Source: Streptomyces sp. HD (GTDB lineage Bacteria > Actinomycetota > Actinomycetes > Streptomycetales > Streptomycetaceae). From it: a stretch of DNA of 64,000 bases. The position numbers and the translations under genes were made by a program. Where the stretch lies: contig NZ_JAQMYP010000006.1 of NCBI RefSeq assembly GCF_028369295.1, positions 62,001 through 126,000 on the forward strand, given 5' to 3'. The first letter of the stretch is position 1. The number at the start of each line of letters is the position of its first letter. This document shows positions 1-64,000 of the stretch, piece after piece. The notes beneath the pieces were generated by a model that saw only the letters and a list, made by a program, of their open reading frames with translations, was not told the origin of the DNA and searched no databases.

Positions 1-1697
1 GGGCGCGCGTCCTCCAACATGCCCGCGATGCGCTCGGCCGGCCACTCCGGGTCCAGAGGCAGATAGGCCGCGCCCGCCTTCTGAATCGCCAGGAGTGTGG
101 TCATGATGTCCGGAGTCGGCGGCAGCGCGAACGCGACGATCCGTTCCGGGCCCGCCCCCAACTCGACCAGGTGTCGGGCCAGTTGGTTCGCGGCCGTATT
201 CAGTTCCGCGAACGTCAGGCTGCGGCCGCCTCCGACGACCGCCACCGCGTCCGGTGTGCGCGCCGTCTGTGCCTCGAACACCTCCGGCATGGTGCGGTAC
301 GGCACCGGCAGCCGCTCCCCCGCCCCGCCCGCCAGCAGCGCTGTCCGCTCCTCGGGGGCGAGGGCGTCCAGGCGGGCCAGGGGGACGTCGGGGGCGGCGA
401 GCACAGCCAGGAGCAGGCGCTCGAAGCGTGCTGCCAGCCTCTCGACCGCCGCCCGCTCGTAACAGTCGGGGCGGAACTCGAAGACGACGCCGAGCTGGTG
501 TTCGGCCAGTACGGCCAGGGTCAGGGGATAGTGGGTGGCGCCCGCGCCCTTCACATCGAGAATCCGCAGGCCGGCGGATGCCTCGGCCTCGGCCACCGCG
601 GTCTCGTCGATGGGGTAGTTCTCGAAGACGAGGAGGGTGTCGAAGAGGTCACCCGCGCCGCCGAGGCGCTGGATCTCGGTGAGGCCGAGGTGCTGGTGGC
701 CCATCAGGCGGGACTGTTCGTCCTGCAGTCGGCGCAGGAAGTCGCCCGCCCGTTCGGCCGGCGGCACGGTCGCGCGGACCGGCACCGTGTTGATGAACAG
801 GCCGATCATGGACTCCGCACCGGCGAGTTCGGCGGGCCGTCCGGCCACCGTCGCGCCGAAGACGACGTCGTCCCGGCCGGTCAGCCGGGCCAGCAGCAGC
901 GCCCACAGACCCTGCACGACCGTGTTGACGGTGACGCCCCGGCTCCGCGCGAACTCCTCTGCTCGGCCGGTCAGTTGCCCGGTCAACCGCAGGGTGTGCA
1001 GCTCGGGCGGTACCGGGACCGGCCCGGCGGACGACGGCGCCAGGACCGTCGGTGTCACGCCGGCCAGCGCCTTGCGCCAGGCGTCGGCGGAGGCGTCGCG
1101 GTCGCGGGAGGCCAGCCAGGCGAGGAAGTCCCGGTACGGCCGTACGGCGGGCAGCGGGTCCGTGGTGCCGGGGGCGAGCTGGGCGGCGTAGAGCTGGAGG
1201 AGTTCGCGGACCAGGAGGGGGATGGACCAACCGTCCAGCAGGAGGTGGTGGTTGGTGAGGATCAGGAGCCAGCGGCCGGCGGCGCGGCGCACGAGCGTCA
1301 GGCGCAGCAGGGGTGGGTCGGTGAGGTCGAAGCGGGCGGCGGCATCCGCGGTGATCAGGGCGGCGGGGTCGCCCTCCTCCTCGGTCCAGTTCACGGGTAC
1401 CTGCTTCAGCACCACCTGCACCGGCTCGTCCAGCTCCTCATGCAGGAAGGCGCTGCGCAGGTTGGCGTGCCGGGCGAAGAGTTCCTCGGCGGCGGTGCGC
1501 AGCAGGGCCGGGCGCAGCGGGCCCTCGATCTCCACCAGGGACTGCATGGTGTAGACGTCCTGGACGCCCTCGTCGAACAGGGCGTGGAACAGCAGGCCCT
1601 GCTGGAGCGGGGAGAGCGGCAGAACGTCCTCGACCAGGGAACCGTCGTCCCCGGGTGTCTTGCTCATCGTGCCGTCGTCCCCGGGTGTCTTGCTCAT
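1..1697 (-). CDS. NRPS, C-A..., cut by left window edge
   Basis: Nonribosomal peptide synthetase elongation subunit; about 565 residues are visible and the frame stays open to base 1. A condensation domain spans roughly residues 20-450, with the [17 protein letters not shown] opening and the catalytic HHxxxDG motif as HHLLLDG at 150-156. An adenylation domain starts near 480 ([20 protein letters not shown]) and is cut before the core A3 motif, so its substrate cannot be read. The ATG at 1697 overlaps the stop of the preceding NRPS gene (ATGA), and GGAGG lies 5 nt upstream, so translation is probably coupled. The first ten residues [10 protein letters not shown] are immediately repeated as [10 protein letters not shown], produced by a 30-bp tandem duplication. 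Last visible gene of the iron-box-controlled panD operon. The NRPS assignment is firm; amino acid and product are unknown. Confidence 0.93.
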
Positions 1698-1700
1698 CGT
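1641..1700. repeat. 30-bp tandem duplication at an NRPS start codon
   Basis: Bases 1641-1670 and 1671-1700 are identical except the first base (A/G). The unit includes the ATG, so the NRPS begins with two nearly identical 10-residue blocks and has a second in-frame ATG at 1667. Only the upstream copy (1697) has a ribosome binding site and the ATGA overlap. Confidence 0.95.
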
Positions 1701-4700
1701 GTCCTCCACCTCGCCTTGACCTTGTCGAGCTGCGACTGGCTGAGTGACACCAGTGGGGCACCGGTCGGAGTGAACTCCTCGGGCCCGGGGCCGGTTTCGT
1801 CGGGCGCTGCCCGGGCCATCCCGGCCGGGGTGCGGTGGGTGAACACGTCCCGGGGGGACAGGGCGAGTCCGGCTCTGCGGGCGCGGTCGGCCAGGCGGAC
1901 CGAGACGATGCTGTCGCCGCCGCGTTCGAAGAAGTCGTCGTGGACGCCGGCCCGTTCCAGCCCGAGCACCTCCGCGAACAGCCCGCACAGCACCTTCTCC
2001 GGTTCGGTGCGCGGCGGTTCGAAGGTGCTGGTCTCCGTGAAGTCGGGGGCGGGCAGCGCGCGTCGGTCGAGTTTGCCGCTGGGGGTGCGCGGCAGGTCGT
2101 CCAGCACCACCACGGCCGACGGGACGAGATGGCCGGGCAACCGCTCGGCGAGGGTGCGCCGCAGGGCGCGGGGGTCGAGGACGGTGCTGGGAGCGGCTGT
2201 GACGTAGGCGACCAGGCGTCGTGGGGCCGAGCCGTCCTCCCGGACCACGACCGCGGTCCTGCCGACATCCGGCAGCGCCCGTATCGCCGCCTCGATCTCG
2301 CCGGGTTCGATCCGGAAGCCCCTGATCTTGACCTGGTCGTCGGCCCGGCCGAGGAACTCCACAGTGCCGTCGGCCCTCAGCCTCGCGAGGTCGCCGGTGC
2401 GGTAGAGGCGGCTGCCCGGTGGGCCGAAGGGGTCGGCGACGAACCGTTCGGCGGTGCGGCCCGGCTCATTGAGGTAGCCGCGGGCCAGACCGGCTCCGGC
2501 CAGGTACAGCTCGCCGACGGCGCCGACGGGGGACGGTCGCAGGAACGGGTCGAGGACGTGGACGCGTGTGTGCGCGATCGGCTGTCCGAGCGGCACCGGG
2601 CCTGCGCCGCCGTCGTGGACATGGACGAGGCTGTCGCCGGCCGCCTCGGAGCAGCCGTAGAGGTTGACCAGCCGTGCCTGTGGCCAGCGCCGGGTGATCG
2701 CCTCGGCCAGTTCACCGGGGAGGGGTTCGCCGCTGGAGATCCAGGTGCGGACGGAGGCGAAGGCGTCCGGCGGCGCGGATTCGACCAGGGTGGTGTAGAG
2801 GCTGGGGACGGCGGTGAGGAGGGTGGCGCGGTGGCGGTCGGCCAGTGCGGCGAGGGCCGTCGGGTCGCCGGTCGCCTCGTCGTCGGCGAGTGTCACCGCT
2901 TCGCCGGCGACGAGGGCGCCGAGCAGTTCGGTGAGGCCGTCGACGAAGCTCAGCGGGCTCTTCGAGACGCGGACACCGTGCCCGGTGTCCCCCAGCTCCC
3001 GTCCCCAGTGGAGCCGGTTGGCCAGCGCCCGCTGGGTTCCGATCACCCCCTTGGGGCGGCCGGTGGAGCCGGAGGTGTAGATGACGTACGCCGGGTGTTC
3101 GGGCGACAGAAGCGGTCGTTCTCGTACGTCGGCCTCCGCGTCCGGCGGGCAGGTCAACTCCCGTTTGATGCCCAGCTGTCGGGCCGTGGGCGGATCGCAG
3201 ATCACCAGTCGGGGCTCGGCGTCGTCCAGCATCAGCGCGATGCGGTCCGGCGGGTAGCCCGGGTCGATCGGCATACAGGCGGCTCCGGCCTTCAGTACCG
3301 CGAGGAGCGCGGCGACCAGGTCGGGGCTGCGGGGCAGGGCGACGGCGACGACGGACTCCGGGCCGGTGCCCCGTGCGGTCAGGGCGGCCGCCAGCCGGTC
3401 TGCGCGGGCGTCGAGTTCGGCGAAGGTCAGAATGGTGTCGTCGTGGAGGACGGCGGGCGCGTCGGGCGTCTGGGCCGCCTGGTCCTCGAACAGGTCGCGG
3501 ACCGTGAGGTGCGGGAGAGGGTGCTCGCTCCGGGCGTGCGGTACGTGCGCGTGGGACGGGCCGAGCAGAGCCACGGGCGTTTCCGGCCGCTCGATGAAGT
3601 CGCCTACCAGTCCGCCCAGTTGGGACGCGATGCGGGTCACCGCAGCACGATCCAGCGCGCTCGGCCGATGGCTGAAGGCCAGCGTCAGCCGGGTGCCGGG
3701 CAACGCGGTGAGGGTCAGCGGGTAGTGCGTGGCGTCACGGACCGAGACCCCCGCCATGCGCAGCCCGTCGGACCCCAGGGCGCGGGCGATGCCGTCGTCG
3801 TCGACGGGGTAGCTCTCGAAGACGACCAGGGTGTCGAACAGGACGGTGTGTCCGGCGGCGCGCTGGATGTCGGCGAGACCGAGGTGACGGTGGTCGAGGA
3901 GGGCGGACTGCTCGGACTGGAGCCGGGTCAGCAGGCCGGCGAGGGACTCCGCGGGGCGTAACCGCACGCGGACCGGCAGGGTGTTGATGAAGAGGCCGAC
4001 CATCGACTCGATGCCGGGGACGTCGGCGTCGCGCCCGGAGACGGTGGCGCCGAGGACGACGTCCGTGCGGCCGGTCAGCCTGCCGAGCAGGACGGCCCAC
4101 AGGCCCTGGAGCACGGTGCTGACGGTGAGACCGCGGGCCCGGGCGGTGGCGGTGAGGGCCTCGGTGTCCCGCTCGGAGAGTTCCCGTACCAGCCTCTCGG
4201 GCCCCTCGGCGGGCATGTCCCGGGCATCCGGCGCGATCAGTGACGGGTCGTCAAGTCCGGTCAGCGCGGACTGCCATGAACGCTCGGCGGCCGCCCGGTC
4301 CTGTCGGGCCAGCCAGGCGAGGTAGTCGCGGTACGGCCGTACGCGGGGCAGCGCGTCGAGGTCGCCGTCCGAGGCGTACAGCTGGAAGAGTTCGCGTACC
4401 AGGACGGGTGCGGACCAGCCGTCCCAGAGCAGGTGGTGGGAGGAGATCACCAGGCGGTGGTCGCGCGCGTCGAGCGTGATCAGGCGGAACCGCAGCAGCG
4501 GTGGCCGGGCCAGGTCGAACCGCTCGGCCCGGTCCTGTGCGAGCAGCCGGTCCAGGGCCGGTTCGCGTTCCCGCGGCGGCAGGGTGGACAGGTCGGTGAC
4601 CTGCCAGGGCGCCCTGACCGCGCTCCTGATCACCTGGACGGGGCGCCCGGAGCGTCGGGTGCGGAACGCGGCCCGCAGGTTGGCGTGCCGGACGAGCAGC

Positions 4701-4870
4701 CGCGCGACCGCCGTGCCCATCCGCTCCTGGTCCACCGGGCCGTCGAGACGGAGGGTCATCTGGCCGGTGTAGACGTCGTGGCCCTGCTCGTCGTACAGCG
4801 CGTGGAAGACCATCCCCTCCTGCATGGGCGACAGGGGGAGGACGTCCTCCACGGCCGGGCGGCCGGCCAT
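1694..4870 (-). CDS. NRPS module C-A-PCP, predicted to load beta-alanine
   Basis: Single-module NRPS of 1058 residues: condensation (about 7-440, HHLLWDG at 145-151), adenylation (about 455-940, A3 core [15 protein letters not shown] at 595-609) and peptidyl carrier (about 955-1025, GGDS with phosphopantetheine Ser987). Aligning core A4-A5 by eye to GrsA gives the pocket V643, D644, T647, T686, I711, S713, L737, G745, D746, K933, i.e. VDTTISLGDK. From memory of published codes this is the beta-alanine type (VDxVISLGDK). That fits the panD gene two genes upstream. There is no aryl carrier, cyclization or thioesterase domain, so these must lie elsewhere. The ATG at 4870 overlaps the MbtH stop (TGATG); the reading frame extends upstream to 5017 but that part only shadows mbtH. 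The 3' end overlaps the next NRPS by 4 nt. Confidence 0.95.
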
Positions 4871-5088
4871 CACCCCTCGGCCCGGCGCATGGCCTCGGCC
4901 AGGCTGCGCGGGCGCATGTCCGTCCAGTGCCGTTCGATGTACTCCAGGCAGGCGACCCGGCCGGCGGGGCCGTGCGCGGAGGTCCAGCCGTCGGGGACGG
5001 GTGCGAAGTCCGGCCACAGGGAGTGCTGGCCCTCCTCGTTGACCAGGACACGGAAGACGCCGCTGTCGTCGTCGAAGGGGTTGGCCAT
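4870..5088 (-). CDS. MbtH-like NRPS accessory protein
   Basis: Small 72-residue protein that binds and activates NRPS adenylation domains. It carries the family signature: [10 protein letters not shown] (17-26), a following Pro-x-Gly-Trp, and the C-terminal CLEYIE-x-x-WTDMRP with its conserved tryptophans. Length is normal for the family. It starts 3 nt after the panD stop and its own stop overlaps the start of the beta-alanine module by one base (TGATG). It is therefore co-translated with its likely partner. Confidence 0.97.
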
Positions 5089-5091
5089 GGC

Positions 5092-5547
5092 TCAGTTCCT
5101 CTCCTGCTCGCCGGACGGACGTGACGTGGCGTGGGTGAAGGCTCCGGTGAACTGGTCGGCCGCGCCCGGTACCGGTTCGGCGGGGTCGGCGCCGAGTGCG
5201 ACGATCCGGTTGGCCTTGTCGACGTGGACGACCCGGGGCCGGTGGGTGGCGCGCTCGGGCTCGGCGAGCGCGGCGAAGGACATGATGATCACCAGGTGAC
5301 CGGGGTGGACGAGATGGGCGGCGGCGCCGTTGATCCCGATGACGCCGCTGCCGCGGTCACCGGGGATGGCGTAGGTGGTGAGGCGGGTGCCGTTGTCGAT
5401 GTCGACGACCTGGACCGCTTCTCCCTCGACGATGTCGGCGGCCTCCATGAGGTCCTGATCGATCGTCAGGGATCCCACGTAGTGCAGGTCCGCCTGGGTG
5501 ACGGTGGCTCGGTGGATCTTGCCGTTCAGCAAGGTGCGGTGCACCAT
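5092..5547 (-). CDS. panD: aspartate 1-decarboxylase (siderophore-operon copy)
   Basis: Pyruvoyl-dependent decarboxylase converting L-aspartate to beta-alanine. The proenzyme self-cleaves at a Gly-Ser bond; here the context [11 protein letters not shown] places this at Gly25-Ser26, and the catalytic neighbourhood [15 protein letters not shown] and INGAAAH motif are intact. At 151 residues it is slightly longer than E. coli PanD (126) through a C-terminal tail. PanD normally feeds pantothenate. Here it is the first gene of an NRPS operon whose complete A domain has a beta-alanine-type code, so I infer it supplies monomer for the siderophore. A DmdR/IdeR iron box ends 20 nt upstream of the ATG. 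The ribosome binding site is poor (a G run 2 nt from ATG). Confidence 0.95.
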
Positions 5548-5566
5548 GACCCCCTGAGGAGACTAC

Positions 5567-5585
5567 TTAGGTGAGGCTAACCTAA
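5567..5585. promoter_or_regulatory. iron box (DmdR/IdeR type) for the panD-NRPS operon
   Basis: TTAGGTGAGGCTAACCTAA, a 19-bp inverted repeat differing at two positions from the Streptomyces/mycobacterial consensus TTAGGTTAGGCTCACCTAA. It sits just upstream of panD and overlaps the last codons and stop (TAG) of the preceding hydrolase gene. The NRPS operon therefore appears to have its own iron-repressed promoter inside a gene end. Confidence 0.9.
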
Positions 5586-6427
5586 ATTAACTTCGCCGGG
5601 TGGGGAAGGGCGGTCGCGGAAGAACGGTCGCGGAAGAACTCCAGGAGCACCCGGTTCAGTTCGTCCGGGCGCTCCAGGTGGCCGTAGTGCCCGCAGCCCT
5701 TGATCTCGCGGTGGACGGCACCGGGGATGGCGTCTGCGACCTCGCGGCTCAGGTGCGGCGGAAGGATGACGTCGTCCGCGAAGCCGACGACCAGACAGGG
5801 CACGTCGATCGCCCGGTAGGCCTCCAGTCGGCCGTCCGGGACCTCAAGGTCCAACTGGGCCCGGACGCCGGGGCCTTGGGGCTGCGGTGAGAACTCGAAG
5901 AGCTCCAGCCAGTCCTGGACCTGCCGCTCGTCGTCCAGGGTGGCGGGTGACAGGTTCTGCAGGGCGCGGATCCATGCGGTGTAGGCGGGCGGCAGCTGCA
6001 ACCCGCTGTCGTGGAGGGCGCGTTCGGCCTCGGCCATCGCGGCGCGCAGTGCGTCCGTGCGGCCGCGGGTGGCGATCAGTCCGCCCTGCCGGACGAGGCG
6101 GGGCCGGGCCAGCATCAGTTCCTGGACGACGTACGCCCCCAGGGAGACGCCGACGAACCGGCACGGCGCGAGGCCGAGGTGCTCGGCCAGGCCTGCCGTG
6201 TCGGCCACCAGGTCGTCGACGGTGAAGCCGTCCGGGCACTCGTCGGTCGGTGGGATGCCGCGGTTGTCGAAGGTGACGACCCGGTATCCGGCGTCGACGA
6301 GTTCCGGCACCTGGTGGAGGTGCCAGGCCCGGCCTGCGGCGCCCTGGCCCATGACCAGGACCACCGGATCGCCGTGGCCGGTGTCCTCGTAGTGCAGCCG
6401 GATTCCGTTGATCCGCGCGCTCGGCAT
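5582..6427 (-). CDS. alpha/beta-hydrolase of the siderophore locus
   Basis: Single-domain alpha/beta-hydrolase of 281 residues. The nucleophile elbow is GVSLGAYV (GxSxG), a candidate acid lies in FADDVI, and the histidine is in CGHYGHLE near the C-terminus; the oxyanion-side motif is VLVMGQGAAG. Start ATG at 6427. It lies 29 nt downstream of the exporter gene and is the last gene of the transcript begun by the salicylate synthase. No thioesterase-specific features distinguish it. Plausible roles are siderophore ester or amide hydrolysis for iron release, or proofreading of misloaded carrier proteins; the sequence does not decide between them. Confidence 0.85.
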   Translation of the reverse strand: MPSARINGIRLHYEDTGHGDPVVLVMGQGAAGRAWHLHQVPELVDAGYRVVTFDNRGIPPTDECPDGFTVDDLVADTAGLAEHLGLAPCRFVGVSLGAYVVQELMLARPRLVRQGGLIATRGRTDALRAAMAEAERALHDSGLQLPPAYTAWIRALQNLSPATLDDERQVQDWLELFEFSPQPQGPGVRAQLDLEVPDGRLEAYRAIDVPCLVVGFADDVILPPHLSREVADAIPGAVHREIKGCGHYGHLERPDELNRVLLEFFRDRSSATALPHPAKLI

Positions 6428-6456
6428 GGTTCACCGCCCTGTCGTCCGAGGCTGTG

Positions 6457-7752
6457 TCAGTCGGCTGCCGGGGACGCTTCGGCGGGCGCCGCCCGGTCGT
6501 CCCCGTCGGTGTCCGGCGGCCGGCTGAGCGTGGCCCTGCGCAGCCCCGGCATGGCCAGGGCCAGGGCCCCGACGCCCGCGAGGCAGACCAGTCCGCCGAC
6601 CACCACGGCCCCGCTGGACGAGCCGAGCGCCCTGGACACGAGGCCCGCCTCGACGTTGCCGACGGAGGGCCCGGCGGTGGCCTGGGCGAGCCACAGGCTG
6701 CCGACCCGGCCCTGGAGCCGGTCCGGCGTGTAGTGCTGCAGCAGGGCGCGGCGCAGGATCTCCGAGGCGGTGTCGCCCAGGCCGGCGAGGGCCAGGAAGA
6801 CCAGTGCGAACCCCAGGTCGGCGCTCAGACCGAAGCAGGTGATCGCCGCGCCCCACACCGCGACCGCTCCGATCAGCGCCCGCCCGGTGTGGTGCACCCG
6901 GCCGGTCCAGCCGCTGGTCAGCGCCCCGAAGAAGGAACCGACCGCGGGCGCGGTGTAGAGCAGTCCGACGGTGGACGGGCCGCCGCCGAAGTGCTCGGTA
7001 CCGAGTTCGGGGAACAGGGCGTACGGCATCGCGAAGACGACCGCGCACACGTCGATCAGCAGCAGTCCTGCCACCACCTGGTTGCCGCGCAGGAAGCGCA
7101 GCCCCTCCCCCATCGCCTTCAGCGGATGCTGCGCCCCGGCCGACCCTTCGGGGGGAAGCTTCGGCAGCGGTGCGAGCAGGGCCAGTCCCACGACGTATAT
7201 GGCCGCGTCGATCGCGAAGCACCAGGCGACGCCGGGCCCGGCCGCGATCACGCCCGCGAGAGACGGCCCGACCATGCCGCCGAGCTGGGCGGTGAGGGTG
7301 GTCAGCGCGCCGGCGGCGGCCAGTTGTCCGGGGGGCACCAGGGCGGGCGTCGCGGCCATCAGGGCCGGTCCGCCCAGCCCGGCGGTGAAGCCGGCCAGTA
7401 CGGCCGCCACGAAGACGAACCACACCTGCGGGTCGGGCAGCGCCGCGTTCACCGCGAGCCCCGCGATCACGATCGCGGTCACGGCCCGGGTGACGAGCAT
7501 GACCCGGCGCCGGTCGACCCGGTCGGCGAGCAGGCCGCCGGTGATCAGCCCGACCAGCAGCGACAGGCCCAGCACCAGGCTCATCAGGCCCACTTGGACC
7601 GACGAGCCGGTGAGGGTGTAGATCTGCAGGCTGGCCGCCACCGAGGTGAGGTGGGTGCCCACCATGGATATCGCCTGGGTGGCGAAGATCAGCCTGAAGT
7701 CCCGGCTGGAGCGCAACGGCGCTACGTCGACGACCACTTCTCCCAGTCGCAC
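6457..7752 (-). CDS. MFS exporter, EntS-like siderophore efflux
   Basis: Twelve-helix major facilitator protein of 431 residues resembling EntS-type siderophore exporters. It opens with SRDFRLIFATQAISMVGTHLTSVA and has the MFS loop signature LLADRVDRRRVML between helices 2 and 3; the C-terminal tail is Pro/Asp/Ala-rich and cytosolic. Start is GTG at 7752, 8 nt after the stop of the salicylate synthase gene, so the two are certainly co-transcribed and share its iron box. Inferred job: export of the desferri-siderophore through the cytoplasmic membrane. Confidence 0.9.
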   Translation of the reverse strand: MRLGEVVVDVAPLRSSRDFRLIFATQAISMVGTHLTSVAASLQIYTLTGSSVQVGLMSLVLGLSLLVGLITGGLLADRVDRRRVMLVTRAVTAIVIAGLAVNAALPDPQVWFVFVAAVLAGFTAGLGGPALMAATPALVPPGQLAAAGALTTLTAQLGGMVGPSLAGVIAAGPGVAWCFAIDAAIYVVGLALLAPLPKLPPEGSAGAQHPLKAMGEGLRFLRGNQVVAGLLLIDVCAVVFAMPYALFPELGTEHFGGGPSTVGLLYTAPAVGSFFGALTSGWTGRVHHTGRALIGAVAVWGAAITCFGLSADLGFALVFLALAGLGDTASEILRRALLQHYTPDRLQGRVGSLWLAQATAGPSVGNVEAGLVSRALGSSSGAVVVGGLVCLAGVGALALAMPGLRRATLSRPPDTDGDDRAAPAEASPAAD

Positions 7753-7760
7753 GCGCGCCC

Positions 7761-9074
7761 CTAACCCTGTGCGGGAACGACGTAGGGGGCGACGCTGCGC
7801 AGTTTCTCGCAGGTCTCCTCCAGTTCCCGGGCCGGAGTCGAACCGGCGAGGATGCCGGCGCCGGCCCGCAGCCAGGTGCGGCCGTCCTCCTCGAAGATGC
7901 TGCGCAGCACCAGGGCCGCGTCGAGGGATCCGTCGCCGCCGGCCCGGAGGACGGCCCCGCTGTAGATACCGCGCGGTTCTTTCTCCAGGCGCGCGATGCA
8001 GTCGTAGGCCGGGGCCTTGGGGATGCCGGAGGCGGTCACCGCGGGGAACACCGCACGCAGGGCGTCCCAGGCGGTAGCCGTGTCGGCCAGCAGGCCGTGC
8101 ACGCTGGAGCCGAGGTGCTGCACGCTGCCGCGTCTGCGGACGCTCAGCAGATCGCGTACCGAGACCGTGCCCGGGCGGCAGACGGTGGCCATCTCTTCCT
8201 CGGCGAGCTTGACGGACAGCACGTGTTCGGAGATCTCCTTGGGATCGGCGAGGAGTTCGGCGCGCAGCCGCTCGTCCTCCCGCTCACCGAAGCCGCGGGC
8301 GCGGGTGCCGGCGAGCGGCTGGGTGACGACCTCGCCGTCCGCGCTCACCTCGGCGACGGTCTCGGGGCTGAAGCCGGCGACCCGGCGTCCGCCGAGGCTC
8401 AACAGGAAGGAGCGGGCGGGGGTGTTGTGCGAGCGGCCGTGGACGTAGGTGGCGACGAAGTCGACCGGGAAGGGCACGTCGACGGAGCGGGAGAGGATGA
8501 CCTTCTGGAGGTCGGACGTCCGTATCTCCTCGATGGCCTGGGCGACCATGTCCGGGTAGCGGCTCTCGGTGTCCGACACGTCGATGGGGCGGGGCACGGC
8601 GGTGGGGTGGGCGTCGGTGCGGTCGAGTAACGCGAGCAGCGCGTCCAGCGTCTCCTGGTCCGCGCTGCGGACGAGGGCGGTTTTCCGACCGAGCCTCACT
8701 TCGCTGTGCGGGACGAGCAGATGGAGCAGGTCGTCGTCGCCCGCGCGGTCGGGGCGGCCGGCGTGGAGGTGGGAGAACTCGAAGGCCATCCAGCCGTAGG
8801 CGTTCCAGCCCTCGACGGCCGTCCGTTCGAGTTCCTCGTGGACCTGGCGCAGCGGATGCGACCCGAGCGGGGCCACGGTTTCCTCGTCGAGCCATCGGCG
8901 GCGGATCTCGGAGCGGCCGACCAGGATCTCGCCGAGCGCCCCTCCGGCGAACCAGACGTCACCGTTCTGTTCGTAGATCACGTACTGGTCGAACAAGCCC
9001 GACTCCGCCAGTCTCGCCGCCAACTGGACGGGGTCTCCCGGCAGTTCCGTCTCCGCGCTCCGATAACGCAGCAA
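7761..9074 (-). CDS. salicylate synthase (MbtI/Irp9 type)
   Basis: Chorismate-utilising enzyme of 437 residues. It has the fold shared with isochorismate synthases, but the details follow salicylate synthases: TASGIPKA (347-354), PRGIYSGAVL (367-376), GRTWLRAGAGI (398-408), QHLGSSVHG and the ending EETCEKLRSVAPYVV, close to mycobacterial MbtI. EntC/DhbC proteins are shorter (about 390-400 residues) and carry a different proline-rich motif here. Inferred reaction: chorismate to isochorismate to salicylate plus pyruvate in one active site, Mg-dependent. This matches the salicylate pocket of the divergent ligase. The start is TTG at 9074 with GGGAGG 7 nt upstream; an iron box lies at 9093-9111. 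Isochorismate synthase remains the alternative. Confidence 0.87.
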   Translation of the reverse strand: MLRYRSAETELPGDPVQLAARLAESGLFDQYVIYEQNGDVWFAGGALGEILVGRSEIRRRWLDEETVAPLGSHPLRQVHEELERTAVEGWNAYGWMAFEFSHLHAGRPDRAGDDDLLHLLVPHSEVRLGRKTALVRSADQETLDALLALLDRTDAHPTAVPRPIDVSDTESRYPDMVAQAIEEIRTSDLQKVILSRSVDVPFPVDFVATYVHGRSHNTPARSFLLSLGGRRVAGFSPETVAEVSADGEVVTQPLAGTRARGFGEREDERLRAELLADPKEISEHVLSVKLAEEEMATVCRPGTVSVRDLLSVRRRGSVQHLGSSVHGLLADTATAWDALRAVFPAVTASGIPKAPAYDCIARLEKEPRGIYSGAVLRAGGDGSLDAALVLRSIFEEDGRTWLRAGAGILAGSTPARELEETCEKLRSVAPYVVPAQG

Positions 9075-9092
9075 GGACCTACCTCCCTGGAC

Positions 9093-9111
9093 TTAGGTTA
9101 ACCTAACCTAA
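9093..9111. promoter_or_regulatory. iron box for salicylate synthase transcript
   Basis: TTAGGTTAACCTAACCTAA, 19 bp, matching the DmdR/IdeR iron-box consensus with nearly complete dyad symmetry. It ends 19 nt upstream of the TTG start of the salicylate synthase (minus strand), where a bound repressor would block the promoter when iron is plentiful. Confidence 0.9.
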
Positions 9112-9183
9112 TCAGCACCGACCCTAGCCGCCACGGCGCGGCGCCGTCCAGATCGCACCCCCAGGCTTGACCGCGCTGATTCA

Positions 9184-9202
9184 TTAGGCAAGCCTTTCCT
9201 AA
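9184..9202. promoter_or_regulatory. iron box for salicyl-AMP ligase transcript
   Basis: TTAGGCAAGCCTTTCCTAA, 19 bp, a degenerate iron box with intact outer TTAGG/CCTAA arms. It lies 20 nt upstream of the ATG at 9223 on the plus strand. With the site at 9093-9111 it makes the intergenic region a double-operator divergent promoter. Confidence 0.8.
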
Positions 9203-9222
9203 ACAGCAGGCGGGAGTTGAGC

Positions 9223-10851
9223 ATGCTCGACGGTTGGGTGCCCTGGCCGGACCTGTTGGCCGAGAAGTACCGCGCGAACGGTTACTGGGAGGGGCGGCCA
9301 CTGGACCGGCTGCTCAGGGACAGCGCCGAGCACGAGCCGACACGGACGGCGCTCGTGGACGCCGACGGCAACCGGTGGACATACGCCGAACTCGATCTGC
9401 GCGCCGACCGCATGGCGGCGGGGCTGCGACGGCTCGGCATCGGGGACGGCGACCGTGTGGTGGTCCAGCTGCCCAACACCGACGCGTTCGTCGTGCTCTT
9501 TTTCGCGCTGCTGAGGGCGGGTGCGATACCGGTGCTCACGCTGCCCGCGCACCGCGAGAGCGAGATCGTGCATGTCGCCGAGGTGGCCGGCGCGACGGCG
9601 TACGCGATCCCCGATCTGCACGACGGCTTCGATCACCGTGTGCTCGCCCGGGCCCTGCGCAAGGCCGTGCCCGGTGTCGAGCACGTCCTGGTGGCGGGCG
9701 ACGCCGCCGAGTTCACCGCGCTGGCCGAGGTGGACGCCGAACCGACCTCGCTGCCCGCGCGCGACCCCGGGGACGTGGCCGTACTGCTGCTGTCCGGCGG
9801 CACGACCGGCAGGCCGAAGCTCATCCCGCGCACCCACGACGACTACGCGTACAACATCCGCGCCAGCGCCGAGGTCTGCGGCTTCGACCGCGACACCGTC
9901 TATCTGGTGGTGCTGCCGACCGCGCACAACTTCGCGCTCGCCTGCCCCGGGCTGCTGGGCACGCTGCTGGCGGGCGGCACCGTCGTACTCTCCCCCACGC
10001 CGAGCCCGGAGGACGCCTTCGAGCTCATCGAACGGGAGAGGGTCACCGTCACCGCCGTGGTCCCGCCGATCGCGCTGCTGTGGCTGGACGCGGTGGAGTG
10101 GGAGGAGGCCGACCTCACCTCGCTGGGCCTGCTCCAGGTCGGCGGCTCCAAGCTGGGCGCCGAGCCCGCGGCCCGGGTCGAACCGGCCCTCGGCTGCACC
10201 CTCCAGCAGGTGTTCGGGATGGCCGAGGGCCTGCTCAACTACACCCGGCTCGACGATCCGCCCGAGCTGGTGATCGGCACCCAGGGCCGACCGATGTCCC
10301 CCGCCGACGAGCTGCGCGTGGTGGACGAGGACGACCGCGACGTACCGCCCGGCGAGAGCGGCGAGTTGCTCACCCGCGGCCCCTACACCCTGCGCGGCTA
10401 CTACCGCGCCGCCGAGCACAACTCCCGCGCCTTCACCACCGACGGCTACTACCGCACCGGCGACCTGGTGCGGATCCTGCCCTCTGGGCACCTGGTCGTG
10501 GAAGGCCGGGCCAAGGACCAGATCAACCGGGGCGGCGACAAGATCTCCGCCGAGGAGCTGGAGAACCACATCCTCGCGCACCCGGGTGTGCACGACGCGG
10601 CCGTGGTCGGCATGCCCGACGAGACGATGGGCGAGCGCACCTGCGCCTATCTCGTCCCGCGTGAACAGGCCCCGGGACAACGGGAGTTGGCGGCATTTCT
10701 CACCGAGCGGGGAGTCGCCGCGTACAAGCTCCCCGACCGGGTGGAGGTCATCGAGTCCTTTCCCCGGACCTCGGTGGGCAAGATCGACAAGAAGGCGCTC
10801 GGCCGGCTGATCGCCGACCGCCTCCGCGCGGAGGGCACCGGTGGCGACTGA
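9223..10851 (+). CDS. salicyl-AMP ligase (aryl acid-activating, DhbE/YbtE family)
   Basis: Stand-alone adenylation enzyme of 542 residues that activates an aryl acid and loads it on an aryl carrier protein. Core motifs are LLLSGGTTGRPK, VFGMAEGLLNYT and GYYRTGDLV, with the terminal catalytic Lys in SVGKIDKKAL. The family anchor Asn236 is followed by Phe237, with Cys241 (HNFALAC) and Leu338 (EGLLNY). DhbE-type 2,3-dihydroxybenzoate ligases have Tyr, Ser and Val at these places, whereas salicylate enzymes have Phe, Cys and Leu, so salicylate is the predicted substrate. I chose ATG 9223 (GGGAG 6 nt upstream) over TTG 9217, which would abut its own ribosome site. Iron box at 9184-9202. The cognate aryl carrier domain is not in this window. 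Confidence 0.93.
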   Translation: MLDGWVPWPDLLAEKYRANGYWEGRPLDRLLRDSAEHEPTRTALVDADGNRWTYAELDLRADRMAAGLRRLGIGDGDRVVVQLPNTDAFVVLFFALLRAGAIPVLTLPAHRESEIVHVAEVAGATAYAIPDLHDGFDHRVLARALRKAVPGVEHVLVAGDAAEFTALAEVDAEPTSLPARDPGDVAVLLLSGGTTGRPKLIPRTHDDYAYNIRASAEVCGFDRDTVYLVVLPTAHNFALACPGLLGTLLAGGTVVLSPTPSPEDAFELIERERVTVTAVVPPIALLWLDAVEWEEADLTSLGLLQVGGSKLGAEPAARVEPALGCTLQQVFGMAEGLLNYTRLDDPPELVIGTQGRPMSPADELRVVDEDDRDVPPGESGELLTRGPYTLRGYYRAAEHNSRAFTTDGYYRTGDLVRILPSGHLVVEGRAKDQINRGGDKISAEELENHILAHPGVHDAAVVGMPDETMGERTCAYLVPREQAPGQRELAAFLTERGVAAYKLPDRVEVIESFPRTSVGKIDKKALGRLIADRLRAEGTGGD

Positions 10852-11896
10852 GGCCGGGACGGCCCCACTTGTACAGGCGGAGCAGCAGCCCCGAAGGCGC
10901 CGCAACTCCACGCGCACCCTGGCCGTGGCCGGCGCCCTGCTTCTGCTGGTCGTCGCCGCCATGCTCAGCCTCGCGATCGGCTCGCGCGCGCTGCCGCCCG
11001 CCGTCGTGGTCGACGCGCTGCGCCACGACGACGGGTCGACGGCCGCCTCGGTGATCTGGGACGTCCGGGTGCCGCGCACCCTGGCGGGCATCGCGGCCGG
11101 TGCCGCGCTGGGCGTCGCGGGCGCGCTCATCCAGGCGCTCACCCGCAACCCGCTCGCCGATCCGGGGCTGCTCGGCATCAACGCGGGCGCCGCCACCGGA
11201 GTGGTCCTGTCCATCACGGCCCTCGGCATCACGAGCCTGTGGGCGTCGGTGTGGTTCGCCATGGTGGGCGCCGTCGTCGCGGGTCTGCTGGTGTACTCGC
11301 TGGCCTCGGGCGGCCGGGGCGGCGCGACCCCGGAGCGGCTGGCGCTCGGCGGTGCGGTGATCGCCGCCGTGTTCACCGGCATCAGCCAGACGCTGATGCT
11401 GCTCGACGCGCAGGCGCTGGACCAACTGCGGTTCTGGAGCGTGGGGTCGCTCGCCCGGGCCGACCGCGAGACCCTGACGACGATCACGCCGTTCGTCGTG
11501 GTCGGCCTGGCGCTGGCGCTGGCGCTGGTCCGGCCGCTGAACGCGCTCGCGCTGGGCGACGACGGCGCCAGGGCACTGGGCGCGCACGTGGACCGCACCC
11601 GTTTTCTCGGCCTGGCCGCCATGACACTGCTGTGCGGCGCGGCGACCTCGGCCGTGGGGCCGCTGGTCTTCGTCGGCCTCGCCGTCCCGCACATCGCGCG
11701 CCTGATCGTCGGGGCCGACCAGCGCTGGACGCTGCCGCTGTCGATGCTGCTGGCTCCCGCCCTGCTGCTCTTCGCGGACGTCCTCGGCCGGGTCGTCGTA
11801 CGCCCCGACGAACTCGACGCGGGCGTGGTCACCGCGGTGGTCGGCGCCCCGGTGTTCATCGCCCTGGTCCGCTACCGCAGGGCGGTGTCCGCATGA
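10841..11896 (+). CDS. FecCD-type iron-siderophore ABC permease (first subunit)
   Basis: Membrane permease of 351 residues for ferric-siderophore import (FepD/FhuB family). It shows WDVRVPRTLAGIAAGAALGVAGALIQ, LTRNPLADPGLLGINAGAATG and a C-terminal GPLVFVGLAVPHIAR, all family hallmarks; about nine or ten hydrophobic segments follow a short cationic N-terminus. The GTG start at 10841 lies inside the ligase gene (11-nt overlap) with GGAGGG 5 nt upstream. The next permease overlaps its stop (ATGA), so both half-channels are made together. The ATPase and substrate-binding lipoprotein are not adjacent here. Confidence 0.95.
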   Translation: MATEAGTAPLVQAEQQPRRRRNSTRTLAVAGALLLLVVAAMLSLAIGSRALPPAVVVDALRHDDGSTAASVIWDVRVPRTLAGIAAGAALGVAGALIQALTRNPLADPGLLGINAGAATGVVLSITALGITSLWASVWFAMVGAVVAGLLVYSLASGGRGGATPERLALGGAVIAAVFTGISQTLMLLDAQALDQLRFWSVGSLARADRETLTTITPFVVVGLALALALVRPLNALALGDDGARALGAHVDRTRFLGLAAMTLLCGAATSAVGPLVFVGLAVPHIARLIVGADQRWTLPLSMLLAPALLLFADVLGRVVVRPDELDAGVVTAVVGAPVFIALVRYRRAVSA

Positions 11897-12972
11897 CGGC
11901 CCGGGCACCGGCGCCGACCCGCACCGGTCCACGCAGCCGCGCGCATGTCGTACGGAGCCGCTCGCACCGCTTCTCCCTGCGGGTGGACGTACGCGCGGTG
12001 ACCGTCTGCGTGCTGGTGCTCGCCGCGACCGCCGGCGTCGGCGTCCTGGCGCTCGGCACCGGCGAGTACACGATCTCCCCGGCGGACGTGGTCCGCACCC
12101 TGCTGGGCAACGGCAGCCCGCGCACCGACTTCGTGATCAACGACCTCCGGCTGCCCCGTCTGCTCACCGGCATCCTGGTCGGCGCGGCGCTCGGGCTGAG
12201 CGGCGCCCTCTTCCAGAGCCTGACCCGCAATCCGCTGGGCAGCCCCGACATCGTGGGCTTCACGTACGGCTCGGCGACCGGCGGTCTGCTGGTCGTCCTG
12301 CTCGTCGGCGGCACCGGCGGGCAGATCGCCGTGGGGGCGGTGGGCGGAGGCCTCGCGACCGCGATCCTGGTGTATCTGCTGGCCTGGCGGCAGGGCATCC
12401 ACGGCTACCGGCTGGTCCTGGTCGGCATCGGGGTGAGCGCCCTGCTCCAGGGCGTGAACGCCTATCTCCTCGCCAAGGCCCGCTTCACCCAGGCCGCGCA
12501 GGCGATGGTGTGGCTCAACGGCAGCCTCAACGGCCGCAGTTGGGCGGACGTCCGCCCGGCCGCGCTCGGACTGCTCGTCGTACTGCCGCTGGTGGCGCTC
12601 GTCGCCGGCAGGCTGAAGGTCCTGGAGATGGGCGACGACGTGGCGGGCGGCCTCGGGGTGCCCGTCCAGCGGACCCGGCTCGTGCTGCTGGTCCTGGCCA
12701 CGGCGGCCTGCGCGGTGGCCACCGCCGCGGCCGGCCCCATCCCGTTCGTCGCCCTCATCGCCCCCCAACTGGCCCGACGGCTCACCCGAACCCCCGGCCC
12801 GAACCTCCTCGCGGCCACCTGTACCGGCGCCTTCCTCGTGGTGACGGCGGACTTCGCCTCCCAGCACATCCACGAGACGGCCCAGCTGCCGGTCGGCGTG
12901 GTGACCGCGGTCGTCGGCGGGGTGTACCTGGGGCTGCTGCTGCGCGGGCAGCGGCGGGCGGGGCGGATCTGA
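11893..12972 (+). CDS. FecCD-type iron-siderophore ABC permease (second subunit)
   Basis: Partner permease of 359 residues (FepG/FhuG-like). Visible hallmarks are INDLRLPRLLTGILVGAALGLSGALFQ, LTRNPLGSPDIVGFTYGSATG and GPIPFVALIAPQLARRLT. It has a long basic cytosolic N-terminus (about 38 residues) before the first helix. The ATG at 11893 overlaps the upstream stop as ATGA; frame upstream of this point is shadow. It ends the iron-regulated plus-strand transcript, with no ATPase gene following: the next gene is copper-related and on the other strand. A shared ATPase, or genes left of the window, must complete the transporter. Confidence 0.95.
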   Translation: MTARAPAPTRTGPRSRAHVVRSRSHRFSLRVDVRAVTVCVLVLAATAGVGVLALGTGEYTISPADVVRTLLGNGSPRTDFVINDLRLPRLLTGILVGAALGLSGALFQSLTRNPLGSPDIVGFTYGSATGGLLVVLLVGGTGGQIAVGAVGGGLATAILVYLLAWRQGIHGYRLVLVGIGVSALLQGVNAYLLAKARFTQAAQAMVWLNGSLNGRSWADVRPAALGLLVVLPLVALVAGRLKVLEMGDDVAGGLGVPVQRTRLVLLVLATAACAVATAAAGPIPFVALIAPQLARRLTRTPGPNLLAATCTGAFLVVTADFASQHIHETAQLPVGVVTAVVGGVYLGLLLRGQRRAGRI

Positions 12973-13009
12973 GCCCCCGAGCGCCCGTGCCCCGCCGCGT
13001 CCGAGCCGC

Positions 13010-13972
13010 TCAGTGCGCGTGCTCCTCGGCCCCGTCGTCGTGCGCGGGCGTCTCTGCGGTGGTCGCTCCGGCGCCGGCGCGGACCGTGAACGCCGCGGTG
13101 TGCACCTTGCCCTCGTGCTTGAAGTCGAGGAACAGGCGGTATGTGCCGCTGCTCGGTGCCGTGGCCGCGAAGGAGATCTGCGGGCCGGGCTTCGTCTCGC
13201 CGTCGCCGGGTTCGCCGTTCGGGTGGACGTGCAGGTAGGCGAGGTCGCCGGAGCGCAGGGCCACCAGGTGTCCGTAGGCACCCAGGTAGGGCTGGAGGTT
13301 GGTGACCGGGCGACCGTCTCGGGTGACCTTCAGCTTGAGTTCGCTCTCCTTGCCCGGGCGCAGGCCGCCGTCCAGGCGGACCTCGTAGCCGTGGATCTTC
13401 GCGGTGGCGTTCGGGGCGGGCAGCTGCTGCGGGTCGTAGGAGCCGGACGCCGCCAGGTCCGCGCCGAGGACGAGGTTCTCGGCGTCCTGCTTCGCCGGGG
13501 TGAAGTCCGCGAAGACGCGGTAGCCGCCGGCGCGAGGCAGGTCGACGGGGATGCTCCAGGTGCCGTCGGCGGCGCGGACGGGGTGCAGATGACGGTAGGT
13601 GGCCAGGTCGCGTGAGGCCACGATGAGGTGCAGTTCCTTGTCGTGCTCGCGCTGGAACGCGGTGACGGCGCGGCCTCCGCTGTCGCGGATCACAAAGCTC
13701 AGGTCGGAGCGCTTTCCGGCGGTGACGCTCGGCGTGCGCAGGTCGAGGGTGTAGCCACCCTCGGAGATCTGGAGCCCGCCCGCCGGCGGGGCCTCATGCC
13801 CGGCATGGCCGCCCGCTCCCTCCGCTTCGGGCGACGCCTCGCCGTGACTCTCGTGGCGGGCGGGTGCGGGGTCCTTCACGACGGGGTCGATGCCCTGGCC
13901 CGCGCCGTAGGCGGTGCCGAAGGTCGCGGCCAGTGCGGCGGCGAACGCGGTGATCCTCAGTCCGGCATGCAT
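13010..13972 (-). CDS. secreted/membrane-anchored His-rich protein next to copper genes
   Basis: Protein of 320 residues with an N-terminal hydrophobic export segment (LRITAFAAALAATFGTAYGAG), a His/Glu-rich linker (HESHGEASPEAEGAGGHAGHE) and two beta-sandwich-like repeats with HLHPV and YLHVHPNGE motifs. It ends in an acidic His tail (HDDGAEEHAH). I recognise it only as a Streptomyces family found beside copper exporters; the His clusters suggest periplasmic metal binding but no catalytic motif is evident. ATG 13972 has AGGAG 7 nt upstream; the frame extends 14 codons further without a better site. It diverges from copZ-copA across the CsoR-like sites, so copper induction is likely. Confidence 0.75.
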   Translation of the reverse strand: MHAGLRITAFAAALAATFGTAYGAGQGIDPVVKDPAPARHESHGEASPEAEGAGGHAGHEAPPAGGLQISEGGYTLDLRTPSVTAGKRSDLSFVIRDSGGRAVTAFQREHDKELHLIVASRDLATYRHLHPVRAADGTWSIPVDLPRAGGYRVFADFTPAKQDAENLVLGADLAASGSYDPQQLPAPNATAKIHGYEVRLDGGLRPGKESELKLKVTRDGRPVTNLQPYLGAYGHLVALRSGDLAYLHVHPNGEPGDGETKPGPQISFAATAPSSGTYRLFLDFKHEGKVHTAAFTVRAGAGATTAETPAHDDGAEEHAH

Positions 13973-14025
13973 GACGGTCTCCTGCGGGTCGGATGCCTCG
14001 GTACGGTCCTTCAATGCACTTCACC

Positions 14026-14042
14026 ATACCCCTGGGGGGTAT
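14026..14042. promoter_or_regulatory. CsoR-like copper operator, copy 1
   Basis: ATACCCCTGGGGGGTAT, an inverted repeat of the C-run/G-run type bound by CsoR copper-sensing repressors. It lies 54 nt upstream of the secreted His-rich gene (minus strand). No csoR gene is in the window. Confidence 0.75.
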
Positions 14043-14073
14043 CAAGTCAACCCGGTCCCAGCCTTGCCTTACC

Positions 14074-14088
14074 TACCCCCTGGGGGTA
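14074..14088. promoter_or_regulatory. CsoR-like copper operator, copy 2
   Basis: TACCCCCTGGGGGTA, a perfect dyad, 95 nt upstream of copZ. A third, weaker dyad GGATAC/GTATCC with a 9-nt C-rich spacer lies at 14104-14124. The two strong sites are 48 bp apart centre to centre, one per divergent promoter. Confidence 0.78.
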
Positions 14089-14182
14089 TACATGACACCG
14101 GAAGGATACCCCCACCCCGTATCCGGGTCGAACCCGACCCGTCACGGACCCGGCTTCGGCCCCGCTTCTCAGGAGGAACCCC

Positions 14183-14398
14183 ATGGCCACCACCACATAC
14201 GCCGTCTCCGGCATGAGCTGCGCCCACTGCAAGGCCACGCTCACCACGGCCATAGGCGAGCTGGACGGCGTCACCGAGGTCGGCGTCGATCTCGCGACCG
14301 GCCGGGTCACCGTCACCAGTGCCACCGAGCCCGACGACGCCGTGATCGCCGACGTCGTGGACGAGGCCGGCTACGAGCTGACCGGCCGCGCCGCCTGA
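14183..14398 (+). CDS. copZ: copper chaperone, HMA domain
   Basis: Cytosolic copper carrier of 71 residues made of a single heavy-metal-associated (ferredoxin-like) domain. The Cu(I)-binding motif is GMSCAHC (10-16), and the fold ends [15 protein letters not shown] lies 7 nt upstream of the ATG. It is followed after 67 nt by copA, its expected delivery partner, and preceded by CsoR-like operators. This synteny is common in Streptomyces. Confidence 0.96.
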
Positions 14399-14465
14399 CC
14401 CCGTCCCGAACCGCCCGGGCCCGACCGCACCGGGCCTTCGGGCCCCACCCGCACGAGGAGCAGCG

Positions 14466-16757
14466 ATGACCACCACCGCGTCCCACCCCGCCACCGAGGT
14501 AGAGCTCGCCATCGGCGGCATGACCTGCGCCTCGTGCGCGGCGCGCATCGAGAAGAAACTGAACCGGATGGACGGGGTGACGGCCACCGTCAACTACGCC
14601 ACCGAGAAGGCGAAGGTGAGCTACGACGGTGACGTCTCCGTCCAGGACCTGATCGCCACCGTCGAGGCGACCGGCTACACCGCGCAGGAGCCGGCGCCGC
14701 CCGAGCGGGACGAGGCCGAGCACACCGACGAGGACGACGGACTACGGCCGCTGCGGCAGCGGTTGGTCACCGCGGTGACGCTGGCCGTGCCCGTCGTCGC
14801 GATGGCCATGATCCCGGCCCTGCAGTTCGAGTACTGGCAGTGGCTGTCGCTCACGCTGGCGGCGCCCGTCGTGACGTATGCCGCCTGGCCCTTCCACAAG
14901 GCGGCGTTCACCAATCTGCGGCACGGCGCGGCCACCATGGACACGCTGATCTCGGTCGGCACGTCGGCCGCGTTCCTGTGGTCGCTGTGGGCGCTGTTCC
15001 TCGGCACGGCGGGCGAGCCGGGCATGACCCACCCCTTCGAGCTGACCATCTCCCGCGGTGACGGCTCCGGGAACATCTACCTGGAGGCGGCCGCCGGAGT
15101 CACCGCCTTCATTCTGGCCGGGCGCTACTTCGAGGCCCGTTCCAAGCGCAAGGCGGGCGCGGCACTGAAGGCGCTGCTGGAACTGGGCGCCAAGGACGTC
15201 ACCGTGCTGGGTGCGAACGGCATCGAACGGACCGTCCCCGTCGCCGAGTTGAAGGTCGGCGACCGTTTCCTGGTGCGCCCCGGCGAGAAGATCGCCACCG
15301 ACGGAACGGTCGTCGAGGGTTCGTCGGCGGTGGACGCCTCGATGCTCACCGGCGAGTCCGTACCGGTCGAGGTGGCCGAGGGCGACCCGGTCACCGGCGC
15401 GACGATCAACGCGGGCGGGCGCCTGGTCGTGGAGGCGACCCGCGTGGGCGCCGACACCCAGCTCGCCCGGATGGCCCGGCTGGTGGAGGACGCGCAGAAC
15501 GGCAAGGCCGCGGCGCAGCGGCTCGCGGACCGGATCTCCGCCGTCTTCGTGCCGGTCGTGATCGCGCTGGCACTGGGCACCCTCGGCTTCTGGCTCGGCA
15601 ACGGCCCCGGTGTGGCCGCCGCCTTCACCGCGGCGGTCGCCGTACTGATCATCGCCTGCCCGTGCGCGCTGGGCCTTGCCACGCCGACCGCGCTGATGGT
15701 GGGCACCGGGCGGGGCGCACAGCTCGGCATTCTGATCAAGGGGCCTGAGGTGCTGGAGTCCACGCGCAAGGTCGACACGATCGTCCTGGACAAGACGGGC
15801 ACCGTGACCACGGGCCGGATGACCCTGCTGGCCGTGCACACCGCCGACACCACCGACGAGGCCGAGGTGCTGCGGCTCGCGGGCGCGTTGGAGCACGCCT
15901 CCGAGCATCCGATCGCCCGTGCCGTGGCCGACGGGGCGCTGGAGAAGCTGGGTTCGCTGCCCGCGCCGGAGGACTTCGCGAACGTGCCAGGGCTCGGGGT
16001 GCAGGGCATCGTGGACGGGCATGCGGTGCTCGTCGGCCGGGAGCGGCTGCTGGCGATGGGGGTCCCCCCGCTCTCGCGGAGTCGAGAGCGGGGGAGGGCG
16101 ATGGAGCTGCCCGAGGATCTGCGGCGGGCCAAGTCCGAGGCCGAGACCGCCGGTCGTACCGCCATCGCGGTCGCCTGGGACGGTGCGGCACGGGCGGTCC
16201 TGGAGGTCGCCGACGCGGTGAAGGAGACCAGCCCCGAGGCGATACGGCGGCTGCGCGCCCTCGGTCTCACCCCGATGCTGCTGACCGGCGACAACAAGGC
16301 CGTCGCCCAGGCGGTGGCCCGCGAGGTCGGCATAGCGCCCGAGGACGTCGTCGCCGAGGTCCTGCCACAGGACAAGGCCGACGTGGTCAAGCGCCTTCAG
16401 GGCGAGGGCCGTTCGGTCGCCATGGTCGGCGACGGGGTCAACGACGCCGCCGCCCTGGCCCAGGCCGACCTGGGACTGGCGATGGGCACGGGCACGGACG
16501 CCGCGATCGAGGCCGGCGACCTCACCCTGGTGCGCGGTGACCTCCGCGTCGCCGCCGACGCCATCCGGCTCGCCCGCAGGACGCTCGGCACCATCCGGTC
16601 CAACCTGTTCTGGGCCTTCGCCTACAACGTCGCCGCCCTGCCGCTCGCCGCGGCCGGACTGCTCAACCCGATGATCGCCGGGGCGGCGATGGCCTTCTCG
16701 TCGGTGTTCGTGGTGGGCAACTCGCTGCGGCTGCGCTCGTTCCGGGCCGCGGGCTGA
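14466..16757 (+). CDS. copA: copper-exporting P1B-type ATPase
   Basis: Membrane Cu(I) exporter of 763 residues. It has an N-terminal HMA domain with GGMTCASC (17-24), transmembrane metal site CPC at 398-400, phosphorylated Asp442 in [10 protein letters not shown] loop in [10 protein letters not shown], and hinge [10 protein letters not shown]. The C-terminal membrane pair is intact. An unusual segment (about residues 530-544, [15 protein letters not shown]) interrupts the nucleotide-binding domain. It comes from a 45-bp in-frame palindromic insertion flanked by 8-bp direct repeats, and without it the text reads [10 protein letters not shown] as in relatives. The insertion keeps the frame and probably forms a surface loop. 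A strong hairpin terminator follows the stop. Confidence 0.96.
16052..16104. mobile_element. 45-bp palindromic insertion inside copA with 8-bp flanking repeat
   Basis: A hairpin with 12-bp arms (16065-16076 and 16083-16094, CCCCCGCTCTCG and its complement) and a 6-nt loop. The direct repeats GGCGATGG at 16052-16059 and 16097-16104 look like a target duplication. Removing 45 bp restores a conventional copA sequence. It resembles the small palindromic units scattered in Streptomyces genomes; no transposase is present. Confidence 0.75.
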
Positions 16758-16769
16758 CCGCCCACGGAC

Positions 16770-16801
16770 GGAGGGGGCGCCGCTCGCGCGGCGCCCCCTC
16801 C
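16770..16801. terminator. copA transcription terminator hairpin
   Basis: Perfect 14-bp stem (GGAGGGGGCGCCGC and its complement) with the 4-nt loop TCGC, 13 nt after the copA stop. There is no U-run, as is usual in Streptomyces. It probably also serves the convergent phospholipase gene. Confidence 0.85.
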
Positions 16802-16820
16802 GCGTTGCGCTGCTCTCTGC

Positions 16821-16870
16821 TGCTCTCAGCCGCTCTCAGCCGCTCTCAGCCGCTCTCAGCCGCTCTCAGC
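16821..16870. repeat. five tandem copies of a 10-bp repeat
   Basis: Unit YGCTCTCAGC, copies at 16821, 16831, 16841, 16851 and 16861; only the first differs (T for C). The last copy contains the phospholipase stop codon (TCA on the plus strand at 16866-16868). Every copy supplies a stop triplet of the same sequence. Confidence 0.93.
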
Positions 16871-17318
16871 CGAAGGCCTTCACGGCCTGGTAGTAGGTCC
16901 AGGCGGTGCTGTCGCAGGCGGACTTCGTCGCCCCGCCATAGCCCGCGCACACACGCTTGAGGTCCTCGTAGAAGGCGCTGTCGAGGCGCGCCTTGTTGGC
17001 GCTGAAGGTGCCCAGCGCCTTGTAGTTGCGGTAGCCGAAGTCGTGGCGGGCGCAGGACGTGGCGAAGGGGAAGCCGAAGGGGTTGTCGGGCGAGGAGGAG
17101 CAGTAGTCGGTGGACCAGTCGAAGCCGTAGGCGGCCCAGGCGGACTGGTTGCCGCGGGCGGTGACCCAGGCGTTGTAGCTGGACGCGCTGGTCTGGGTCC
17201 AGCCGGCGAGGACCTGGGGCTTGTCGGCGGGGGCGGCCTCGGCGGCCGAGGCGGCGCCGATGACGGTGAGGAGGGAGAAGGCCGAGGCGGTCAGTGCGGT
17301 GGCGAGTCTGCGGTGCAT
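16866..17318 (-). CDS. secreted phospholipase A2
   Basis: Small extracellular phospholipase A2 of 150 residues that hydrolyses the sn-2 ester of phospholipids with calcium. A cleavable signal peptide ends near residue 28 (AASAAEAAPA). The catalytic His-Asp pair is in CARHDFGYRNY (89-99), and the four cysteines (73, 89, 124, 135) would form two disulfides, as in the Streptomyces violaceoruber enzyme. The ATG at 17318 has GGAGG upstream, and the frame further upstream is shadow. It is monocistronic and convergent with copA. Confidence 0.93.
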   Translation of the reverse strand: MHRRLATALTASAFSLLTVIGAASAAEAAPADKPQVLAGWTQTSASSYNAWVTARGNQSAWAAYGFDWSTDYCSSSPDNPFGFPFATSCARHDFGYRNYKALGTFSANKARLDSAFYEDLKRVCAGYGGATKSACDSTAWTYYQAVKAFG

Positions 17319-17422
17319 GGCACACCTCCATGAGACTGCGACCCGTCCATCGGATCGCAGGTTCATGACAAGATGATTTACGCGCCAACCATCCTTCACA
17401 CCGCAGGTGCCCCAATGCGCTC

Positions 17423-18013
17423 TTAACTCTTGGACATGACGGTCCGTCGGACATGAACAGCAGTCAGCGCCAGGGCCAACGGCCCCGGGGCGAGGAACGC
17501 GAGCGGCACCAGCATCCAGGCACACAGGGCGGCGGTCGCCACCGCGAGCAGCACCAGGCCGCTGCCGCCCACGTCCTGTACGGCGTCCCGGGCGGCCTCC
17601 CGTACGGCCGCCCGCCAGTCGGTGAGCGACTCGGGGCGGGCGCAGGCCCTGAGGCCCACCACCGCGGCGCACGCGCCGATCGCGGCGGCCGTCACCGCGA
17701 ACACCGGCGCACCCGGCAGCCCCGCCCCGGCCAGCGCCAGATCGGCGGCCAGCAGCAGCGCACCCGCCAGTGCGAGGACGCCCGCCGTCAGGTCGCCGGT
17801 CCGCAGCCGCCGCCGGAGCAGCGCGAAGTACCGCCCGGCGGTGGCCGGTTCACCCTCCCGGGCTCCCCGCAGCACCGCACACGCCGTCGACAGCGCGGCC
17901 GGTGCGGTCAGCAGGGGCAGGCCTGCCACGGCTGTGGCGAGGCCGACGCTCAGTACGTCGGCGAACAGGGTCATGCGCGGGCCGAACACCTCACCCGCCT
18001 CACGTGTCGGCAT
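17423..18013 (-). CDS. YesL-like (DUF624) membrane protein of sugar operon
   Basis: Integral membrane protein of 196 residues with about five hydrophobic helices. An N-terminal segment VFGPRMTLFADVLSVGLATAV precedes a cytosolic arginine-rich loop (FALLRRRLRTGD). Size, topology and position behind carbohydrate ABC permeases fit the YesL/DUF624 family, whose role is not known. The ATG at 18013 lies 5 nt after the preceding permease stop, so it is the last gene of the operon running from 23952. Confidence 0.65.
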   Translation of the reverse strand: MPTREAGEVFGPRMTLFADVLSVGLATAVAGLPLLTAPAALSTACAVLRGAREGEPATAGRYFALLRRRLRTGDLTAGVLALAGALLLAADLALAGAGLPGAPVFAVTAAAIGACAAVVGLRACARPESLTDWRAAVREAARDAVQDVGGSGLVLLAVATAALCAWMLVPLAFLAPGPLALALTAVHVRRTVMSKS

Positions 18014-18018
18014 CCCGC

Positions 18019-18879
18019 TCACCCCTTCAGCCCGGAGCTGGCCATGCCCTCCACCAGGAAGCGCTGGAAAGCGAGGAAGAACAGCACGATCGGCAGCAGC
18101 GCGATCACGGACAGCGCGAACATCGGGCCGAACGCCGAGGTGCTGGAGGCGTCCACGAACGACCGCAGGGCGAGCGTGAGCGTGAACTTGTCCGGGTCGA
18201 AGAGGTAGATGAGCTGGGTGAAGAAGTCGTTCCACGTCCAGATGAAGGTGAAGATGGCGGTCGTGATCAGCGCGGGGCGGGTCAGCGGCAGTACGACCTG
18301 GAAGAAGCTGCGGAACGGGCCGCAGCCGTCGATGCGGGCCGCCTCCTCCAGCTCACGCGGCAGACCGCGCATGAACTGCACGATGAGGAACACGAAGAAG
18401 GCCTCCGTCGCCAGGAACTTCGGCAGGATCAGCGGCCAGTAGGTGTTCACCAGGCCGAGCTGGTTGAAGATGATGTACTGCGGGATCAGCACCGCGTGGT
18501 GCGGCAGCATGATCGTGGCGATCATGAACGCGAACAGCGGCCCACGGAACCGGAACCGCAGGCGCGCGAAGGCGTAGGCGGCGAGCGAGCAGCTGATCAC
18601 GTTGCCGAGGACCGCGCCGCCCGCGATCAGCAGCGAGTTGGCCAACAGGCGCCAGATGGAGACGTCGTTGACGCCGTCCAGGGCCGTGGAGTAGTTCGAC
18701 CACTCCAGGTGGCGGGGCAGCAGGTCCAGGCTCGCGATGACCTCGTCGGCCGGCTTGAGCGAGGTCGCCAGCAGCCAGGCCAGCGGGTAGAGCATCACCA
18801 GCAGGGCGGCCAGACAGCCGAGGTGCAGGGCGACACGGCCCCAGCGAACCGGCTTGCGTGTCAAGGCAGTTGTGGTCAT
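18019..18879 (-). CDS. carbohydrate ABC transporter permease (MalG-like)
   Basis: Second permease of a sugar importer, 286 residues, six transmembrane segments. The EAA loop that contacts the ATPase is EEAARIDGCGPFRSFFQVVLP. The protein opens with the usual VALHLGCLAALLVMLYPLAWLLATSLK and ends AFQRFLVEGMASSGLKG, a typical MalG-type terminus. Its ATG (18879) overlaps the stop of the first permease (ATGA). No ATPase gene is in the operon; in Streptomyces a shared MsiK-type ATPase usually serves such systems. Confidence 0.95.
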   Translation of the reverse strand: MTTTALTRKPVRWGRVALHLGCLAALLVMLYPLAWLLATSLKPADEVIASLDLLPRHLEWSNYSTALDGVNDVSIWRLLANSLLIAGGAVLGNVISCSLAAYAFARLRFRFRGPLFAFMIATIMLPHHAVLIPQYIIFNQLGLVNTYWPLILPKFLATEAFFVFLIVQFMRGLPRELEEAARIDGCGPFRSFFQVVLPLTRPALITTAIFTFIWTWNDFFTQLIYLFDPDKFTLTLALRSFVDASSTSAFGPMFALSVIALLPIVLFFLAFQRFLVEGMASSGLKG

Positions 18880-19814
18880 CGGTCCCCCTCGGAGGCGTAG
18901 AAGACCCAGGAGCGCGAGGTGCGGAACAGCACCGCCGTGACGGCGCCGATCACGATCAGCAGCACCCAGGCCATGGCGGAGGCGTAGCCCATGTGGGAGG
19001 CGACGAAGCCGCGGTCGTAGAGGTAGAGGGTGTAGACGAGTGTCGAGTCGGCGGGGCCGCCCTTGCCGGCACTCAGCGCGAAGGCGGGTGTGAAGACCTG
19101 GAAGGCCTGGATGGTTTGGAGGACGAGGTTGAAGAACAGGACCGGGGACAGCATGGGCACCGTGACGGACAGGAACTGCCGCCACTTCCCCGCGCCGTCC
19201 ACGGCCGCCGCTTCGTAGAGCTCACCGGGGATCTGCTGGAGGCCGGCGAGGAAGATGACCATCGGTGCCCCGAACTGCCACACCGTCAGCAGTGCCACGG
19301 CGAGCAGTGCCCAGCCGGGCCGGTTCACCCAGCCGCCGGTGCCGAACAGGTTGTCCACCGTGCCGCCGTCGTTGAAGATCGCCCGCCAGACGAGCGCGAT
19401 GGACATCGACGCGCCGAGCAGCGAGGGGGCGTAGAACGCGGACCGGTAGAAGCCCTTGCCGCGCTTCATGGACTTCAGGGCGAGGGCGACGGCCAGCGCC
19501 AGGGCCAGTTGCAGCGGCACGGCGATCACGACGTAGGTCACGGTGGTCAGCACCGACCGCCAGTAGCGCGGGTCCTCGGTGAACATCTGGACGTAGTTGC
19601 GCAGGCCCACCCAGCGCGGCGGGTTGAACAGGTCGTAGTCCGTGAAGGACAGGTACAGCGACACGGCCATCGGCAGCAGGGTCAGCACGGTCGCGCCGAG
19701 CACCCATGGGGAGAGGAACACCCAGGCGGGGCCCTGGCGTTCGCGCCGGGGGCGGCGTTTCGGGGTGGCTGAAGTGGCGGGTTTCGTCCCGGTGCGGATC
19801 GTGGTGGTGGTCAT
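18876..19814 (-). CDS. carbohydrate ABC transporter permease (MalF-like)
   Basis: First permease of the importer, 312 residues, with a basic cytosolic N-terminus (about 30 residues) and six membrane helices. The EAA loop is YEAAAVDGAGKWRQFLSVTVPMLSP. The start LSPWVLGATVLTLLPMAVSLYLSFTDYDL is characteristic of the family. It overlaps both neighbours by 4 nt (ATGA), coupling translation to the binding protein upstream and MalG-like partner downstream. Confidence 0.95.
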   Translation of the reverse strand: MTTTTIRTGTKPATSATPKRRPRRERQGPAWVFLSPWVLGATVLTLLPMAVSLYLSFTDYDLFNPPRWVGLRNYVQMFTEDPRYWRSVLTTVTYVVIAVPLQLALALAVALALKSMKRGKGFYRSAFYAPSLLGASMSIALVWRAIFNDGGTVDNLFGTGGWVNRPGWALLAVALLTVWQFGAPMVIFLAGLQQIPGELYEAAAVDGAGKWRQFLSVTVPMLSPVLFFNLVLQTIQAFQVFTPAFALSAGKGGPADSTLVYTLYLYDRGFVASHMGYASAMAWVLLIVIGAVTAVLFRTSRSWVFYASEGDR

Positions 19815-21094
19815 GACCTCAGCTCCGCCTTCGCCTCGGTGACGTAGTTCTCGGCCGCCTCGCGGGGCGACATGCGCGCGTACGACACCTGGTCGTAGTC
19901 GCGCTGGAAGGTAGTCTGCAGGGCGTTGTCACCGGAGGGCGGTGCCTGTGGCGGGGGCTGGAGGGTGCCCTCCAGGGAGGTCTGGTAGGCGGCGATCGTC
20001 CGGTCGAAGTCCTTGAGCCGGGGCTCGACCTCCTTGCGGAGGGCGTCGTTGACGGGGATGCCGCGGGTGGCGCCGAGGATCTTCGCGGCCTGTGCGTCGT
20101 TGACGAGGAAGTCGACGAGCTGGGCGGCCTGCTTGGCGTGAGCGGTGTTGGCGCCGACGCCGAGGAACATCGACGGCTTGAAGTACTGACCGGGGGTGCC
20201 GTCCTCCCCCGACGGCATCGGTGCGAGTGCGACACCGCTCGGTATGAGGGCGAGGAATCCGCTGGCCGGAGCGTCCCAGTTGGCGTCGGTGGTGGCCTCG
20301 CCGCGCCCGAGCGGAGTGTTCTCGACGGAACCGTCGAGCTGGGTCGTCTGCTCGGCCGGTGAGACGACGCCCTCGCGCCGGAGCCCGTCGGTGAACGTCC
20401 ACCAGCGGGTCAGGTCGTCGGAGGTGAAGCCGAGGCCGCCGTCCTTCGTGTAGAGGGACTTGCCCCGGCCTCGCAGCCACACCTCGAAGCAGTCCTCGCT
20501 CTGGCCGGGGTCGGTGGCGCCGGGCTTGCCGGTCCTCTCGGCCAACTCGCGCATGGTGTCGGCCCATTGGGTCCAGGTCCAGCTCCTGCCGGGGAGCGGC
20601 ACCCCGCTCGCCTTCCACGCCTTGACGTCGTAGGCGACGGTCTCGGTGCCGCGGCCCTGCGGGATCGCGTACTGCGTGCCGTCCAGCCGGCCGGTGGCGA
20701 GCAGGCCCGCGTCGATCTCACCGGTGCGCAGTACGGCCTTCTGCTGCGCGAGGTCGAGCAGCACGCCGCCGGAGGCGTACTGGTCGATCTGCCGGTAGTC
20801 CAGCTGCATCACGTCGGGGGCGTCGCCGCCGGCGGCCTGGGTGGCGAGCTTCTGTTTGTAGGCCTCGTAGGCGGAGAACGACGTCTGCACCTGAATGTCC
20901 GGGTGCTGTTTCTCGAACAGGGCCAGGGCCTGCTCGGTGCGTTCCGCGCGGTCGGGGTTGCCCCACCACGTGTAGCGCAGCACGACTTTGCCGCCGCCGA
21001 CCGACTCCCCGGATCCTCCGCAGCCCGCCAGCACCGCGCAGAGCGCTAGTGCGGCGGCCGACGCGCAGAACCCCTTTGTCCTGTGTCCGGGCAT
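19811..21094 (-). CDS. sugar-binding lipoprotein of ABC importer
   Basis: Extracellular solute-binding protein family 1, 427 residues. Lipoprotein signal with lipobox LAGC: Cys25 follows a hydrophobic stretch and a GGSG linker. The start of the mature protein (VVLRYTWWGNPDRAERTEQALALFEKQHPDIQVQ) is the classic carbohydrate-binding opening. Its gene stop overlaps the first permease. A 61-nt gap separates it from the cupin gene upstream. The ligand cannot be read; neighbours suggest an oxidised or modified sugar. Confidence 0.95.
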   Translation of the reverse strand: MPGHRTKGFCASAAALALCAVLAGCGGSGESVGGGKVVLRYTWWGNPDRAERTEQALALFEKQHPDIQVQTSFSAYEAYKQKLATQAAGGDAPDVMQLDYRQIDQYASGGVLLDLAQQKAVLRTGEIDAGLLATGRLDGTQYAIPQGRGTETVAYDVKAWKASGVPLPGRSWTWTQWADTMRELAERTGKPGATDPGQSEDCFEVWLRGRGKSLYTKDGGLGFTSDDLTRWWTFTDGLRREGVVSPAEQTTQLDGSVENTPLGRGEATTDANWDAPASGFLALIPSGVALAPMPSGEDGTPGQYFKPSMFLGVGANTAHAKQAAQLVDFLVNDAQAAKILGATRGIPVNDALRKEVEPRLKDFDRTIAAYQTSLEGTLQPPPQAPPSGDNALQTTFQRDYDQVSYARMSPREAAENYVTEAKAELRS

Positions 21095-21155
21095 GCCGAG
21101 GTCACCTCTCCTCTCCTCGGGCTTTCCGTTGGCCCCCCTCGGTCCCCCTGATCCC

Positions 21156-21908
21156 CTATTCGCCGCCGTACGGCAGCGTCGTCCCGGGCAGGTTGTACTC
21201 GTCCCGGTGGCCGCACATCCCGAAGCCGCCGAGCCGGGTGGGCGCCGTCTCGTGAGCGGTCGCGTCGGCGAGGTACGCCGGCTCCCCCGCCTCCAGGGCG
21301 TCGAGCTGGGCGCCCGTTCGCTCGGCCGTGGCCAGGGCGCCGGCCCGCCACAGCTCCCGCCAGTTCGGCACCTTGGCGCGCACCAGCCGGGCAGCGGCGC
21401 GCTGGAACTCCCGGTACGGCCCGTCGTCCCCGGCGACGAGCCTCTCGCGCAGGGCGAGGTAACCCTCGACGGCGAGGTCCCTGCGGCGGCGTGCGGCGGC
21501 CGCCGTCTTCGGGCCGGTGCCGGGCGGCAGCGTGGCCGCGGCCGCGTACCGCTGCGGATCCGCGAGGACCTCGGGCGGGAAGGTGAAGACGGCGTCCCCG
21601 GCCTCGGGCAGTCCGCTGTTCTGCATCAGCACCGTGATGCGCAGATCGCCGCCCTGGACCATCCGGTGCACGGTCCCGGGCGTGAACCAGGCGACCGAGC
21701 CCGGCTCCAGCGGGATGTCCCGGTAGCCGTCGGGGCTCAGCGTCTGCACCGCGCCCCGGCCTGCGGTGACGACGTACGCCTCGGTGCACACCAGGTGCAG
21801 ATGCGGGCTGCCGCCGCACACTCCGTCGGCGGCCTCCCAGTCGTAGGCGCTGAGGTGGGACAGGCCGACCGCGCCGGGCAGCGGGTGCGGCAGGTTCGGC
21901 TTCACCAC
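21156..21908 (-). CDS. cupin-domain protein of sugar operon
   Basis: Protein of 250 residues with a cupin metal site near its N-terminus: PHLHLVCTEAYVVTAGRG (HxH...E) and PGSVAWFTPGTVHR (second His). The alpha-helical, Arg-rich C-terminal half has no feature I recognise. It overlaps the DUF6807 gene upstream by 7 nt. An isomerase, epimerase or sensing role in handling the imported sugar is possible; nothing in the sequence settles it. Confidence 0.8.
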   Translation of the reverse strand: MVKPNLPHPLPGAVGLSHLSAYDWEAADGVCGGSPHLHLVCTEAYVVTAGRGAVQTLSPDGYRDIPLEPGSVAWFTPGTVHRMVQGGDLRITVLMQNSGLPEAGDAVFTFPPEVLADPQRYAAAATLPPGTGPKTAAAARRRRDLAVEGYLALRERLVAGDDGPYREFQRAAARLVRAKVPNWRELWRAGALATAERTGAQLDALEAGEPAYLADATAHETAPTRLGGFGMCGHRDEYNLPGTTLPYGGE

Positions 21909-22840
21909 GGCAGTGCCTCCAGGTGAGCGCCCACCCGCTCCCGGTCCCAGGCCCCGTCGGCGAAGACCACCCGGTAGCGGTAGGCGAAGGACTCACCGGG
22001 CGGCAGCTCGAACTCCTCGAAGAAGGCCCAGGAGAACGCGACCGTCGGGATCGGCTCAGAGCGCACGAACCAGTGCGACTCGTGGATCGCGGAGCGCTCG
22101 TCCAGGTTCTCGGGGGCGTGCGCGAAGACGAGTGTGGAGTGCCCGTCGACGTCGTCGTGCTCGGTGGTGAACGCGAGCCACGGGGCCTGCGTGCCCATCA
22201 GCTTGCCCGCGTCCGCGCCCGCTCCCCCGTCGAGGTCGGGTCCGAAGGCAGTGCCCCCGGTGAAGTCGCGGGGCCCGCGCCACTGGAGTCCGGTGTAGCC
22301 GGCCATCTCACGGCCCGCCGTGGTGGGCGAGCCGAAGGCCAACGGCTCGGCTCGGAGGTTGGTCAGCCGGATCGACCAGTCCAGGGCCCAGGCACCGGCC
22401 GCCTCGTCCACCGAGTGGACGGTGAGCCCGCGCACCTCGCGTGCCCACTCCTCGCCGCCGTTCTCGACCCAGGTGAGGTCCTCGGTGACGGCGAGCCGGT
22501 CGTCGTCCGCCGTGAACAGCGAGAAGCCGTCGTGCCGCATCGAGCCGACGCGCTCGGGCAGCGGGAGGTAGCCCTCGCCGTGGACGTAGGAGTTGCCGCC
22601 CCAGAAATTCTGGCCGGACAGATGGCTCGCGGTCATCTGCAGGCCCTTGTGCCAGCGGTGGTCGCTGGGCCGGTAGCCGGTCACGGTGTGCCCGGCGAGG
22701 GTGCGCACCGGGTGGGCGTAGGGCTTGCGGGACTCGAACGCGTCGGGGTCGGGGCGGTAGACGTACCGCAGGATCTCGGTGCCGTTCGCGGCCGTGACCG
22801 CGATGTGGTCGCCGTGCGCGTGGGTGACGCGGATGCTCAT
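21902..22840 (-). CDS. PmoA / DUF6807 family protein
   Basis: Beta-rich protein of 312 residues of the PmoA-like (DUF6807) family, often linked to Gfo/Idh/MocA oxidoreductases in carbohydrate loci. Typical stretches are RKPYAHPVRTLAGHTVTGYRPSDHRWHKGL and FWGGNSYV, with closely spaced His, Asp and Trp residues. The biochemical role of the family is not established to my knowledge. The ATG at 22840 overlaps the stop of the oxidoreductase gene (ATGA). Confidence 0.85.
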   Translation of the reverse strand: MSIRVTHAHGDHIAVTAANGTEILRYVYRPDPDAFESRKPYAHPVRTLAGHTVTGYRPSDHRWHKGLQMTASHLSGQNFWGGNSYVHGEGYLPLPERVGSMRHDGFSLFTADDDRLAVTEDLTWVENGGEEWAREVRGLTVHSVDEAAGAWALDWSIRLTNLRAEPLAFGSPTTAGREMAGYTGLQWRGPRDFTGGTAFGPDLDGGAGADAGKLMGTQAPWLAFTTEHDDVDGHSTLVFAHAPENLDERSAIHESHWFVRSEPIPTVAFSWAFFEEFELPPGESFAYRYRVVFADGAWDRERVGAHLEALPW

Positions 22841-23952
22841 GCGCGCTCCTTGGGGGCCCAGTGGGGGTCGTCGCCGTGCATGGCCGGGTAGAAGGGGTCG
22901 CACGGCCCGATCTCCCCTGCGAGCACCGTGCGGTCCGTGAACGCGGCCTTGTAGAGGGCGGCGGCGAAGTCGAGGGTGACCCGCGCGTCGGGGCCGCTGC
23001 CGGGCGGCCGCACACCGTTGTCGTAGGCGTCGAGGAGGGCGCCGAGCTGTGCCGTGTGCGAGCTGGGCACGTCCGTCGCGGGGGTGCGCCAGGCGGTGGC
23101 GCGCTCGGAGGGGACGTGCGGGGCCGGGGTGTAGACCCAGTCGTCGTTGCGGTGGCCGTACAGGTGCGTGAGCTCGACCGTCGCGTCGGCGCAGTCGATA
23201 CGGATACGGCTGACTTCGTGCGGGGAGAGCACGCTGTTGACGACGGTGGCGAGGGCGCCGTTCTCGAACCGTACGAGGGCCGTCGAGACGTCCTCACTCT
23301 CGGTGTCGTGGACCAGCCGCGCGGCCATGGCCCGGATCTCCGACCAGGGGCCGAGCAGGTGCAGCAGCAGGTCGAACTGGTGGATGCCGTGCCCCATCGT
23401 CGGCCCGCCGCCCTCGCTGGCCCAGCGTCCGCGCCAGGGCACCGCGTAGTACGCGGCGTCGCGGTGCCAGGTCGTCTGGCAGTGCGCCACCAGCGGGGCG
23501 CCCAGCTGACCGCTCGCGATCAGCTCCCGGGCGTGCACGGCTCCGGAGCCGTAGCGGTGCTGGAACACCACCGACGCATACGCCCCCGACGCCTCCTCGG
23601 CCGCCGCGATGTCGTCGTACTCGGACAGCGACAGACACAGCGGCTTCTCGCACAGCACCCAGGCCCCCGCCTTGAGCGCGGCGACGGTCTGCTCCCGGTG
23701 CAGCGACGGCGGCGTGCCGATCAGCACCAGATCGGGGCGTACGGCGTCCAGCATGGCGTCCGTCGAGGTGTACCCGGCGACCTCCTCGCCCGCGAGCTGC
23801 CGGAAGGCGTCCAGCCGGGCCTGGTCCACATCGACGGCGGCGACCAGCTCCGCCCGGTCCGCGTGGTGTCTCAGCGCGGGCAGATGGCTTCCGCTGACGA
23901 TGGCGCCGGTACCGATCACGGCGACGCGGCGGTGGGCGGGACTTCGGGACAT
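22837..23952 (-). CDS. Gfo/Idh/MocA oxidoreductase (operon leader)
   Basis: NAD(P)-dependent sugar or cyclitol dehydrogenase of 371 residues. N-terminal Rossmann motif VAVIGTGAIVSGSH, then the family EKP motif (LCEKPLCLSLSEYDDI) carrying the catalytic lysine, and a C-terminal alpha/beta domain with MGHGIHQFDLLLHLLG. I prefer ATG 23952 (GAGGAG 7 nt upstream) to the upstream start at 23988. It is the first gene of a seven-gene operon ending with the YesL-like gene, with an AAGCGCTT palindrome 41 nt upstream of its ATG. Confidence 0.93.
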   Translation of the reverse strand: MSRSPAHRRVAVIGTGAIVSGSHLPALRHHADRAELVAAVDVDQARLDAFRQLAGEEVAGYTSTDAMLDAVRPDLVLIGTPPSLHREQTVAALKAGAWVLCEKPLCLSLSEYDDIAAAEEASGAYASVVFQHRYGSGAVHARELIASGQLGAPLVAHCQTTWHRDAAYYAVPWRGRWASEGGGPTMGHGIHQFDLLLHLLGPWSEIRAMAARLVHDTESEDVSTALVRFENGALATVVNSVLSPHEVSRIRIDCADATVELTHLYGHRNDDWVYTPAPHVPSERATAWRTPATDVPSSHTAQLGALLDAYDNGVRPPGSGPDARVTLDFAAALYKAAFTDRTVLAGEIGPCDPFYPAMHGDDPHWAPKERA

Positions 23953-23990
23953 GCAGTTCTCCTCGGACGGCCGGCGGACAGCCCGCACCA

Positions 23991-24002
23991 GAAAGCGCTT
24001 GC
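23991..24002. promoter_or_regulatory. LacI-family-type operator candidate
   Basis: GAAAGCGCTTGC, centred on AAGCGCTT (23993-24000), upstream of the sugar operon. LacI/GalR-family regulators in Streptomyces commonly bind palindromes with this GCGC centre. The matching regulator gene is not in the window. Confidence 0.55.
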
Positions 24003-24239
24003 ACTACGAAGATGACCCTAGGCAGGGACGGAATGTCAGGACAACCCCTCTGCGGCGAGATGGGCAAAGCCTGACCCGGACGACCCGGCCCGCTCCCCTT
24101 CCCGGCACCCGCCCAAACGGACGAATTTCACGGACCGCGCCACCCGGTGACCGGCTTCAACTCCGGCTTCCACAGGGGCCGTTGACAGTGCACGGGAAGC
24201 GCGTCACGGTGAGGGCTCGTCGTGCCCGGGAGGTCACCC

Positions 24240-25421
24240 ATGGCGCCAGCTGGAACCGACGTCGATCTGGTCGCACGCGTACGGGCGCTGCGCCCTCTCG
24301 TCCGCGAGCACGCGCTGCGCACCGAACAGGAGCGGCGGGTGGCGCCCGAGGTCGCCGCGGCACTGACGGAGGCCGGGATCCACCGGATGAACGTCCCCCG
24401 GCGCTACGGCGGCTACCAGAGCCGGCTGCGCACCCAGGTGGACGCGGTGACCGAGATCGCGGCGGCGTGCGGCTCGACCGCGTTCAAGACGCTGATCCAG
24501 GCCGGCTGCTCCTACATCGCGGCGCTCTTCCCGGACGAGGCGCAGGACGAGATCTTCACCGGCCCCGACGTCAGGGTGGGCGGCACCCTGATCCCGGACG
24601 CGACGGCGGTCCGGTCGGACGGCGGCTACGTCGTCAACGGCACGTCGGCCTTCGCCACCGGCTGTCACGACGCCGACTGGCATCTGCTGACGGTCCGGGT
24701 CGAGTCCGAGTCCGGCGGGGGTCCGCCCGAGGTGCTGTGGACGGCCGTGCCGATGGCCGAGCTGGAGATCCTCGACGACTGGTACGTCTCGGGACTGGCG
24801 GGCAGTGGCAGCAACAGCGTCGTCGCACGGGACGTGGTCGTCCCCGCACACCGGGTCCTGCCGGTCGGGCCGTTGCTGACGGGCGGCTTCCCGTCGAAGA
24901 CCAACGCCGACGACCCGTTCTACCGGATGCCCGTCCTGCTGCTGTTCTGCGCGTGGACGGCGCCGAACGCGCTCGGTCTGGCCCGCTCGGCGCTGGCGGA
25001 GTTCACCGAGCGCAGCCACCGGCGGGGCATCACGTACACCTTCCACCAGCGGCAGAACGAGGCGACGGTCACCCATCTGCAGGCGGCCGAGGCGGCCATG
25101 AAGATCTCCTGCGCCGAGCTGCTGACCGCCGAGTTCGTCGCCCTGATCGAGTCGCGGGCCGAGTCCGGCGAGCCGTACACGCCCGAGGAGCGGGCCAGGA
25201 TCCGGGCGCAGAGCGGCTATGTGGCGCGGCTGTGCAAGGAGGCCGTCGATCTGCTGGGCTCGGCGTCCGGGGCGTCGTCGCTGCACCGGGAGGTGCCGAT
25301 GCAGCGGGCGGTGCGCGATCTGCACGCGCTGAGTCTGCACTCGTTCGTGAATCCCGCGACCAACCTGGAGATCTACGGCCGGGTCCTGTCCGGGCTCGAT
25401 CCGGGTACGCCGTTCCTCTAG
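24240..25421 (+). CDS. acyl-CoA dehydrogenase-fold flavin enzyme (HsaA/DszC-like)
   Basis: Protein of 393 residues with the three-part acyl-CoA dehydrogenase fold: an N-terminal helical part (VAPEVAAALTEAGIHRMNVPRRYGGY), a middle beta part (VNGTSAFATGCHDADWH, WYVSGLAGSGSNSVVARDVVVP) and a C-terminal helical bundle. This arrangement, especially the G-x-GSGS segment before DVVVP, resembles two-component flavin monooxygenases (HsaA, DszC, HpaB-like) more than true dehydrogenases. ATG 24240 has GGGAGG 6 nt upstream; GTG 24222 is less likely. It stands alone and its 3' end overlaps the convergent polX stop by 4 nt. Substrate unknown. Confidence 0.85.
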   Translation: MAPAGTDVDLVARVRALRPLVREHALRTEQERRVAPEVAAALTEAGIHRMNVPRRYGGYQSRLRTQVDAVTEIAAACGSTAFKTLIQAGCSYIAALFPDEAQDEIFTGPDVRVGGTLIPDATAVRSDGGYVVNGTSAFATGCHDADWHLLTVRVESESGGGPPEVLWTAVPMAELEILDDWYVSGLAGSGSNSVVARDVVVPAHRVLPVGPLLTGGFPSKTNADDPFYRMPVLLLFCAWTAPNALGLARSALAEFTERSHRRGITYTFHQRQNEATVTHLQAAEAAMKISCAELLTAEFVALIESRAESGEPYTPEERARIRAQSGYVARLCKEAVDLLGSASGASSLHREVPMQRAVRDLHALSLHSFVNPATNLEIYGRVLSGLDPGTPFL

Positions 25422-27166
25422 GACTTCTTCTGGGACTTCTTCAGGAAGCGTCGCAGCCTGGTCAGCGGCCAGGTGTTGATCACGTCGTCCTTGGTGAGCC
25501 AGCCGCGCTGCGCCGTGCCGACGCCGTAGCGCAGGTTGGCCAGGTGGAGTACGGCGTGGGCGTCGCTGTCGACGGCGAACCGCACGCCGTGCCGCCGGGC
25601 CCGCAGGATGTCCTCGTCGCGCAGGTCGAGCCGGTCCGGGTGGGAGTTGATCTCCAGGGCGGTGCCGGTGCGGGCACAGGCGGCGAAGACCGCGTCGAGG
25701 TCGGCGTCGATGGCGGGCCGCCTGCCGAGGAGGCGCGTGGTGGGGTGGCCGATGATGTGGACGTGCGGGTTCTCGCAGGCCCGGACGATCCGCCGGGTCA
25801 GCTCCTCGCGCCCCTGGTTGAAGTGCGAGTGCACCGACGCCACGCACAGGTCGAACCCGGCGAGGAACTCCGGCGGCCAGTCCACGTCGCCGTCCGGGCC
25901 GATGTTCAGCTCCGCGCCGTGCAGCACCCGCATGCCTCCCCGGCCGCCCCGCCCGCCGTACTCCCCGTCGAGCTCGCGGACGCGTTCGCGCTGCGCCAGG
26001 ATGCGTTCGTCGGTCATGCGCTGCATGGCCATGTCGGGGCCGTGGTCGGTGACCGCGTAGTAGGCGTAGCCGCGCTCGGCGGCCGCGGCGACCATCTCCT
26101 CCAGCGGGGCGAGCCCGTCGGTGAGGTCGGTGTGGGTGTGCAGGTCGCCCCGGATGTCCTGTTCCTGGATCAGCTCGGGCAGCTCACCGCGCAGCCCGGC
26201 CTCGATCTCGCCCCGGTCCTCGCGCAGGGAGGGCGGGATCCAGGGCAGGCCGAGCCGGGCGTACACGTCCTCCTCCGTCTTGGAGACGATCCTGTCGCCG
26301 GTCTCGGTGTCGAAGAGCCCGTACTCGGACAGCTTGAGCTTCTTATGGACCGCGATCTCGCGGGTGCGGATGTTGTGCGCCTTCGACCCGGTGAAGTACT
26401 GCATCGCCGCACCCCAGGAATCCGGCGGCACGACCCGCAGGTCGACCTGGAGGCCCTTGTCGGTACGGATCGACGTCTTCTTCTCGCCATGTGCGATGAC
26501 CTCCGCGACGTACGGCAGCTCGGTGAAGGCACGCATGACCGGCGTCGGCTTCTTCGACGCGACGAGGATGTCGATGTCGCCGATCGTCTCGCGGACGCGG
26601 CGCAGCGATCCGGCGTAGGCGCAGCGTTCGCAGCCGGTGACCTGTGACATCTCGGCGACGATGTCCTCGGCGAGGCGCATGGCGACGTCGATCAGGACCC
26701 GGTCGCCGGAGGACTTCAGCAGGCCGATGCCGTGCAGGATGTTCTCCTCCGTCTTCGGCCCGAAGCCCTTGAGGTCGCGCAGCCGCTCCTCGTGGATCGC
26801 GTCGGCGAGCTCCTCGATGGTGGAGATGCCCAGTTCCTCGTAGAGGACGAGGGCCTTCTTCGGGCCGAGGGTGGGGATGGCGGTCAGCTGCCGGACGCCG
26901 GCGGGGATCTTCGCACGCAGTTCCTCGACGGCGGACACCTGGCCGGCGGTGAAGTACTCGATGATCTTCTGGGCGGTCGACTTGCCGACGTTGGGGATCT
27001 CCTGGAGCCCCTTGACGTCGAGCGTGGACACGTCGGCGTGGTAGCCGCCGATCGACCTGGCGGCCTTCTCGTAGGTACGCGCCCTGAACGCGTCCCCTCC
27101 GGTGATCGAGATCAGGTCCGCGTACTCCTGGAACAGTGCGGCGACCTCGTCGTTGGACCGAGCCAC
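25418..27166 (-). CDS. polX: family X DNA polymerase with PHP domain
   Basis: DNA repair polymerase of 582 residues. The N-terminal helix-hairpin-helix region (LQEIPNVGKSTAQKI, IPTLGPKKALVLYEELGI) precedes the palm with catalytic aspartates in GDIDILVAS and LQVDLRVV. A C-terminal PHP phosphoesterase domain starts at GDLHTHTDLTDG and has AVTDHGPDMA and SDAHA. This is the standard bacterial PolX layout (gap filling with 3'-5' exonuclease). The start is GTG at 27166, matching the usual MARxNDEVAALxQEYADLISITGG opening although no good ribosome site is visible. Confidence 0.95.
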   Translation of the reverse strand: MARSNDEVAALFQEYADLISITGGDAFRARTYEKAARSIGGYHADVSTLDVKGLQEIPNVGKSTAQKIIEYFTAGQVSAVEELRAKIPAGVRQLTAIPTLGPKKALVLYEELGISTIEELADAIHEERLRDLKGFGPKTEENILHGIGLLKSSGDRVLIDVAMRLAEDIVAEMSQVTGCERCAYAGSLRRVRETIGDIDILVASKKPTPVMRAFTELPYVAEVIAHGEKKTSIRTDKGLQVDLRVVPPDSWGAAMQYFTGSKAHNIRTREIAVHKKLKLSEYGLFDTETGDRIVSKTEEDVYARLGLPWIPPSLREDRGEIEAGLRGELPELIQEQDIRGDLHTHTDLTDGLAPLEEMVAAAAERGYAYYAVTDHGPDMAMQRMTDERILAQRERVRELDGEYGGRGGRGGMRVLHGAELNIGPDGDVDWPPEFLAGFDLCVASVHSHFNQGREELTRRIVRACENPHVHIIGHPTTRLLGRRPAIDADLDAVFAACARTGTALEINSHPDRLDLRDEDILRARRHGVRFAVDSDAHAVLHLANLRYGVGTAQRGWLTKDDVINTWPLTRLRRFLKKSQKKS

Positions 27167-27233
27167 ATCTCCAGGGTAGGCAAGGTGGGGCCCGGCGGCG
27201 CGGGCCGGCGCCGGCGGGCCCCCGATGCGGTCT

Positions 27234-28469
27234 CTACTGGCCCAGCGGGGTGGGCGGTGTGGGCGTGGTGTCCAGCACGGGCTTGGCCGGGAGCGGCGCG
27301 TGTGCGGGCGTGGCCCGCTCCTTCGTCAGGGCGCCCGCGATCCTGCGGGCCAGGAGGGGGTCGGCCGGCAGGGAGTGAGCGGCGAACCAGCGAGCGGCCG
27401 AGGGGTCGGGGGACGGTTCGACGAACTCGGCGCCCGCGTAGTCGTCGAGCGGCGGGTCGTAGACGTATCCGGCGACCACGCCGTGGTTCACCAGGCGTTC
27501 GAGGAGGGTGTCGCGGTCGTGCACCAGGAGCGGCACCCGGAACAGGGACGGCGGGCCGTCGCCGGGCTGGTCGCGCAGTGCCGGGGAGGCCCAGGTGGTG
27601 CCGGACAGCAGGGAGACACCGGTCCTGCGCCGGGCCAGGTCGCCGTCGATGAGGGACATCCGCAGCCCCAACTGCCCCCGGACCATGGCCCCGTGGCGGG
27701 AGCGGAAGCCGTGCAGGTCGACCCGTACCCAGGGCTCGTAGGCGGTCAGGCTCGGCGCCTTGCGTGCAGTGCCGGCGAGGCGGGGTGCGTGCAGGGCCAT
27801 GCGGAAGTCGTCTCGTTCCAGCAGGCCCAGGCGCTGCATGGTGCGCCACACCGGGCGGACCAGGTGGAGGGTGCGTACGGTGGAGCGGGCCAGTGGGCGC
27901 AGGGTGGTGGACAGGTCGTCGCGCAGTCGGCGCGGCGTCAGCAGGTCGTCGCGCAGCAGCTCCAGCTCCCGCCGGGTGCGCGCGTCGTCCACGGCGAGGA
28001 AGCCGCCGGCCATCGCCGCGACGTGCTTGGAGAGGCTGAACGCCGCCGCTCGTCCGAAGGTGCCGATCGGCTGTCCGTCCACGTGCGTGCCGATGGCGTG
28101 CGCCGCGTCCTCGATCAGCGGGATCCCCAACGCGTCGCAGCGGCGGCGCAGTTCGACGACGCGGTCGGGCAGGCCGTACAGGTTCGTGGTCAGGACGGCG
28201 TCCACGTTGCGCCAGGTGGACTCCGGTACGGCGGCCGGGTCGATGTTGCCGTCCCACCGGGACACGGGGGCTTGGACGGGGCGCAGTCCGGCCGCGAGGA
28301 CGACGAAGAGGATCACGTCGTCGTTCACCGGGGACATCAGCACCCGTGCGCCCGGCCGGCACCAGCGCCGCAGCGCCAGGTACAGGGCGAGTCGGGCCGA
28401 GGGCGTGTAGACGCATTCGCGTCCGATGCGCCGTGTCATCATCGCGGCGAGCCGCGATCCGTACGGCAT
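27234..28469 (-). CDS. DegT/DnrJ/EryC1-family PLP aminotransferase
   Basis: PLP enzyme of 411 residues of the sugar-aminotransferase superfamily. It has DAAHAIG (121-127) and the Schiff-base lysine context FSLSKH (Lys148), plus SPVNDDVILFVVLAAGLRPV in place of the usual PxxTF segment. The C-terminal half is divergent and the last 30 residues are Pro/Thr-rich. I chose ATG 28469, which has AGAGG 5 nt upstream. It lies downstream of a BcsL-like acyltransferase gene on the same strand (152-nt gap), suggesting a joint role in glycan or cell-surface decoration. It is divergent enough that a non-sugar substrate is possible. Confidence 0.85.
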   Translation of the reverse strand: MPYGSRLAAMMTRRIGRECVYTPSARLALYLALRRWCRPGARVLMSPVNDDVILFVVLAAGLRPVQAPVSRWDGNIDPAAVPESTWRNVDAVLTTNLYGLPDRVVELRRRCDALGIPLIEDAAHAIGTHVDGQPIGTFGRAAAFSLSKHVAAMAGGFLAVDDARTRRELELLRDDLLTPRRLRDDLSTTLRPLARSTVRTLHLVRPVWRTMQRLGLLERDDFRMALHAPRLAGTARKAPSLTAYEPWVRVDLHGFRSRHGAMVRGQLGLRMSLIDGDLARRRTGVSLLSGTTWASPALRDQPGDGPPSLFRVPLLVHDRDTLLERLVNHGVVAGYVYDPPLDDYAGAEFVEPSPDPSAARWFAAHSLPADPLLARRIAGALTKERATPAHAPLPAKPVLDTTPTPPTPLGQ

Positions 28470-28525
28470 GGTCACCTCTTCCGTGGAAGCGTCCGTAGAA
28501 GGTCGCGAGGCGGGCGGTGCGGCTT

Positions 28526-28542
28526 CTCGAACGTCGTTCGAG
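28526..28542. promoter_or_regulatory. perfect 17-bp palindrome, LexA-box-like with short spacer
   Basis: CTCGAACGTCGTTCGAG, a perfect dyad centred on T28534. The arms TCGAAC/GTTCGA equal the actinobacterial LexA (SOS) box, but the spacer is 3 nt rather than 4. It lies 57 nt upstream of the DegT gene and could be an operator for that gene. Confidence 0.55.
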
Positions 28543-28621
28543 GCCTCCGCTGGGAGATGGGGGACCGCGACGGGCCGTCGATACGGCGCCCTCGCATGAC
28601 GAGTGACGGGAGGGGGTCCGC

Positions 28622-29737
28622 TCAGCGGGCGCGGGCCCCCACACCCGGCGGGTGGGTGCGCAGGGTGCCGACGGTCTTCAGCAGGCGGTCGGCGGGCTCA
28701 CGCAGCCTGGGGTGGGCCAGGACCGTGTTCCGCAGGCCGCGCACCGGTCTGCGCCACATGCGGTGGGCCGCCGCCACCGGGTGCGGCCGGGCCGCGAACC
28801 CTTCGGCGACACGCAGTTCACGGGTCTTGAGCCAGTCCTTGTACTCCTTCTCGCCGCGCCCCATGTCCATCAGCGTCACGCCGTCCCGGCCCGCGGCCTC
28901 CGCCATCCTCAGGTGCATCATCAGGCCGGGCGAGTAGTAGCCGAACTCGGGGTCGTACGCCGTGAACCAGGCCGCGAACACCGAGCGCGACCGCGGCCCG
29001 AAGTGCGCGGCGACCGGCCGGTCACCGGCGTAGACGACGGACAGGATGCCGGTGAAGTACTCCTCGCGGACCTGGAAGAAGTGCTCCACCAGATCGACGA
29101 TCCAGGGTCTGGAGAACCGGTCCATGCGCCCCGTCCTGCGGTACTGGGCGGACTTCCAGCGCATGAGGGTGCGCAGCACACGCGGGTCGCGCTCGTCGTA
29201 CACGAACCGCACCTCGCCGGCGTCCCGGCCCAGTCGGCGCTCCTTCTTCAGCGTCGTCTTGGCCAGCCCCGGGTAGGTGGCGCGCAGCCACTCCGGGTAG
29301 CCGCCCTCGCCGGGCTTCAGGTCGAGCACGGGCGAGGCGAACGTGCCCGTGACGTACGGCCCGAACGGCTGCTGTTCCTCGACGAGGTGGTCGAACTCGA
29401 AGACGGACAGCCCGCAGGCCCGCAGCAGCTGCCGGGTGTCCCAGGTGACGCCCGGCCGGTGCACCAGGGCCTGGCAGTCGGAGAGCCCCAAGCCGATGGC
29501 GCGGCCGACACCGTAGGCGTTGCGCTCGTACGGGAAGAAGCCGACGGCCTCCCCGTTCTCGTGCAGCACCGCCACCCGGGCCCCACCGCGGTACCTGCCC
29601 ACGCCCCTCGTGAACTCCGGCGACAGAAAGGGGTTGGCGTAGTCGGGCGACTCGTCCATCGCCCGGTGCCACGCCCGGCGCAGCGACTCGCTCAGCTCCT
29701 CGGGTCTGTGAATCGTGATGGCGCTAGTGGATCGCAT
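28622..29737 (-). CDS. BcsL/CelD-like GNAT acyltransferase
   Basis: GNAT-fold protein of 371 residues resembling the BcsL/CelD and FemAB-like group seen in polysaccharide loci. Recognisable parts are NPFLSPEFTRGVGRYRGGARVAVL, the paired strands FVYDERDPRVLRTLMRWKSAQYRRTGR and VYAGDRPVAAHFGPRS, and YYSPGLMMHLRMAEAA with MDMGRGEKEYKDWLK. That last motif is typical of the family's C-terminal GNAT domain. The substrate is unknown. The start is ATG 29737. It precedes the DegT-family gene on the same strand. Confidence 0.85.
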   Translation of the reverse strand: MRSTSAITIHRPEELSESLRRAWHRAMDESPDYANPFLSPEFTRGVGRYRGGARVAVLHENGEAVGFFPYERNAYGVGRAIGLGLSDCQALVHRPGVTWDTRQLLRACGLSVFEFDHLVEEQQPFGPYVTGTFASPVLDLKPGEGGYPEWLRATYPGLAKTTLKKERRLGRDAGEVRFVYDERDPRVLRTLMRWKSAQYRRTGRMDRFSRPWIVDLVEHFFQVREEYFTGILSVVYAGDRPVAAHFGPRSRSVFAAWFTAYDPEFGYYSPGLMMHLRMAEAAGRDGVTLMDMGRGEKEYKDWLKTRELRVAEGFAARPHPVAAAHRMWRRPVRGLRNTVLAHPRLREPADRLLKTVGTLRTHPPGVGARAR

Positions 29738-29977
29738 GGCGATACCGCTCCCCCCAGAATCCCCCCAAGACGCACTTACTGGCGCCTCACCACATTTTCC
29801 CCCATGTCGAACTTTGTGGCGAGGCTCAAACGTCGCGAAACCGTACGCACGCTGTCAAGGTGTCGGTGTGAACCTTTAGCTGTGCTTGGTGTGGCCCCGG
29901 CCGACAGACGACAGCTGGAACCTGGTGAGGCCGACGTTGCGCACATCGACCGCTGTGGGCGCGAGCGGCGGCCCGCG

Positions 29978-30742
29978 TCAGCGGACGGCGACGACGACAT
30001 GGCTGGCGCCGTACTGCCAGACGACCCCGGCATGCCCGAACCCCGCCCGCCACAGCAGCCGTTCGTGTGCGGACACGGACAGCCGCGCCGCGCAGTCGGT
30101 CCCGGTGACGGGCTCCCGGCGCCGCCGTTCGGCGAGGAGGTCGGCCAGCTCGGGGTCCTCTGCGACCGCCGTCCACCAGGAGTCCCAGTCCTCGTGCGCC
30201 AGGGCGTGCCGGCGCTCGGCGTGCCGGCGCCCCACCCACCCGGCGAGTTCGGCGAGCGCGGTGTCGTCGTGCGGGAAGTGGTCGCCGTTGACGAGGACAC
30301 CGCCGGGCCGCAGCAGTGCCGCGAGCTGCCGGTAGGTGCGGTGCAGGGCGTCCGGGCTCAGATAGTGCAGGGCAGTCGTGGACACGGCCGCGTCCAGCGG
30401 GCGGTCGAGGCGAAGGGCGTGCGTCCAACCCTCCTCGCCGATGACGACGTCGACGTAGCGGGCGGCGTCGGCGTGGTGGGTGCGGGCCAGCTCCAAGAGC
30501 AGGGGGTCGCGGTCCACGGCAACGATGTCGGCGTCCGGCAGCCGACGCACCAGCCGCGCCGCGAGCGATCCGGGGCCACAGCCGAGATCCACGACGAGCG
30601 GCCTGGCCGACCGGCCGGTCACGGCCCGCTCCACCACGTCGGCGATCACCGTGAACCGCTCCTCACGGTCCACGGCGTACCGCTGCTGCTGGCGTTCCCA
30701 GCGCTCCACCCAGCGCTCCGCCGTTGCCAGACTCAGCCCCAT
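29978..30742 (-). CDS. class I SAM methyltransferase behind a Zur-like box
   Basis: SAM-dependent methyltransferase of 254 residues. Motif I is VVDLGCGPGSLAARLV, the acidic end of strand 2 is IVAVDRDP, and post-motifs AAVSTTALHYLSPDALHRTYRQLAALLRPGGVLVNGDHF complete the Rossmann fold. The C-terminal part is Arg/Trp-rich. Substrate unknown. It follows the three-PLP-enzyme operon on the same strand after 93 nt. That gap carries its own dyad (30801-30815) and a candidate -10 hexamer TAGGGT, so it may be transcribed separately. Related methyltransferases occur in many unrelated contexts. Confidence 0.88.
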   Translation of the reverse strand: MGLSLATAERWVERWERQQQRYAVDREERFTVIADVVERAVTGRSARPLVVDLGCGPGSLAARLVRRLPDADIVAVDRDPLLLELARTHHADAARYVDVVIGEEGWTHALRLDRPLDAAVSTTALHYLSPDALHRTYRQLAALLRPGGVLVNGDHFPHDDTALAELAGWVGRRHAERRHALAHEDWDSWWTAVAEDPELADLLAERRRREPVTGTDCAARLSVSAHERLLWRAGFGHAGVVWQYGASHVVVAVR

Positions 30743-30800
30743 CCGGTCGTGCCACCTTGCCGTCTCGCACCTGTTCCCCTGCCGCCGCCGACCCTACAGG

Positions 30801-30815
30801 TGGAAACGGTTCCCA
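30801..30815. promoter_or_regulatory. Zur/Fur-family-like 7-1-7 box
   Basis: TGGAAACGGTTCCCA: arms TGGAAAC and GTTCCCA around a single G, complementary at 6 of 7 positions, in the 7-1-7 layout of actinobacterial Zur boxes (TGAAAATGATTTTCA). It sits 59 nt upstream of the methyltransferase ATG. A second dyad, CATTAGCTCTAATG (30814-30827), abuts it. Confidence 0.55.
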
Positions 30816-30835
30816 TTAGCTCTAATGGCGGCACC

Positions 30836-32053
30836 TCACCCGAGCGCGGCGAGGACGGTCAGCAGCCGGTCGATCTCCTCGGCGGTGTTGTGGATGTGCA
30901 GGCTCACCCGCACCGAGCCGGTCCGCTCCCCCGCCCCGCCCTGGCAGTGGTGGTCGGAGCGGACCATGAAGCCGTGGCTGAAAAGGATGAAGCCCAGGTC
31001 GGCGGAGTCGACGGCGCGATGACGGAAAGTCACGATGCCCTGGCGCCGCTGCACGGACGAGTCGGCGGCCAGGCTGCTCCGACAGCCGAGGATCTCGTAG
31101 GCGTCCAGGTGGCGCAGGGCGTCGGTGAGCCGGGCCGCCAGGGCGACCGTCCACTGCTCGATCCGGTCGGTACCGACGGTGTCGAGCCAGTCCAGGGCGG
31201 CGGCGAGGGAAGCGATACCGACCGTGTTGGGGGTGCCGGACCAGCCGCCCGGCGCGAACTCCGGCCCGCGCGCCTGGCGGGCCCAGACGGCTCCGGTGCC
31301 GGGCAGGGCCATGGCCTTGTGCCCGGAGAAGACGAGGAAGTCGACGTCCAGGTCGGCCACGGACACCGGTAGATGACCGACGCTCTGGGCGGCGTCCAGA
31401 CAGATGACCGCGTCCGGACCGACGGCCCGGCGGATGCGGTGGATGTTCATGTTGCCGCCGTACACGTGGTGGACGTGGGTGACGGCGACGAACCGGGTTC
31501 GCTCACCGGCGAGTTCGGCGAGCGCGATGTGGTCGTAGTCGCCGGACGACCGCTGGTACGGCATCGGCCGGACCCGGATGTGCACGCCCTGCCGGGCCAG
31601 GTCCCGTTGGGCCTCCAGCCAGGGCGCGATGTTGGCCTCGTGGTCGGCGACCGGGACGACGATCTCGTCGCCGTCGGCGAGGAGCCCGGGCAGCCAGTCA
31701 CGGGCGACGGTGCGCAGGCCCTCGGTGGTGCCGCTGGTGAAGTGCACGGCCGAGCGCTCCGGTGCGGGGTCGGCCAGGAACCCCTTCACCCGGTCGCGGG
31801 CCTGCTCGACCAGGGCCGTGGTCCGGTTGGCCCAGGGGTAGGTGCCGCGTCCGGCGTTGGCGTTGGTCGTGGTGAGGTAGGCGTGCACGGCGTCCAGTAC
31901 GGCCTGCGGCTTCTGGGCGGTGGCCGCGCTGTCCAGGTAGGCCAGTTCCGGGTGCCCGGTGATGATCGGGAACTGGGCGCGCAGGGTGCGCTGCCACTCC
32001 CTCAACTCATCGATGAGACAAGGGACGTGGGCGTCCGTCCTGGGTACGGTCAT
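30836..32053 (-). CDS. class V aminotransferase / cysteine desulfurase-like (SufS type)
   Basis: PLP enzyme of 405 residues of the SufS/CsdA and isopenicillin-N-epimerase group. It has YLDSAATAQKP (39-49), FTSGTTEGLRTVA, DHEANIAPW, the PLP aspartate and glutamine in CLDAAQSVGH, and the Schiff-base Lys246 in VFSGHKAMALPGTGAVW. Near the end VRSDHHCQGG aligns with the SufS active-site loop (R-x-GHHC), keeping a candidate persulfide Cys370. It begins 4 nt after the stop of the SbnA-rhodanese fusion and is the last gene of that coupled operon. A sulfur-donating role is attractive beside a rhodanese domain but is inference. There is no SufU or Fe-S gene nearby. Confidence 0.87.
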   Translation of the reverse strand: MTVPRTDAHVPCLIDELREWQRTLRAQFPIITGHPELAYLDSAATAQKPQAVLDAVHAYLTTTNANAGRGTYPWANRTTALVEQARDRVKGFLADPAPERSAVHFTSGTTEGLRTVARDWLPGLLADGDEIVVPVADHEANIAPWLEAQRDLARQGVHIRVRPMPYQRSSGDYDHIALAELAGERTRFVAVTHVHHVYGGNMNIHRIRRAVGPDAVICLDAAQSVGHLPVSVADLDVDFLVFSGHKAMALPGTGAVWARQARGPEFAPGGWSGTPNTVGIASLAAALDWLDTVGTDRIEQWTVALAARLTDALRHLDAYEILGCRSSLAADSSVQRRQGIVTFRHRAVDSADLGFILFSHGFMVRSDHHCQGGAGERTGSVRVSLHIHNTAEEIDRLLTVLAALG

Positions 32054-32057
32054 GGGC

Positions 32058-33425
32058 TCAGTCCCGTACGAGGGGTGCGCCGGCGTCGCGCCAGGCGATG
32101 ATGCCGCCGGTCAGGCTGCGGACGTCCGGGTGGCCCATCCGGGTCAGCAGGGCGGCGTAGCGGGCGGACTTCTCGCCGACCGGGCAGGCCAGCAGGACCG
32201 GGCGGTTGCGGCTGAACGGCAGACCGCCGTGGAGGAGTTCCTCGAAGAGCTCGTCGACGATGTTGAGCGAGCCGTCGATGTGCAGGGCGGCGTAGGCGTA
32301 GGGGCTGCGCAGGTCCACGACGAGCGGTTCTCCGGTGCCGATCCACGCCTGGGCGTCCGCGACGCCGATGGCCGGTGCCGTGCGGATCTCGGCGTCCGGC
32401 AGGTCTGCCGGGGAGTTCCTGCGGCGCGGGCCGCCGAAGAGGTCGGGGCGCCGTCGGCGGACGTAGCTGAGATAGCTCTCGACGCGGTCGCAGACGATGA
32501 AGACCGCTGACTGGCGTGCCGTCAGTTCCGTTTCGACGGCCCGTAGTTGGCGTACGGCACCGAAGTAGGCGGCCCCTCCGGTGGGCCCGGCCAGGATGCC
32601 GCAGCGGCGGTTGAGGGTCAGCATCCCCTCGATGGCCTCGTCGGCGCTCACCGACTCGATGGTGTCGTAGGTGCCGGGGTCGAACAGGCCCACCTCGTGC
32701 GCCTCGTCGATGGTGCGGATGCCGGGGATGAAGTCGGACTTGGCGGCGACCAGGCCGACGACCCGTACGGCGGGGTCGTGTTCGCGCAGGGCGCGGGCGA
32801 CTCCGGTGGAGGAGCCGGCGGTGCCGACGCATGCGATGAACCAGTCGGGCGCCCGGCCGTCCAGGTCCTTGACTATCTCCGGTCCGGTGCCGGTGAAGTG
32901 GGCCTCGGTGTTGCGCGGGTTGAAGTACTGGTCGGTGTGCAGATACGTGCTGCCGGGCTCGGCGAGCGTGCGGTGGAAGAGGGTGAGCGGGTCGTCGGTG
33001 GCGGTCGGGTCCAGGCACTCGCTCTGGCCGGGCAGTTCCTCGATCTCCGCGCCGAGCAGCAGGAGCAGGTCCTTGATCTCCGGGATGCGCATCCGGTTGG
33101 TGACACTCTTGAAGGACAGGCCGTGCATACCCGCGAGGACGGCCAGGGCCTTGGCGGTGTTGCCGCTCGACAGCTCGACGACCTGGCCGCGTTCTCCGGC
33201 CGAGGCGGATGACGACCCTGCGGATGCGGCTCCGGATGCAGATGCTGCTGTGGCTGTCAGGTGCGGTCGGGCCATGTTCCAGGCGGCCCGGTCCTTCACC
33301 GAACCGAAGGGGTTGAGCAGTTCCAGCTTGGCGTACAGGTCGATGTGTCCGAGGCCGTGCACGGCCGGATCGATGCGTACCAGCGGTGTGTTGCCGATGG
33401 CCTCGGTGATGCTGTCGTACCTCAC
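32058..33425 (-). CDS. SbnA-like PLP beta-replacement enzyme fused to rhodanese
   Basis: Fusion protein of 455 residues. Residues 1-340 are a fold-type II (cysteine synthase/SbnA) enzyme: GNTPLVRID, Schiff-base Lys44 in NPFGSVKDRA, carboxylate-binding SSGNTAK (86-92) and the phosphate loop VGTAGSSTG. An Ala/Ser-rich low-complexity insert (57-77) sits just before the SSGNT loop. Residues 355-455 are a rhodanese domain with active loop CPVGEKS (Cys414). SbnA makes N-(2-amino-2-carboxyethyl)-glutamate from phosphoserine and glutamate, while cysteine synthases use sulfide; the attached rhodanese hints at sulfur chemistry. The GTG start at 33425 overlaps the upstream stop (GTGA); the frame above that is shadow. 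Confidence 0.9.
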   Translation of the reverse strand: MRYDSITEAIGNTPLVRIDPAVHGLGHIDLYAKLELLNPFGSVKDRAAWNMARPHLTATAASASGAASAGSSSASAGERGQVVELSSGNTAKALAVLAGMHGLSFKSVTNRMRIPEIKDLLLLLGAEIEELPGQSECLDPTATDDPLTLFHRTLAEPGSTYLHTDQYFNPRNTEAHFTGTGPEIVKDLDGRAPDWFIACVGTAGSSTGVARALREHDPAVRVVGLVAAKSDFIPGIRTIDEAHEVGLFDPGTYDTIESVSADEAIEGMLTLNRRCGILAGPTGGAAYFGAVRQLRAVETELTARQSAVFIVCDRVESYLSYVRRRRPDLFGGPRRRNSPADLPDAEIRTAPAIGVADAQAWIGTGEPLVVDLRSPYAYAALHIDGSLNIVDELFEELLHGGLPFSRNRPVLLACPVGEKSARYAALLTRMGHPDVRSLTGGIIAWRDAGAPLVRD

Positions 33426-34918
33426 TGCGCTCCCCCCACGGGTGTGGTCGGCCAGTACTGGTCGTCCAGGCACCAGCGCCAGGTGCCGCCCTCCTGCCAG
33501 GCGGCGACCTTGCGCGCGACGGGCTGGTGCTGGGCACGGGTGGCGTGGAAGTCCATGCAGTATCCGGCCGTGTTGGCGAAGGCCAACAGATCGCCCGGTT
33601 CGGGGCGGTGGGGCAGGAAGACCGTACGGCGGGTGATCAGGTCGGACTCCAGGCACCGGCTGCCGAAGAGATGGACGGCGACCGGTTCGGCCCCGGCGAC
33701 CGGGCCGGTTCCCGGACCTGTGACCGCGCCTGCCGTGTCCCGGGGGATGACGAGGGGGTCCATCAGCACGCCGTGTTCCTCCAGCGCCACGTCGTCGGCC
33801 TTGGCCGCGAGCCGTACGGCAAGCGGGCCGCCGGTCTCCTGGTCGCGGACCTCCAGCACCTTGCCCAGCGTCACTCCGCACTGGTCGAGGAGTGCTCGGC
33901 CGGGTTCGGTGTGCAGGTCGTAGAGGTGCTCCAGGAGCAGCGCGGCCAGAGGGCGGCCGTCCATGGACGTGGCCGGGTGCGAGAGCAGTTCGTCGAGGTA
34001 GCGGGCTCCGGCGACCGGACGGTGAGCGGGGTACAGGCCGAGCGTGCCGCGCAGGGTGCCGGCCTCGCTGCGCAGTCCGTAGCCGTGACCGCCGTAGGTC
34101 AGGGGCGGGCGGGTGCCCAGTACGGCCTCGGTGAGTTCGGTCGTGTACCGGTCCCACTGTCCGCCGTCGGCAAGGTAGTCGACGCCGAATCCGCCGCCGA
34201 TGTCGACGGCCCGGGGCCTGAGCCCCCGTCGGCGGCACTCCTCCAGCATGCGAAGACAGCCTTCGAGCGCCGTAGCCTTCTCGGTGAGGCTCGTCGTGTC
34301 CAGGTGGTAGGCCACGCCGAGCAGGTCGACCACGTCGGTGTGCCGCTCGACGGCCTCCAGCAGGGGGCCCGACTCCCCCGCCGCGGTGCCGAATCGGCTG
34401 CGTCTGCTCAGTACCCGTACGCCGGACGTCTCGAAGCCCGACAGCCGCAGCAGGATGCGAGCCCTGGGCAGCGTGTGTTTGCGTATCAGCGTGGCGAGTT
34501 GGTCCAGTTCGCCGCGCGTGTCCAGGCTGACGGTGACCGAGGTCCGGGCCGCCAGCCACAGGAACTCCGGGTTCTTCGGGCCGGTGGCGGTGATCCGGTC
34601 AGGGGTGAAGCCGGCGCCCAGGGCGTGTTGCAGTTCCCCCAGCGATGCGACGTCCACGCCGGCGTCGGTGGCGGCGAGCCGCCGCAGCAGGGCGCTGGAG
34701 CGGTTGGCCTTGTGGGCGAAGAACACCTGGCCGGCCAGGTGGTGCTTGCCGTACACGGAGCGGAACTGCCGGAGATTGTCGACGAGTTGGTCCGGCACGA
34801 CCAGGTTCAGCGGAGACCCGAGACCGTCGGTGAGCGTGTGCAGCAGATCCGGGGCGTCCAGTAACGAGCGCAGCCGCGCTGCCAGCCGCGGTGCGAGATA
34901 CAGGGGCTGCCCGCCCAT
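33422..34918 (-). CDS. Y4yA-type fold-III PLP enzyme (amino acid decarboxylase-like)
   Basis: Protein of 498 residues related to diaminopimelate/ornithine decarboxylases, closest in my judgement to the Y4yA family of unknown function. PLP-binding Lys70 is in FFAHKANRS, the phosphate loop is VDIGGGFGVDY, and near the C-terminus GSRCLESD keeps the C-x-x-x-D pattern used across the dimer interface. It leads the operon and overlaps the SbnA-like gene by 4 nt. ATG 34918 has GGGAGGG about 8 nt upstream. In staphyloferrin B synthesis SbnA works with the decarboxylase SbnH, a loose parallel. No SbnB or NIS synthetase is present here, so another product is likely. Confidence 0.88.
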   Translation of the reverse strand: MGGQPLYLAPRLAARLRSLLDAPDLLHTLTDGLGSPLNLVVPDQLVDNLRQFRSVYGKHHLAGQVFFAHKANRSSALLRRLAATDAGVDVASLGELQHALGAGFTPDRITATGPKNPEFLWLAARTSVTVSLDTRGELDQLATLIRKHTLPRARILLRLSGFETSGVRVLSRRSRFGTAAGESGPLLEAVERHTDVVDLLGVAYHLDTTSLTEKATALEGCLRMLEECRRRGLRPRAVDIGGGFGVDYLADGGQWDRYTTELTEAVLGTRPPLTYGGHGYGLRSEAGTLRGTLGLYPAHRPVAGARYLDELLSHPATSMDGRPLAALLLEHLYDLHTEPGRALLDQCGVTLGKVLEVRDQETGGPLAVRLAAKADDVALEEHGVLMDPLVIPRDTAGAVTGPGTGPVAGAEPVAVHLFGSRCLESDLITRRTVFLPHRPEPGDLLAFANTAGYCMDFHATRAQHQPVARKVAAWQEGGTWRWCLDDQYWPTTPVGGAQ

Positions 34919-35117
34919 GCACGGACCCTCCCAGCGCTTCGGGCCCGACATCCCGGGCGCAGCCGACCACTCCCCGCGGTTCGCCGTATAGCTGCTTCCC
35001 TTCCCCCGCGGTGTTTACGCCCCGTACCTGCACTCCTGGGCGGTACGTGAACAGGTGGGCCGAAAATCACCGCTGTCCGACGACCGGCCGCGCACGGGGT
35101 CCGGAGGCGCTCATTCC

Positions 35118-35699
35118 GTGGTAGGGACACTCCAGTTGACGCCATCGACGGCTGGGGGCGCGGTGTTCGGCAGGCGGACGGCGGGGGCGGTTGTCATGGT
35201 GGTGGCCGCGGTGCTGGGGCCGGCCGGCTGCTCCTTCGAAGGGGACGGCAGCGCGGTGGAGCCGACGGATGCGGCGGCCGGCAGCCCGCCCGCCGCATCC
35301 GGCTCGGCGCCCTCTTCGGCACCGCCTCCGGCCTCCCCGGCCCCCTCGCCGGTCCCCGTCACCGGACCGGACCAGAAGCTGGTGACCATGGAGGTCACCG
35401 GTGGTTTCGCCGGGGTGCACCAGGAGGTGACCCTACGGGGCGACGGCACCATACACACCGCCGACAAGGGCGAACGTACTGTGCGCCGTACCGACACGGC
35501 CCAGTTCACCGAGCTGCGTACGCTGCTCGGCGATCCGGCCCTGGACGATGTCGCCGACCTCACGAAGAACACGGAGGCGGCGGACCTGTTCCAGTACACG
35601 CTCCGGTTCGACGGCCGTACGGTGATGACCGACCGCTCCACCGATGAGCCCGCCCTCGGCCGGCTCATCGACGCCCTGCGCGCATGGCTGCCGAAGTGA
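35118..35699 (+). CDS. secreted lipoprotein of unknown function
   Basis: About 193 residues. The hydrophobic signal (TAGAVVMVVAAVLGPAGC) ends in a lipobox cysteine, followed by a Pro/Ala/Ser-rich spacer and a compact domain (KLVTMEVTGGFAGVHQEVTLRGDGTIHTADKGERTVRRT) like a small protealysin-inhibitor-type fold. That fold is a guess only. GTG 35118 has GGAGG at a long 10-nt spacing; GTG 35163 would give a more normal signal length. It diverges from the PLP operon across about 200 nt. Confidence 0.75.
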   Translation: MVGTLQLTPSTAGGAVFGRRTAGAVVMVVAAVLGPAGCSFEGDGSAVEPTDAAAGSPPAASGSAPSSAPPPASPAPSPVPVTGPDQKLVTMEVTGGFAGVHQEVTLRGDGTIHTADKGERTVRRTDTAQFTELRTLLGDPALDDVADLTKNTEAADLFQYTLRFDGRTVMTDRSTDEPALGRLIDALRAWLPK

Positions 35700-35717
35700 C
35701 GCCCCGGGCAGGCCCGC

Positions 35718-36128
35718 TCAGCGGCCCTCTCCGGCGATGTTGACCATCCAGGTGATGCCGAAGCGGTCCGTACACATGCCGAAGACGTCGCCCCACATCT
35801 GCTTGTCCAGCGGCACGGTCACATGGGCGCCCTCGGACAGCTTCTCCCAGTAGCCGCGCAGTTCGGCCTCGTCGTCGCCGCTCAGGCTCACGGAGAAGTT
35901 GTTGCCGGGGTTGTGGTCGTCCGTCGGGGTGTCGGCGCCCATGAGGGTGAAGTCGCTGGGGGTCTCCAGCATGCCGTGCATGATCTTGTCGGCCATGGGG
36001 GTGTCCTTCTGGCCGAAATCACCGTAGGTGTTGAGCGTCAGGGTGCCGCCCAGGACCTCCTGGTAGAACTCCATCGCCTGGCGGGCGTCGCCGGCGAAGG
36101 TGATGTAGGGGTTGAGACGCGTGGCCAT
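35718..36128 (-). CDS. VOC-family protein (PhnB/YjdN-like)
   Basis: Glyoxalase/bleomycin-resistance fold protein of 136 residues of the PhnB/3-demethylubiquinone-methyltransferase-like type. It has LNPYITFAGDARQAMEFYQEVLGG at the start, KIMHGMLETPSDFTLMGADTP in the middle and WGDVFGMCTDRFGITWMVN at the end. No substrate can be inferred. ATG 36128 has GGAGG upstream. It is convergent with the lipoprotein gene (18-nt gap). Confidence 0.93.
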   Translation of the reverse strand: MATRLNPYITFAGDARQAMEFYQEVLGGTLTLNTYGDFGQKDTPMADKIMHGMLETPSDFTLMGADTPTDDHNPGNNFSVSLSGDDEAELRGYWEKLSEGAHVTVPLDKQMWGDVFGMCTDRFGITWMVNIAGEGR

Positions 36129-36228
36129 GAATCCTCCAGGAACGGGGCTGGAAGCCGACTCCAAGGAAGGTAGCGCGGGCCACTGACAACGGCCCGCGCA
36201 CACGTCCACATGGCTCACGCGCCGTCGG

Positions 36229-38127
36229 CTACAGGGTGCGCTCCAGCCGGTCCGCCACCAGCTTCACGAACCGGGCGGGGTCCTTGGGCTGACCGCCCTC
36301 GGCGAGCACCGCCAGCGTGTGCAGCAGTTCGGCGGACTCGGCGAGCCCCGAGCGGTCCTCGCGCTCCCGGTACGCCTGGTGGAGGCCCTTCACCAGCAGG
36401 TGACCGGGGTTGAGCTCCAGGATCCGCTTGGTGCGCGGCACCTCCTGGCCCATCGCCCGGTACATGTTCTCCAGGGCCGGCGTCAGATCGTGCGCGTCGG
36501 AGACGACGCAGGCCGGGGATACGGTGAGCCGCGCCGACAGCCGCACCTCCTTGATGTCCTCGTCCAGCTGCTCCTGCATCCAGCCGAGCAGACCGGCGTA
36601 CTCCTCGGCCTGCTTCTCCCGCTCCCCGTCGGCCTTCTCGTCGCCCTCGGTGTCGAGGTCGATCTCGCCCTTGGCGACGGACCGCAGCTTCTTGCCCTCG
36701 TACTCGCCGACGGTGTCGACCCACACCTCGTCGACGGCGTCGGTGAGCAGCAGGACCTCGATGCCCTTGTCCCGGAACGCCTCCATGTGCGGGGAGTTCT
36801 CGATGCTCTGCCGGGACTCGCCGGTGATGTAGTAGATGTCGTCCTGGCCGTCCTTCATGCGCTCCACGTACTGCGCGAGCGTGGTCGGCTCGTCGTCGGA
36901 GTGGGTGGTCGCGAACGAGGCGACGGCGAGGATGGCCTCGCGGTTCTCGGAGTCGGTGACCAGGCCCTCCTTGAGGACGGTGCCGAACTCCCGCCAGAAC
37001 GTGCCGTAGCGGTCGCTGTCCTTGGTCATGAACTCCTTGACCGTGGACAGGACCTTCTTGGTCAGCCGGCGCTGCATCATCCGGATGTGCCGGTCCTGCT
37101 GGAGGATCTCGCGGGAGACGTTGAGCGAGAGGTCGGCCGCGTCGACGACGCCCTTGACGAAGCGCAGGTAGGGCGGCAGCAGCGCCTCGCAGTCGTCCAT
37201 GATGAAGACGCGCTTCACATAGAGCTGGACGCCGCGCTTGAAGTCCCGGGTGAACAGGTCGTGCGGGGCGTGCGAGGGCACGAAGAGCAGGGCCTGGTAC
37301 TCGAAGGTGCCCTCCGCCTGGAGGCGGATCGTCTCCAGGGGTTCGCGCCAGTCGTGGCTGATGTGCTTGTAGAGCTCGTGGTACTCGTCGTCGGACACCT
37401 CGTCACGCGAACGCGCCCACAGGGCCTTCATCGAGTTCAGCGTCTCGGGCTCGGGCGTGGTGTCGCCGTCGCCGGTCTCCGGGACCATGCGGATCGGCCA
37501 GGTGATGAAGTCCGAGTAGCGCTTGATGATCTCCCTGACGGTCCAGGGGGAGGTGTAGTCGTGGAGCTGGTTCTCGGGGTCGGCGGGCTTGAGGTGGAGG
37601 GTGACGGACGTGCCCTGCGGCGCGTCGTCCACCGTCTCCAGCGTGTAGGTGGCCTCACCGCGCGACGTCCAGCGGGTGCCGTGGCCCTCACCGGCGCGCC
37701 GGGTCACCAGCGTCACTTCGTCCGCCACCATGAAGCCGGAGTAGAAGCCGACGCCGAACTGGCCGATGAGCCCCTCGGCCCCGGCCGCGTCCTGCGCTTC
37801 GCGCAGCTCCTTCAGGAACGTGGCCGTCCCCGAGTTGGCGATGGTGCCGATGAGCTTCCCGACCTCGTCGTACGACATCCCGATGCCGTTGTCCCGGACC
37901 GTGAGGGTGCGGGCCTCCTTGTCGAGGTCGATCCGGACGTGCAGATCGGTCACATCGGCGTCCAGGGTGTCGTCCCGCAGCTTCTCCAGGCGCAGCTTGT
38001 CCAGCGCGTCGGAGGCGTTGGAGACGAGCTCCCGCAGGAAGACATCCTTGTTCGAGTAGACCGAATGGATCATCAACTGGAGCAGCTGACGGGCCTCTAC
38101 CTGGAACTCAAACGTCTCGGTCGGCAT
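36229..38127 (-). CDS. htpG: Hsp90 family molecular chaperone HtpG
   Basis: ATP-dependent chaperone of 632 residues, full length for bacterial Hsp90. The N-terminal GHKL ATPase domain is intact: [14 protein letters not shown] with the catalytic Glu, [30 protein letters not shown] and GTSVTLHL. The middle domain ([37 protein letters not shown]) and the C-terminal dimerization part follow. The start is ATG 38127. No HspR-type (HAIR) repeat is evident upstream. Confidence 0.98.
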
Positions 38128-38243
38128 GGTTCGCGACTACCTCACAGGCTCAGTCACCGGAATGGGTCGCAGTCACTGTAAGACACGAGGTCAGCGCGGA
38201 GTGCGGCGGTTCGGGAAGGAGTCCGGCCCGGGCGGGGGGCGAT

Positions 38244-38960
38244 TCAGGCGAGATGGGCGAAGACGACCAGGTTCGCGGTGTAGTCCCTGGCCTGGCGGTC
38301 GTAGTCCCCGGCGCAGGTGATGAGCCGGACCAGGCTCCGGGAGGTGTCGCCGTACACGCGTCTGCTGGGGAAGGTGTTCTTGTCGAACGTCTCCACGCTG
38401 TCGATCACGAAGGCCGCGCTGCGCCCGTCCGCCCTCAGCACCTGGAAGCTGTCGCCCTGCTCCAGCTCGCTCAGTCTCGCGAACACCGCGGGGGACGTCG
38501 CCGTGTCCACGTGCCCGGCGATGATCGACGTGCCCGGCTCGCCGGGGGACGCGCCCTTGGCGTACCAGCCCACGAGGTTGGTGTTGTGGGCCGGTGGGGG
38601 TTCGAGCTGGCCCGTACCGCCGATGGCGAGGTCGGTGAAGGGCGCGCTGACGGCGATCTTGGGGATGAGCAGCCGGAGCGGCCGGGCCCGCGGCAGATGC
38701 TCGCCCTCGGTCTGTCGGTCGGGCGGGGCGGACCGGGCCGTCGAGGGGGCGGACGACTCGACCGCCGGTGCGGCGTGGGGGGCACGGCCGGCTCCGGGTG
38801 TGTCGGTGTCGCGACCGGACATGGTCACGACCAGGACGACGGCGGCGACCGCGCTCCAGAACATCGTCACGGCCGTACGTCTTGTCCGCCGTGAGGTCGC
38901 GGAGCCGTCGCAGGGAAAGGCCGGGTCGGCATCGGGGGGCGAGGGAGGGCCGGCGGCCAT
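38244..38960 (-). CDS. class F sortase
   Basis: Membrane-anchored transpeptidase of 238 residues. One N-terminal membrane helix (about 30-46), a Pro/Ala-rich linker, then the sortase barrel. The catalytic triad is visible: His150 in IIAGHVDT, Cys216 in LITCAG and an Arg at 222 or 225 (DYDRQARDYTANLVVFA). This short actinobacterial form is class F. The start is ATG 38960 with a GAGGTGG site. It is downstream of, and co-directional with, a secreted Asp/His-rich protein with a sorting-signal-like C-terminus, its likely partner. Confidence 0.93.
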   Translation of the reverse strand: MAAGPPSPPDADPAFPCDGSATSRRTRRTAVTMFWSAVAAVVLVVTMSGRDTDTPGAGRAPHAAPAVESSAPSTARSAPPDRQTEGEHLPRARPLRLLIPKIAVSAPFTDLAIGGTGQLEPPPAHNTNLVGWYAKGASPGEPGTSIIAGHVDTATSPAVFARLSELEQGDSFQVLRADGRSAAFVIDSVETFDKNTFPSRRVYGDTSRSLVRLITCAGDYDRQARDYTANLVVFAHLA

Positions 38961-39076
38961 CGGAGCACCACCTCATTCAGGCATGGCTGTGGATACGGCG
39001 GGGGAAAGCGAGCGGGGCCGTCGCGACGTGGGGCGCACGTGCGACGGCCACAGCGGTTATGGCGTCCGGCATCGGG

Positions 39077-39616
39077 TCAGGCGACGGAGCCGGAGGCCTT
39101 CTTGCGGCGCATGGCGTACACACCGGTGCCCGCGACGGCCAGCGCGGCCAGACCACCGGCGGTGACACCCGGGTTGTCGGCGAGGCCGCCGCCACCGGTG
39201 TGCATGCCGCCGTGCGGCTTGCCATGGCCGCCGCCCCACGACTCCTCGTCGTTGTCACCGCCCCAGTCGTCCTTCTCGTGGTCGCCCTTCCACGAGTCGT
39301 CCTTGCCCTGCTCGTGGTCGCCACCCCAGGAGCCCTTGTCGTGGTCGCCGCCCCAGTCGTCCTCGTTGTTCACGAGGGCCAGCGCTCCGCCACCCGTGTG
39401 CATCCCGCCACGCGGACCGTCGTGCTTGCTTTCCTCGCCGTGCTCCTTGCTGTAGTCCTTGTCGTGTTCGTTGCCGGAGTCCTTGCCGTGCTCCTCGCCG
39501 TGGGAGGAGCTGTCTTCCTGGTCCCAGTCACCTGCCGTGACGGCGTAGGCGGCGGGGGCGATCGCCAAGGCGGCCGTGGCCGTCGCGGTGGCGAGCAGCA
39601 TACGGACAGAGCGCAT
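39077..39616 (-). CDS. secreted Asp/His/Gly-rich repeat wall protein
   Basis: Low-complexity protein of 179 residues. An N-terminal signal peptide (LLATATATAALAIAPAAYA) is followed by a hydrophilic core rich in Asp, His, Lys, Glu and Gly, with repeats of the kind WGGDHDKGSWGGDHEQGK. Two near-identical GGMHTGGGxLA motifs bracket the core. The C-terminus is a hydrophobic helix (VTAGGLAALAVAGTGVYAM) and a RRKK tail, the layout of a sortase substrate. No standard LPxTG is present; HTGGG-type sequence stands where the signal should be. It sits directly upstream of the class F sortase. Confidence 0.8.
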   Translation of the reverse strand: MRSVRMLLATATATAALAIAPAAYAVTAGDWDQEDSSSHGEEHGKDSGNEHDKDYSKEHGEESKHDGPRGGMHTGGGALALVNNEDDWGGDHDKGSWGGDHEQGKDDSWKGDHEKDDWGGDNDEESWGGGHGKPHGGMHTGGGGLADNPGVTAGGLAALAVAGTGVYAMRRKKASGSVA

Positions 39617-39918
39617 AGGTGAGTCCTTCCGTCATGGCCTGGGTGGCTGACACGTCATCACCACTGGTGCCAGACCTTGACGTGATCCACCGTCAGCCAT
39701 TCCTCCCGGACGCACCATTCGGAGCGATCACACGGGTTACGGCCACACCCCTACGGCCCTGCGGCCTGCCCCGCGCGTGTGGATGACCGCGCGGCGAGGT
39801 TTACGCCGCCCGGAAGTGGTGAGGCGCGTGGGATGTCTCAGCACATCCACGCAGCCGTCACCTCCGTCAGACCCGCACGCGATCGCGTGGGCTTCCCGCG
39901 CGGCGCCCAGGGGGCCGT
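39617..39918. other. 302-nt intergenic region between divergent genes
   Basis: Non-coding region between the wall protein (minus) and the acyltransferase (plus). It contains short imperfect dyads but no conserved box, RNA gene or ORF with coding character that I can support. Confidence 0.5.
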
Positions 39919-41016
39919 GTGGTGAGCGCGGGCACAAAGGCCGCTCCCGGCCGTGCCACGGCCGCGCCGCCCAGGCCCGCCAAGGAGCGGGACGCGTTCT
40001 TCGACAACGCCAAGTACGCGGCGATCGTGCTGGTGGCGGTGGGTCATGCGTGGGAGCCGCTGCGGGACGGCAGCCGGTTCGTCACCGCCATGTACATGCT
40101 TGTGTACGCCTTCCATATGCCCGCATTCATCATCATTTCCGGCTATTTCTCGCGCGGCTTCGACGGCCGTCCGGAACGCCTCAAACGCCTGGTGACCGGG
40201 CTCTTCATCCCCTATGTCGTCTTCGAAACGGCATACACCCTTTTCACCCGGTGGACCGACCAGGAGCCGGACCGCCCGGTCAGCCTGCTGGACCCGCTGT
40301 ATCTGACCTGGTTCCTGGCAGCACTGTTCCTGTGGCGGCTGACCACCCCGCTGTGGCTGCGGGTGCGCATGCCGCTGGCGCTCGCGCTGGCCGTGGCGAT
40401 GCTGGCCACCGTCTCGTCGTCCATCGGCAGTGATCTCGATCTGCAGCGCACCCTGCAGTTCCTGCCGTACTTCGTGCTGGGTCTGCTGCTGAAGCCGGAG
40501 CACTTCCGGCTGGTCAGGCGTCGTGCTGTGCGGATCGCGGCCGTCCCCGTGTTCGCGGGTGCGTTCGTGGTGGCGTACTGGGCGGTGCCGCGGATGACGG
40601 GCGGCTGGTTCTACCACCGCGAAAGCGCCGAGCAGCTGGGCGCGCCCGCGTGGTACGGGGTGGTGATGACGCCGGTCCTGTTCGTCTGCTCGCTGGTGCT
40701 GGTGGTCTACTTCCTCTCCTGGGTGCCCGGGCGGCGGATGTGGTGCACGGTGCTGGGAACGGGCACGCTGTACGGCTACCTGCTGCACGGCTTCCTCGCG
40801 CAGGGCGCCAAGTACTGGGGCTGGTACGACCCCGCCTGGATCCACCGGCCGCTCGGCGCGCTCGCCGTCACCGTCGTGGCCGCCGTGATCGTGACGCTGC
40901 TGTGCACACCGCCCGTGCGGCGTGCCCTGCGCTTCGTGGTGGAGCCGGATCCGAGATGGCTGTTCCGGCGGGAGTCGGGGGAAGCAGGCCGGGACCGGGT
41001 CGCCGTACCCGGGTGA
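39919..41016 (+). CDS. acyltransferase-3 family membrane protein
   Basis: Integral membrane O-acyltransferase-like protein of 365 residues with about ten helices. The family signature is at the N-terminus (FFDNAKYAAIVLVAVGHAWEPL), with the conserved H at VGHAW and the following AFHMPAFIIISGYFSRGF. Such proteins acetylate or succinylate sugars on the cell surface or on secondary metabolites. Close GTG codons at 39919 and 39922 are both possible starts. Substrate unknown; no glycan genes are adjacent. Confidence 0.9.
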   Translation: MVSAGTKAAPGRATAAPPRPAKERDAFFDNAKYAAIVLVAVGHAWEPLRDGSRFVTAMYMLVYAFHMPAFIIISGYFSRGFDGRPERLKRLVTGLFIPYVVFETAYTLFTRWTDQEPDRPVSLLDPLYLTWFLAALFLWRLTTPLWLRVRMPLALALAVAMLATVSSSIGSDLDLQRTLQFLPYFVLGLLLKPEHFRLVRRRAVRIAAVPVFAGAFVVAYWAVPRMTGGWFYHRESAEQLGAPAWYGVVMTPVLFVCSLVLVVYFLSWVPGRRMWCTVLGTGTLYGYLLHGFLAQGAKYWGWYDPAWIHRPLGALAVTVVAAVIVTLLCTPPVRRALRFVVEPDPRWLFRRESGEAGRDRVAVPG

Positions 41017-41025
41017 CGTCCCCCG

Positions 41026-41622
41026 TCAGGGCTCGCTCACGAGTCCGGCCATGTGCGCGGTGACGGTGTCGAGGATGTCGTTCCAGGCGGCCTCGTCGCC
41101 GAGCACGAGGTAGTTGAGGGTCAGTCCGTCGGTCATGGCGGCCAGGTAGCGGGCCAGGACGGGGGCGGGAACACGCAGGCGCAGGCCCATGGTCTGCCGC
41201 AGCTGATCGATGAGGTCGGCGTACGTCTCGGCGTACAGCTCGTACTGCCGTCGGGCCAGATGCTCGAATCCGGGCCGGCGCAGTGCGTACTGGGTCAGCT
41301 CGTAGGTGAGCATGTGCTCGTCGGGGTGGGCGCGCACATGGTCCCAGTACGCCTGGAAGCCGGCCCGGACGGTCTCCTCCAGGGTGGCCCGGGGCCGTAG
41401 GGCGTCCTGCACCACCGTCACATAGTGGCCGGTGATGGTCGTGATGACGGATTCGATCAGCTCCTGCTTGGAGTCGAAGCAGTAGTGGAAGACGCTCAGC
41501 GAGACGCCTGCCTCGGCGGCGATGGACCGGGTCGTCGTGTTGGGTACGCCGTCCCGGGCCATCGCCCTGATCGCCGCCTCGGTGAGCTGTCGCCGCCGCT
41601 CGGCGGACGGCAACCGTGCCAT
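41026..41622 (-). CDS. TetR-family transcriptional regulator
   Basis: Repressor-type protein of 198 residues. N-terminal helix-turn-helix (LTEAAIRAMARDGVPNTTTRSIAAEAGVSLSVFHYCFDSKQELI) and an all-helical ligand domain. It starts at ATG 41622 after GAGAGGGA and lies 19 nt downstream of the dipeptidase-like gene, so both are probably on one transcript. The 15-bp dyad upstream of that gene (43751-43765) is a reasonable autoregulatory operator. Inducer unknown. Confidence 0.93.
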   Translation of the reverse strand: MARLPSAERRRQLTEAAIRAMARDGVPNTTTRSIAAEAGVSLSVFHYCFDSKQELIESVITTITGHYVTVVQDALRPRATLEETVRAGFQAYWDHVRAHPDEHMLTYELTQYALRRPGFEHLARRQYELYAETYADLIDQLRQTMGLRLRVPAPVLARYLAAMTDGLTLNYLVLGDEAAWNDILDTVTAHMAGLVSEP

Positions 41623-41641
41623 GGAGTCCCTCTCGTGGGTG

Positions 41642-43702
41642 TCAGCTGCTGTGGACGCCGACCTCGGAGAGGGAGTAGCCCCAGTCGGTGCCGCGCTCCT
41701 GCCCGTGGACGCGTACATATCTGGCCGGTGTGCCGGTGAACCTGGCCGTGTCCAGGCCGCCGTCGCCGGACGTCGTGGACCAGGCGGTCCGCCAGTTCAC
41801 GCCGTCGGTGGAGAGCTCGATGCGGTACGCCTTACCGTACGCGCGCTCCCAGTCGAGGGTGACCCGCTTGACCAGCTGGGTGGAGCCGAGGTCGACCTGG
41901 AACCACTGGTCGTCGCTCCAGTCGCTCGCCCAGCGGGTGCCGCCGTCGCCGTCGACGGCCCTGCCCGGCCGGTAGCTGGTGAACAGGCTCCACTCCGAGG
42001 AACTGGCCGACGCGCTCGCGCCGCGCGCGAGATTGGCCCCGGCCTTGTGGTTCTCGGACGACGCCCAGGTGTCGAGGTAGGACTCGGCGCCCCGGAAGAG
42101 GTCGTCGACCACGTCCTGGCCGCCGACGCGGCGGATGTCCTCGATCCAGTCCGGGACGAGGCCATAGTGGGCGGCGCCGTCGGTGTTCAGGTCCCAGGTG
42201 CGCTCGCCGGTGGTCTGGCGGTCGATGACGGAGCCGCCGTCGACGCTCTTGAAGGGGTACGTCACCTTGTTCGGGGCGTCCGCGCCGCGCGGTCCCGGCC
42301 AGCCGCCGACGCCGTTCATGTCGGTGCCGTAGCCGTAGCCCACCCCGTACTTGTCGCGCAGCGCCTCGGTGCGCTTGGCCTCGGAGACGAAGCCCTCGGA
42401 GCCGTGCATGTACTGGGCGATGAAGCCGCCGAGGCCGTAGACCCGTTCGGTCCAGTCCATGTCCATCCAGCTGTGCGAGGAGAGCACGCCGGGGTAGGAC
42501 TCGGCCTCGAAGATGTCGAGCGCGCGGCCGGCGGCCTTGACGCCCATGTGGTCGATCTCCAGCATCATCTTGCGTTTCATCATGCCGCGTACGGCGTATT
42601 CGCCGAGGTCGGTGAGCCCCCGGACGTTGCACTGGGCGTCCGCGCTGTACGAGGGCACGTCCACGCCCGCGGGGAGCTTCTTCTCGGCCTCGGCAGCCGA
42701 GGCGTTGCCGATCGGGTTGTCGTGCTGCGGGCCCTTGCACGTCTCGGTCTTCCAGAAGGTGCCGGTCGACAGGAACTGGCCGACGTTGATGGCCGTTCCG
42801 AGCCCGCCCGAGTCGAAGCGGACGCCGCACAGGGCGTTGTCGAACTTGTGGCACAGGAACATGCTGCGCACGCCCAGCGAGTACAGCTCGTCCAGGCCCT
42901 TGTCGATGTCGGCCTTGCCGCACTGCGCGATGTCGAGGATCTGCTTGCAGCCGAACGGCTCGGAGGTCTCGACGCCGAGGATGACCGCCAGTTTGCCCTG
43001 CTGGATGACCTGACGGGCCTGCGCGCTGTCGGTGACGATCCGGAACCAGCCCTTTCCGGTGCCGCCGTACATCTTGTCGATGAAGGCCTGCATGTCGTAC
43101 GTCAGCTTGGCCTGCAGCCGGATCGACGTCATCTCGTCGCAGCTGCGGTCCTTGAAGAAGTACACCGAGCAGATCACGCCGTTGGTGACGAGGTCGTTGA
43201 CCAGGACGCGCTGGCCGCCGCGCCAGGCCCGCTCCACCCAGGCGTAGTAGTTCTGCTGGTGGGTCAGCGAGTCATGGGCCGGCCAGTCCTTGAAGGTGGG
43301 CCAGCCGACCGGGTCGTGCTTGCCGTCACCGCCGTTGGTGATGAAGTCGAAGATGGCGAGTGAGCCGTCGGGGTAGTGCTCGGGGCAGTCCTTGAGGGCG
43401 TCGGCCACGCCCTGTTCGGAGAACGCCTTTCCGCAGATCAGACGGCCACCGAAGGCCTCGTTGGCGAGGATGTGGTCGTGCGCGTCGACGAAGCCGCGGA
43501 CCTCGCCCCTGGCGTTGGTGCCGGTGAAGGGCTCCCCCGTGACGTTGACCTGCGAGTCCGGCGCGGGCCGTGCGGTCGGGTCCCACCAGTTGCCGGCCGC
43601 CGAACTCGGGGTGGGTCCGAGCGCGATGGACAGCACGAGCAGGAGGATCGACACCACGGTGACGTTCTTGCGTCTGCGATACGGGCGTCCGGCGGTGGTC
43701 AC
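41642..43702 (-). CDS. secreted dipeptidase-like metallohydrolase with discoidin domain
   Basis: Exported protein of 686 residues from the GTG at 43702 (GAGGGA 8 nt upstream). It has a signal sequence (RRRKNVTVVSILLLVLSIALGPTPSSAA), an amidohydrolase/membrane-dipeptidase-like barrel with the metal motif VDAHDHIL and EIDHMG/SSHSWMDMD segments, and a C-terminal F5/8-type (discoidin, galactose-binding) module from about residue 545 to the end. That module has SEWSLFTSYRPGRAVDGDGGTRWASDWSDDQWFQVDLG. The discoidin module suggests docking on a polysaccharide or cell wall. The real substrate is unknown. A TTG at 43756 would add 18 residues, which I consider less likely. The tetR gene is downstream. 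Confidence 0.85.
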   Translation of the reverse strand: MTTAGRPYRRRKNVTVVSILLLVLSIALGPTPSSAAGNWWDPTARPAPDSQVNVTGEPFTGTNARGEVRGFVDAHDHILANEAFGGRLICGKAFSEQGVADALKDCPEHYPDGSLAIFDFITNGGDGKHDPVGWPTFKDWPAHDSLTHQQNYYAWVERAWRGGQRVLVNDLVTNGVICSVYFFKDRSCDEMTSIRLQAKLTYDMQAFIDKMYGGTGKGWFRIVTDSAQARQVIQQGKLAVILGVETSEPFGCKQILDIAQCGKADIDKGLDELYSLGVRSMFLCHKFDNALCGVRFDSGGLGTAINVGQFLSTGTFWKTETCKGPQHDNPIGNASAAEAEKKLPAGVDVPSYSADAQCNVRGLTDLGEYAVRGMMKRKMMLEIDHMGVKAAGRALDIFEAESYPGVLSSHSWMDMDWTERVYGLGGFIAQYMHGSEGFVSEAKRTEALRDKYGVGYGYGTDMNGVGGWPGPRGADAPNKVTYPFKSVDGGSVIDRQTTGERTWDLNTDGAAHYGLVPDWIEDIRRVGGQDVVDDLFRGAESYLDTWASSENHKAGANLARGASASASSSEWSLFTSYRPGRAVDGDGGTRWASDWSDDQWFQVDLGSTQLVKRVTLDWERAYGKAYRIELSTDGVNWRTAWSTTSGDGGLDTARFTGTPARYVRVHGQERGTDWGYSLSEVGVHSS

Positions 43703-43750
43703 GGCCCACGTCCCTCGGTCGGCGGATAGCGAGGTCGGATTGTCATGACC

Positions 43751-43765
43751 TCGCAATATATGCGA
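43751..43765. promoter_or_regulatory. TetR-type operator candidate overlapping a -10 box
   Basis: TCGCAATATATGCGA: 5-bp perfect arms around ATATA, about 49 nt upstream of the GTG of the dipeptidase-tetR transcript. On the minus strand TATATT inside the dyad resembles a -10 hexamer, so repressor binding would block initiation. No good -35 element was found. Confidence 0.5.
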
Positions 43766-43855
43766 CGAGGATGGCCACTACCGCATGCCGAGTCAAGAGT
43801 CCGGGACAGATGACCTACTCGCGGGAAACAAAAGAACCGCTGACGGCGAATCGGT

Positions 43856-44632
43856 TCACGCCGCGTGAGTGACCCGGATCTTGGACTGGCCGTGTGGGAG
43901 TTCCTCCCAGTCCGCCATGAAGCGGGCCCGCAGCCCGTGCTCTTCGGCCAGCGCGAGAAGGGTCTCGGTGCGGTAGTAGAAGTCCTCCCGCAGGACCTGG
44001 TGTTCCTCGCCCTCGGTGCGGTCGAAGGTGAAGTCGAACCAGCCGCCGGGGGCGAGCACCCGGCCGACGTTGGCCAGGCACTCCTCGATCACCGGGAGCG
44101 GAGAGTGCGAGAAGACGCTGTGCGCGTGCACGACGTCGAAGTGGGCGTCGGGCAGGAAGCGCAGCGTCAGGTCGCGCACCGGGGTCAGCGTGGGGAGCCG
44201 TTGCCGCAGGCCCATCTCCACGACGGTGTCCTGCGCGGCGAAGAGGATGTCGGGCGAGATGTCGATGCCGTAGTAGTGACCGGGGCCGAGATGGCGGATG
44301 AAGCGCCAGCCGCCCCGCAGATTGCCGCACCCGATCTCCAGCATCCGGTGCTCGGGGCGCAGACCGTGCCCGACGAGGTAGTCGAACTGCATCTCCCCGA
44401 GCGCCAGCCACCGTTCCCTGCTGTGGCTGCCGACCGCCGCGTCCGGGTCGGCCCGGGTGTCGGAGCGCATCACCGCACGGTAGTAGGAGACGTGGTCCGG
44501 GTGGCGGCGGCGCAGCCACATGTCCCGGGCGGTGCGGACCAGATGGCGGGGCACTCGGTCGGGGTGGCGCAGGGCGTAGGCGAGGCGGTGGCCGAGGGCG
44601 GCGCGGTTGACGGTGAGGTTCTTGGCCGGCAT
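43856..44632 (-). CDS. class I SAM methyltransferase
   Basis: SAM-dependent methyltransferase of 258 residues. Motif I is HRMLEIGCGNLRGGWRFI, the ribose-binding acid follows in YYGIDISPDILFAA, and FDVVHAHSVFSHSPLPVIEECLANVGRVLAPGGWFDFTF completes motifs II and III. A basic N-terminal helical extension of about 90 residues precedes the fold. This arrangement is common in methyltransferases near glycan genes, but no such genes adjoin. ATG 44632 has GGGAGG at a somewhat long 10-nt spacing. It diverges from the GH5 gene. Confidence 0.9.
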   Translation of the reverse strand: MPAKNLTVNRAALGHRLAYALRHPDRVPRHLVRTARDMWLRRRHPDHVSYYRAVMRSDTRADPDAAVGSHSRERWLALGEMQFDYLVGHGLRPEHRMLEIGCGNLRGGWRFIRHLGPGHYYGIDISPDILFAAQDTVVEMGLRQRLPTLTPVRDLTLRFLPDAHFDVVHAHSVFSHSPLPVIEECLANVGRVLAPGGWFDFTFDRTEGEEHQVLREDFYYRTETLLALAEEHGLRARFMADWEELPHGQSKIRVTHAA

Positions 44633-44768
44633 GGGGATCGTGCCTCCCTGGGGTCGCGGTACCACCGAGGATGCGCACTGGTGGGGCGGGGCGCCACAGG
44701 TGGGGATCGGCGGATCACCCGTGCCCAGTCTGGACCAATGCCGCCCCATGCCTCATGATGACGGCGCC

Positions 44769-46705
44769 ATGACAATAACGCCCCTGGGGGTGACGACCGT
44801 GCGCGGCTCCCTGGTGAGAACAGTCCTTGCCGCCGTGCTCCTGCTGGTCCCACTGACGCCGCTCCCGCGGGCCGAGGCCGCGGCCGAGCCGCGCCCCGCA
44901 CCCGCCCCGGAGGAGTGGACGGCGCCCCTGAGCACCCGTGGCCGCTGGATCGTCGACGCCGACGGTGACCGTTTCAAGCTGCGCTCCGGCAACTGGCATG
45001 GCGCCAGCGGCACTTGGAACGGCTCGGGCGATCCGGAGGACGACGCCGACCACCACGCCGGTGAGAACTCCGGCCGGATGCCGCTCGGGCTGGACCGGGC
45101 GCCGATGGCGGAGATCATCGCCGGGTTCCGGGAGATCGGGATCAACAGCGTCCGGCTGCCCTTCTCCAACGAGATGATCCACGACGCCGTGCCCGTCACG
45201 GACGAAGCCGTCGCGGCCAATCCCGCGCTGCGCGGCCTGACCCCGCTCCAGGTCTACGACGCCGTGGTCCGTGAGCTCACCGGCGCCGGCCTCGCCGTGA
45301 TCCTCAACAACCACACCAACACCACCCGTTGGTGCTGCGGCGTCGACGGCAACGAACGCTGGAACGCGAGCCGGAGCACGCAGACGTGGGAGAGCGACTG
45401 GTCCTCATGGCCCGCCGCTACCGGGACAACCCGCGCGTCGTCGGCGCCGACCTCTACAACGAGGTCCGCCGCACCATCTGGGACGACCCCAACTGGGGCC
45501 TCGGCGACGACCACGACTGGTTCGCCGCCTCGCAGCGCGTCGGCGACCGCATCCTGGCCGAGGCCGACCCGGATCTGCTGATCATCGTCGAGGGCATCAA
45601 CTGGACCGGCATCCCCGTCGACGGCCTCCCGCACGAACGCCCCACCCTGGAGCCCGTACGCCGCCTCTCGCACACCCTCGTCGACTCCGGCAAGCTCGTG
45701 TACTCGGCCCACTTCTACGACTACACCGGCCCGAACCACAGCGGCGCCACCGGAACGGGCGAGACCAGCGACCCCCGCTACCGGGACCTGAGTCCCGCCG
45801 AACTGATGGCCGTACTGAACCGCCAGGCCTTCTTCGTCACCGCCGAACAGGACCAGCACTTCACCGCCCCCGTCTGGATCAGCGAGTTCGGCGTCGGAGG
45901 CCGCGCCGAGACCGGCCACAAGCAGCGCGCCTGGTTCGAGGGCTTCGTGGACCAACTGATCCGCACCGACGCCGACTTCGCGTACTGGCCGCTCGTCGGC
46001 CTGCACCAGGACCGCAAGGGCAACGGCTGGGCCCTGCTGCACTGGGACGCCGCGGGCCGGCGTATGGGCCTCTACGACGGGGACGACTGGCGGGCCGCGG
46101 CCTGGACCCGGCTCATCGAGGCGGACGGCCGCACGGGGCCGGTGGCGCCGGTCGCCGAGTGGTCCATGCTCAGCCCCGACCACGGCGACTTCGTCCAGTC
46201 ACGGCGCATGCGCGCCCTGCCCGACTGGGACACCGGCGCCCGCAAGGCGGTCTGTCCCGACGGACAGCGGCTGCTCGGCCTCGCCCACACCGGCAACCGG
46301 GGCCTGTGCTCGGACGTGATGGCCGGTGCGCTGTGGGACCGGGCCGGCGGACACGAGGTCGTCGTCGACGAGCGGTATGTCGCGCCGGGGCGGGACTGGG
46401 CTTCCGGGTACACGAAACTCCAGTGCGCCGACGGCCGGTTCCTCATCGGATACAGCGTCCGCGGCTCCGCCGTCTCCGCCGCCCTGTGCGCGAGCGCCTC
46501 GGCCGGGAGGCTCGGCACCAGCGGCCGTACGGTCTGGTTCGACCGGGGTGACAACCGGGGGGCGGCGCCCAAGGGCGGTGACTTCGCGTACGGCCGCTCC
46601 AAGGGGCGGTGTGCGGACGACGAGTACGCGGCCGGCATCGCGTACACGGGCCGGGTGGGGTCGTCGCGGACGCCGGACGCGTTGTACTGCCGGAAGCTGG
46701 GCTGA
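44769..46705 (+). pseudogene. GH5-family secreted glycosidase with single-base frameshift
   Basis: Secreted glycoside hydrolase family 5 (cellulase-like) protein broken by one missing base. Frame 1 (44769 to about 45401) has a signal peptide and FREIGINSVRLPFSNEMIHDA and ILNNHTNTTRWCCG. After TGG at 45399-45401 the match continues only in the next frame: MARRYRDNPRVVGADLYNEVRR with the acid-base Glu, then APVWISEFGVGG with the nucleophile Glu. Adding one G there gives a continuous product of about 645 residues. A C-terminal domain of about 160 residues with paired cysteines (CPDGQRLLG, CADGRFLIGYS) follows. It is either a recent inactivation or a base-calling error. Confidence 0.85.
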
Positions 46706-46802
46706 GAGTCTGTGCACAAGCCCCCGGATCGGGACGACACGCCGACGGGCGGGCCCGGGCAGGGGCGTCGGCACGATCGCGCCGGGGGATGCTGGAACCC
46801 GG

Positions 46803-47501
46803 ATGCGGATGGTATGTGCTGTCGCCGTGCTCGCCGTCGCGAACCTGCTGAACAACTGGCTCGCGCGGAGCACCGGCATGTATGTGGTGATCTGCGTGAC
46901 CGCGACCGCGGTCCTGTTGCTCATCGCCCGCTGGGACGGACTCACCCGGGCCGACCTGGGGCTCGACGCGGAGGGGCTGCGCCGGGGGATGCGGTGGGCC
47001 CCCGTGCTGGCCGGAATCGTCCTGCTGGTCATGGTGGTCCTCCTCGCCGTTCCGGCCGGGCGGGAGGCGTTCCGGGACGCGAGGGCCACGGATCTGTCCG
47101 TGGGGCGGATGCTGTTCGGAGCGCTGGTGCGGGTGCCGTTCGGGACCGTGCTGCTGGAGGAGACCGCCTTCCGTGGGGTGCTGTGGGCCATGATCCGGCG
47201 CCGGCTCGGAACGGCGTGGGCGACCGGCCTGTCGTCGCTGCTGTTCGGGCTGTGGCATGTGATGCCCTCGCGGGGCATCAACCGCTCCAACGCCGCGGTG
47301 GGCTCGGTCTTCGGCGACGGCCCGGCTGGCGTGGCACCGACCGTGGCCATGGCGGTCGTCGCCACGGCCCTGGCCGGAGTGGTCCTGTGCGAGCTGCGCC
47401 GCCGCTCCGGCAGCCTGCTGGCACCGATGGCCCTGCACTGGGCGGTCAACGGTCTCAGCTATGCGCTGGCCTGGGCGGCGGCCCGCTGGTGGCTCGGTTG
47501 A
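46803..47501 (+). CDS. CPBP (Abi/CAAX-like) intramembrane metalloprotease
   Basis: Polytopic membrane protein of 232 residues of the CPBP family. Zinc/catalytic motifs are EETAFRGVLW (EExxxR), SSLLFGLWHV and HWAVNGLSYAL, in the right order on successive helices. Such proteases process prenylated or bacteriocin-like peptides; no partner gene is adjacent. The ATG at 46803 is chosen because the first helix begins immediately after it; the ribosome site is weak. It is convergent with lpd, 4 nt apart. Confidence 0.9.
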   Translation: MRMVCAVAVLAVANLLNNWLARSTGMYVVICVTATAVLLLIARWDGLTRADLGLDAEGLRRGMRWAPVLAGIVLLVMVVLLAVPAGREAFRDARATDLSVGRMLFGALVRVPFGTVLLEETAFRGVLWAMIRRRLGTAWATGLSSLLFGLWHVMPSRGINRSNAAVGSVFGDGPAGVAPTVAMAVVATALAGVVLCELRRRSGSLLAPMALHWAVNGLSYALAWAAARWWLG

Positions 47502-47505
47502 AGCC

Positions 47506-48918
<1,413 letters not shown>

Positions 48919-49090
48919 GGGGAGTTCCCTTTCTGAGCGCGTCGTCCTGCTCTACCGGTGCCGGACCCCGTCAGGACGGCGTCCGGCTTCTTCCAGCATG
49001 ACCGCATCCGCGGGGTTGTGCGGCGGTGCGGCGGGGTGACGGTGATCTCAGATGGGTGTGTTGCGGTGGTCGGGTCGGTTCCCGCCGCGG

Positions 49091-49969
49091 TCAGCCGAGG
49101 CAGACGAGGTTGAGCACGCAGAGCTGCGCGGGCGTGGTCTCTTCCGGGGCCGGGCTCGTCGGCGCCGGGGTCGCCGCGGAGTCCGAGTCGTCGGTCGGCG
49201 TGGTGGCCGGCGGCGGCTGCTCGGCCGCCTCGCCGCCGGTGCTGTCACCGGAGTTCGCCCCTCCGGGGGCCGGGGAGACGGTCTGCGTCTGCGGGACCGT
49301 GGTCGCCGCGGGGCTCGGCGTGCCGGCCGCGTCCGGTCGGGTGAAGTGGCGCGTGGTGCGCGGCGTGGTGACGGGCTCCCGGGCGGCGTTCGTCGGGGTC
49401 GGATGTGAAGAGGGCGTGTCGGCGCGCGACTCCTTGTGCGTGTCCGACGGAGTGGACGCCGGGCGGGTGAGCTCCGACTCCTGCTGCGGGAGCCCCACGT
49501 TCGGCCGTTCCGGCGCGGTGGCCGCCTGGGCCTTGTCCGCGGTGCCCCGGTTCATCGCCGAGACGGTCAGGCCGCCGCCGACCAGTGCGACGGCGGTCGC
49601 GACCACGGCCCGGCGCTGGTTCTTCTTCCAGCGGGCCCGCTGCCGACGCCGCGCCGCCCGCCCCTCGGGGGCGACGGCCACGCCTTCCACGTCGCCCTCC
49701 ACGTCACCGGAGGGGGCTCCGGGCGCGGTCTCCTCCGGGCGGGCCGGCGACGCGGTCTCGTCCCGGAAGTAGCCGTCGTACCAGCTGGTGTCGGCGGGGG
49801 TCCCGGCGGGAGTTTCCCACGCCGCCGTCCCGGTCGCCGCCGCGCCGGACGAGACCGGCATGGCGGCACCCGCTGCCGCGGAGGGAGCGATGTCCGGGGC
49901 GTAGGCACCGCACCCGGGGCACACGAGGGCCCCGTTGAGATGCCGCCGGCACGAGGAGCAGTAGTCCAT
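49091..49969 (-). CDS. zinc-ribbon single-pass membrane protein, Pro/Thr-rich
   Basis: Protein of 292 residues. N-terminal zinc ribbon (CSSCRRHL...CPGCGAY, two CxxC pairs), an acidic linker, a basic stretch (RRRQRARWKKNQRR), one membrane helix (AVVATAVALVGGGLTVSAM), then a long extracellular Pro/Thr/Ser-rich region ending CVLNLVCLG. It is a recurrent Streptomyces type sometimes placed beside enzymes with integral-membrane regulators; no function is known to me. ATG 49969 begins the ribbon directly; upstream frame is shadow. Confidence 0.85.
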   Translation of the reverse strand: MDYCSSCRRHLNGALVCPGCGAYAPDIAPSAAAGAAMPVSSGAAATGTAAWETPAGTPADTSWYDGYFRDETASPARPEETAPGAPSGDVEGDVEGVAVAPEGRAARRRQRARWKKNQRRAVVATAVALVGGGLTVSAMNRGTADKAQAATAPERPNVGLPQQESELTRPASTPSDTHKESRADTPSSHPTPTNAAREPVTTPRTTRHFTRPDAAGTPSPAATTVPQTQTVSPAPGGANSGDSTGGEAAEQPPPATTPTDDSDSAATPAPTSPAPEETTPAQLCVLNLVCLG

Positions 49970-50148
49970 CTGCGGTCTTTCTGGCTTGACTGCGCCACCG
50001 GCCCGTTGGGCCGCGGCCTGGTCACATTCGTATAAAGGGTCGAACGGCCGCAACGCTAACGAGGCTTTGGCCAGGCTGTGTGCAGCCAAAGTGATGCTCC
50101 TGCGCAGATGTACCAGGAAGTGTGTGTGGACCATGACCGCCTCACAGG

Positions 50149-53100
50149 TCACAGATCACAGCACCCCTCGCGGCGCATGAGGCGGCTCACCTCCAGCCAC
50201 TCCTGCTCCGCCCGCCGCTCCGTGCCGGTGCCGAAGGCGTCGACCAGGTCCCTCTGTTCGAACGGGACGCCGCCGCGCAGGACCGCCACCGTACGGATCA
50301 GTGCGGAGAAGTCGGTGAACGGATCGCCGTCCACCACCGTGAGGTCGGCGAGCTTGCCCTCCTCCACGGTGCCCAGGTCGGCGTCGGCGCCGAAGACGCG
50401 CGCGGGCAGCAGTGTGGCGGTGCGCAGCACCTCGGCCGGTGTCAGGCCGGAGCGGTGCAGGGCGCGCAGGGCCAGGTGCAGATGCAGTCCGACCGGGACG
50501 AGCGGCTGGTCCGTGCCGAGGGCGATCAGGCCGCCGCCCGCGAGGATCCGCCGGTAGACGCCCATCTCCCGTCCCAGTGTGGCCAGTTGGGCCTCGGTGG
50601 GCGGCTGTCCGGCCTGCTCGCGGACGAGCGCGGTGTCCCACGGCGGCATCAGCGTGGTGACGCGCGGGTCGTCCGCGAGCGCGGGGTCGGCGCCGAGCAG
50701 GGGAAGCGAGGTGAACGGGGTGGCGACGAGATGGAAGCCCGCGCGGGTGTAGATCTCCTCGACGTCCTGGTAGGAGCGCCCCGTCGCGGAGGTCGCGTGC
50801 CCGAACTCAAGTCGCTGTGTCGCCTGCAGATGGGTGGTGAGGTCCTGGCCCAGCTGGACACCCGGGGTGCACAGATGGCTGCCGCTGCGCACGCCGAGCC
50901 GGTCGTGCCCGAATGCGGCGGCCTCCCTCATCACCCAGCCGGGGGCACGTACGTACGTCTTCACGAAGTCCCAGTCCAGCGCCTCCCCGCGGGCCAGTGA
51001 ACGGCGCAGGCCCTCGTGGGTGCGGTGGGCGCGGCCCATGCTGTAGGCGACCCGGGCCCCGTCGAGGAGTTCGCCGGTGGTGAGCAGCCGGGGGCCGGCG
51101 AGGGCACCGGCGGCGACCGCCTCCCGGACGCGGGCCTGCTCGTAGGCGAAGCCGCCCAGCGAGACGGCCGTCGTGATGCCGTACGCGAGTTGAAGCGCGG
51201 TCTGGCGGCCGCCGTAGGTGGACTGCCAGGGGTGGGTGTGGGCGTCCCACAGGCCCGGGATCACGGTGCGGTCGCTCGCGTCGACGCGGTGTACGGCCGG
51301 GCGGCCGGTGCGGTGCGGGGTCACCTCGGCGATACGGCCGTCACGGATGACGACGTCGATGTCCTCGCGTACGTCCGAGCCGGTGCCGTCCCAGAAGCGG
51401 CCCGCGTGCACGACCGTGTCGGCCGGGCGCGGCCGGCGGTGGTCGAGCGGGACGCGGACGGTACGGGTCCTGCCGTTGCCGACGTCCATCAGGCGCAGGG
51501 TGCCGGCGGAGAGGTAGAGCAGGGTGCGGGCGTCGGCGGACCAGGACGGGTGGTCGGCGGGTTCGGTGGTGAGTTGGCGGGGCTCGCCGTCCGGGGTGCC
51601 GTCGGCCCGTACCGGCAGCAGCCACAGCGCGGACTCGGCGACCACGGCCATCCAGCGGCCGTCCGGGGACCAGACGGGGCCGGAGTCGTAGCGGTCGGAG
51701 AGGGAGGTGTGCGGGGCGAGGGCGTGCAGGGTGGCGGACTTGGTGGTGGTGTCCACGACCCGGATGAGGTTGTAGCCCTCGCGGAACCGCTGGTTGAGGC
51801 GGTTGCGGTCGCACAGGGCCACGTACCGGCCGTCGGGCGAGAAGCTGGGTCGGCCGGGCAGCCCACCCGCGCCGAGCGGTGCGGCGAGCACCTGCTCGGT
51901 GCCGTCGGGCAGGTCGCGCACCACGAGGTTGCCGGACATGTCCAGGCAGGCCAGCCGGTTGCCGTCGGGCGAGAGGGCGGGGAAGACCCGGCCGCCCCGT
52001 GCGAGCACGGTCTCCTTGCCGGAGCCGAGGTCACGGCGCCGTACGGCGAACAGTCCGTCGCGGTCGTCGGCGTACACCAGGGCCGTACCGTCGGGTGTCC
52101 AGGTCGGCGCCAGGACATAGCGGGTGGCGGGGACCTGAAGGACCTTGCGGGGTGCGCGGCCGTCCGTGGTGCCGCCGATCCACAGGGCGTTGAGCGCGGC
52201 GAAGGCCACGCTGCGGCCGTCCGGTGACAGGGCGGGCAGGTGCAGCGCGCGCACCGGGCGGGTGCCGGCGCCCTCGAAGTCGTACTCCTTGCCGCGGTAG
52301 CGGGGCCGGTCCACCGGCAGTGCGGCCGTGAACGGGATCTCCTCGCCGCTGCCCGGGGCGCCCGGGTCGACCAGGCGGAACTGTCCGTCGACGGTGAGGA
52401 GCAGACGCTCGCCGGCCGTCCAGCGGGGCGGCGCGGGGAGGAGGTCGCCCGTCACGGCGACCGGCTCGCCGTCCACGACGAGGGTGCAGGAGGCGGCGGG
52501 TGAGGGGGTGGTGCGCAGGTAGGCCAGGCGGCCGGAGGGCGAGAGGGCGGGCGTCATGAGCTGGGCGCCGGAGTCGTCGGTGTGCTCGGTGATGACCGGG
52601 CCCGAGCCGTCGGCGGCCACCGACGCGACGGTCGTCGCGCGCAGGGTGCCCGTGGCGGTGACCCCGGCACGCACGAACAGCACGCGCTCCCCGTCCGCAG
52701 ACCACGTCGGGTCGAAGTCCTCCCAGCGGGCGTCCTGTCCGGGGCCCTGCTGACCGGGGCGCCCGGTGAGCCGGGTCAGCTCGCCCGTGCGCACGTCCAC
52801 GGTCCAGATGCGGTACGGGGCGCCGGTCACGGAGTCGCCGCCGCGCTCGGAGGCGAACGCGATCCGGGTGCCGCCCGGCGACCAGGCCGGACCCCGGTCG
52901 TCCCACGGTCCGTCGGTGAGCTGCCGCAGCCCGGAGCCGTCGGGGCGCAGCGTCCAGAGGTGGAAGCCGCCGCCGCGATAGGCGCACACGACGAGTCGGC
53001 TGCCGTCGGGCGAGAACTGCGGGCGGGTGGGTTCGAGGCCGGGCGGGGTGAGCGGGACGGCGCTGCCGACCTTGCGCGGGACGGACCACAGCACGTTCTG

Positions 53101-53334
53101 CACCTCGGCGACCAGCCGGTCACCGGCCGGGGCGAGGGTCGCGGAACCACCGGTGGCTGCCGTGAGGGAGACAGTGGTCGTGCCGGATGCAGCGGCCGCA
53201 GCCGGTGCACCGGCGGTGGTGAGCACCGTGCCGGTGACGCCGACGCCGGCTGTGGCCGTTGCGGTCGCCTGGAGGAATCTGCGACGGGAGAGCGGGCCGG
53301 AACGGAGGGCGCCGGAGGTGTCTTCGGTGTCCAA
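50149..53334 (-). CDS. Tat-exported beta-propeller amidohydrolase
   Basis: Protein of 1061 residues. A twin-arginine signal (LSRRRFLQATATATAGVGVTG) precedes a long series of TolB/PD40-type propeller repeats (about 60-620; PQFSPDGSRLVV, PAWSPGGTRIAFAS, PTWSADGERVLFV). A metal-dependent amidohydrolase domain follows (about 640-1040) with the HxH site in LWDAHTHPWQS, GTDQPLV carrying the catalytic Asp, and the imidazolonepropionase-like ending GTVEEGKLADLTVVDGDPF. Tat export suits a folded metalloenzyme. Related fusions are annotated as amidohydrolases of unknown substrate, possibly peptides. Start ATG 53334. Confidence 0.92.
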   Translation of the reverse strand: MDTEDTSGALRSGPLSRRRFLQATATATAGVGVTGTVLTTAGAPAAAAASGTTTVSLTAATGGSATLAPAGDRLVAEVQNVLWSVPRKVGSAVPLTPPGLEPTRPQFSPDGSRLVVCAYRGGGFHLWTLRPDGSGLRQLTDGPWDDRGPAWSPGGTRIAFASERGGDSVTGAPYRIWTVDVRTGELTRLTGRPGQQGPGQDARWEDFDPTWSADGERVLFVRAGVTATGTLRATTVASVAADGSGPVITEHTDDSGAQLMTPALSPSGRLAYLRTTPSPAASCTLVVDGEPVAVTGDLLPAPPRWTAGERLLLTVDGQFRLVDPGAPGSGEEIPFTAALPVDRPRYRGKEYDFEGAGTRPVRALHLPALSPDGRSVAFAALNALWIGGTTDGRAPRKVLQVPATRYVLAPTWTPDGTALVYADDRDGLFAVRRRDLGSGKETVLARGGRVFPALSPDGNRLACLDMSGNLVVRDLPDGTEQVLAAPLGAGGLPGRPSFSPDGRYVALCDRNRLNQRFREGYNLIRVVDTTTKSATLHALAPHTSLSDRYDSGPVWSPDGRWMAVVAESALWLLPVRADGTPDGEPRQLTTEPADHPSWSADARTLLYLSAGTLRLMDVGNGRTRTVRVPLDHRRPRPADTVVHAGRFWDGTGSDVREDIDVVIRDGRIAEVTPHRTGRPAVHRVDASDRTVIPGLWDAHTHPWQSTYGGRQTALQLAYGITTAVSLGGFAYEQARVREAVAAGALAGPRLLTTGELLDGARVAYSMGRAHRTHEGLRRSLARGEALDWDFVKTYVRAPGWVMREAAAFGHDRLGVRSGSHLCTPGVQLGQDLTTHLQATQRLEFGHATSATGRSYQDVEEIYTRAGFHLVATPFTSLPLLGADPALADDPRVTTLMPPWDTALVREQAGQPPTEAQLATLGREMGVYRRILAGGGLIALGTDQPLVPVGLHLHLALRALHRSGLTPAEVLRTATLLPARVFGADADLGTVEEGKLADLTVVDGDPFTDFSALIRTVAVLRGGVPFEQRDLVDAFGTGTERRAEQEWLEVSRLMRREGCCDL

Positions 53335-53466
53335 GAGAGCTCCCAGTGCACGGAGTTGACGGGTCGGACGGGAGAGACCACTGGTGGCAACCTACGGCGC
53401 GGAGCCCGGTTACAGGCCCCGCGCCGACGCTTCTCGGCCGTTCTGGGTGCCTGCCCGGGACAGGTC

Positions 53467-53635
53467 CTAGGGGGTGTTTTGAAAGTCCCGTGCGGTGCCC
53501 TCGGTGTTCGGTGCGTGCCCTCGGCGTGCCGGACGAAGGCCCTCGTAGCGGAGCTACTTGGGCCTTTGGCCGGTGCGGCGAGGGTGCGTGCCGGGCGCCG
53601 TGGGTGCTGTGCGGGACTTTCAAAACACCCCCTAG
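53467..53635. mobile_element. 169-bp element with 24-bp perfect terminal inverted repeats (MITE-like)
   Basis: Arms at 53467-53490 and 53612-53635 are exact complements, beginning CTAGGGGGTGTTTTGAAAGT. An internal hairpin (AGGCCC...GGGCCT) lies near the centre, and there is no transposase ORF. Length, long TIRs and CTAG ends suit a non-autonomous miniature transposable element. It lies between the amidohydrolase promoter and the 3' end of the membrane-protein gene, whose TAG stop is part of the right arm. Confidence 0.8.
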
Positions 53636-54249
53636 ACCACGAAGAGCAGTTGGACGGCGACGCATACGTCGATGACGCCGCACCACTCGGCGAACGTACG
53701 GGAGACGACCTTGTCGAGCCTCAGGTGCACGAAGTCCCACACGCCGTGGAAGAACCAGCCGGCCGCCACCAGATACCGGCCCAGGTCGGGATCCACCGCC
53801 AGCCCGGCGAGCCCGAGCCCGCAGAAGAGGAGCGCACCCGTGGCCTGGAGCCCGAACGTGGCCCGTCCGTGCGGAGTTCCACGGAGGGCGCCCCAGGCGA
53901 GGAGCGCCAGGGACAGGGCGACGAGGACCGTTGAGGGGGCGACCGCGTCCTGGAAGGGGAGGGCGAACACGACCACCAGCCCGGCCCCGAGCACCGGCCA
54001 GGTGGCCTGCGGTTTTCCGATCTGGTTGACGGCGAGATAGATCAGGGGCAGCAGCGGCAGGATCTCGCCGAAGCCGCCGACCGCGTCGGCGACGTCCTGC
54101 GAGCCGGACGCGATCACGTTGAGGGCGACGACCGCGAGCGCCAACGCCGTGGGCCAGCGGCGCTTGAGCGTCGCGGCCGGGTGGTGCGGGCTGTGTGCCG
54201 TCGGGTGGGAGGCTGGCCGGGGGGCGGGCTGGGAGGCAGAGGTGGACAT
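53632..54249 (-). CDS. integral membrane protein of unknown function
   Basis: Membrane protein of 205 residues with about six helices after a Ser/Pro/His-rich cytosolic N-terminus. Notable conserved-looking residues are GSQDVADAVGGFGEILPLLPLIYLAV and WFFHGVWDFVHLRLDKVVSRTFAEWCGVIDV. I do not recognise the family by function. ATG 54249 follows AGGAG. The stop codon TAG falls inside the right terminal repeat of the 169-bp element. It diverges from the sensor kinase gene, sharing the region with the 18-bp palindrome. Confidence 0.8.
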   Translation of the reverse strand: MSTSASQPAPRPASHPTAHSPHHPAATLKRRWPTALALAVVALNVIASGSQDVADAVGGFGEILPLLPLIYLAVNQIGKPQATWPVLGAGLVVVFALPFQDAVAPSTVLVALSLALLAWGALRGTPHGRATFGLQATGALLFCGLGLAGLAVDPDLGRYLVAAGWFFHGVWDFVHLRLDKVVSRTFAEWCGVIDVCVAVQLLFVV

Positions 54250-54360
54250 GGGGAGTCTCCTGGTCGTGGGCGTCTGCGGCGACACCTCCAACCTGCTGTC
54301 CGGAGCGACCCGCCAGTAGTGCCGAATCCCCCTGCGCACGCGTGGTGTTGTCACGTCCTC

Positions 54361-54378
54361 GCATGACATTTGTCATGC
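54361..54378. promoter_or_regulatory. perfect 18-bp palindrome upstream of two-component operon
   Basis: GCATGACATTTGTCATGC, perfect dyad, 22 nt upstream of the kinase GTG and 112 nt upstream of the divergent membrane-protein ATG. It is a strong candidate binding site for the NarL-type regulator encoded downstream, i.e. autoregulation. Confidence 0.65.
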
Positions 54379-54399
54379 CGGCTGGGCCACAATGACCGG

Positions 54400-55620
54400 G
54401 TGCGAGACGGGGCGATCGAGGGCGGGACGGCGGGGCTGACCAGCTTCCGTCGCTACACGTGGTGGACCGTGCCGGGCATGACGGTGGGTGTGCTGGCCGT
54501 CTTCGTCGGCGCGTGGGTCCTCGACGGTGACGTCCCGCTGTGGGCCCGCGGCCCGGTCGCCGCCGCGCTGGTGGTCGAGGCGTGGGCGTGCGTCGTACTG
54601 CTGAGCCGTCGGCTGGCACTCATGCCGGTGCCGGACGCACACCCCGACGGACCGCCCCTGGGCCTGCTGATCGCCGCCGTCGGGGCCGGAGTCGTGCTCG
54701 CGGCCTTTCCGCTGGCCCTGCGCGACTACGGGTTGTGGCCGGTCGCGCCCGCGTTGGTGGTCGCCGTCGTCGCCACGTACCTCCCGCCGCACCGCAGACG
54801 ACCACTGGTCGCGAGCGCCGTGGTCCTCGCCCCGCTGCCCGGGGGCGCGGTCGCTCTGCTCGGCGGAGACGGGGAGCTCGTGTACGCCGCGCTGTTCCCG
54901 GCCGGGCTCGTCGCCTTCACCGCCTGGGTGACACTCGGCCCCCTGTGGGCCTGGGACACGGCGCGACGGCTGGACGAGGCACGGCGCCTGGAGGCGGAGC
55001 TGGCGGTCAGGGAGGAGCGGCTGCGGTTCGCCGGCGACCTGCACGACATCCAGGGTCACCACCTCCAAGTCATCGCGCTGAAGAGCGAGTTGGCGGCCCG
55101 GCTCGTCGAACTGGACCCGGCGCGTGCCGCCGCGGAACTGAAGGAGATACGGCGGCTGGCGGCGGACGCCCTCAGCGACACCCGGGCGGTGGTGCAGGGG
55201 TACCGTCGGACCTCGCTGGACGACGAGATCGGCAACGCGACACGGGTGCTGGCCGCGGCCGGCATCGACGCGAGGATGACCCTCGACCCGACCGCCGTCG
55301 CCGCCCGGCTCACGGACTCCGCCCGACACCTGCTCGGTCTGGTGATGCGGGAGGCCACCACCAACGTGCTCCGGCACAGCCAGGCCGGGCGGGCCGACGT
55401 CGACTTCCGTGTCGTAAACGGTCACGCCCGGCTGCGGATCGGAAACGACGGCGCCGAGGACCACCCCACCGGCCTGGACGGCACGGGACTGCGCACGCTC
55501 GCCGAACGGTTGGGGGCGGCCGGCGGCGAGCTGACGTGGGGCCGGGACGGTGACCGCTTCGTGGTGGTGGCCACGCTGCCGGCGAACCCGCCGTACCGCA
55601 CGGACGGAGCCGCCCCGTGA
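54400..55620 (+). CDS. sensor histidine kinase, NarL/DesK type
   Basis: Membrane sensor kinase of 406 residues. Six N-terminal helices replace a classical sensor domain, as in DesK-like proteins. Next come a HisKA_3 dimerization domain with phospho-acceptor His215 in GDLHDIQGHHLQ, and a HATPase with LLGLVMREATTNVLRHSQA, and GLDGTGLRTLAERL. The GTG at 54400 has no Shine-Dalgarno sequence and may be leaderless. Its stop overlaps the regulator's GTG (GTGA). The signal is unknown; membrane or envelope stress is typical for this class. Confidence 0.93.
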   Translation: MRDGAIEGGTAGLTSFRRYTWWTVPGMTVGVLAVFVGAWVLDGDVPLWARGPVAAALVVEAWACVVLLSRRLALMPVPDAHPDGPPLGLLIAAVGAGVVLAAFPLALRDYGLWPVAPALVVAVVATYLPPHRRRPLVASAVVLAPLPGGAVALLGGDGELVYAALFPAGLVAFTAWVTLGPLWAWDTARRLDEARRLEAELAVREERLRFAGDLHDIQGHHLQVIALKSELAARLVELDPARAAAELKEIRRLAADALSDTRAVVQGYRRTSLDDEIGNATRVLAAAGIDARMTLDPTAVAARLTDSARHLLGLVMREATTNVLRHSQAGRADVDFRVVNGHARLRIGNDGAEDHPTGLDGTGLRTLAERLGAAGGELTWGRDGDRFVVVATLPANPPYRTDGAAP

Positions 55621-56219
55621 TCCGCCTGCTGATCGCCGATGACGAGGCCCTGCTCAGAAGCGCACTGGCCGCCCTGCTGGCGCTGGAGCAGGACCTCGCC
55701 GTCGTGGCGGAGGCGGCCAGCTCGACCGAGGCGGTGCGGCTGGCCCGGGAGTTCCGTCCGGACATCGCCGTCCTGGATCTGGAGATGCCGCCCACCGACG
55801 GACTGCGCGCCGCCGAGGAGATCCGGGCCGAACTGCCCACGCACATCGTGCTGGTGACCCGGCACGCCCGGCCCGCCGTGCTGCGCCGGGCGCTGGCCGC
55901 CGGGGTGCGCGGCTTCGTCCCCAAGACGACTCCGGCGGCCCGGCTGGCGGAGATCATCCGTGACGTCGCCGGAGGGCGCCGCTACGTGGACCCGGACATC
56001 GCCGCCTCCGCGCTGACCGAGGACGACTGCCCGCTCACCGACCGCGAACTGGAGGTCCTGCGCGCCGCCCGCACGGGCGCGTCGGTCGCGGACATCGCCG
56101 CCCGGGTCCATCTTGCGCCCGGCACGGTCCGCAACTACCTCTCCTCCGCGATGTCCAAGCTGGGCGTCCCGACCCGGCATGCGGCCGCGCATCGCGCCTG
56201 GGAGCAGGGCTGGATCTGA
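55617..56219 (+). CDS. response regulator, NarL/LuxR type
   Basis: DNA-binding response regulator of 200 residues. Receiver domain with acidic pair DD at 8-9, phospho-acceptor Asp54 (AVLDLEMPP) and Lys in FVPKTTP; a LuxR-type helix-turn-helix (LTDRELEVLRAARTGASVADIAARVHLAPGTVRNYLSSAMSKLG) occupies the C-terminus. Translationally coupled to the kinase. The perfect palindrome at 54361-54378 is its best candidate operator. No ABC transporter follows, unlike many DesKR-type loci. Confidence 0.95.
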   Translation: MIRLLIADDEALLRSALAALLALEQDLAVVAEAASSTEAVRLAREFRPDIAVLDLEMPPTDGLRAAEEIRAELPTHIVLVTRHARPAVLRRALAAGVRGFVPKTTPAARLAEIIRDVAGGRRYVDPDIAASALTEDDCPLTDRELEVLRAARTGASVADIAARVHLAPGTVRNYLSSAMSKLGVPTRHAAAHRAWEQGWI

Positions 56220-56277
56220 CGAAACCCGCCCCGCTGTCACTCATCCGTGGGGCCGGTCCGCGGATGTCCCTCGTCCG

Positions 56278-56767
56278 GTGTTCTTCGCCCGGCTGTGGCT
56301 CGCGGTCGGCCGGACGGCCGGCGCCGCCTTCCTGCTCTGCTAGGGCGTCGACTACGCCGTCCAGGGCGGACTCTCCTACGGTCTGGGCCGTGGGACCACG
56401 GACGGCCGGGCGATCCCGATACCCCCGGCCCACATCCTCGACCGCGGTCTGGCCTACGGCATCACGGTCGGCCTGGCCGCCGCGCTCAGCCGGAACGCCT
56501 GGTGGTACTACGCCCTCACCCGCCACCAGCTGGCCATGCGCCGGGATCTCCCCCCGCGACCTGACGGCCTTCCTCGCCGACGCCCACGAACGCCGTGGCG
56601 TGCTGCGCCGGTCCGGGGCGGTCCACCAGTTCCGCCACCTCGACCTGCGACATCATCTGGCGGCTCCGGAGCCGTCCCGGAAGTCGGGGGTTTCGCGGCC
56701 GGGTCAGGCCCGGCCGTGGATCCCCCGTCGGCGGCCCACGGACAGGGAACCGATGTGGAGAGCGTGA
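56278..56767 (+). pseudogene. remnant 3' end of a STAND/NACHT-type membrane protein
   Basis: Decayed coding sequence. In one frame it reads VFFARLWLAVGRTAGAAFLLC, a TAG at 56341-56343, then GLAYGITVGLAAALSRNAWWYYALTRHQLAM. After a run of six C (56550-56555) the match continues one frame over as RDLTAFLADAHERRGVLRRSGAVHQFRHLDLRHHLA. The last stretch is the usual C-terminus of large Streptomyces STAND NTPases with membrane domains. The NTPase part itself is absent. At least one stop and one frameshift make it non-functional. Confidence 0.55.
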
Positions 56768-56779
56768 CGGCGCCGGGCG

Positions 56780-57211
56780 TCACGACGTGCCCGGAGCCCG
56801 CTTCCCACGCAGCGCGACCGCGCCCGACGCCGCTGCTCTGAGGAGGCGGCGGAAGGTGGGGCACTCCATGTGGCGCGGCGCGGGGCAGGCGGCGGCGTGC
56901 CGCAGGGAGTCACGCATGACGGCCAGTTCGTGGATCCGCCGGTCCAGCTCGTCCGCCTTGGCCGCGAGCACCTGCCGGTCGAGACGGGGCTGCCCGTCCG
57001 CCGCGAACATGTGCGCGATCTCGTCGAGCGAGAACCCGGCGGTACGCCCCATCGCGATCAGCGCCAGGCGCTCCAGCACGCCGGGATCGTACTGACGCCG
57101 CAGGCCCCGTCGGCCGACGGCGGCGATCAGTCCTTTTTCCTCGTAGTAGCGCAGGGTGGAGGCAGGGACTCCGGCGCGGCGTGCCACCTCGGCGATATCC
57201 AGGTCCGTCAT
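56780..57211 (-). CDS. MerR-family transcriptional regulator
   Basis: Regulator of 143 residues. N-terminal winged helix (IAEVARRAGVPASTLRYYEEKGLI) and long dimerization helix, ending with HAAACPAPRHMECPTFRRLL. The two cysteines (C-x7-C) do not form a SoxR iron-sulfur motif. It diverges from a methyltransferase gene across 74 nt that include an 18-bp dyad of the MerR type, implying control of both itself and the methyltransferase. Confidence 0.93.
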   Translation of the reverse strand: MTDLDIAEVARRAGVPASTLRYYEEKGLIAAVGRRGLRRQYDPGVLERLALIAMGRTAGFSLDEIAHMFAADGQPRLDRQVLAAKADELDRRIHELAVMRDSLRHAAACPAPRHMECPTFRRLLRAAASGAVALRGKRAPGTS

Positions 57212-57219
57212 CAGCTTGA

Positions 57220-57237
57220 CCTCAAGTCGACTTGAAG
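57220..57237. promoter_or_regulatory. MerR-type operator dyad
   Basis: CCTCAAGTCGACTTGAAG: 7-bp arms around TCGA with one mismatch, immediately upstream of the merR ATG. It resembles the CCTCAAG...CTTGAGG boxes of SoxR-like MerR regulators. MerR sites usually fall in an over-long promoter spacer, here shared by divergent genes. Confidence 0.65.
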
Positions 57238-57285
57238 TAGCACGCTGTCATCCCGGCCCGACGAAGGCAAGCCCAGGAGGCGATC

Positions 57286-58128
57286 ATGGACGTCACGCAC
57301 GGCACGGACGACGAACAGGCAACGCGTTGGAACGGACGGGCCGGGCACGCCTGGGTCGACGCACAGGCGGTGCTGGACCAGACGCTCAAGCCGTACGAGG
57401 GGCCGCTCGTCGAAGCGGCGGCAGCCGAGAGCGGCGGCCGGGTGCTGGACGTCGGCTGCGGCACCGGCGGCACCACGCTGGCGGTCGCCCGACGGCTCGG
57501 GCCGGCGGGTCACTGTGTCGGCGTCGACATCTCCGAGCCGATGATCGCCGCCGCCCGGGCGCGTGCCGAACGGGCGGGCACGCCGGCCTCTTTCATCCGT
57601 GCCGACGCGGCGGAGCATCCGTTCGAGCCCGCCGCCTTCGACGCCGTGATCTCGCGCTTCGGGGTCATGTTCTTCGACGACCCCGTCCGGGCCTTCACGA
57701 ACCTCCGGCGGGCGGCCAGGGACGGGGCCGGGCTCCGGTTCATCGCCTGGCGCGGCCCCGCGGAGAACCCGTTCATGACGACGGCCGAGCGCGCGGCGGC
57801 ACCGCTGCTGCCCAGCCTTCCCGCCCGCCGCTCGGACGGGCCGGGGCAGTTCGCCTTCGCGGACTCGGAGAAAGTCCACCGCATCCTGGAGGAGAGCGGA
57901 TGGAGCGGTATCGACATCCGGCCGATCGACGTGGAGTGCACCCTGCCGGAGCGGGAACTGGTCGGCTACTTCACCCGGCTCGGCCCGCTGGGCCAGGTGC
58001 TGCCCGACACGGACGAGCAGGCCCGGGCGCGGATCGTCGAGACGGTCCGCGCGGCCTTCGACCCCTTTGTGCACGGCACCGAGGTCCGCTTCACCGGGGC
58101 CTGCTGGCTGGTCGACGCCCGGGCCTGA
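57286..58128 (+). CDS. class I SAM methyltransferase (UbiE-like) divergent from merR
   Basis: Methyltransferase of 280 residues. Motif I is VLDVGCGTGGTTLAVARRLG, the SAM ribose contact CVGVDISEPMI, then FDAVISRFGVMFFDDPVRAFTNLRRAARDGAGLRFIAW. The N-terminus (QATRWNGRAGHAWVDAQAVLDQTLKPYEGPLV) matches a widespread group of uncharacterised UbiE-like enzymes. The regulator linkage suggests induction by a small toxic or redox-active compound, which could be the methylation substrate; this is inference. Confidence 0.9.
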   Translation: MDVTHGTDDEQATRWNGRAGHAWVDAQAVLDQTLKPYEGPLVEAAAAESGGRVLDVGCGTGGTTLAVARRLGPAGHCVGVDISEPMIAAARARAERAGTPASFIRADAAEHPFEPAAFDAVISRFGVMFFDDPVRAFTNLRRAARDGAGLRFIAWRGPAENPFMTTAERAAAPLLPSLPARRSDGPGQFAFADSEKVHRILEESGWSGIDIRPIDVECTLPERELVGYFTRLGPLGQVLPDTDEQARARIVETVRAAFDPFVHGTEVRFTGACWLVDARA

Positions 58129-58247
58129 GCCGGCCTCCCCGACGCGAAACTTTCGTGATCTCGGTACCTCTTCCTGAGCGTGCGCGAACCGGCGCATAGT
58201 GAGGGAGCGGTGCTACGAGTCGGCCACTGGAACGGTGATTCAACGAG

Positions 58248-58958
58248 ATGACGCGGAAGAACGCCCTGGTGGTCCGAGGTGGCTGGGAGGGGCATCGGCC
58301 GGTCGAGGCCACCGAGTTGTTCCTGCCCTTCCTCCGGGACAACGGTTACACCGTCCGGGTCGAGGAGTCGACCGACGTCTACGCGGACGCCGCCGAGATG
58401 GCCGCCACCGATCTCGTGGTGCAGTGCGTGACGATGTCGCAGATCAGCTCCGAGCAGCTGGCGGGACTGACCGCGGCGGTCGAGGCCGGTACCGGCTTCA
58501 CCGGCTGGCACGGCGGCATCGCCGACTCGTTCCGCGCCTCCGCCGACTATCTGCACCTGGTGGGAGGGCAGTTCGCGACCCACCCGGGCAAGGAGCCGTG
58601 CGAACGCCGGGGCGGGCAGGAGGACAACTACCTGCCGTACGTCGTCACCCTCACGGACCTCGGCCGCGAGCATCCCGTCACGGCGGGCATCGGGGACTTC
58701 GAGCTGCACACCGAGCAGTACTGGGTGCTCCACGACGACCTGATCGACGTCCTGGCCACCACCACGCATCCCGCCCGGCCGTGGCAGCCCTGGCACCGGC
58801 CCGTCACCTCGCCGGCGATCTGGACCCGCAGGTGGGGAGCCGGGCGCATCGTGGTGACGACACCGGGGCACAGCCTCGACGTCCTTGAGGACCCGAACGT
58901 CCGCACCGTCATCGAGAGGGGCATGCTGTGGGCGACGCGCACCGCATCGGCGTCGTAG
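58248..58958 (+). CDS. ThuA-domain protein
   Basis: ThuA-like (class I glutamine amidotransferase-fold) protein of 236 residues. Typical parts are LVVRGGWEGHRPVEATELFLPFL, the GTGFTGWHGGIADSFR loop, YLHLVGGQFATHPG and PVTAGIGDFELHTEQYWVLHDD. ThuA proteins are linked to sugar (trehalose, disaccharide) utilisation, exact reaction unclear. The downstream dehydrogenase gene starts 31 nt inside it, so they are coupled. No transporter is adjacent. Confidence 0.92.
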   Translation: MTRKNALVVRGGWEGHRPVEATELFLPFLRDNGYTVRVEESTDVYADAAEMAATDLVVQCVTMSQISSEQLAGLTAAVEAGTGFTGWHGGIADSFRASADYLHLVGGQFATHPGKEPCERRGGQEDNYLPYVVTLTDLGREHPVTAGIGDFELHTEQYWVLHDDLIDVLATTTHPARPWQPWHRPVTSPAIWTRRWGAGRIVVTTPGHSLDVLEDPNVRTVIERGMLWATRTASAS

Positions 58959-60025
58959 GGCTCGGCGTCATCTCCCGCGCGTACCTGGACACACTCGTCG
59001 GCCACCGTGCCGTACGCGTCACGGCGGTCGCCGATCTCGACGCCTCCCGTTCGGCCGCGGTCGCCGCCGAGCTCCCCGGCGTCGCGGCGCTGTCCGTTCA
59101 GGAGCTGCTGAGCAGCCCGGACGTGGACACGGTGCTGAACCTCACCGTCCCCGCCGCCCATGCCGAGATCGCCCTCGGCGCGATCGGCCACGGCAAGAAC
59201 GTCTACGGGGAGAAGCCGCTGGCCGCCGAACTCGCCGACGCGCACGCCGTGTTGGAGGCCGCCACGAAGGCCGGTACCGGTGTGGGATGCGCGCCGGACA
59301 CCGTCCTCGGCACCGGCCTCCAGACGGCCCGGGCGGCGGTGGCGGCGGGGGCCGTCGGACGCCCCCAGTTCGCCACGGCCGTGATGGTCACTCCGGGGCA
59401 CGAACGCTGGCATCCGCACCCCGACTTCTACTACACCGCCGGAGGCGGCCCGCTGCTGGACATGGGGCCGTACTACCTCACCTCGCTGGTCCATCTGCTG
59501 GGGCCGATACGTGCCGTGATCGGGGCGGCCGGTCGGCTGCGCACCGAGCGCGTCATCGGGTCCGGGCCACGCGCGGGCGAGCGGATCCCGGTCGAGGTGG
59601 ACAGCCATGTCTCCGGGGTGCTGGAGCATGTGGGCGGGGCGTTGACGACGATCACGACGAGCTTCGACGGCGTGGCCACGACCGCCGCGCCCATCGAGGT
59701 CCACGGCGACGCGGGCACCCTGGCGGTCCCGGATCCCAACCGCTTCGACGGTGAGGTACGGCTCTTCGAACTCGGTGGCACGCAGTGGCGGCCGCTCCCG
59801 TCGTCCGCGGGCTACGTCGACGCCGCGCGGGGCGTCGGCCTGCTCGACTTCGTCACCGCCGACGGCCGGCGGGCACCGCGCGCGAGCGGTGACCTCGCCC
59901 TGCATGTGCTGGAGACGATGAGCGCCCTCCTGCGCTCCGCCGCCGAGGGGCGGCGCATCGAGCTGACGACTTCGGCCGAACCGCCGGCCCCCGTTCCGCT
60001 GACGGCCGCGGACGAGTGGAGGTGA
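58928..60025 (+). CDS. Gfo/Idh/MocA oxidoreductase paired with ThuA
   Basis: NAD(P)-dependent dehydrogenase of 365 residues. Rossmann motif IGVVGLGVISRAYLDTL, catalytic-lysine motif YGEKPLAAELADA, and the C-terminal domain with FYYTAGGGPLLDMGPYYLTSLVHLLGP. The GTG start at 58928 lies within the ThuA gene, giving a 31-nt overlap. ThuA plus Gfo/Idh pairs are a recurring sugar-oxidation module (3-keto-sugar chemistry in some bacteria); the substrate here is not known. Confidence 0.93.
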   Translation: MGDAHRIGVVGLGVISRAYLDTLVGHRAVRVTAVADLDASRSAAVAAELPGVAALSVQELLSSPDVDTVLNLTVPAAHAEIALGAIGHGKNVYGEKPLAAELADAHAVLEAATKAGTGVGCAPDTVLGTGLQTARAAVAAGAVGRPQFATAVMVTPGHERWHPHPDFYYTAGGGPLLDMGPYYLTSLVHLLGPIRAVIGAAGRLRTERVIGSGPRAGERIPVEVDSHVSGVLEHVGGALTTITTSFDGVATTAAPIEVHGDAGTLAVPDPNRFDGEVRLFELGGTQWRPLPSSAGYVDAARGVGLLDFVTADGRRAPRASGDLALHVLETMSALLRSAAEGRRIELTTSAEPPAPVPLTAADEWR

Positions 60026-60045
60026 GACCAGGGGAGCTGAGGCCG

Positions 60046-60107
60046 GGAGGCTTGAGTCCAGGAGGCTTGAGTCCAGGAGGGCTGATTCCACCAGGAGGCT
60101 GAGTCCA
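60046..60107. repeat. 15-bp tandem repeat array
   Basis: GGAGGCTTGAGTCCA at 60046-60060 and 60061-60075 (identical), a third copy with two changes at 60076-60090, and a 14-nt variant at 60094-60107. It lies in the gap between two convergent genes, so it is outside coding sequence and probably arose by slippage. Confidence 0.88.
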
Positions 60108-60114
60108 AGGGCGT

Positions 60115-61590
60115 TCAGTCCACGGGCCACGTGTGCGCGGGCGCGTTCAGATGCATGTAGTCCATGTACGTCGTGGTCATCTGCCGTAGCGCCTCTTCCC
60201 GGTCGGCGCCGCCCTTCTCCAGGTGGTGGACCGTCTCCGCCTGCCACAGGGCGCCGTTGCGGGCGGTGACGCAGCGCTGTTCGACGATGCCCAGCATCGG
60301 TTCGCGCCACGCCGCGTCCATGCCGGCCAGCTCCAGGCCCCGGTGGGCCAGCGGCAGCAGGCGTCGCAACACCAGCTCGGTGACCGGCACTTCGCCCATG
60401 CCGGGCCAGTACAGGCGGGCGTCGATGCCGTCGCGGGCCGCGGTGTGGAGGTTCTCCTCGGCGACCGAGAACGACATCCGCGTCCAGATCGGCCGGTCCT
60501 CGTCGACCAGGGCGCGGGTCAGGCCGTAGTAGAGGGCACCGTTGGCGATGATGTCGGCCACGGTGGGGCCGGCGGGCAGGACCCGGTTCTCGATGCGCAG
60601 ATGCGGGCCGCTCTCGGTGACGGCGTAGACGGGCCGGTTCCAGCGGTAGATCGTGCCGTTGTGCAGCGTCAGTTCGCCCAGTTGGGGAGCTTCGCCCCGG
60701 TCGAGCATCTCCTGAGGGTCCTCGTCGTCGCACAGGGGCAGCAGCGCCGGGTAGTAGCGCACGTTCTCCTCGAACAGGTCGAAGACGCTGGTGATCCAGC
60801 GCTCGCCGAACCACACCCGGGGGCGTACGCCCTGGGCCTTGATCTCCTGGGGGCGGGTGTCGGTGGCCTGCTCGAACAGCGGGATACGGGTCTCGCGCCA
60901 CAGCTCCTTGCGGAAGAGGAACGGCGAGTTGGCGGCCAGCGCGACCTGTACGGACGCGACGGCCTGGGCGGCGTTCCAGTAGTCCGCGAAGTCCTTCGGC
61001 GAGACCTGGAGGTGGTACTGGGTACTGGTGCAGGCGGCCTCGGGGGTGATGGTGTCGGCGTACGTCGCCAGGCGCTCCACGCCGTCCACCGTGATCCGCA
61101 GGTCCTCGCCGCGGGCCGCGAAGATCTGCTCGTTGAGCAGCCGGTACCGGGGGTCGCCGGACAGGGCCCGCTCGTCGACGTCCGACTCCCCCAGGGTCGG
61201 CAGGATACCGACCATGATCAGGTGCGCGCCGACGGCCGAGGCACGTTCCTCGGCGTGGTTGAGCGCGTCGCGGATCGCCTGCTCCCAGGCGCCGGGGCCA
61301 CCGGTGGTCAGTTCCCGGGGCGGAATGTTGATCTCCAGGTTGAAGCGGCCCAGCTCGCTGGACCAGGCGGGGTCGGCGATCTCCTGGAGCACCTCGGTGT
61401 TGCGCATCGCGGGGCGCCCGTCGCCGTCCACGAGGTTGAGCTCGATCTCCAGCCCGACCCGGGGGCGCTCGCTCTCGAAGGTCGACTCGCGCAGCATCTG
61501 CGCCAGCACATCGAGGCAGGTGTGCATCTTCTCCCGGTATCGGCGGCGGTCCTCCCGCGTGAACACCAGGGCCGGCACATCACGTCCCAT
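60115..61590 (-). CDS. glutamate-cysteine ligase family (GCS2) enzyme
   Basis: ATP-dependent carboxylate-amine ligase of 491 residues with the GCS2 fold: VGLEIELNLVDGDGRP, LEINIPPREL, TSTQYHLQVSPKDFADYWNAAQAV and HLRIENRVLPAGPTVADIIANGALYYGL. Streptomyces makes mycothiol and ergothioneine rather than glutathione, so a gamma-glutamyl ligase standing alone may act on another amine. EgtA, the ergothioneine enzyme, belongs to the same superfamily, but no egt genes are adjacent. ATG 61590 with GGGAGGGG upstream; the frame extends 45 codons further without support. Confidence 0.85.
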   Translation of the reverse strand: MGRDVPALVFTREDRRRYREKMHTCLDVLAQMLRESTFESERPRVGLEIELNLVDGDGRPAMRNTEVLQEIADPAWSSELGRFNLEINIPPRELTTGGPGAWEQAIRDALNHAEERASAVGAHLIMVGILPTLGESDVDERALSGDPRYRLLNEQIFAARGEDLRITVDGVERLATYADTITPEAACTSTQYHLQVSPKDFADYWNAAQAVASVQVALAANSPFLFRKELWRETRIPLFEQATDTRPQEIKAQGVRPRVWFGERWITSVFDLFEENVRYYPALLPLCDDEDPQEMLDRGEAPQLGELTLHNGTIYRWNRPVYAVTESGPHLRIENRVLPAGPTVADIIANGALYYGLTRALVDEDRPIWTRMSFSVAEENLHTAARDGIDARLYWPGMGEVPVTELVLRRLLPLAHRGLELAGMDAAWREPMLGIVEQRCVTARNGALWQAETVHHLEKGGADREEALRQMTTTYMDYMHLNAPAHTWPVD

Positions 61591-62035
61591 CGTGCCCCTC
61601 CCGAGTTCCCTCGGCGGTTGCCTCTTGTCCCAGAGTGGCACTTCGGGCGGCCGCCGGACAGTCAGGGCGCGGCAGGGGTGCGCCGTGGCACCGGGTGAGC
61701 GGGCATCCGGTGACCTCCTGCTCACCCGACGCGCTCGAATTCCGCTACGCGGAGTGAGAATCCGGGACCGCCCGGTGATCAGGTACTCCCGGCCGACTCC
61801 AGATGCGGTCCGGGTCGACCAGGGAGATGTCGGCGTCGTATCCAGGTGCGGGGGCGCCGGGGGACGCCGGTAGGGCAGCGGCCCCTGGAGTCGTCCGGGC
61901 GAACGGCCCGCGGTGTGCGGCCTCTGCTCTCATCCTGTGGTGACACCCGGCGTACGAAGGTCACTCTGTGGGCGCATGCCTGAATACCGCCGCGGGCCGA
62001 CGTTTTGAGAAAGTCCGAGGTCTGGCTTCGGTGAC
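61591..62035. other. 445-nt spacer between divergent genes
   Basis: Holds the presumed promoters of the ligase (minus) and hydrolase (plus) genes. A weak amidohydrolase-like remnant at 61745-61933 is listed separately. I see no RNA gene or repeat. Confidence 0.5.
61745..61933 (-). pseudogene. possible amidohydrolase C-terminal remnant
   Basis: A 62-codon frame containing APGYDADISLVDPDRIWS, which is the signature of the C-terminal beta-sandwich of dihydroorotase/allantoinase-type amidohydrolases. Nothing else of such an enzyme is present and the flanks are non-coding. It is probably a decayed fragment. The match rests on one short motif. Confidence 0.35.
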
Positions 62036-63276
62036 ATGACGACAAGATCACGCAGGGCAGCCCTGGCCACTCTGCTCACTTTCGGTTTGTCCGTTCCGCT
62101 CCTGGGCGCCGCCCCTGCCTCCTCGGCTCACGTTGTGCACACCCCGAGCCGAGGTGCGTATGCGCGCGAACTGGAGTTACCCCTTCCCGTCGGCCCTCAC
62201 CTCGTGGGCCGCCATGTCCTGCACCTGGTCGATCCGCGTCGCGCCGACCCTTGGGTGCCGACGGCGGGGAACCGGGAACTGATGGTGTCCGTGTCCTGCC
62301 CCGCGCGCTCGACCGGTGGCCCACCGGCGGCATACATGACCGCCGACGAGGCACGACTCCTTTTGGAGGCCAGGGGACTCGGCGGGATCGTTCCGGCGAC
62401 AACCGTCGCGGGAACCCGTACCCATGCGCAGGACTTCGCTTCCCCGGCGCCGGGCCGCTTCCCCTTGGTGCTGCTTTCTCCCGGCTTCTCGATGCCGCGC
62501 AGCACGCTCACCGCGCTTGCCGATGATCTGGCCGGCCGCGGCTATGTCGTCGCGTCCGTGGATCACGCCCACGAGTCCATCGGCACCGAATTCCCGGGAG
62601 ACCGGCTGCTGACCTGTGCGGCATGCGAACAAGTCGACACCCCTGAGGAGGAGGCGGCCGTCGTGCGTGGCCGGGCCGAGGACCTGTCCTTCGTGATCGA
62701 CGAACTCACGAACCACCGGAGAGCCGGGATGCTGTCCCGCATGATCGACTCTCGCCGTATCGGGATCGCGGGGCATTCGATCGGTGGAGCGGCGGCTGCG
62801 GCGACCATGTCCGCGGACGATCGCGTGCGTGCCGGGGTCGATCTTGACGGTGACTTCTTCGTCCACCCTGCCGCGGCAGGGCTCGGCCGACGCCCGTTCA
62901 TGATCGTCGGCGCCGAGTCCACGCACAGCCCCGACAGCGACGACGCCGACTGGCCCGATGCCTGGAGCCACCTGAAGGCTGGAGACGCTGGCTGACCGTG
63001 ACCGGAGCCGAACACTTCTCCTTCACCGATCTTCCGTATCTGGCAGGCCAGTTGGGACTGTCGGACCCGGCAGTTCCGCTCTCGGGAGTGCGCGGGTGGC
63101 ACATCACCCGCGACTACGTGGCCGCCTTCTTCGATCTCCACCTGCGGGGCATACCTCAGCCGATCCTCGATGGGCCCACTGCCGACCATCCCGAGGTCGC
63201 GTTCCGGGAGGGGGCAGGGCGGTCCGGTGCCCTCCGGCAGCCCCCTTGCCCCGTCCGCCGGACCCCCCTAGCCTGA
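62036..63276 (+). pseudogene. secreted alpha/beta-hydrolase (lipase-like) with single-base frameshift
   Basis: Exported hydrolase resembling Streptomyces lipase/PAF-acetylhydrolase-like proteins. Frame 1 (62036-62995) has a signal peptide (ALATLLTFGLSVPLLGAAPASSA), FPLVLLSPGFSMPRST and the nucleophile motif IAGHSIGGAA, but ends in SHLKAGDAG. From about 62978 the next frame carries the missing end: WRRWLTVTGAEHFSFTDLPYLA with the catalytic His, then WHITRDYVAAFFDLHLRG. Inserting one G in AAGG at 62975-62978 restores a protein of about 413 residues. Either the gene is newly inactivated or the base call is wrong. Confidence 0.85.
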
Positions 63277-63280
63277 CTTT
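63246..63280 (+). promoter_or_regulatory. leaderless-type promoter of the MFS gene
   Basis: TTGCCC (63246-63251), 17-bp spacer, TAGCCT (63269-63274), then 6 nt to the GTG at 63281. The predicted transcription start coincides with the start codon and no ribosome binding site is present. This fits HrdB-type leaderless transcription, common in Streptomyces. Confidence 0.55.
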
Positions 63281-64000
63281 GTGCCGCAAATAAACAAAAC
63301 CCGATCGCACAGTGCCGTGCCGGGCTCCACGAACGACCTCACCCGCCTCCGTATCGCCCTCACCACGTTCTTCGCCCTCGACGGCTTCCTCTTCGCCGGC
63401 TGGGTCGTGCGCATTCCCGCCATCAAGGAACAGACCGGCGCCTCCGCCAGCGCCCTCGGCCTCGCCCTCCTCGGTGTCTCCGCGGGCGCCGTCCTCACCA
63501 TGACGCTCACCGGCCGCCTCTGCCGCCGCTACGGCACCCACCAGGTCACCGTCGTGTGCGCCGTACTCCTCTCCCTGAGCGTCGCCCTGCCCCCGCTCAC
63601 CCACTCCGTAGTCGCCCTGGGCGCCGTGCTCCTCCTCTTCGGCGCCGCTTACGGCAGCATCAACGTCGCCTTCAACAGCGCCGCCGTCGACCTGGTGGCC
63701 GCTCTGCGCCGACCGATCATGCCCAGCTTCCACGCGGCGTTCAGCCTCGGCGGCATGGTCGGCGCGGGACTCGGCGGGCTGGTCGCGGGAGCCCTCTCCC
63801 CCACCCGGCATCTGCTGGGCCTCGCCGTGATCGGGCTGCTGGTGACGGTCGCGGCGGGCCGCGTGCTGCTGCGCCACGAACCGCCGACGACCACGCGACC
63901 CACCCGCCCCGAACGCGGCACCCCACGCCGCCCGGACGCCCGCACACGCGGGCTGGTGATCGTCTTCGGCCTGATCGCCCTGTGCACGGCGTACGGCGAA
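63281..64000 (+). CDS. MFS transporter, truncated by right window edge
   Basis: First 240 residues of a major facilitator transporter; the frame is open to base 64000. It has six or more hydrophobic helices, beginning LRIALTTFFALDGFLFAGWVVRIPAIKEQTG, with LTGRLCRRYGTH in the loop after helix 2, GAAYGSINVAFNSAAVDL and PSFHAAFSLGGMVGAGLGGLVAG. This resembles the FucP/YbjJ-like MFS group, whose substrates include sugars or drugs. GTG 63281 is taken as start on the basis of the promoter just upstream. Confidence 0.88.
   Translation, partial: MPQINKTRSHSAVPGSTNDLTRLRIALTTFFALDGFLFAGWVVRIPAIKEQTGASASALGLALLGVSAGAVLTMTLTGRLCRRYGTHQVTVVCAVLLSLSVALPPLTHSVVALGAVLLLFGAAYGSINVAFNSAAVDLVAALRRPIMPSFHAAFSLGGMVGAGLGGLVAGALSPTRHLLGLAVIGLLVTVAAGRVLLRHEPPTTTRPTRPERGTPRRPDARTRGLVIVFGLIALCTAYGE

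Follow-up and report, generated by a model that had tools for sequence, protein, structure and literature searches.

A conserved PALP-rhodanese gene cassette in Streptomyces with a Zur-box-like operator: a candidate zincophore pathway

Introduction

What might three adjoining genes for PLP enzymes, one of them fused to a rhodanese, make in Streptomyces sp. HD? An earlier note on this DNA had suggested a route that builds an amino acid, adds sulfur or nitrogen at its beta carbon, and decarboxylates or epimerises the result. Its author knew of no described product for the set, and a search largely of papers outside subscription likewise found no published description, and none joining a rhodanese, a cysteine synthase and a metallophore. 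We considered the composition of the genes in the window (the whole stretch of 64,000 nucleotides analysed here), their conservation, their likely control and the known systems that they resemble. The most probable reading, at roughly 0.6, is that its product is a small molecule that chelates metal, most likely a zincophore of the aminopolycarboxylate type, which would serve, or be made in larger amounts, under zinc shortage.

Results

Composition and conservation of the cassette

The trio of PLP enzymes with its rhodanese fusion is real, as borne out by the open reading frames, Pfam and NCBIfam, and we refer to the genes as Y, S and D (Table 1). They form one operon, all on the minus strand. 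Both junctions, described earlier as 4 nt, have that length, although Y and S overlap whereas S and D are separated by a gap. The longest reading frame of Y begins at 34951, and the consensus of its relatives favours the ATG listed. Gene M and the operator that precedes it are absent from the earlier note.

Table 1. Coordinates of the cassette genes and associated elements in the window.
Feature	Positions	Strand	Residues or basis
Y: Y4yA-type fold-III PLP decarboxylase	33422..34918	-	K81, C433 (509-aa numbering)
S: PALP (SbnA/CysM/AMA-synthase-like) enzyme with fused rhodanese	32058..33425	-	
Rhodanese domain of S, residues 357-447, loop CPVGEKS	32085..32357	-	Pfam
D: SufS-like class V PLP enzyme	30836..32053	-	K246, C370
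M: class I SAM methyltransferase, usual fourth cassette gene	29978..30742	-	
Zur-box-like operator TGGGAACCGTTTCCA (- strand), between D and M, 56 bp upstream of M	30799..30817	.	Motif matrix and published core
Conserved element before Y, distinct from a Zur box: GGGCGTAA-(about 23 nt)-TATACGG	34984..35022	-	

In a survey of gene neighbourhoods covering 80 loci, Y, S and D directly adjoin one another in 79, far more often than chance would allow. The trio with its fusion is thus conserved as a unit, and the first condition that the earlier note set for its refutation, a lack of such conservation, does not hold. M accompanies them in 75 of the 80 according to gene calls, and tblastn located further copies of M in L096, in a Y-M fusion in L078 and, in part, in L048. 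Apart from M, no gene family besides the trio is common to most of these loci; the flanks are variable, with 50 different families next upstream of Y over 78 loci. The cassette is a widespread four-gene unit in Streptomyces and its relatives, with a patchy distribution (the Y gene is present in 60 of 297 sampled Streptomycetaceae genomes). Since the loci are related and L001-L030 partly duplicate L031-L110, these counts are not of independent events. Two neighbours on the far side of M, a GNAT-like gene (28622-29737) and a DegT-like gene (27234-28475), were rejected as pathway genes, as they recur in only 11 other loci.

Predicted activities of Y, S and D

Residue conservation was counted on S rows of at least 420 aa, Y rows of 430-700 aa and D rows of at least 370 aa, shorter or misread gene calls (e.g. 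L002) having been left out. Near-duplicates are present among the aligned rows, whose numbers fall to 42, 60 and 71 at 90% identity; the 110 rows of the Y alignment comprise 96 sequences that differ within the last 450 aa, and one of the D rows is a paralogue (L090).

Y belongs to Pfam Orn_Arg_deC_N, and its best NCBIfam model is LysA (TIGR01048), at 107.7 bits against a curated cut-off of 297.9; its best structural matches are DapDC and D-Orn/Lys decarboxylase. The residues K81, C433, E435 and D437 are invariant in all 108 aligned rows, which gives Y both the PLP lysine and the C-terminal cysteine of a fold-III decarboxylase, the latter within C-x-E-x-D, which we take to be the catalytic cysteine motif of the LysA-like members of this fold. 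With the decarboxylase lysine and cysteine kept in every row, a decarboxylation step catalysed by Y is likely to form part of the pathway, and the epimerisation offered earlier as its alternative is less so.

S consists of a PALP domain (residues 6-313) followed by the rhodanese. Its best NCBIfam matches, cysKM and CysM (162 and 158 bits), lie below the curated cut-offs, as does its score of 128.1 bits against the SbnA equivalog (TIGR03945, cut-off 349.95). A profile search likewise placed SbnA (5d84/5d87, about 96 bits) below CysM (143 bits), and SbnA is absent among the 50 structural matches listed for S. K44 and C414 (in the CPVGEKS loop) are invariant in 109 of 109 aligned rows; as all these rows, each of at least 420 aa, contain the rhodanese cysteine, chance or faulty annotation can be dismissed as the origin of the fusion.

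Among the matches listed for the S model, the best over the full length is aspergillomarasmine A (AMA) synthase (8h4q/8h4h), with 414-416 residues aligned compared with 280-307 for the others. Its Z score of 29.7 ties with that of CysM over the PALP part (29.2), the rmsd is 20.6-20.7 over both domains, and identity over the structural alignment is 24%. By sequence, 8h4h is absent both among the 60 chains listed for S and among the 45 matches of a search with the rhodanese domain (E up to 1). Aspergillomarasmine A sequesters zinc, according to the title of PMC8319579. Like AMA synthase and Fda4 of Fusarium, S joins a PALP domain to a C-terminal domain, which is rhodanese-like in S and Fda4 and is probably a rhodanese in 8h4h. 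The available text on Fda4 presents it as a characterised PALP-rhodanese enzyme that forms a C-N bond. In contrast to S, both enzymes are fungal, and the same text describes no decarboxylase or SufS-like partner for them. Because Fda4 and AMA synthase form C-N bonds, the presence of a rhodanese does not by itself imply an addition of sulfur.

D belongs to Pfam Aminotran_5, and its best NCBIfam model is SufS (TIGR01979), at 263 bits against a cut-off of 475.1. K246, H138, R382 and C370, presumably the PLP lysine, histidine, substrate arginine and mobile-loop cysteine of SufS, are each invariant in 80 of 80 rows, so that D has the residues expected for SufS-type desulfurase chemistry; the HHC motif, and with it the catalytic cysteine noted earlier, is retained. 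In spite of the common fold and these shared residues, D differs from SufS in the surroundings of the cysteine (xDxHCQ rather than xGHHC) and lacks a stretch of about 21 residues that follows the PLP lysine in SufS.

A Zur-box-like operator before M

Of 58 non-redundant D-M gaps, about 56 contain a motif identified by expectation maximisation (EM). Because the resulting matrix was trained on these gaps, its scores there are circular (at least 15 bits in 72 of 80 rows, lower in eight, two of them negative), and the independent tests of the operator are the published Zur core and the znuA promoter. The core TGNNAANNNTTNNCA is present in 53 of the 75 M upstream regions from the 80 loci, and in this window. 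It has 74 matches in 1,619,149 bases of loci. In 68 cases the neighbour is M, Y, znuA, an ArsR gene or a gene for an anchored-repeat surface protein; the other six have different neighbours, and four of them precede one unrelated family. Six permuted cores gave 0-3 matches in the loci, none before M. At znuA, in the znuABC-Fur operon of the same genome, the matrix scores 22.3 bits, the next best site in that 9 kb reaching 9.7. Permuted palindromic matrices gave 0-2 matches, except for one with 45. A pattern search of this genome returned two matches, one being the D-M box; the znuA box, which departs from the pattern at two places, was found by the matrix only.

Of the cassette genes in the window, M alone is preceded by a Zur box; upstream of Y the best score is 1.6 bits. 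In most loci, too, the box precedes M only. Scores above 15 bits occur in 14 of 108 usable Y upstream regions (7 of 78 in the genome_contigs loci), and in L058 and L110 boxes lie between Y and a divergent znuA. Applied to the Y upstream regions, EM yielded the unrelated conserved element of Table 1, which many Streptomyces loci contain. A scan for sigma-70 promoters and terminators found none.

An ABC-3 (ZnuB-type) permease, Pfam-checked in each case, is present in 11 of the 80 loci compared with about 0.5 expected from 84 matches in 31 genomes, and ZnuA is present in nine. Zinc uptake genes are absent near the cassette in the window and accompany it in a minority of loci elsewhere. This zinc link does not appear in the earlier note. 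According to the available text on Streptomyces coelicolor, Zur-controlled zinc acquisition there involves ZnuABC-type importers and coelibactin, and the Zur regulon includes paralogues of ribosomal proteins that lack cysteines and so release zinc (PMC5472717).

Relation to known systems

The staphyloferrin B system (SbnA/SbnB/SbnH) likewise sets an SbnA-type PALP enzyme beside a fold-III decarboxylase, but the cassette has neither an SbnB-type dehydrogenase nor an NIS synthetase, and S carries a rhodanese. More generally, the cassette contains no dehydrogenase or synthetase, and thus no OCD, opine-type or FAD dehydrogenase beside the PALP gene as in SbnA/SbnB or EDDS-like operons. The available text on EDDS describes a Zur-controlled zincophore found through Zur boxes (PMC4993170, PMC9252823); we liken the [S,S]-EDDS system of Amycolatopsis japonicum to the cassette through this Zur link, from published descriptions rather than gene comparison. 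Streptomyces also has operons of Y4yA, OCD, PALP and MATE genes, which we labelled EDDS-like. They share the PALP enzyme and the Y4yA homologue with the cassette, which lacks OCD and MATE and adds D and M; identities are 31-34% for Y and 27-30% for S, in separate clades.

The pairing of Y4yA with an SbnA-like partner in rhizobia, mentioned in the earlier note, does recur, but the pair is not free-standing. In NGR234, Y4yA (29% identical to Y) adjoins a cysteine-synthase-like gene of 1011 nt, too short for a rhodanese fusion, in an operon with an octopine-type dehydrogenase, IucA/IucC and MFS but without D or M. The Y4yA loci of Aureimonas and Agrobacterium vitis contain an ornithine cyclodeaminase, MATE and an iron-type importer. 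Elsewhere, in other words, Y4yA homologues sit in a metallophore-like context. The publications found on Y4yA concern, to judge by their titles, type III secretion in rhizobia, signals of symbiosis and effectors.

Discussion

The Zur-type box and the likeness to metal-chelator pathways make it more likely that the product is a zinc-scavenging molecule than that it is an ordinary sulfur compound. The pathway is probably an undescribed zincophore route that is related to the SbnA and EDDS systems and, having no dehydrogenase, distinct from them. Judging from its family and structural match, S would form alpha-aminoacrylate from O-phosphoserine (or O-acetylserine) and couple this to an amine group supplied by a second amino acid, a reaction type represented by SbnA, Fda4 and AMA synthase. 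Y would then decarboxylate the product at the serine-derived carbon, in the manner of SbnH in staphyloferrin B, to give a diamine-type chelator arm. More speculatively, D, as a lyase or a sulfur-mobilising enzyme, might take the place that a dehydrogenase (OCD, opine-type or FAD enzyme) has in other Y4yA loci, and M might methylate the product. Zinc-loaded Zur, to go by the operator predicted in silico, would repress at least M here, and also the Y operon in certain relatives.

Whether sulfur or nitrogen is added at the beta carbon bears on the leading alternative. The AMA synthase match and Fda4 favour a C-N bond. The cassette may nevertheless carry out sulfur chemistry: both sulfur-handling cysteines, in D and in the rhodanese, are invariant, which suggests real sulfur transfer, for which a pure C-N route would have no need. 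A sulfur relay could run from a persulfide formed by D from cysteine, by way of C414 of the rhodanese, to the aminoacrylate beta carbon on S, with Y decarboxylating and M methylating the product, a thiol or thioether that might itself bind zinc. The segment missing from D, together with the rhodanese fused to its partner, suggests that D may have a private acceptor, and a thiolate is a good zinc ligand. If serine were the acceptor, however, the relay would turn cysteine into cysteine to no purpose; in addition, the available account of the characterised PALP-rhodanese enzyme has it making a C-N bond, and no sulfur product is known; we regard such a relay as fairly unlikely.

A product with no part in metal uptake, such as a secreted antibiotic, a signal or a building block for peptides, whose zinc control would have some other cause, appears improbable. 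It would draw on four variant loci, in which dapdiamide-kind dipeptides might be made: L081, L086 and L098 each have an insertion of two ATP-grasp-type genes with an MFS transporter gene, and L079 one of a single ATP-grasp gene with an MFS transporter gene. The first ATP-grasp gene matches DdaF at 210 bits, far under the cut-off of 840. The core cassette, however, is without ligases, exporters or importers (MFS transporters are confined to these four variants), and the Zur boxes and proximity to znu genes suit a metal role better. Matches to the ATP-grasp gene elsewhere in the genome are only partial (25-34% identity) and therefore give no evidence for one acting in trans. Similarly improbable is a zinc-sparing backup of housekeeping sulfur metabolism, in which a cysteine synthase and a desulfurase-rhodanese pair replace zinc-dependent partners (SufU needs zinc) when the metal is low: the Zur-type operator, the SufS-like and CysM-like folds and the zinc-freeing ribosomal paralogues of S. 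coelicolor would fit it, but it leaves the decarboxylase and methyltransferase unexplained, the distribution is patchy, the genome already holds two SufS genes and one cysteine synthase above cut-off (and several of the latter below), and the partners of Y4yA elsewhere are siderophore-type genes.

Returning to the zincophore reading, we raise tentatively the further idea that the cassette, spread through Streptomycetaceae and Micromonosporaceae, represents a new class of zincophore whose assembly calls on a PALP-rhodanese synthase, a Y4yA decarboxylase and a SufS-like enzyme and dispenses with NRPS, NIS synthetase and dehydrogenase alike, and that a desulfurase-rhodanese persulfide relay may put sulfur on the chelator. 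If the zincophore reading is true, a widespread and unannotated zinc-linked chelator pathway would exist in Streptomycetaceae, a function class would be suggested for the Y4yA family, and marasmin-type PALP-rhodanese enzymes would extend from fungi to bacteria. The products might be new biodegradable zinc chelators akin to AMA and EDDS, a kind that attracts interest for the inhibition of metallo-beta-lactamases and for replacing EDTA.

Organization and conservation of the cassette

In the window, Y (a Y4yA-type, fold-III PLP decarboxylase-like gene), S (a PALP enzyme fused to a rhodanese) and D (a SufS-like class V enzyme) follow one another in that order, with a 4-nt overlap between Y and S and a 4-nt spacing between S and D; a SAM methyltransferase gene, M, is the fourth member of the cassette. 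The earlier note had described the trio correctly, and none of the three meets a curated NCBIfam cut-off in the profile search. The S protein of this strain carries an Ala/Ser-rich insertion of about 16 residues (residues about 58-80) relative to the usual 439 aa, and residues 63-78 have pLDDT <50 in its AlphaFold2 model.

Table. Coordinates of cassette features in the window and in homologous loci (L handles).
Feature	Position	Strand	Remarks
Y	window 33422-34918	minus	fold-III decarboxylase by Pfam/NCBIfam; longest ORF starts 34951
S	window 32058-33425	minus	PALP enzyme with C-terminal rhodanese by Pfam/NCBIfam
D	window 30836-32053	minus	SufS-type class V enzyme by Pfam/NCBIfam
M	window 29978-30742		methyltransferase
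Zur-box-like operator, AATGGGAACCGTTTCCACC	window 30799-30817		EM motif; 56 bp before M
GGGCGTAA followed after about 23 nt by TATACGG	window 34984-35022		conserved element upstream of Y
ATP-grasp/MFS insertion	L081 14033-17944		also L086, L098, L079; between D and M or after D
Truncated Y-M, in frame	L078 10001-12100		natural deletion
His-rich protein	L070 14992-15291		family f6
ArsR/SmtB regulator	L065 11119-11430		family f10

Gene order was called with a simple GC-frame gene caller in the best 80 of 126 confirmed Y relatives from the genome_contigs scan. The neighbourhood survey that the earlier note had proposed shows the trio to be conserved as a unit, with Y, S and D contiguous in 79 of the 80 loci. 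M is present in 75: it immediately follows D in 69, stands behind inserted genes in three and lies upstream of Y in three; tblastn adds M in L096, the Y-M fusion of L078 and a partial copy in L048, and finds none in L089 and L098. L078 is the sole exception to contiguity: S and D are lost, and Y, cut near residue 462, continues in frame into M. This deletion adjoins znu-type genes.

The flanking families vary so widely (50 immediately upstream of Y among 78 loci, 43 for the next downstream gene among 80) that the cassette resembles a movable unit; the window and its close relatives have flanks in common. A Y homologue at at least 59% identity occurs in 60 of 297 Streptomycetaceae genomes, the strain's own included and one homologue being split, as counted among the matches listed, whose flanks in most cases do not extend far enough to reveal D and M. 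Micromonospora, Actinoplanes and Paractinoplanes contribute cassette loci as well. In trees, a fully supported branch sets apart cassette Y and likewise cassette S (21 rows each); at 5.26 changes per column, the branch of cassette S is so long that its outside relatives are not reliably placeable.

Catalytic residues are intact throughout: K44, the ELSSGNT loop and rhodanese C414 of S in 109 of 109 rows, K246, H138, R382 and C370 of D in 80 of 80, and K81 and C433 of Y in 108 of 108 (42, 60 and 71 rows are left at 90% identity). All three look like active enzymes, and Y reads as a decarboxylase by its residues. D keeps the desulfurase cysteine, but in an altered motif (xDxHCQ), and about 21 SufS residues after the PLP lysine lack a counterpart in D.

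A Zur-type operator before the methyltransferase gene

In an EM search, about 56 of 58 non-redundant D-M gaps yielded the palindrome aaTGGAAACcGTTTCCAtt, and a site of at least 15 bits lies in 72 of 80 such gaps, the matrix having been trained on those same gaps. PMC5472717 gives tGaNNatSatNNtCa as the Zur box that ChIP-chip defined in S. coelicolor and taaTGaNAANNNTTNtCANta as the computed actinobacterial znuA motif. The published core in capital letters, TGNNAANNNTTNNCA, is present in the window and, among the 80 loci, in 53 of 75 regions upstream of M; it is absent from four short loci holding M. Across 1,619,149 bases of loci it has 74 matches, 68 of which adjoin a cassette gene (M or Y) or a gene of the zinc type: M 53, ArsR 9, znuA 5, Y 4, an anchored-repeat surface gene 1, some counted twice. 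The remaining six comprise four ahead of a single unrelated family, one ahead of the partial M of L048 and one without an assignment. With the core permuted in six ways, each version had 0-3 matches, none before M.

The matrix also flags znuA, CobW/ZigA, Fur and ArsR genes within the loci, and its top site in 9 kb of the strain's own genome, at 22.3 bits, marks the start of a ZnuA-ZnuC-ZnuB-Fur operon, the runner-up there scoring 9.7. M is the predicted Zur target in the window, and zinc would control the cassette. For the trio itself such control would be indirect at best, since few Y upstreams exceed 15 bits (14 of 108 usable; 7 of 78 among genome_contigs loci) and the best score before Y in the window is 1.6 bits. 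The element tabulated upstream of Y differs from the Zur box and is shared with many Streptomyces, its first half occurring in 56 loci.

Zinc genes accompany the cassette in a minority of loci. ABC-3 permeases, each confirmed in Pfam, are found in 11 of 80, against a chance expectation of about 0.5 locus (from 84 matches in 31 genomes), with several Micromonospora loci sharing one arrangement; ZnuA is found in nine. In L058 and L110, znuA and Y are divergent and the boxes lie in the region between them.

Of the 80 loci, 23 encode a His-rich protein (about 100 aa) and 13 an ArsR/SmtB regulator close to the cassette, in many cases immediately after M; a Zur-type box belonging to the regulator is present in 8-9 of the 13.

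Chemistry of the PALP-rhodanese fusion

The AlphaFold2 model of S (pLDDT 77) has aspergillomarasmine A (AMA) synthetase, 8h4h/8h4q, as its top Foldseek match. In the VIA comparison these chains align over 414-416 residues along the entire model (Z 29.5-29.7, rmsd 20.6-20.7), and the other listed chains over 280-307, CysM being tied with AMA synthetase at Z 29.2. When the rhodanese part of S was searched alone by sequence, 8h4h was not among the matches.

The earlier note read the rhodanese as a sign of sulfur chemistry. That reading is weakened by C-N-forming relatives: in PMC12751119, Fusarium Fda4, described as a PLP enzyme that bears a rhodanese-like domain, joins O-phosphoserine to L-alanine, and AMA synthase condenses O-phosphoserine with L-aspartate; SbnA condenses O-phosphoserine with glutamate (PMC12414870). 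Because Fda4 carries such a domain and condenses O-phosphoserine with an amino acid, the fusion has a known C-N-forming precedent, and by analogy S would form a C-N bond. Sulfur may nevertheless be involved, as the cysteines of D and of the rhodanese are invariant. The closest solved relative of S makes a metal chelator, which fits the Zur box; the cassette's product is probably a chelator.

Y4yA relatives and a putative zincophore

Outside the cassette, the gene content of Y4yA loci suggests metallophore synthesis. The order on pNGR234a of NGR234 is Y4yA, cysteine synthase, octopine/nopaline-type dehydrogenase, IucA/IucC and MFS; the loci of Aureimonas and Agrobacterium vitis contain ornithine cyclodeaminase (OCD), Y4yA, cysteine synthase, MATE and an ABC importer of the iron type; that of M. 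avium pMAH135 contains cysteine synthase, cyclodeaminase, Y4yA and MATE, close to metal regulators; and that of Sulfitobacter contains sbnA, an FAD/NAD enzyme and Y4yA. On Mycobacterium avium-complex plasmids (L111, L112), Y4yA is grouped with MATE and cysteine-synthase-like genes, close to regulators that respond to metals. A second Streptomycetaceae Y4yA clade (L122-L133) has OCD-like, Y4yA, PALP and MATE-like genes in 12 of 12 loci, an operon type resembling EDDS or Dap metallophore synthesis; in all 12 the PALP enzyme is too short for a rhodanese fusion. The Pfam check, made on L122, found a TauD-like first gene there, and of the 12 loci L128 alone shows a strong upstream site of the Zur type (18.5 bits).

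The dehydrogenase slot beside Y4yA varies by lineage (L113, L114, L134, L135), holding mutually unrelated FAD/NAD enzymes, octopine-type dehydrogenases or OCD. In the cassette no dehydrogenase fills this slot; D and M are present instead.

Two ATP-grasp-type genes and an MFS transporter are inserted in L081, L086 and L098, and one ATP-grasp gene with MFS in L079. The first ATP-grasp resembles dapdiamide A synthase, with a score below its cut-off, and the second matches an ATP-grasp protein weakly; some lineages probably conjugate and export the product. We put the probability that the cassette is a zincophore pathway at 0.58, a figure unaltered by a recount.
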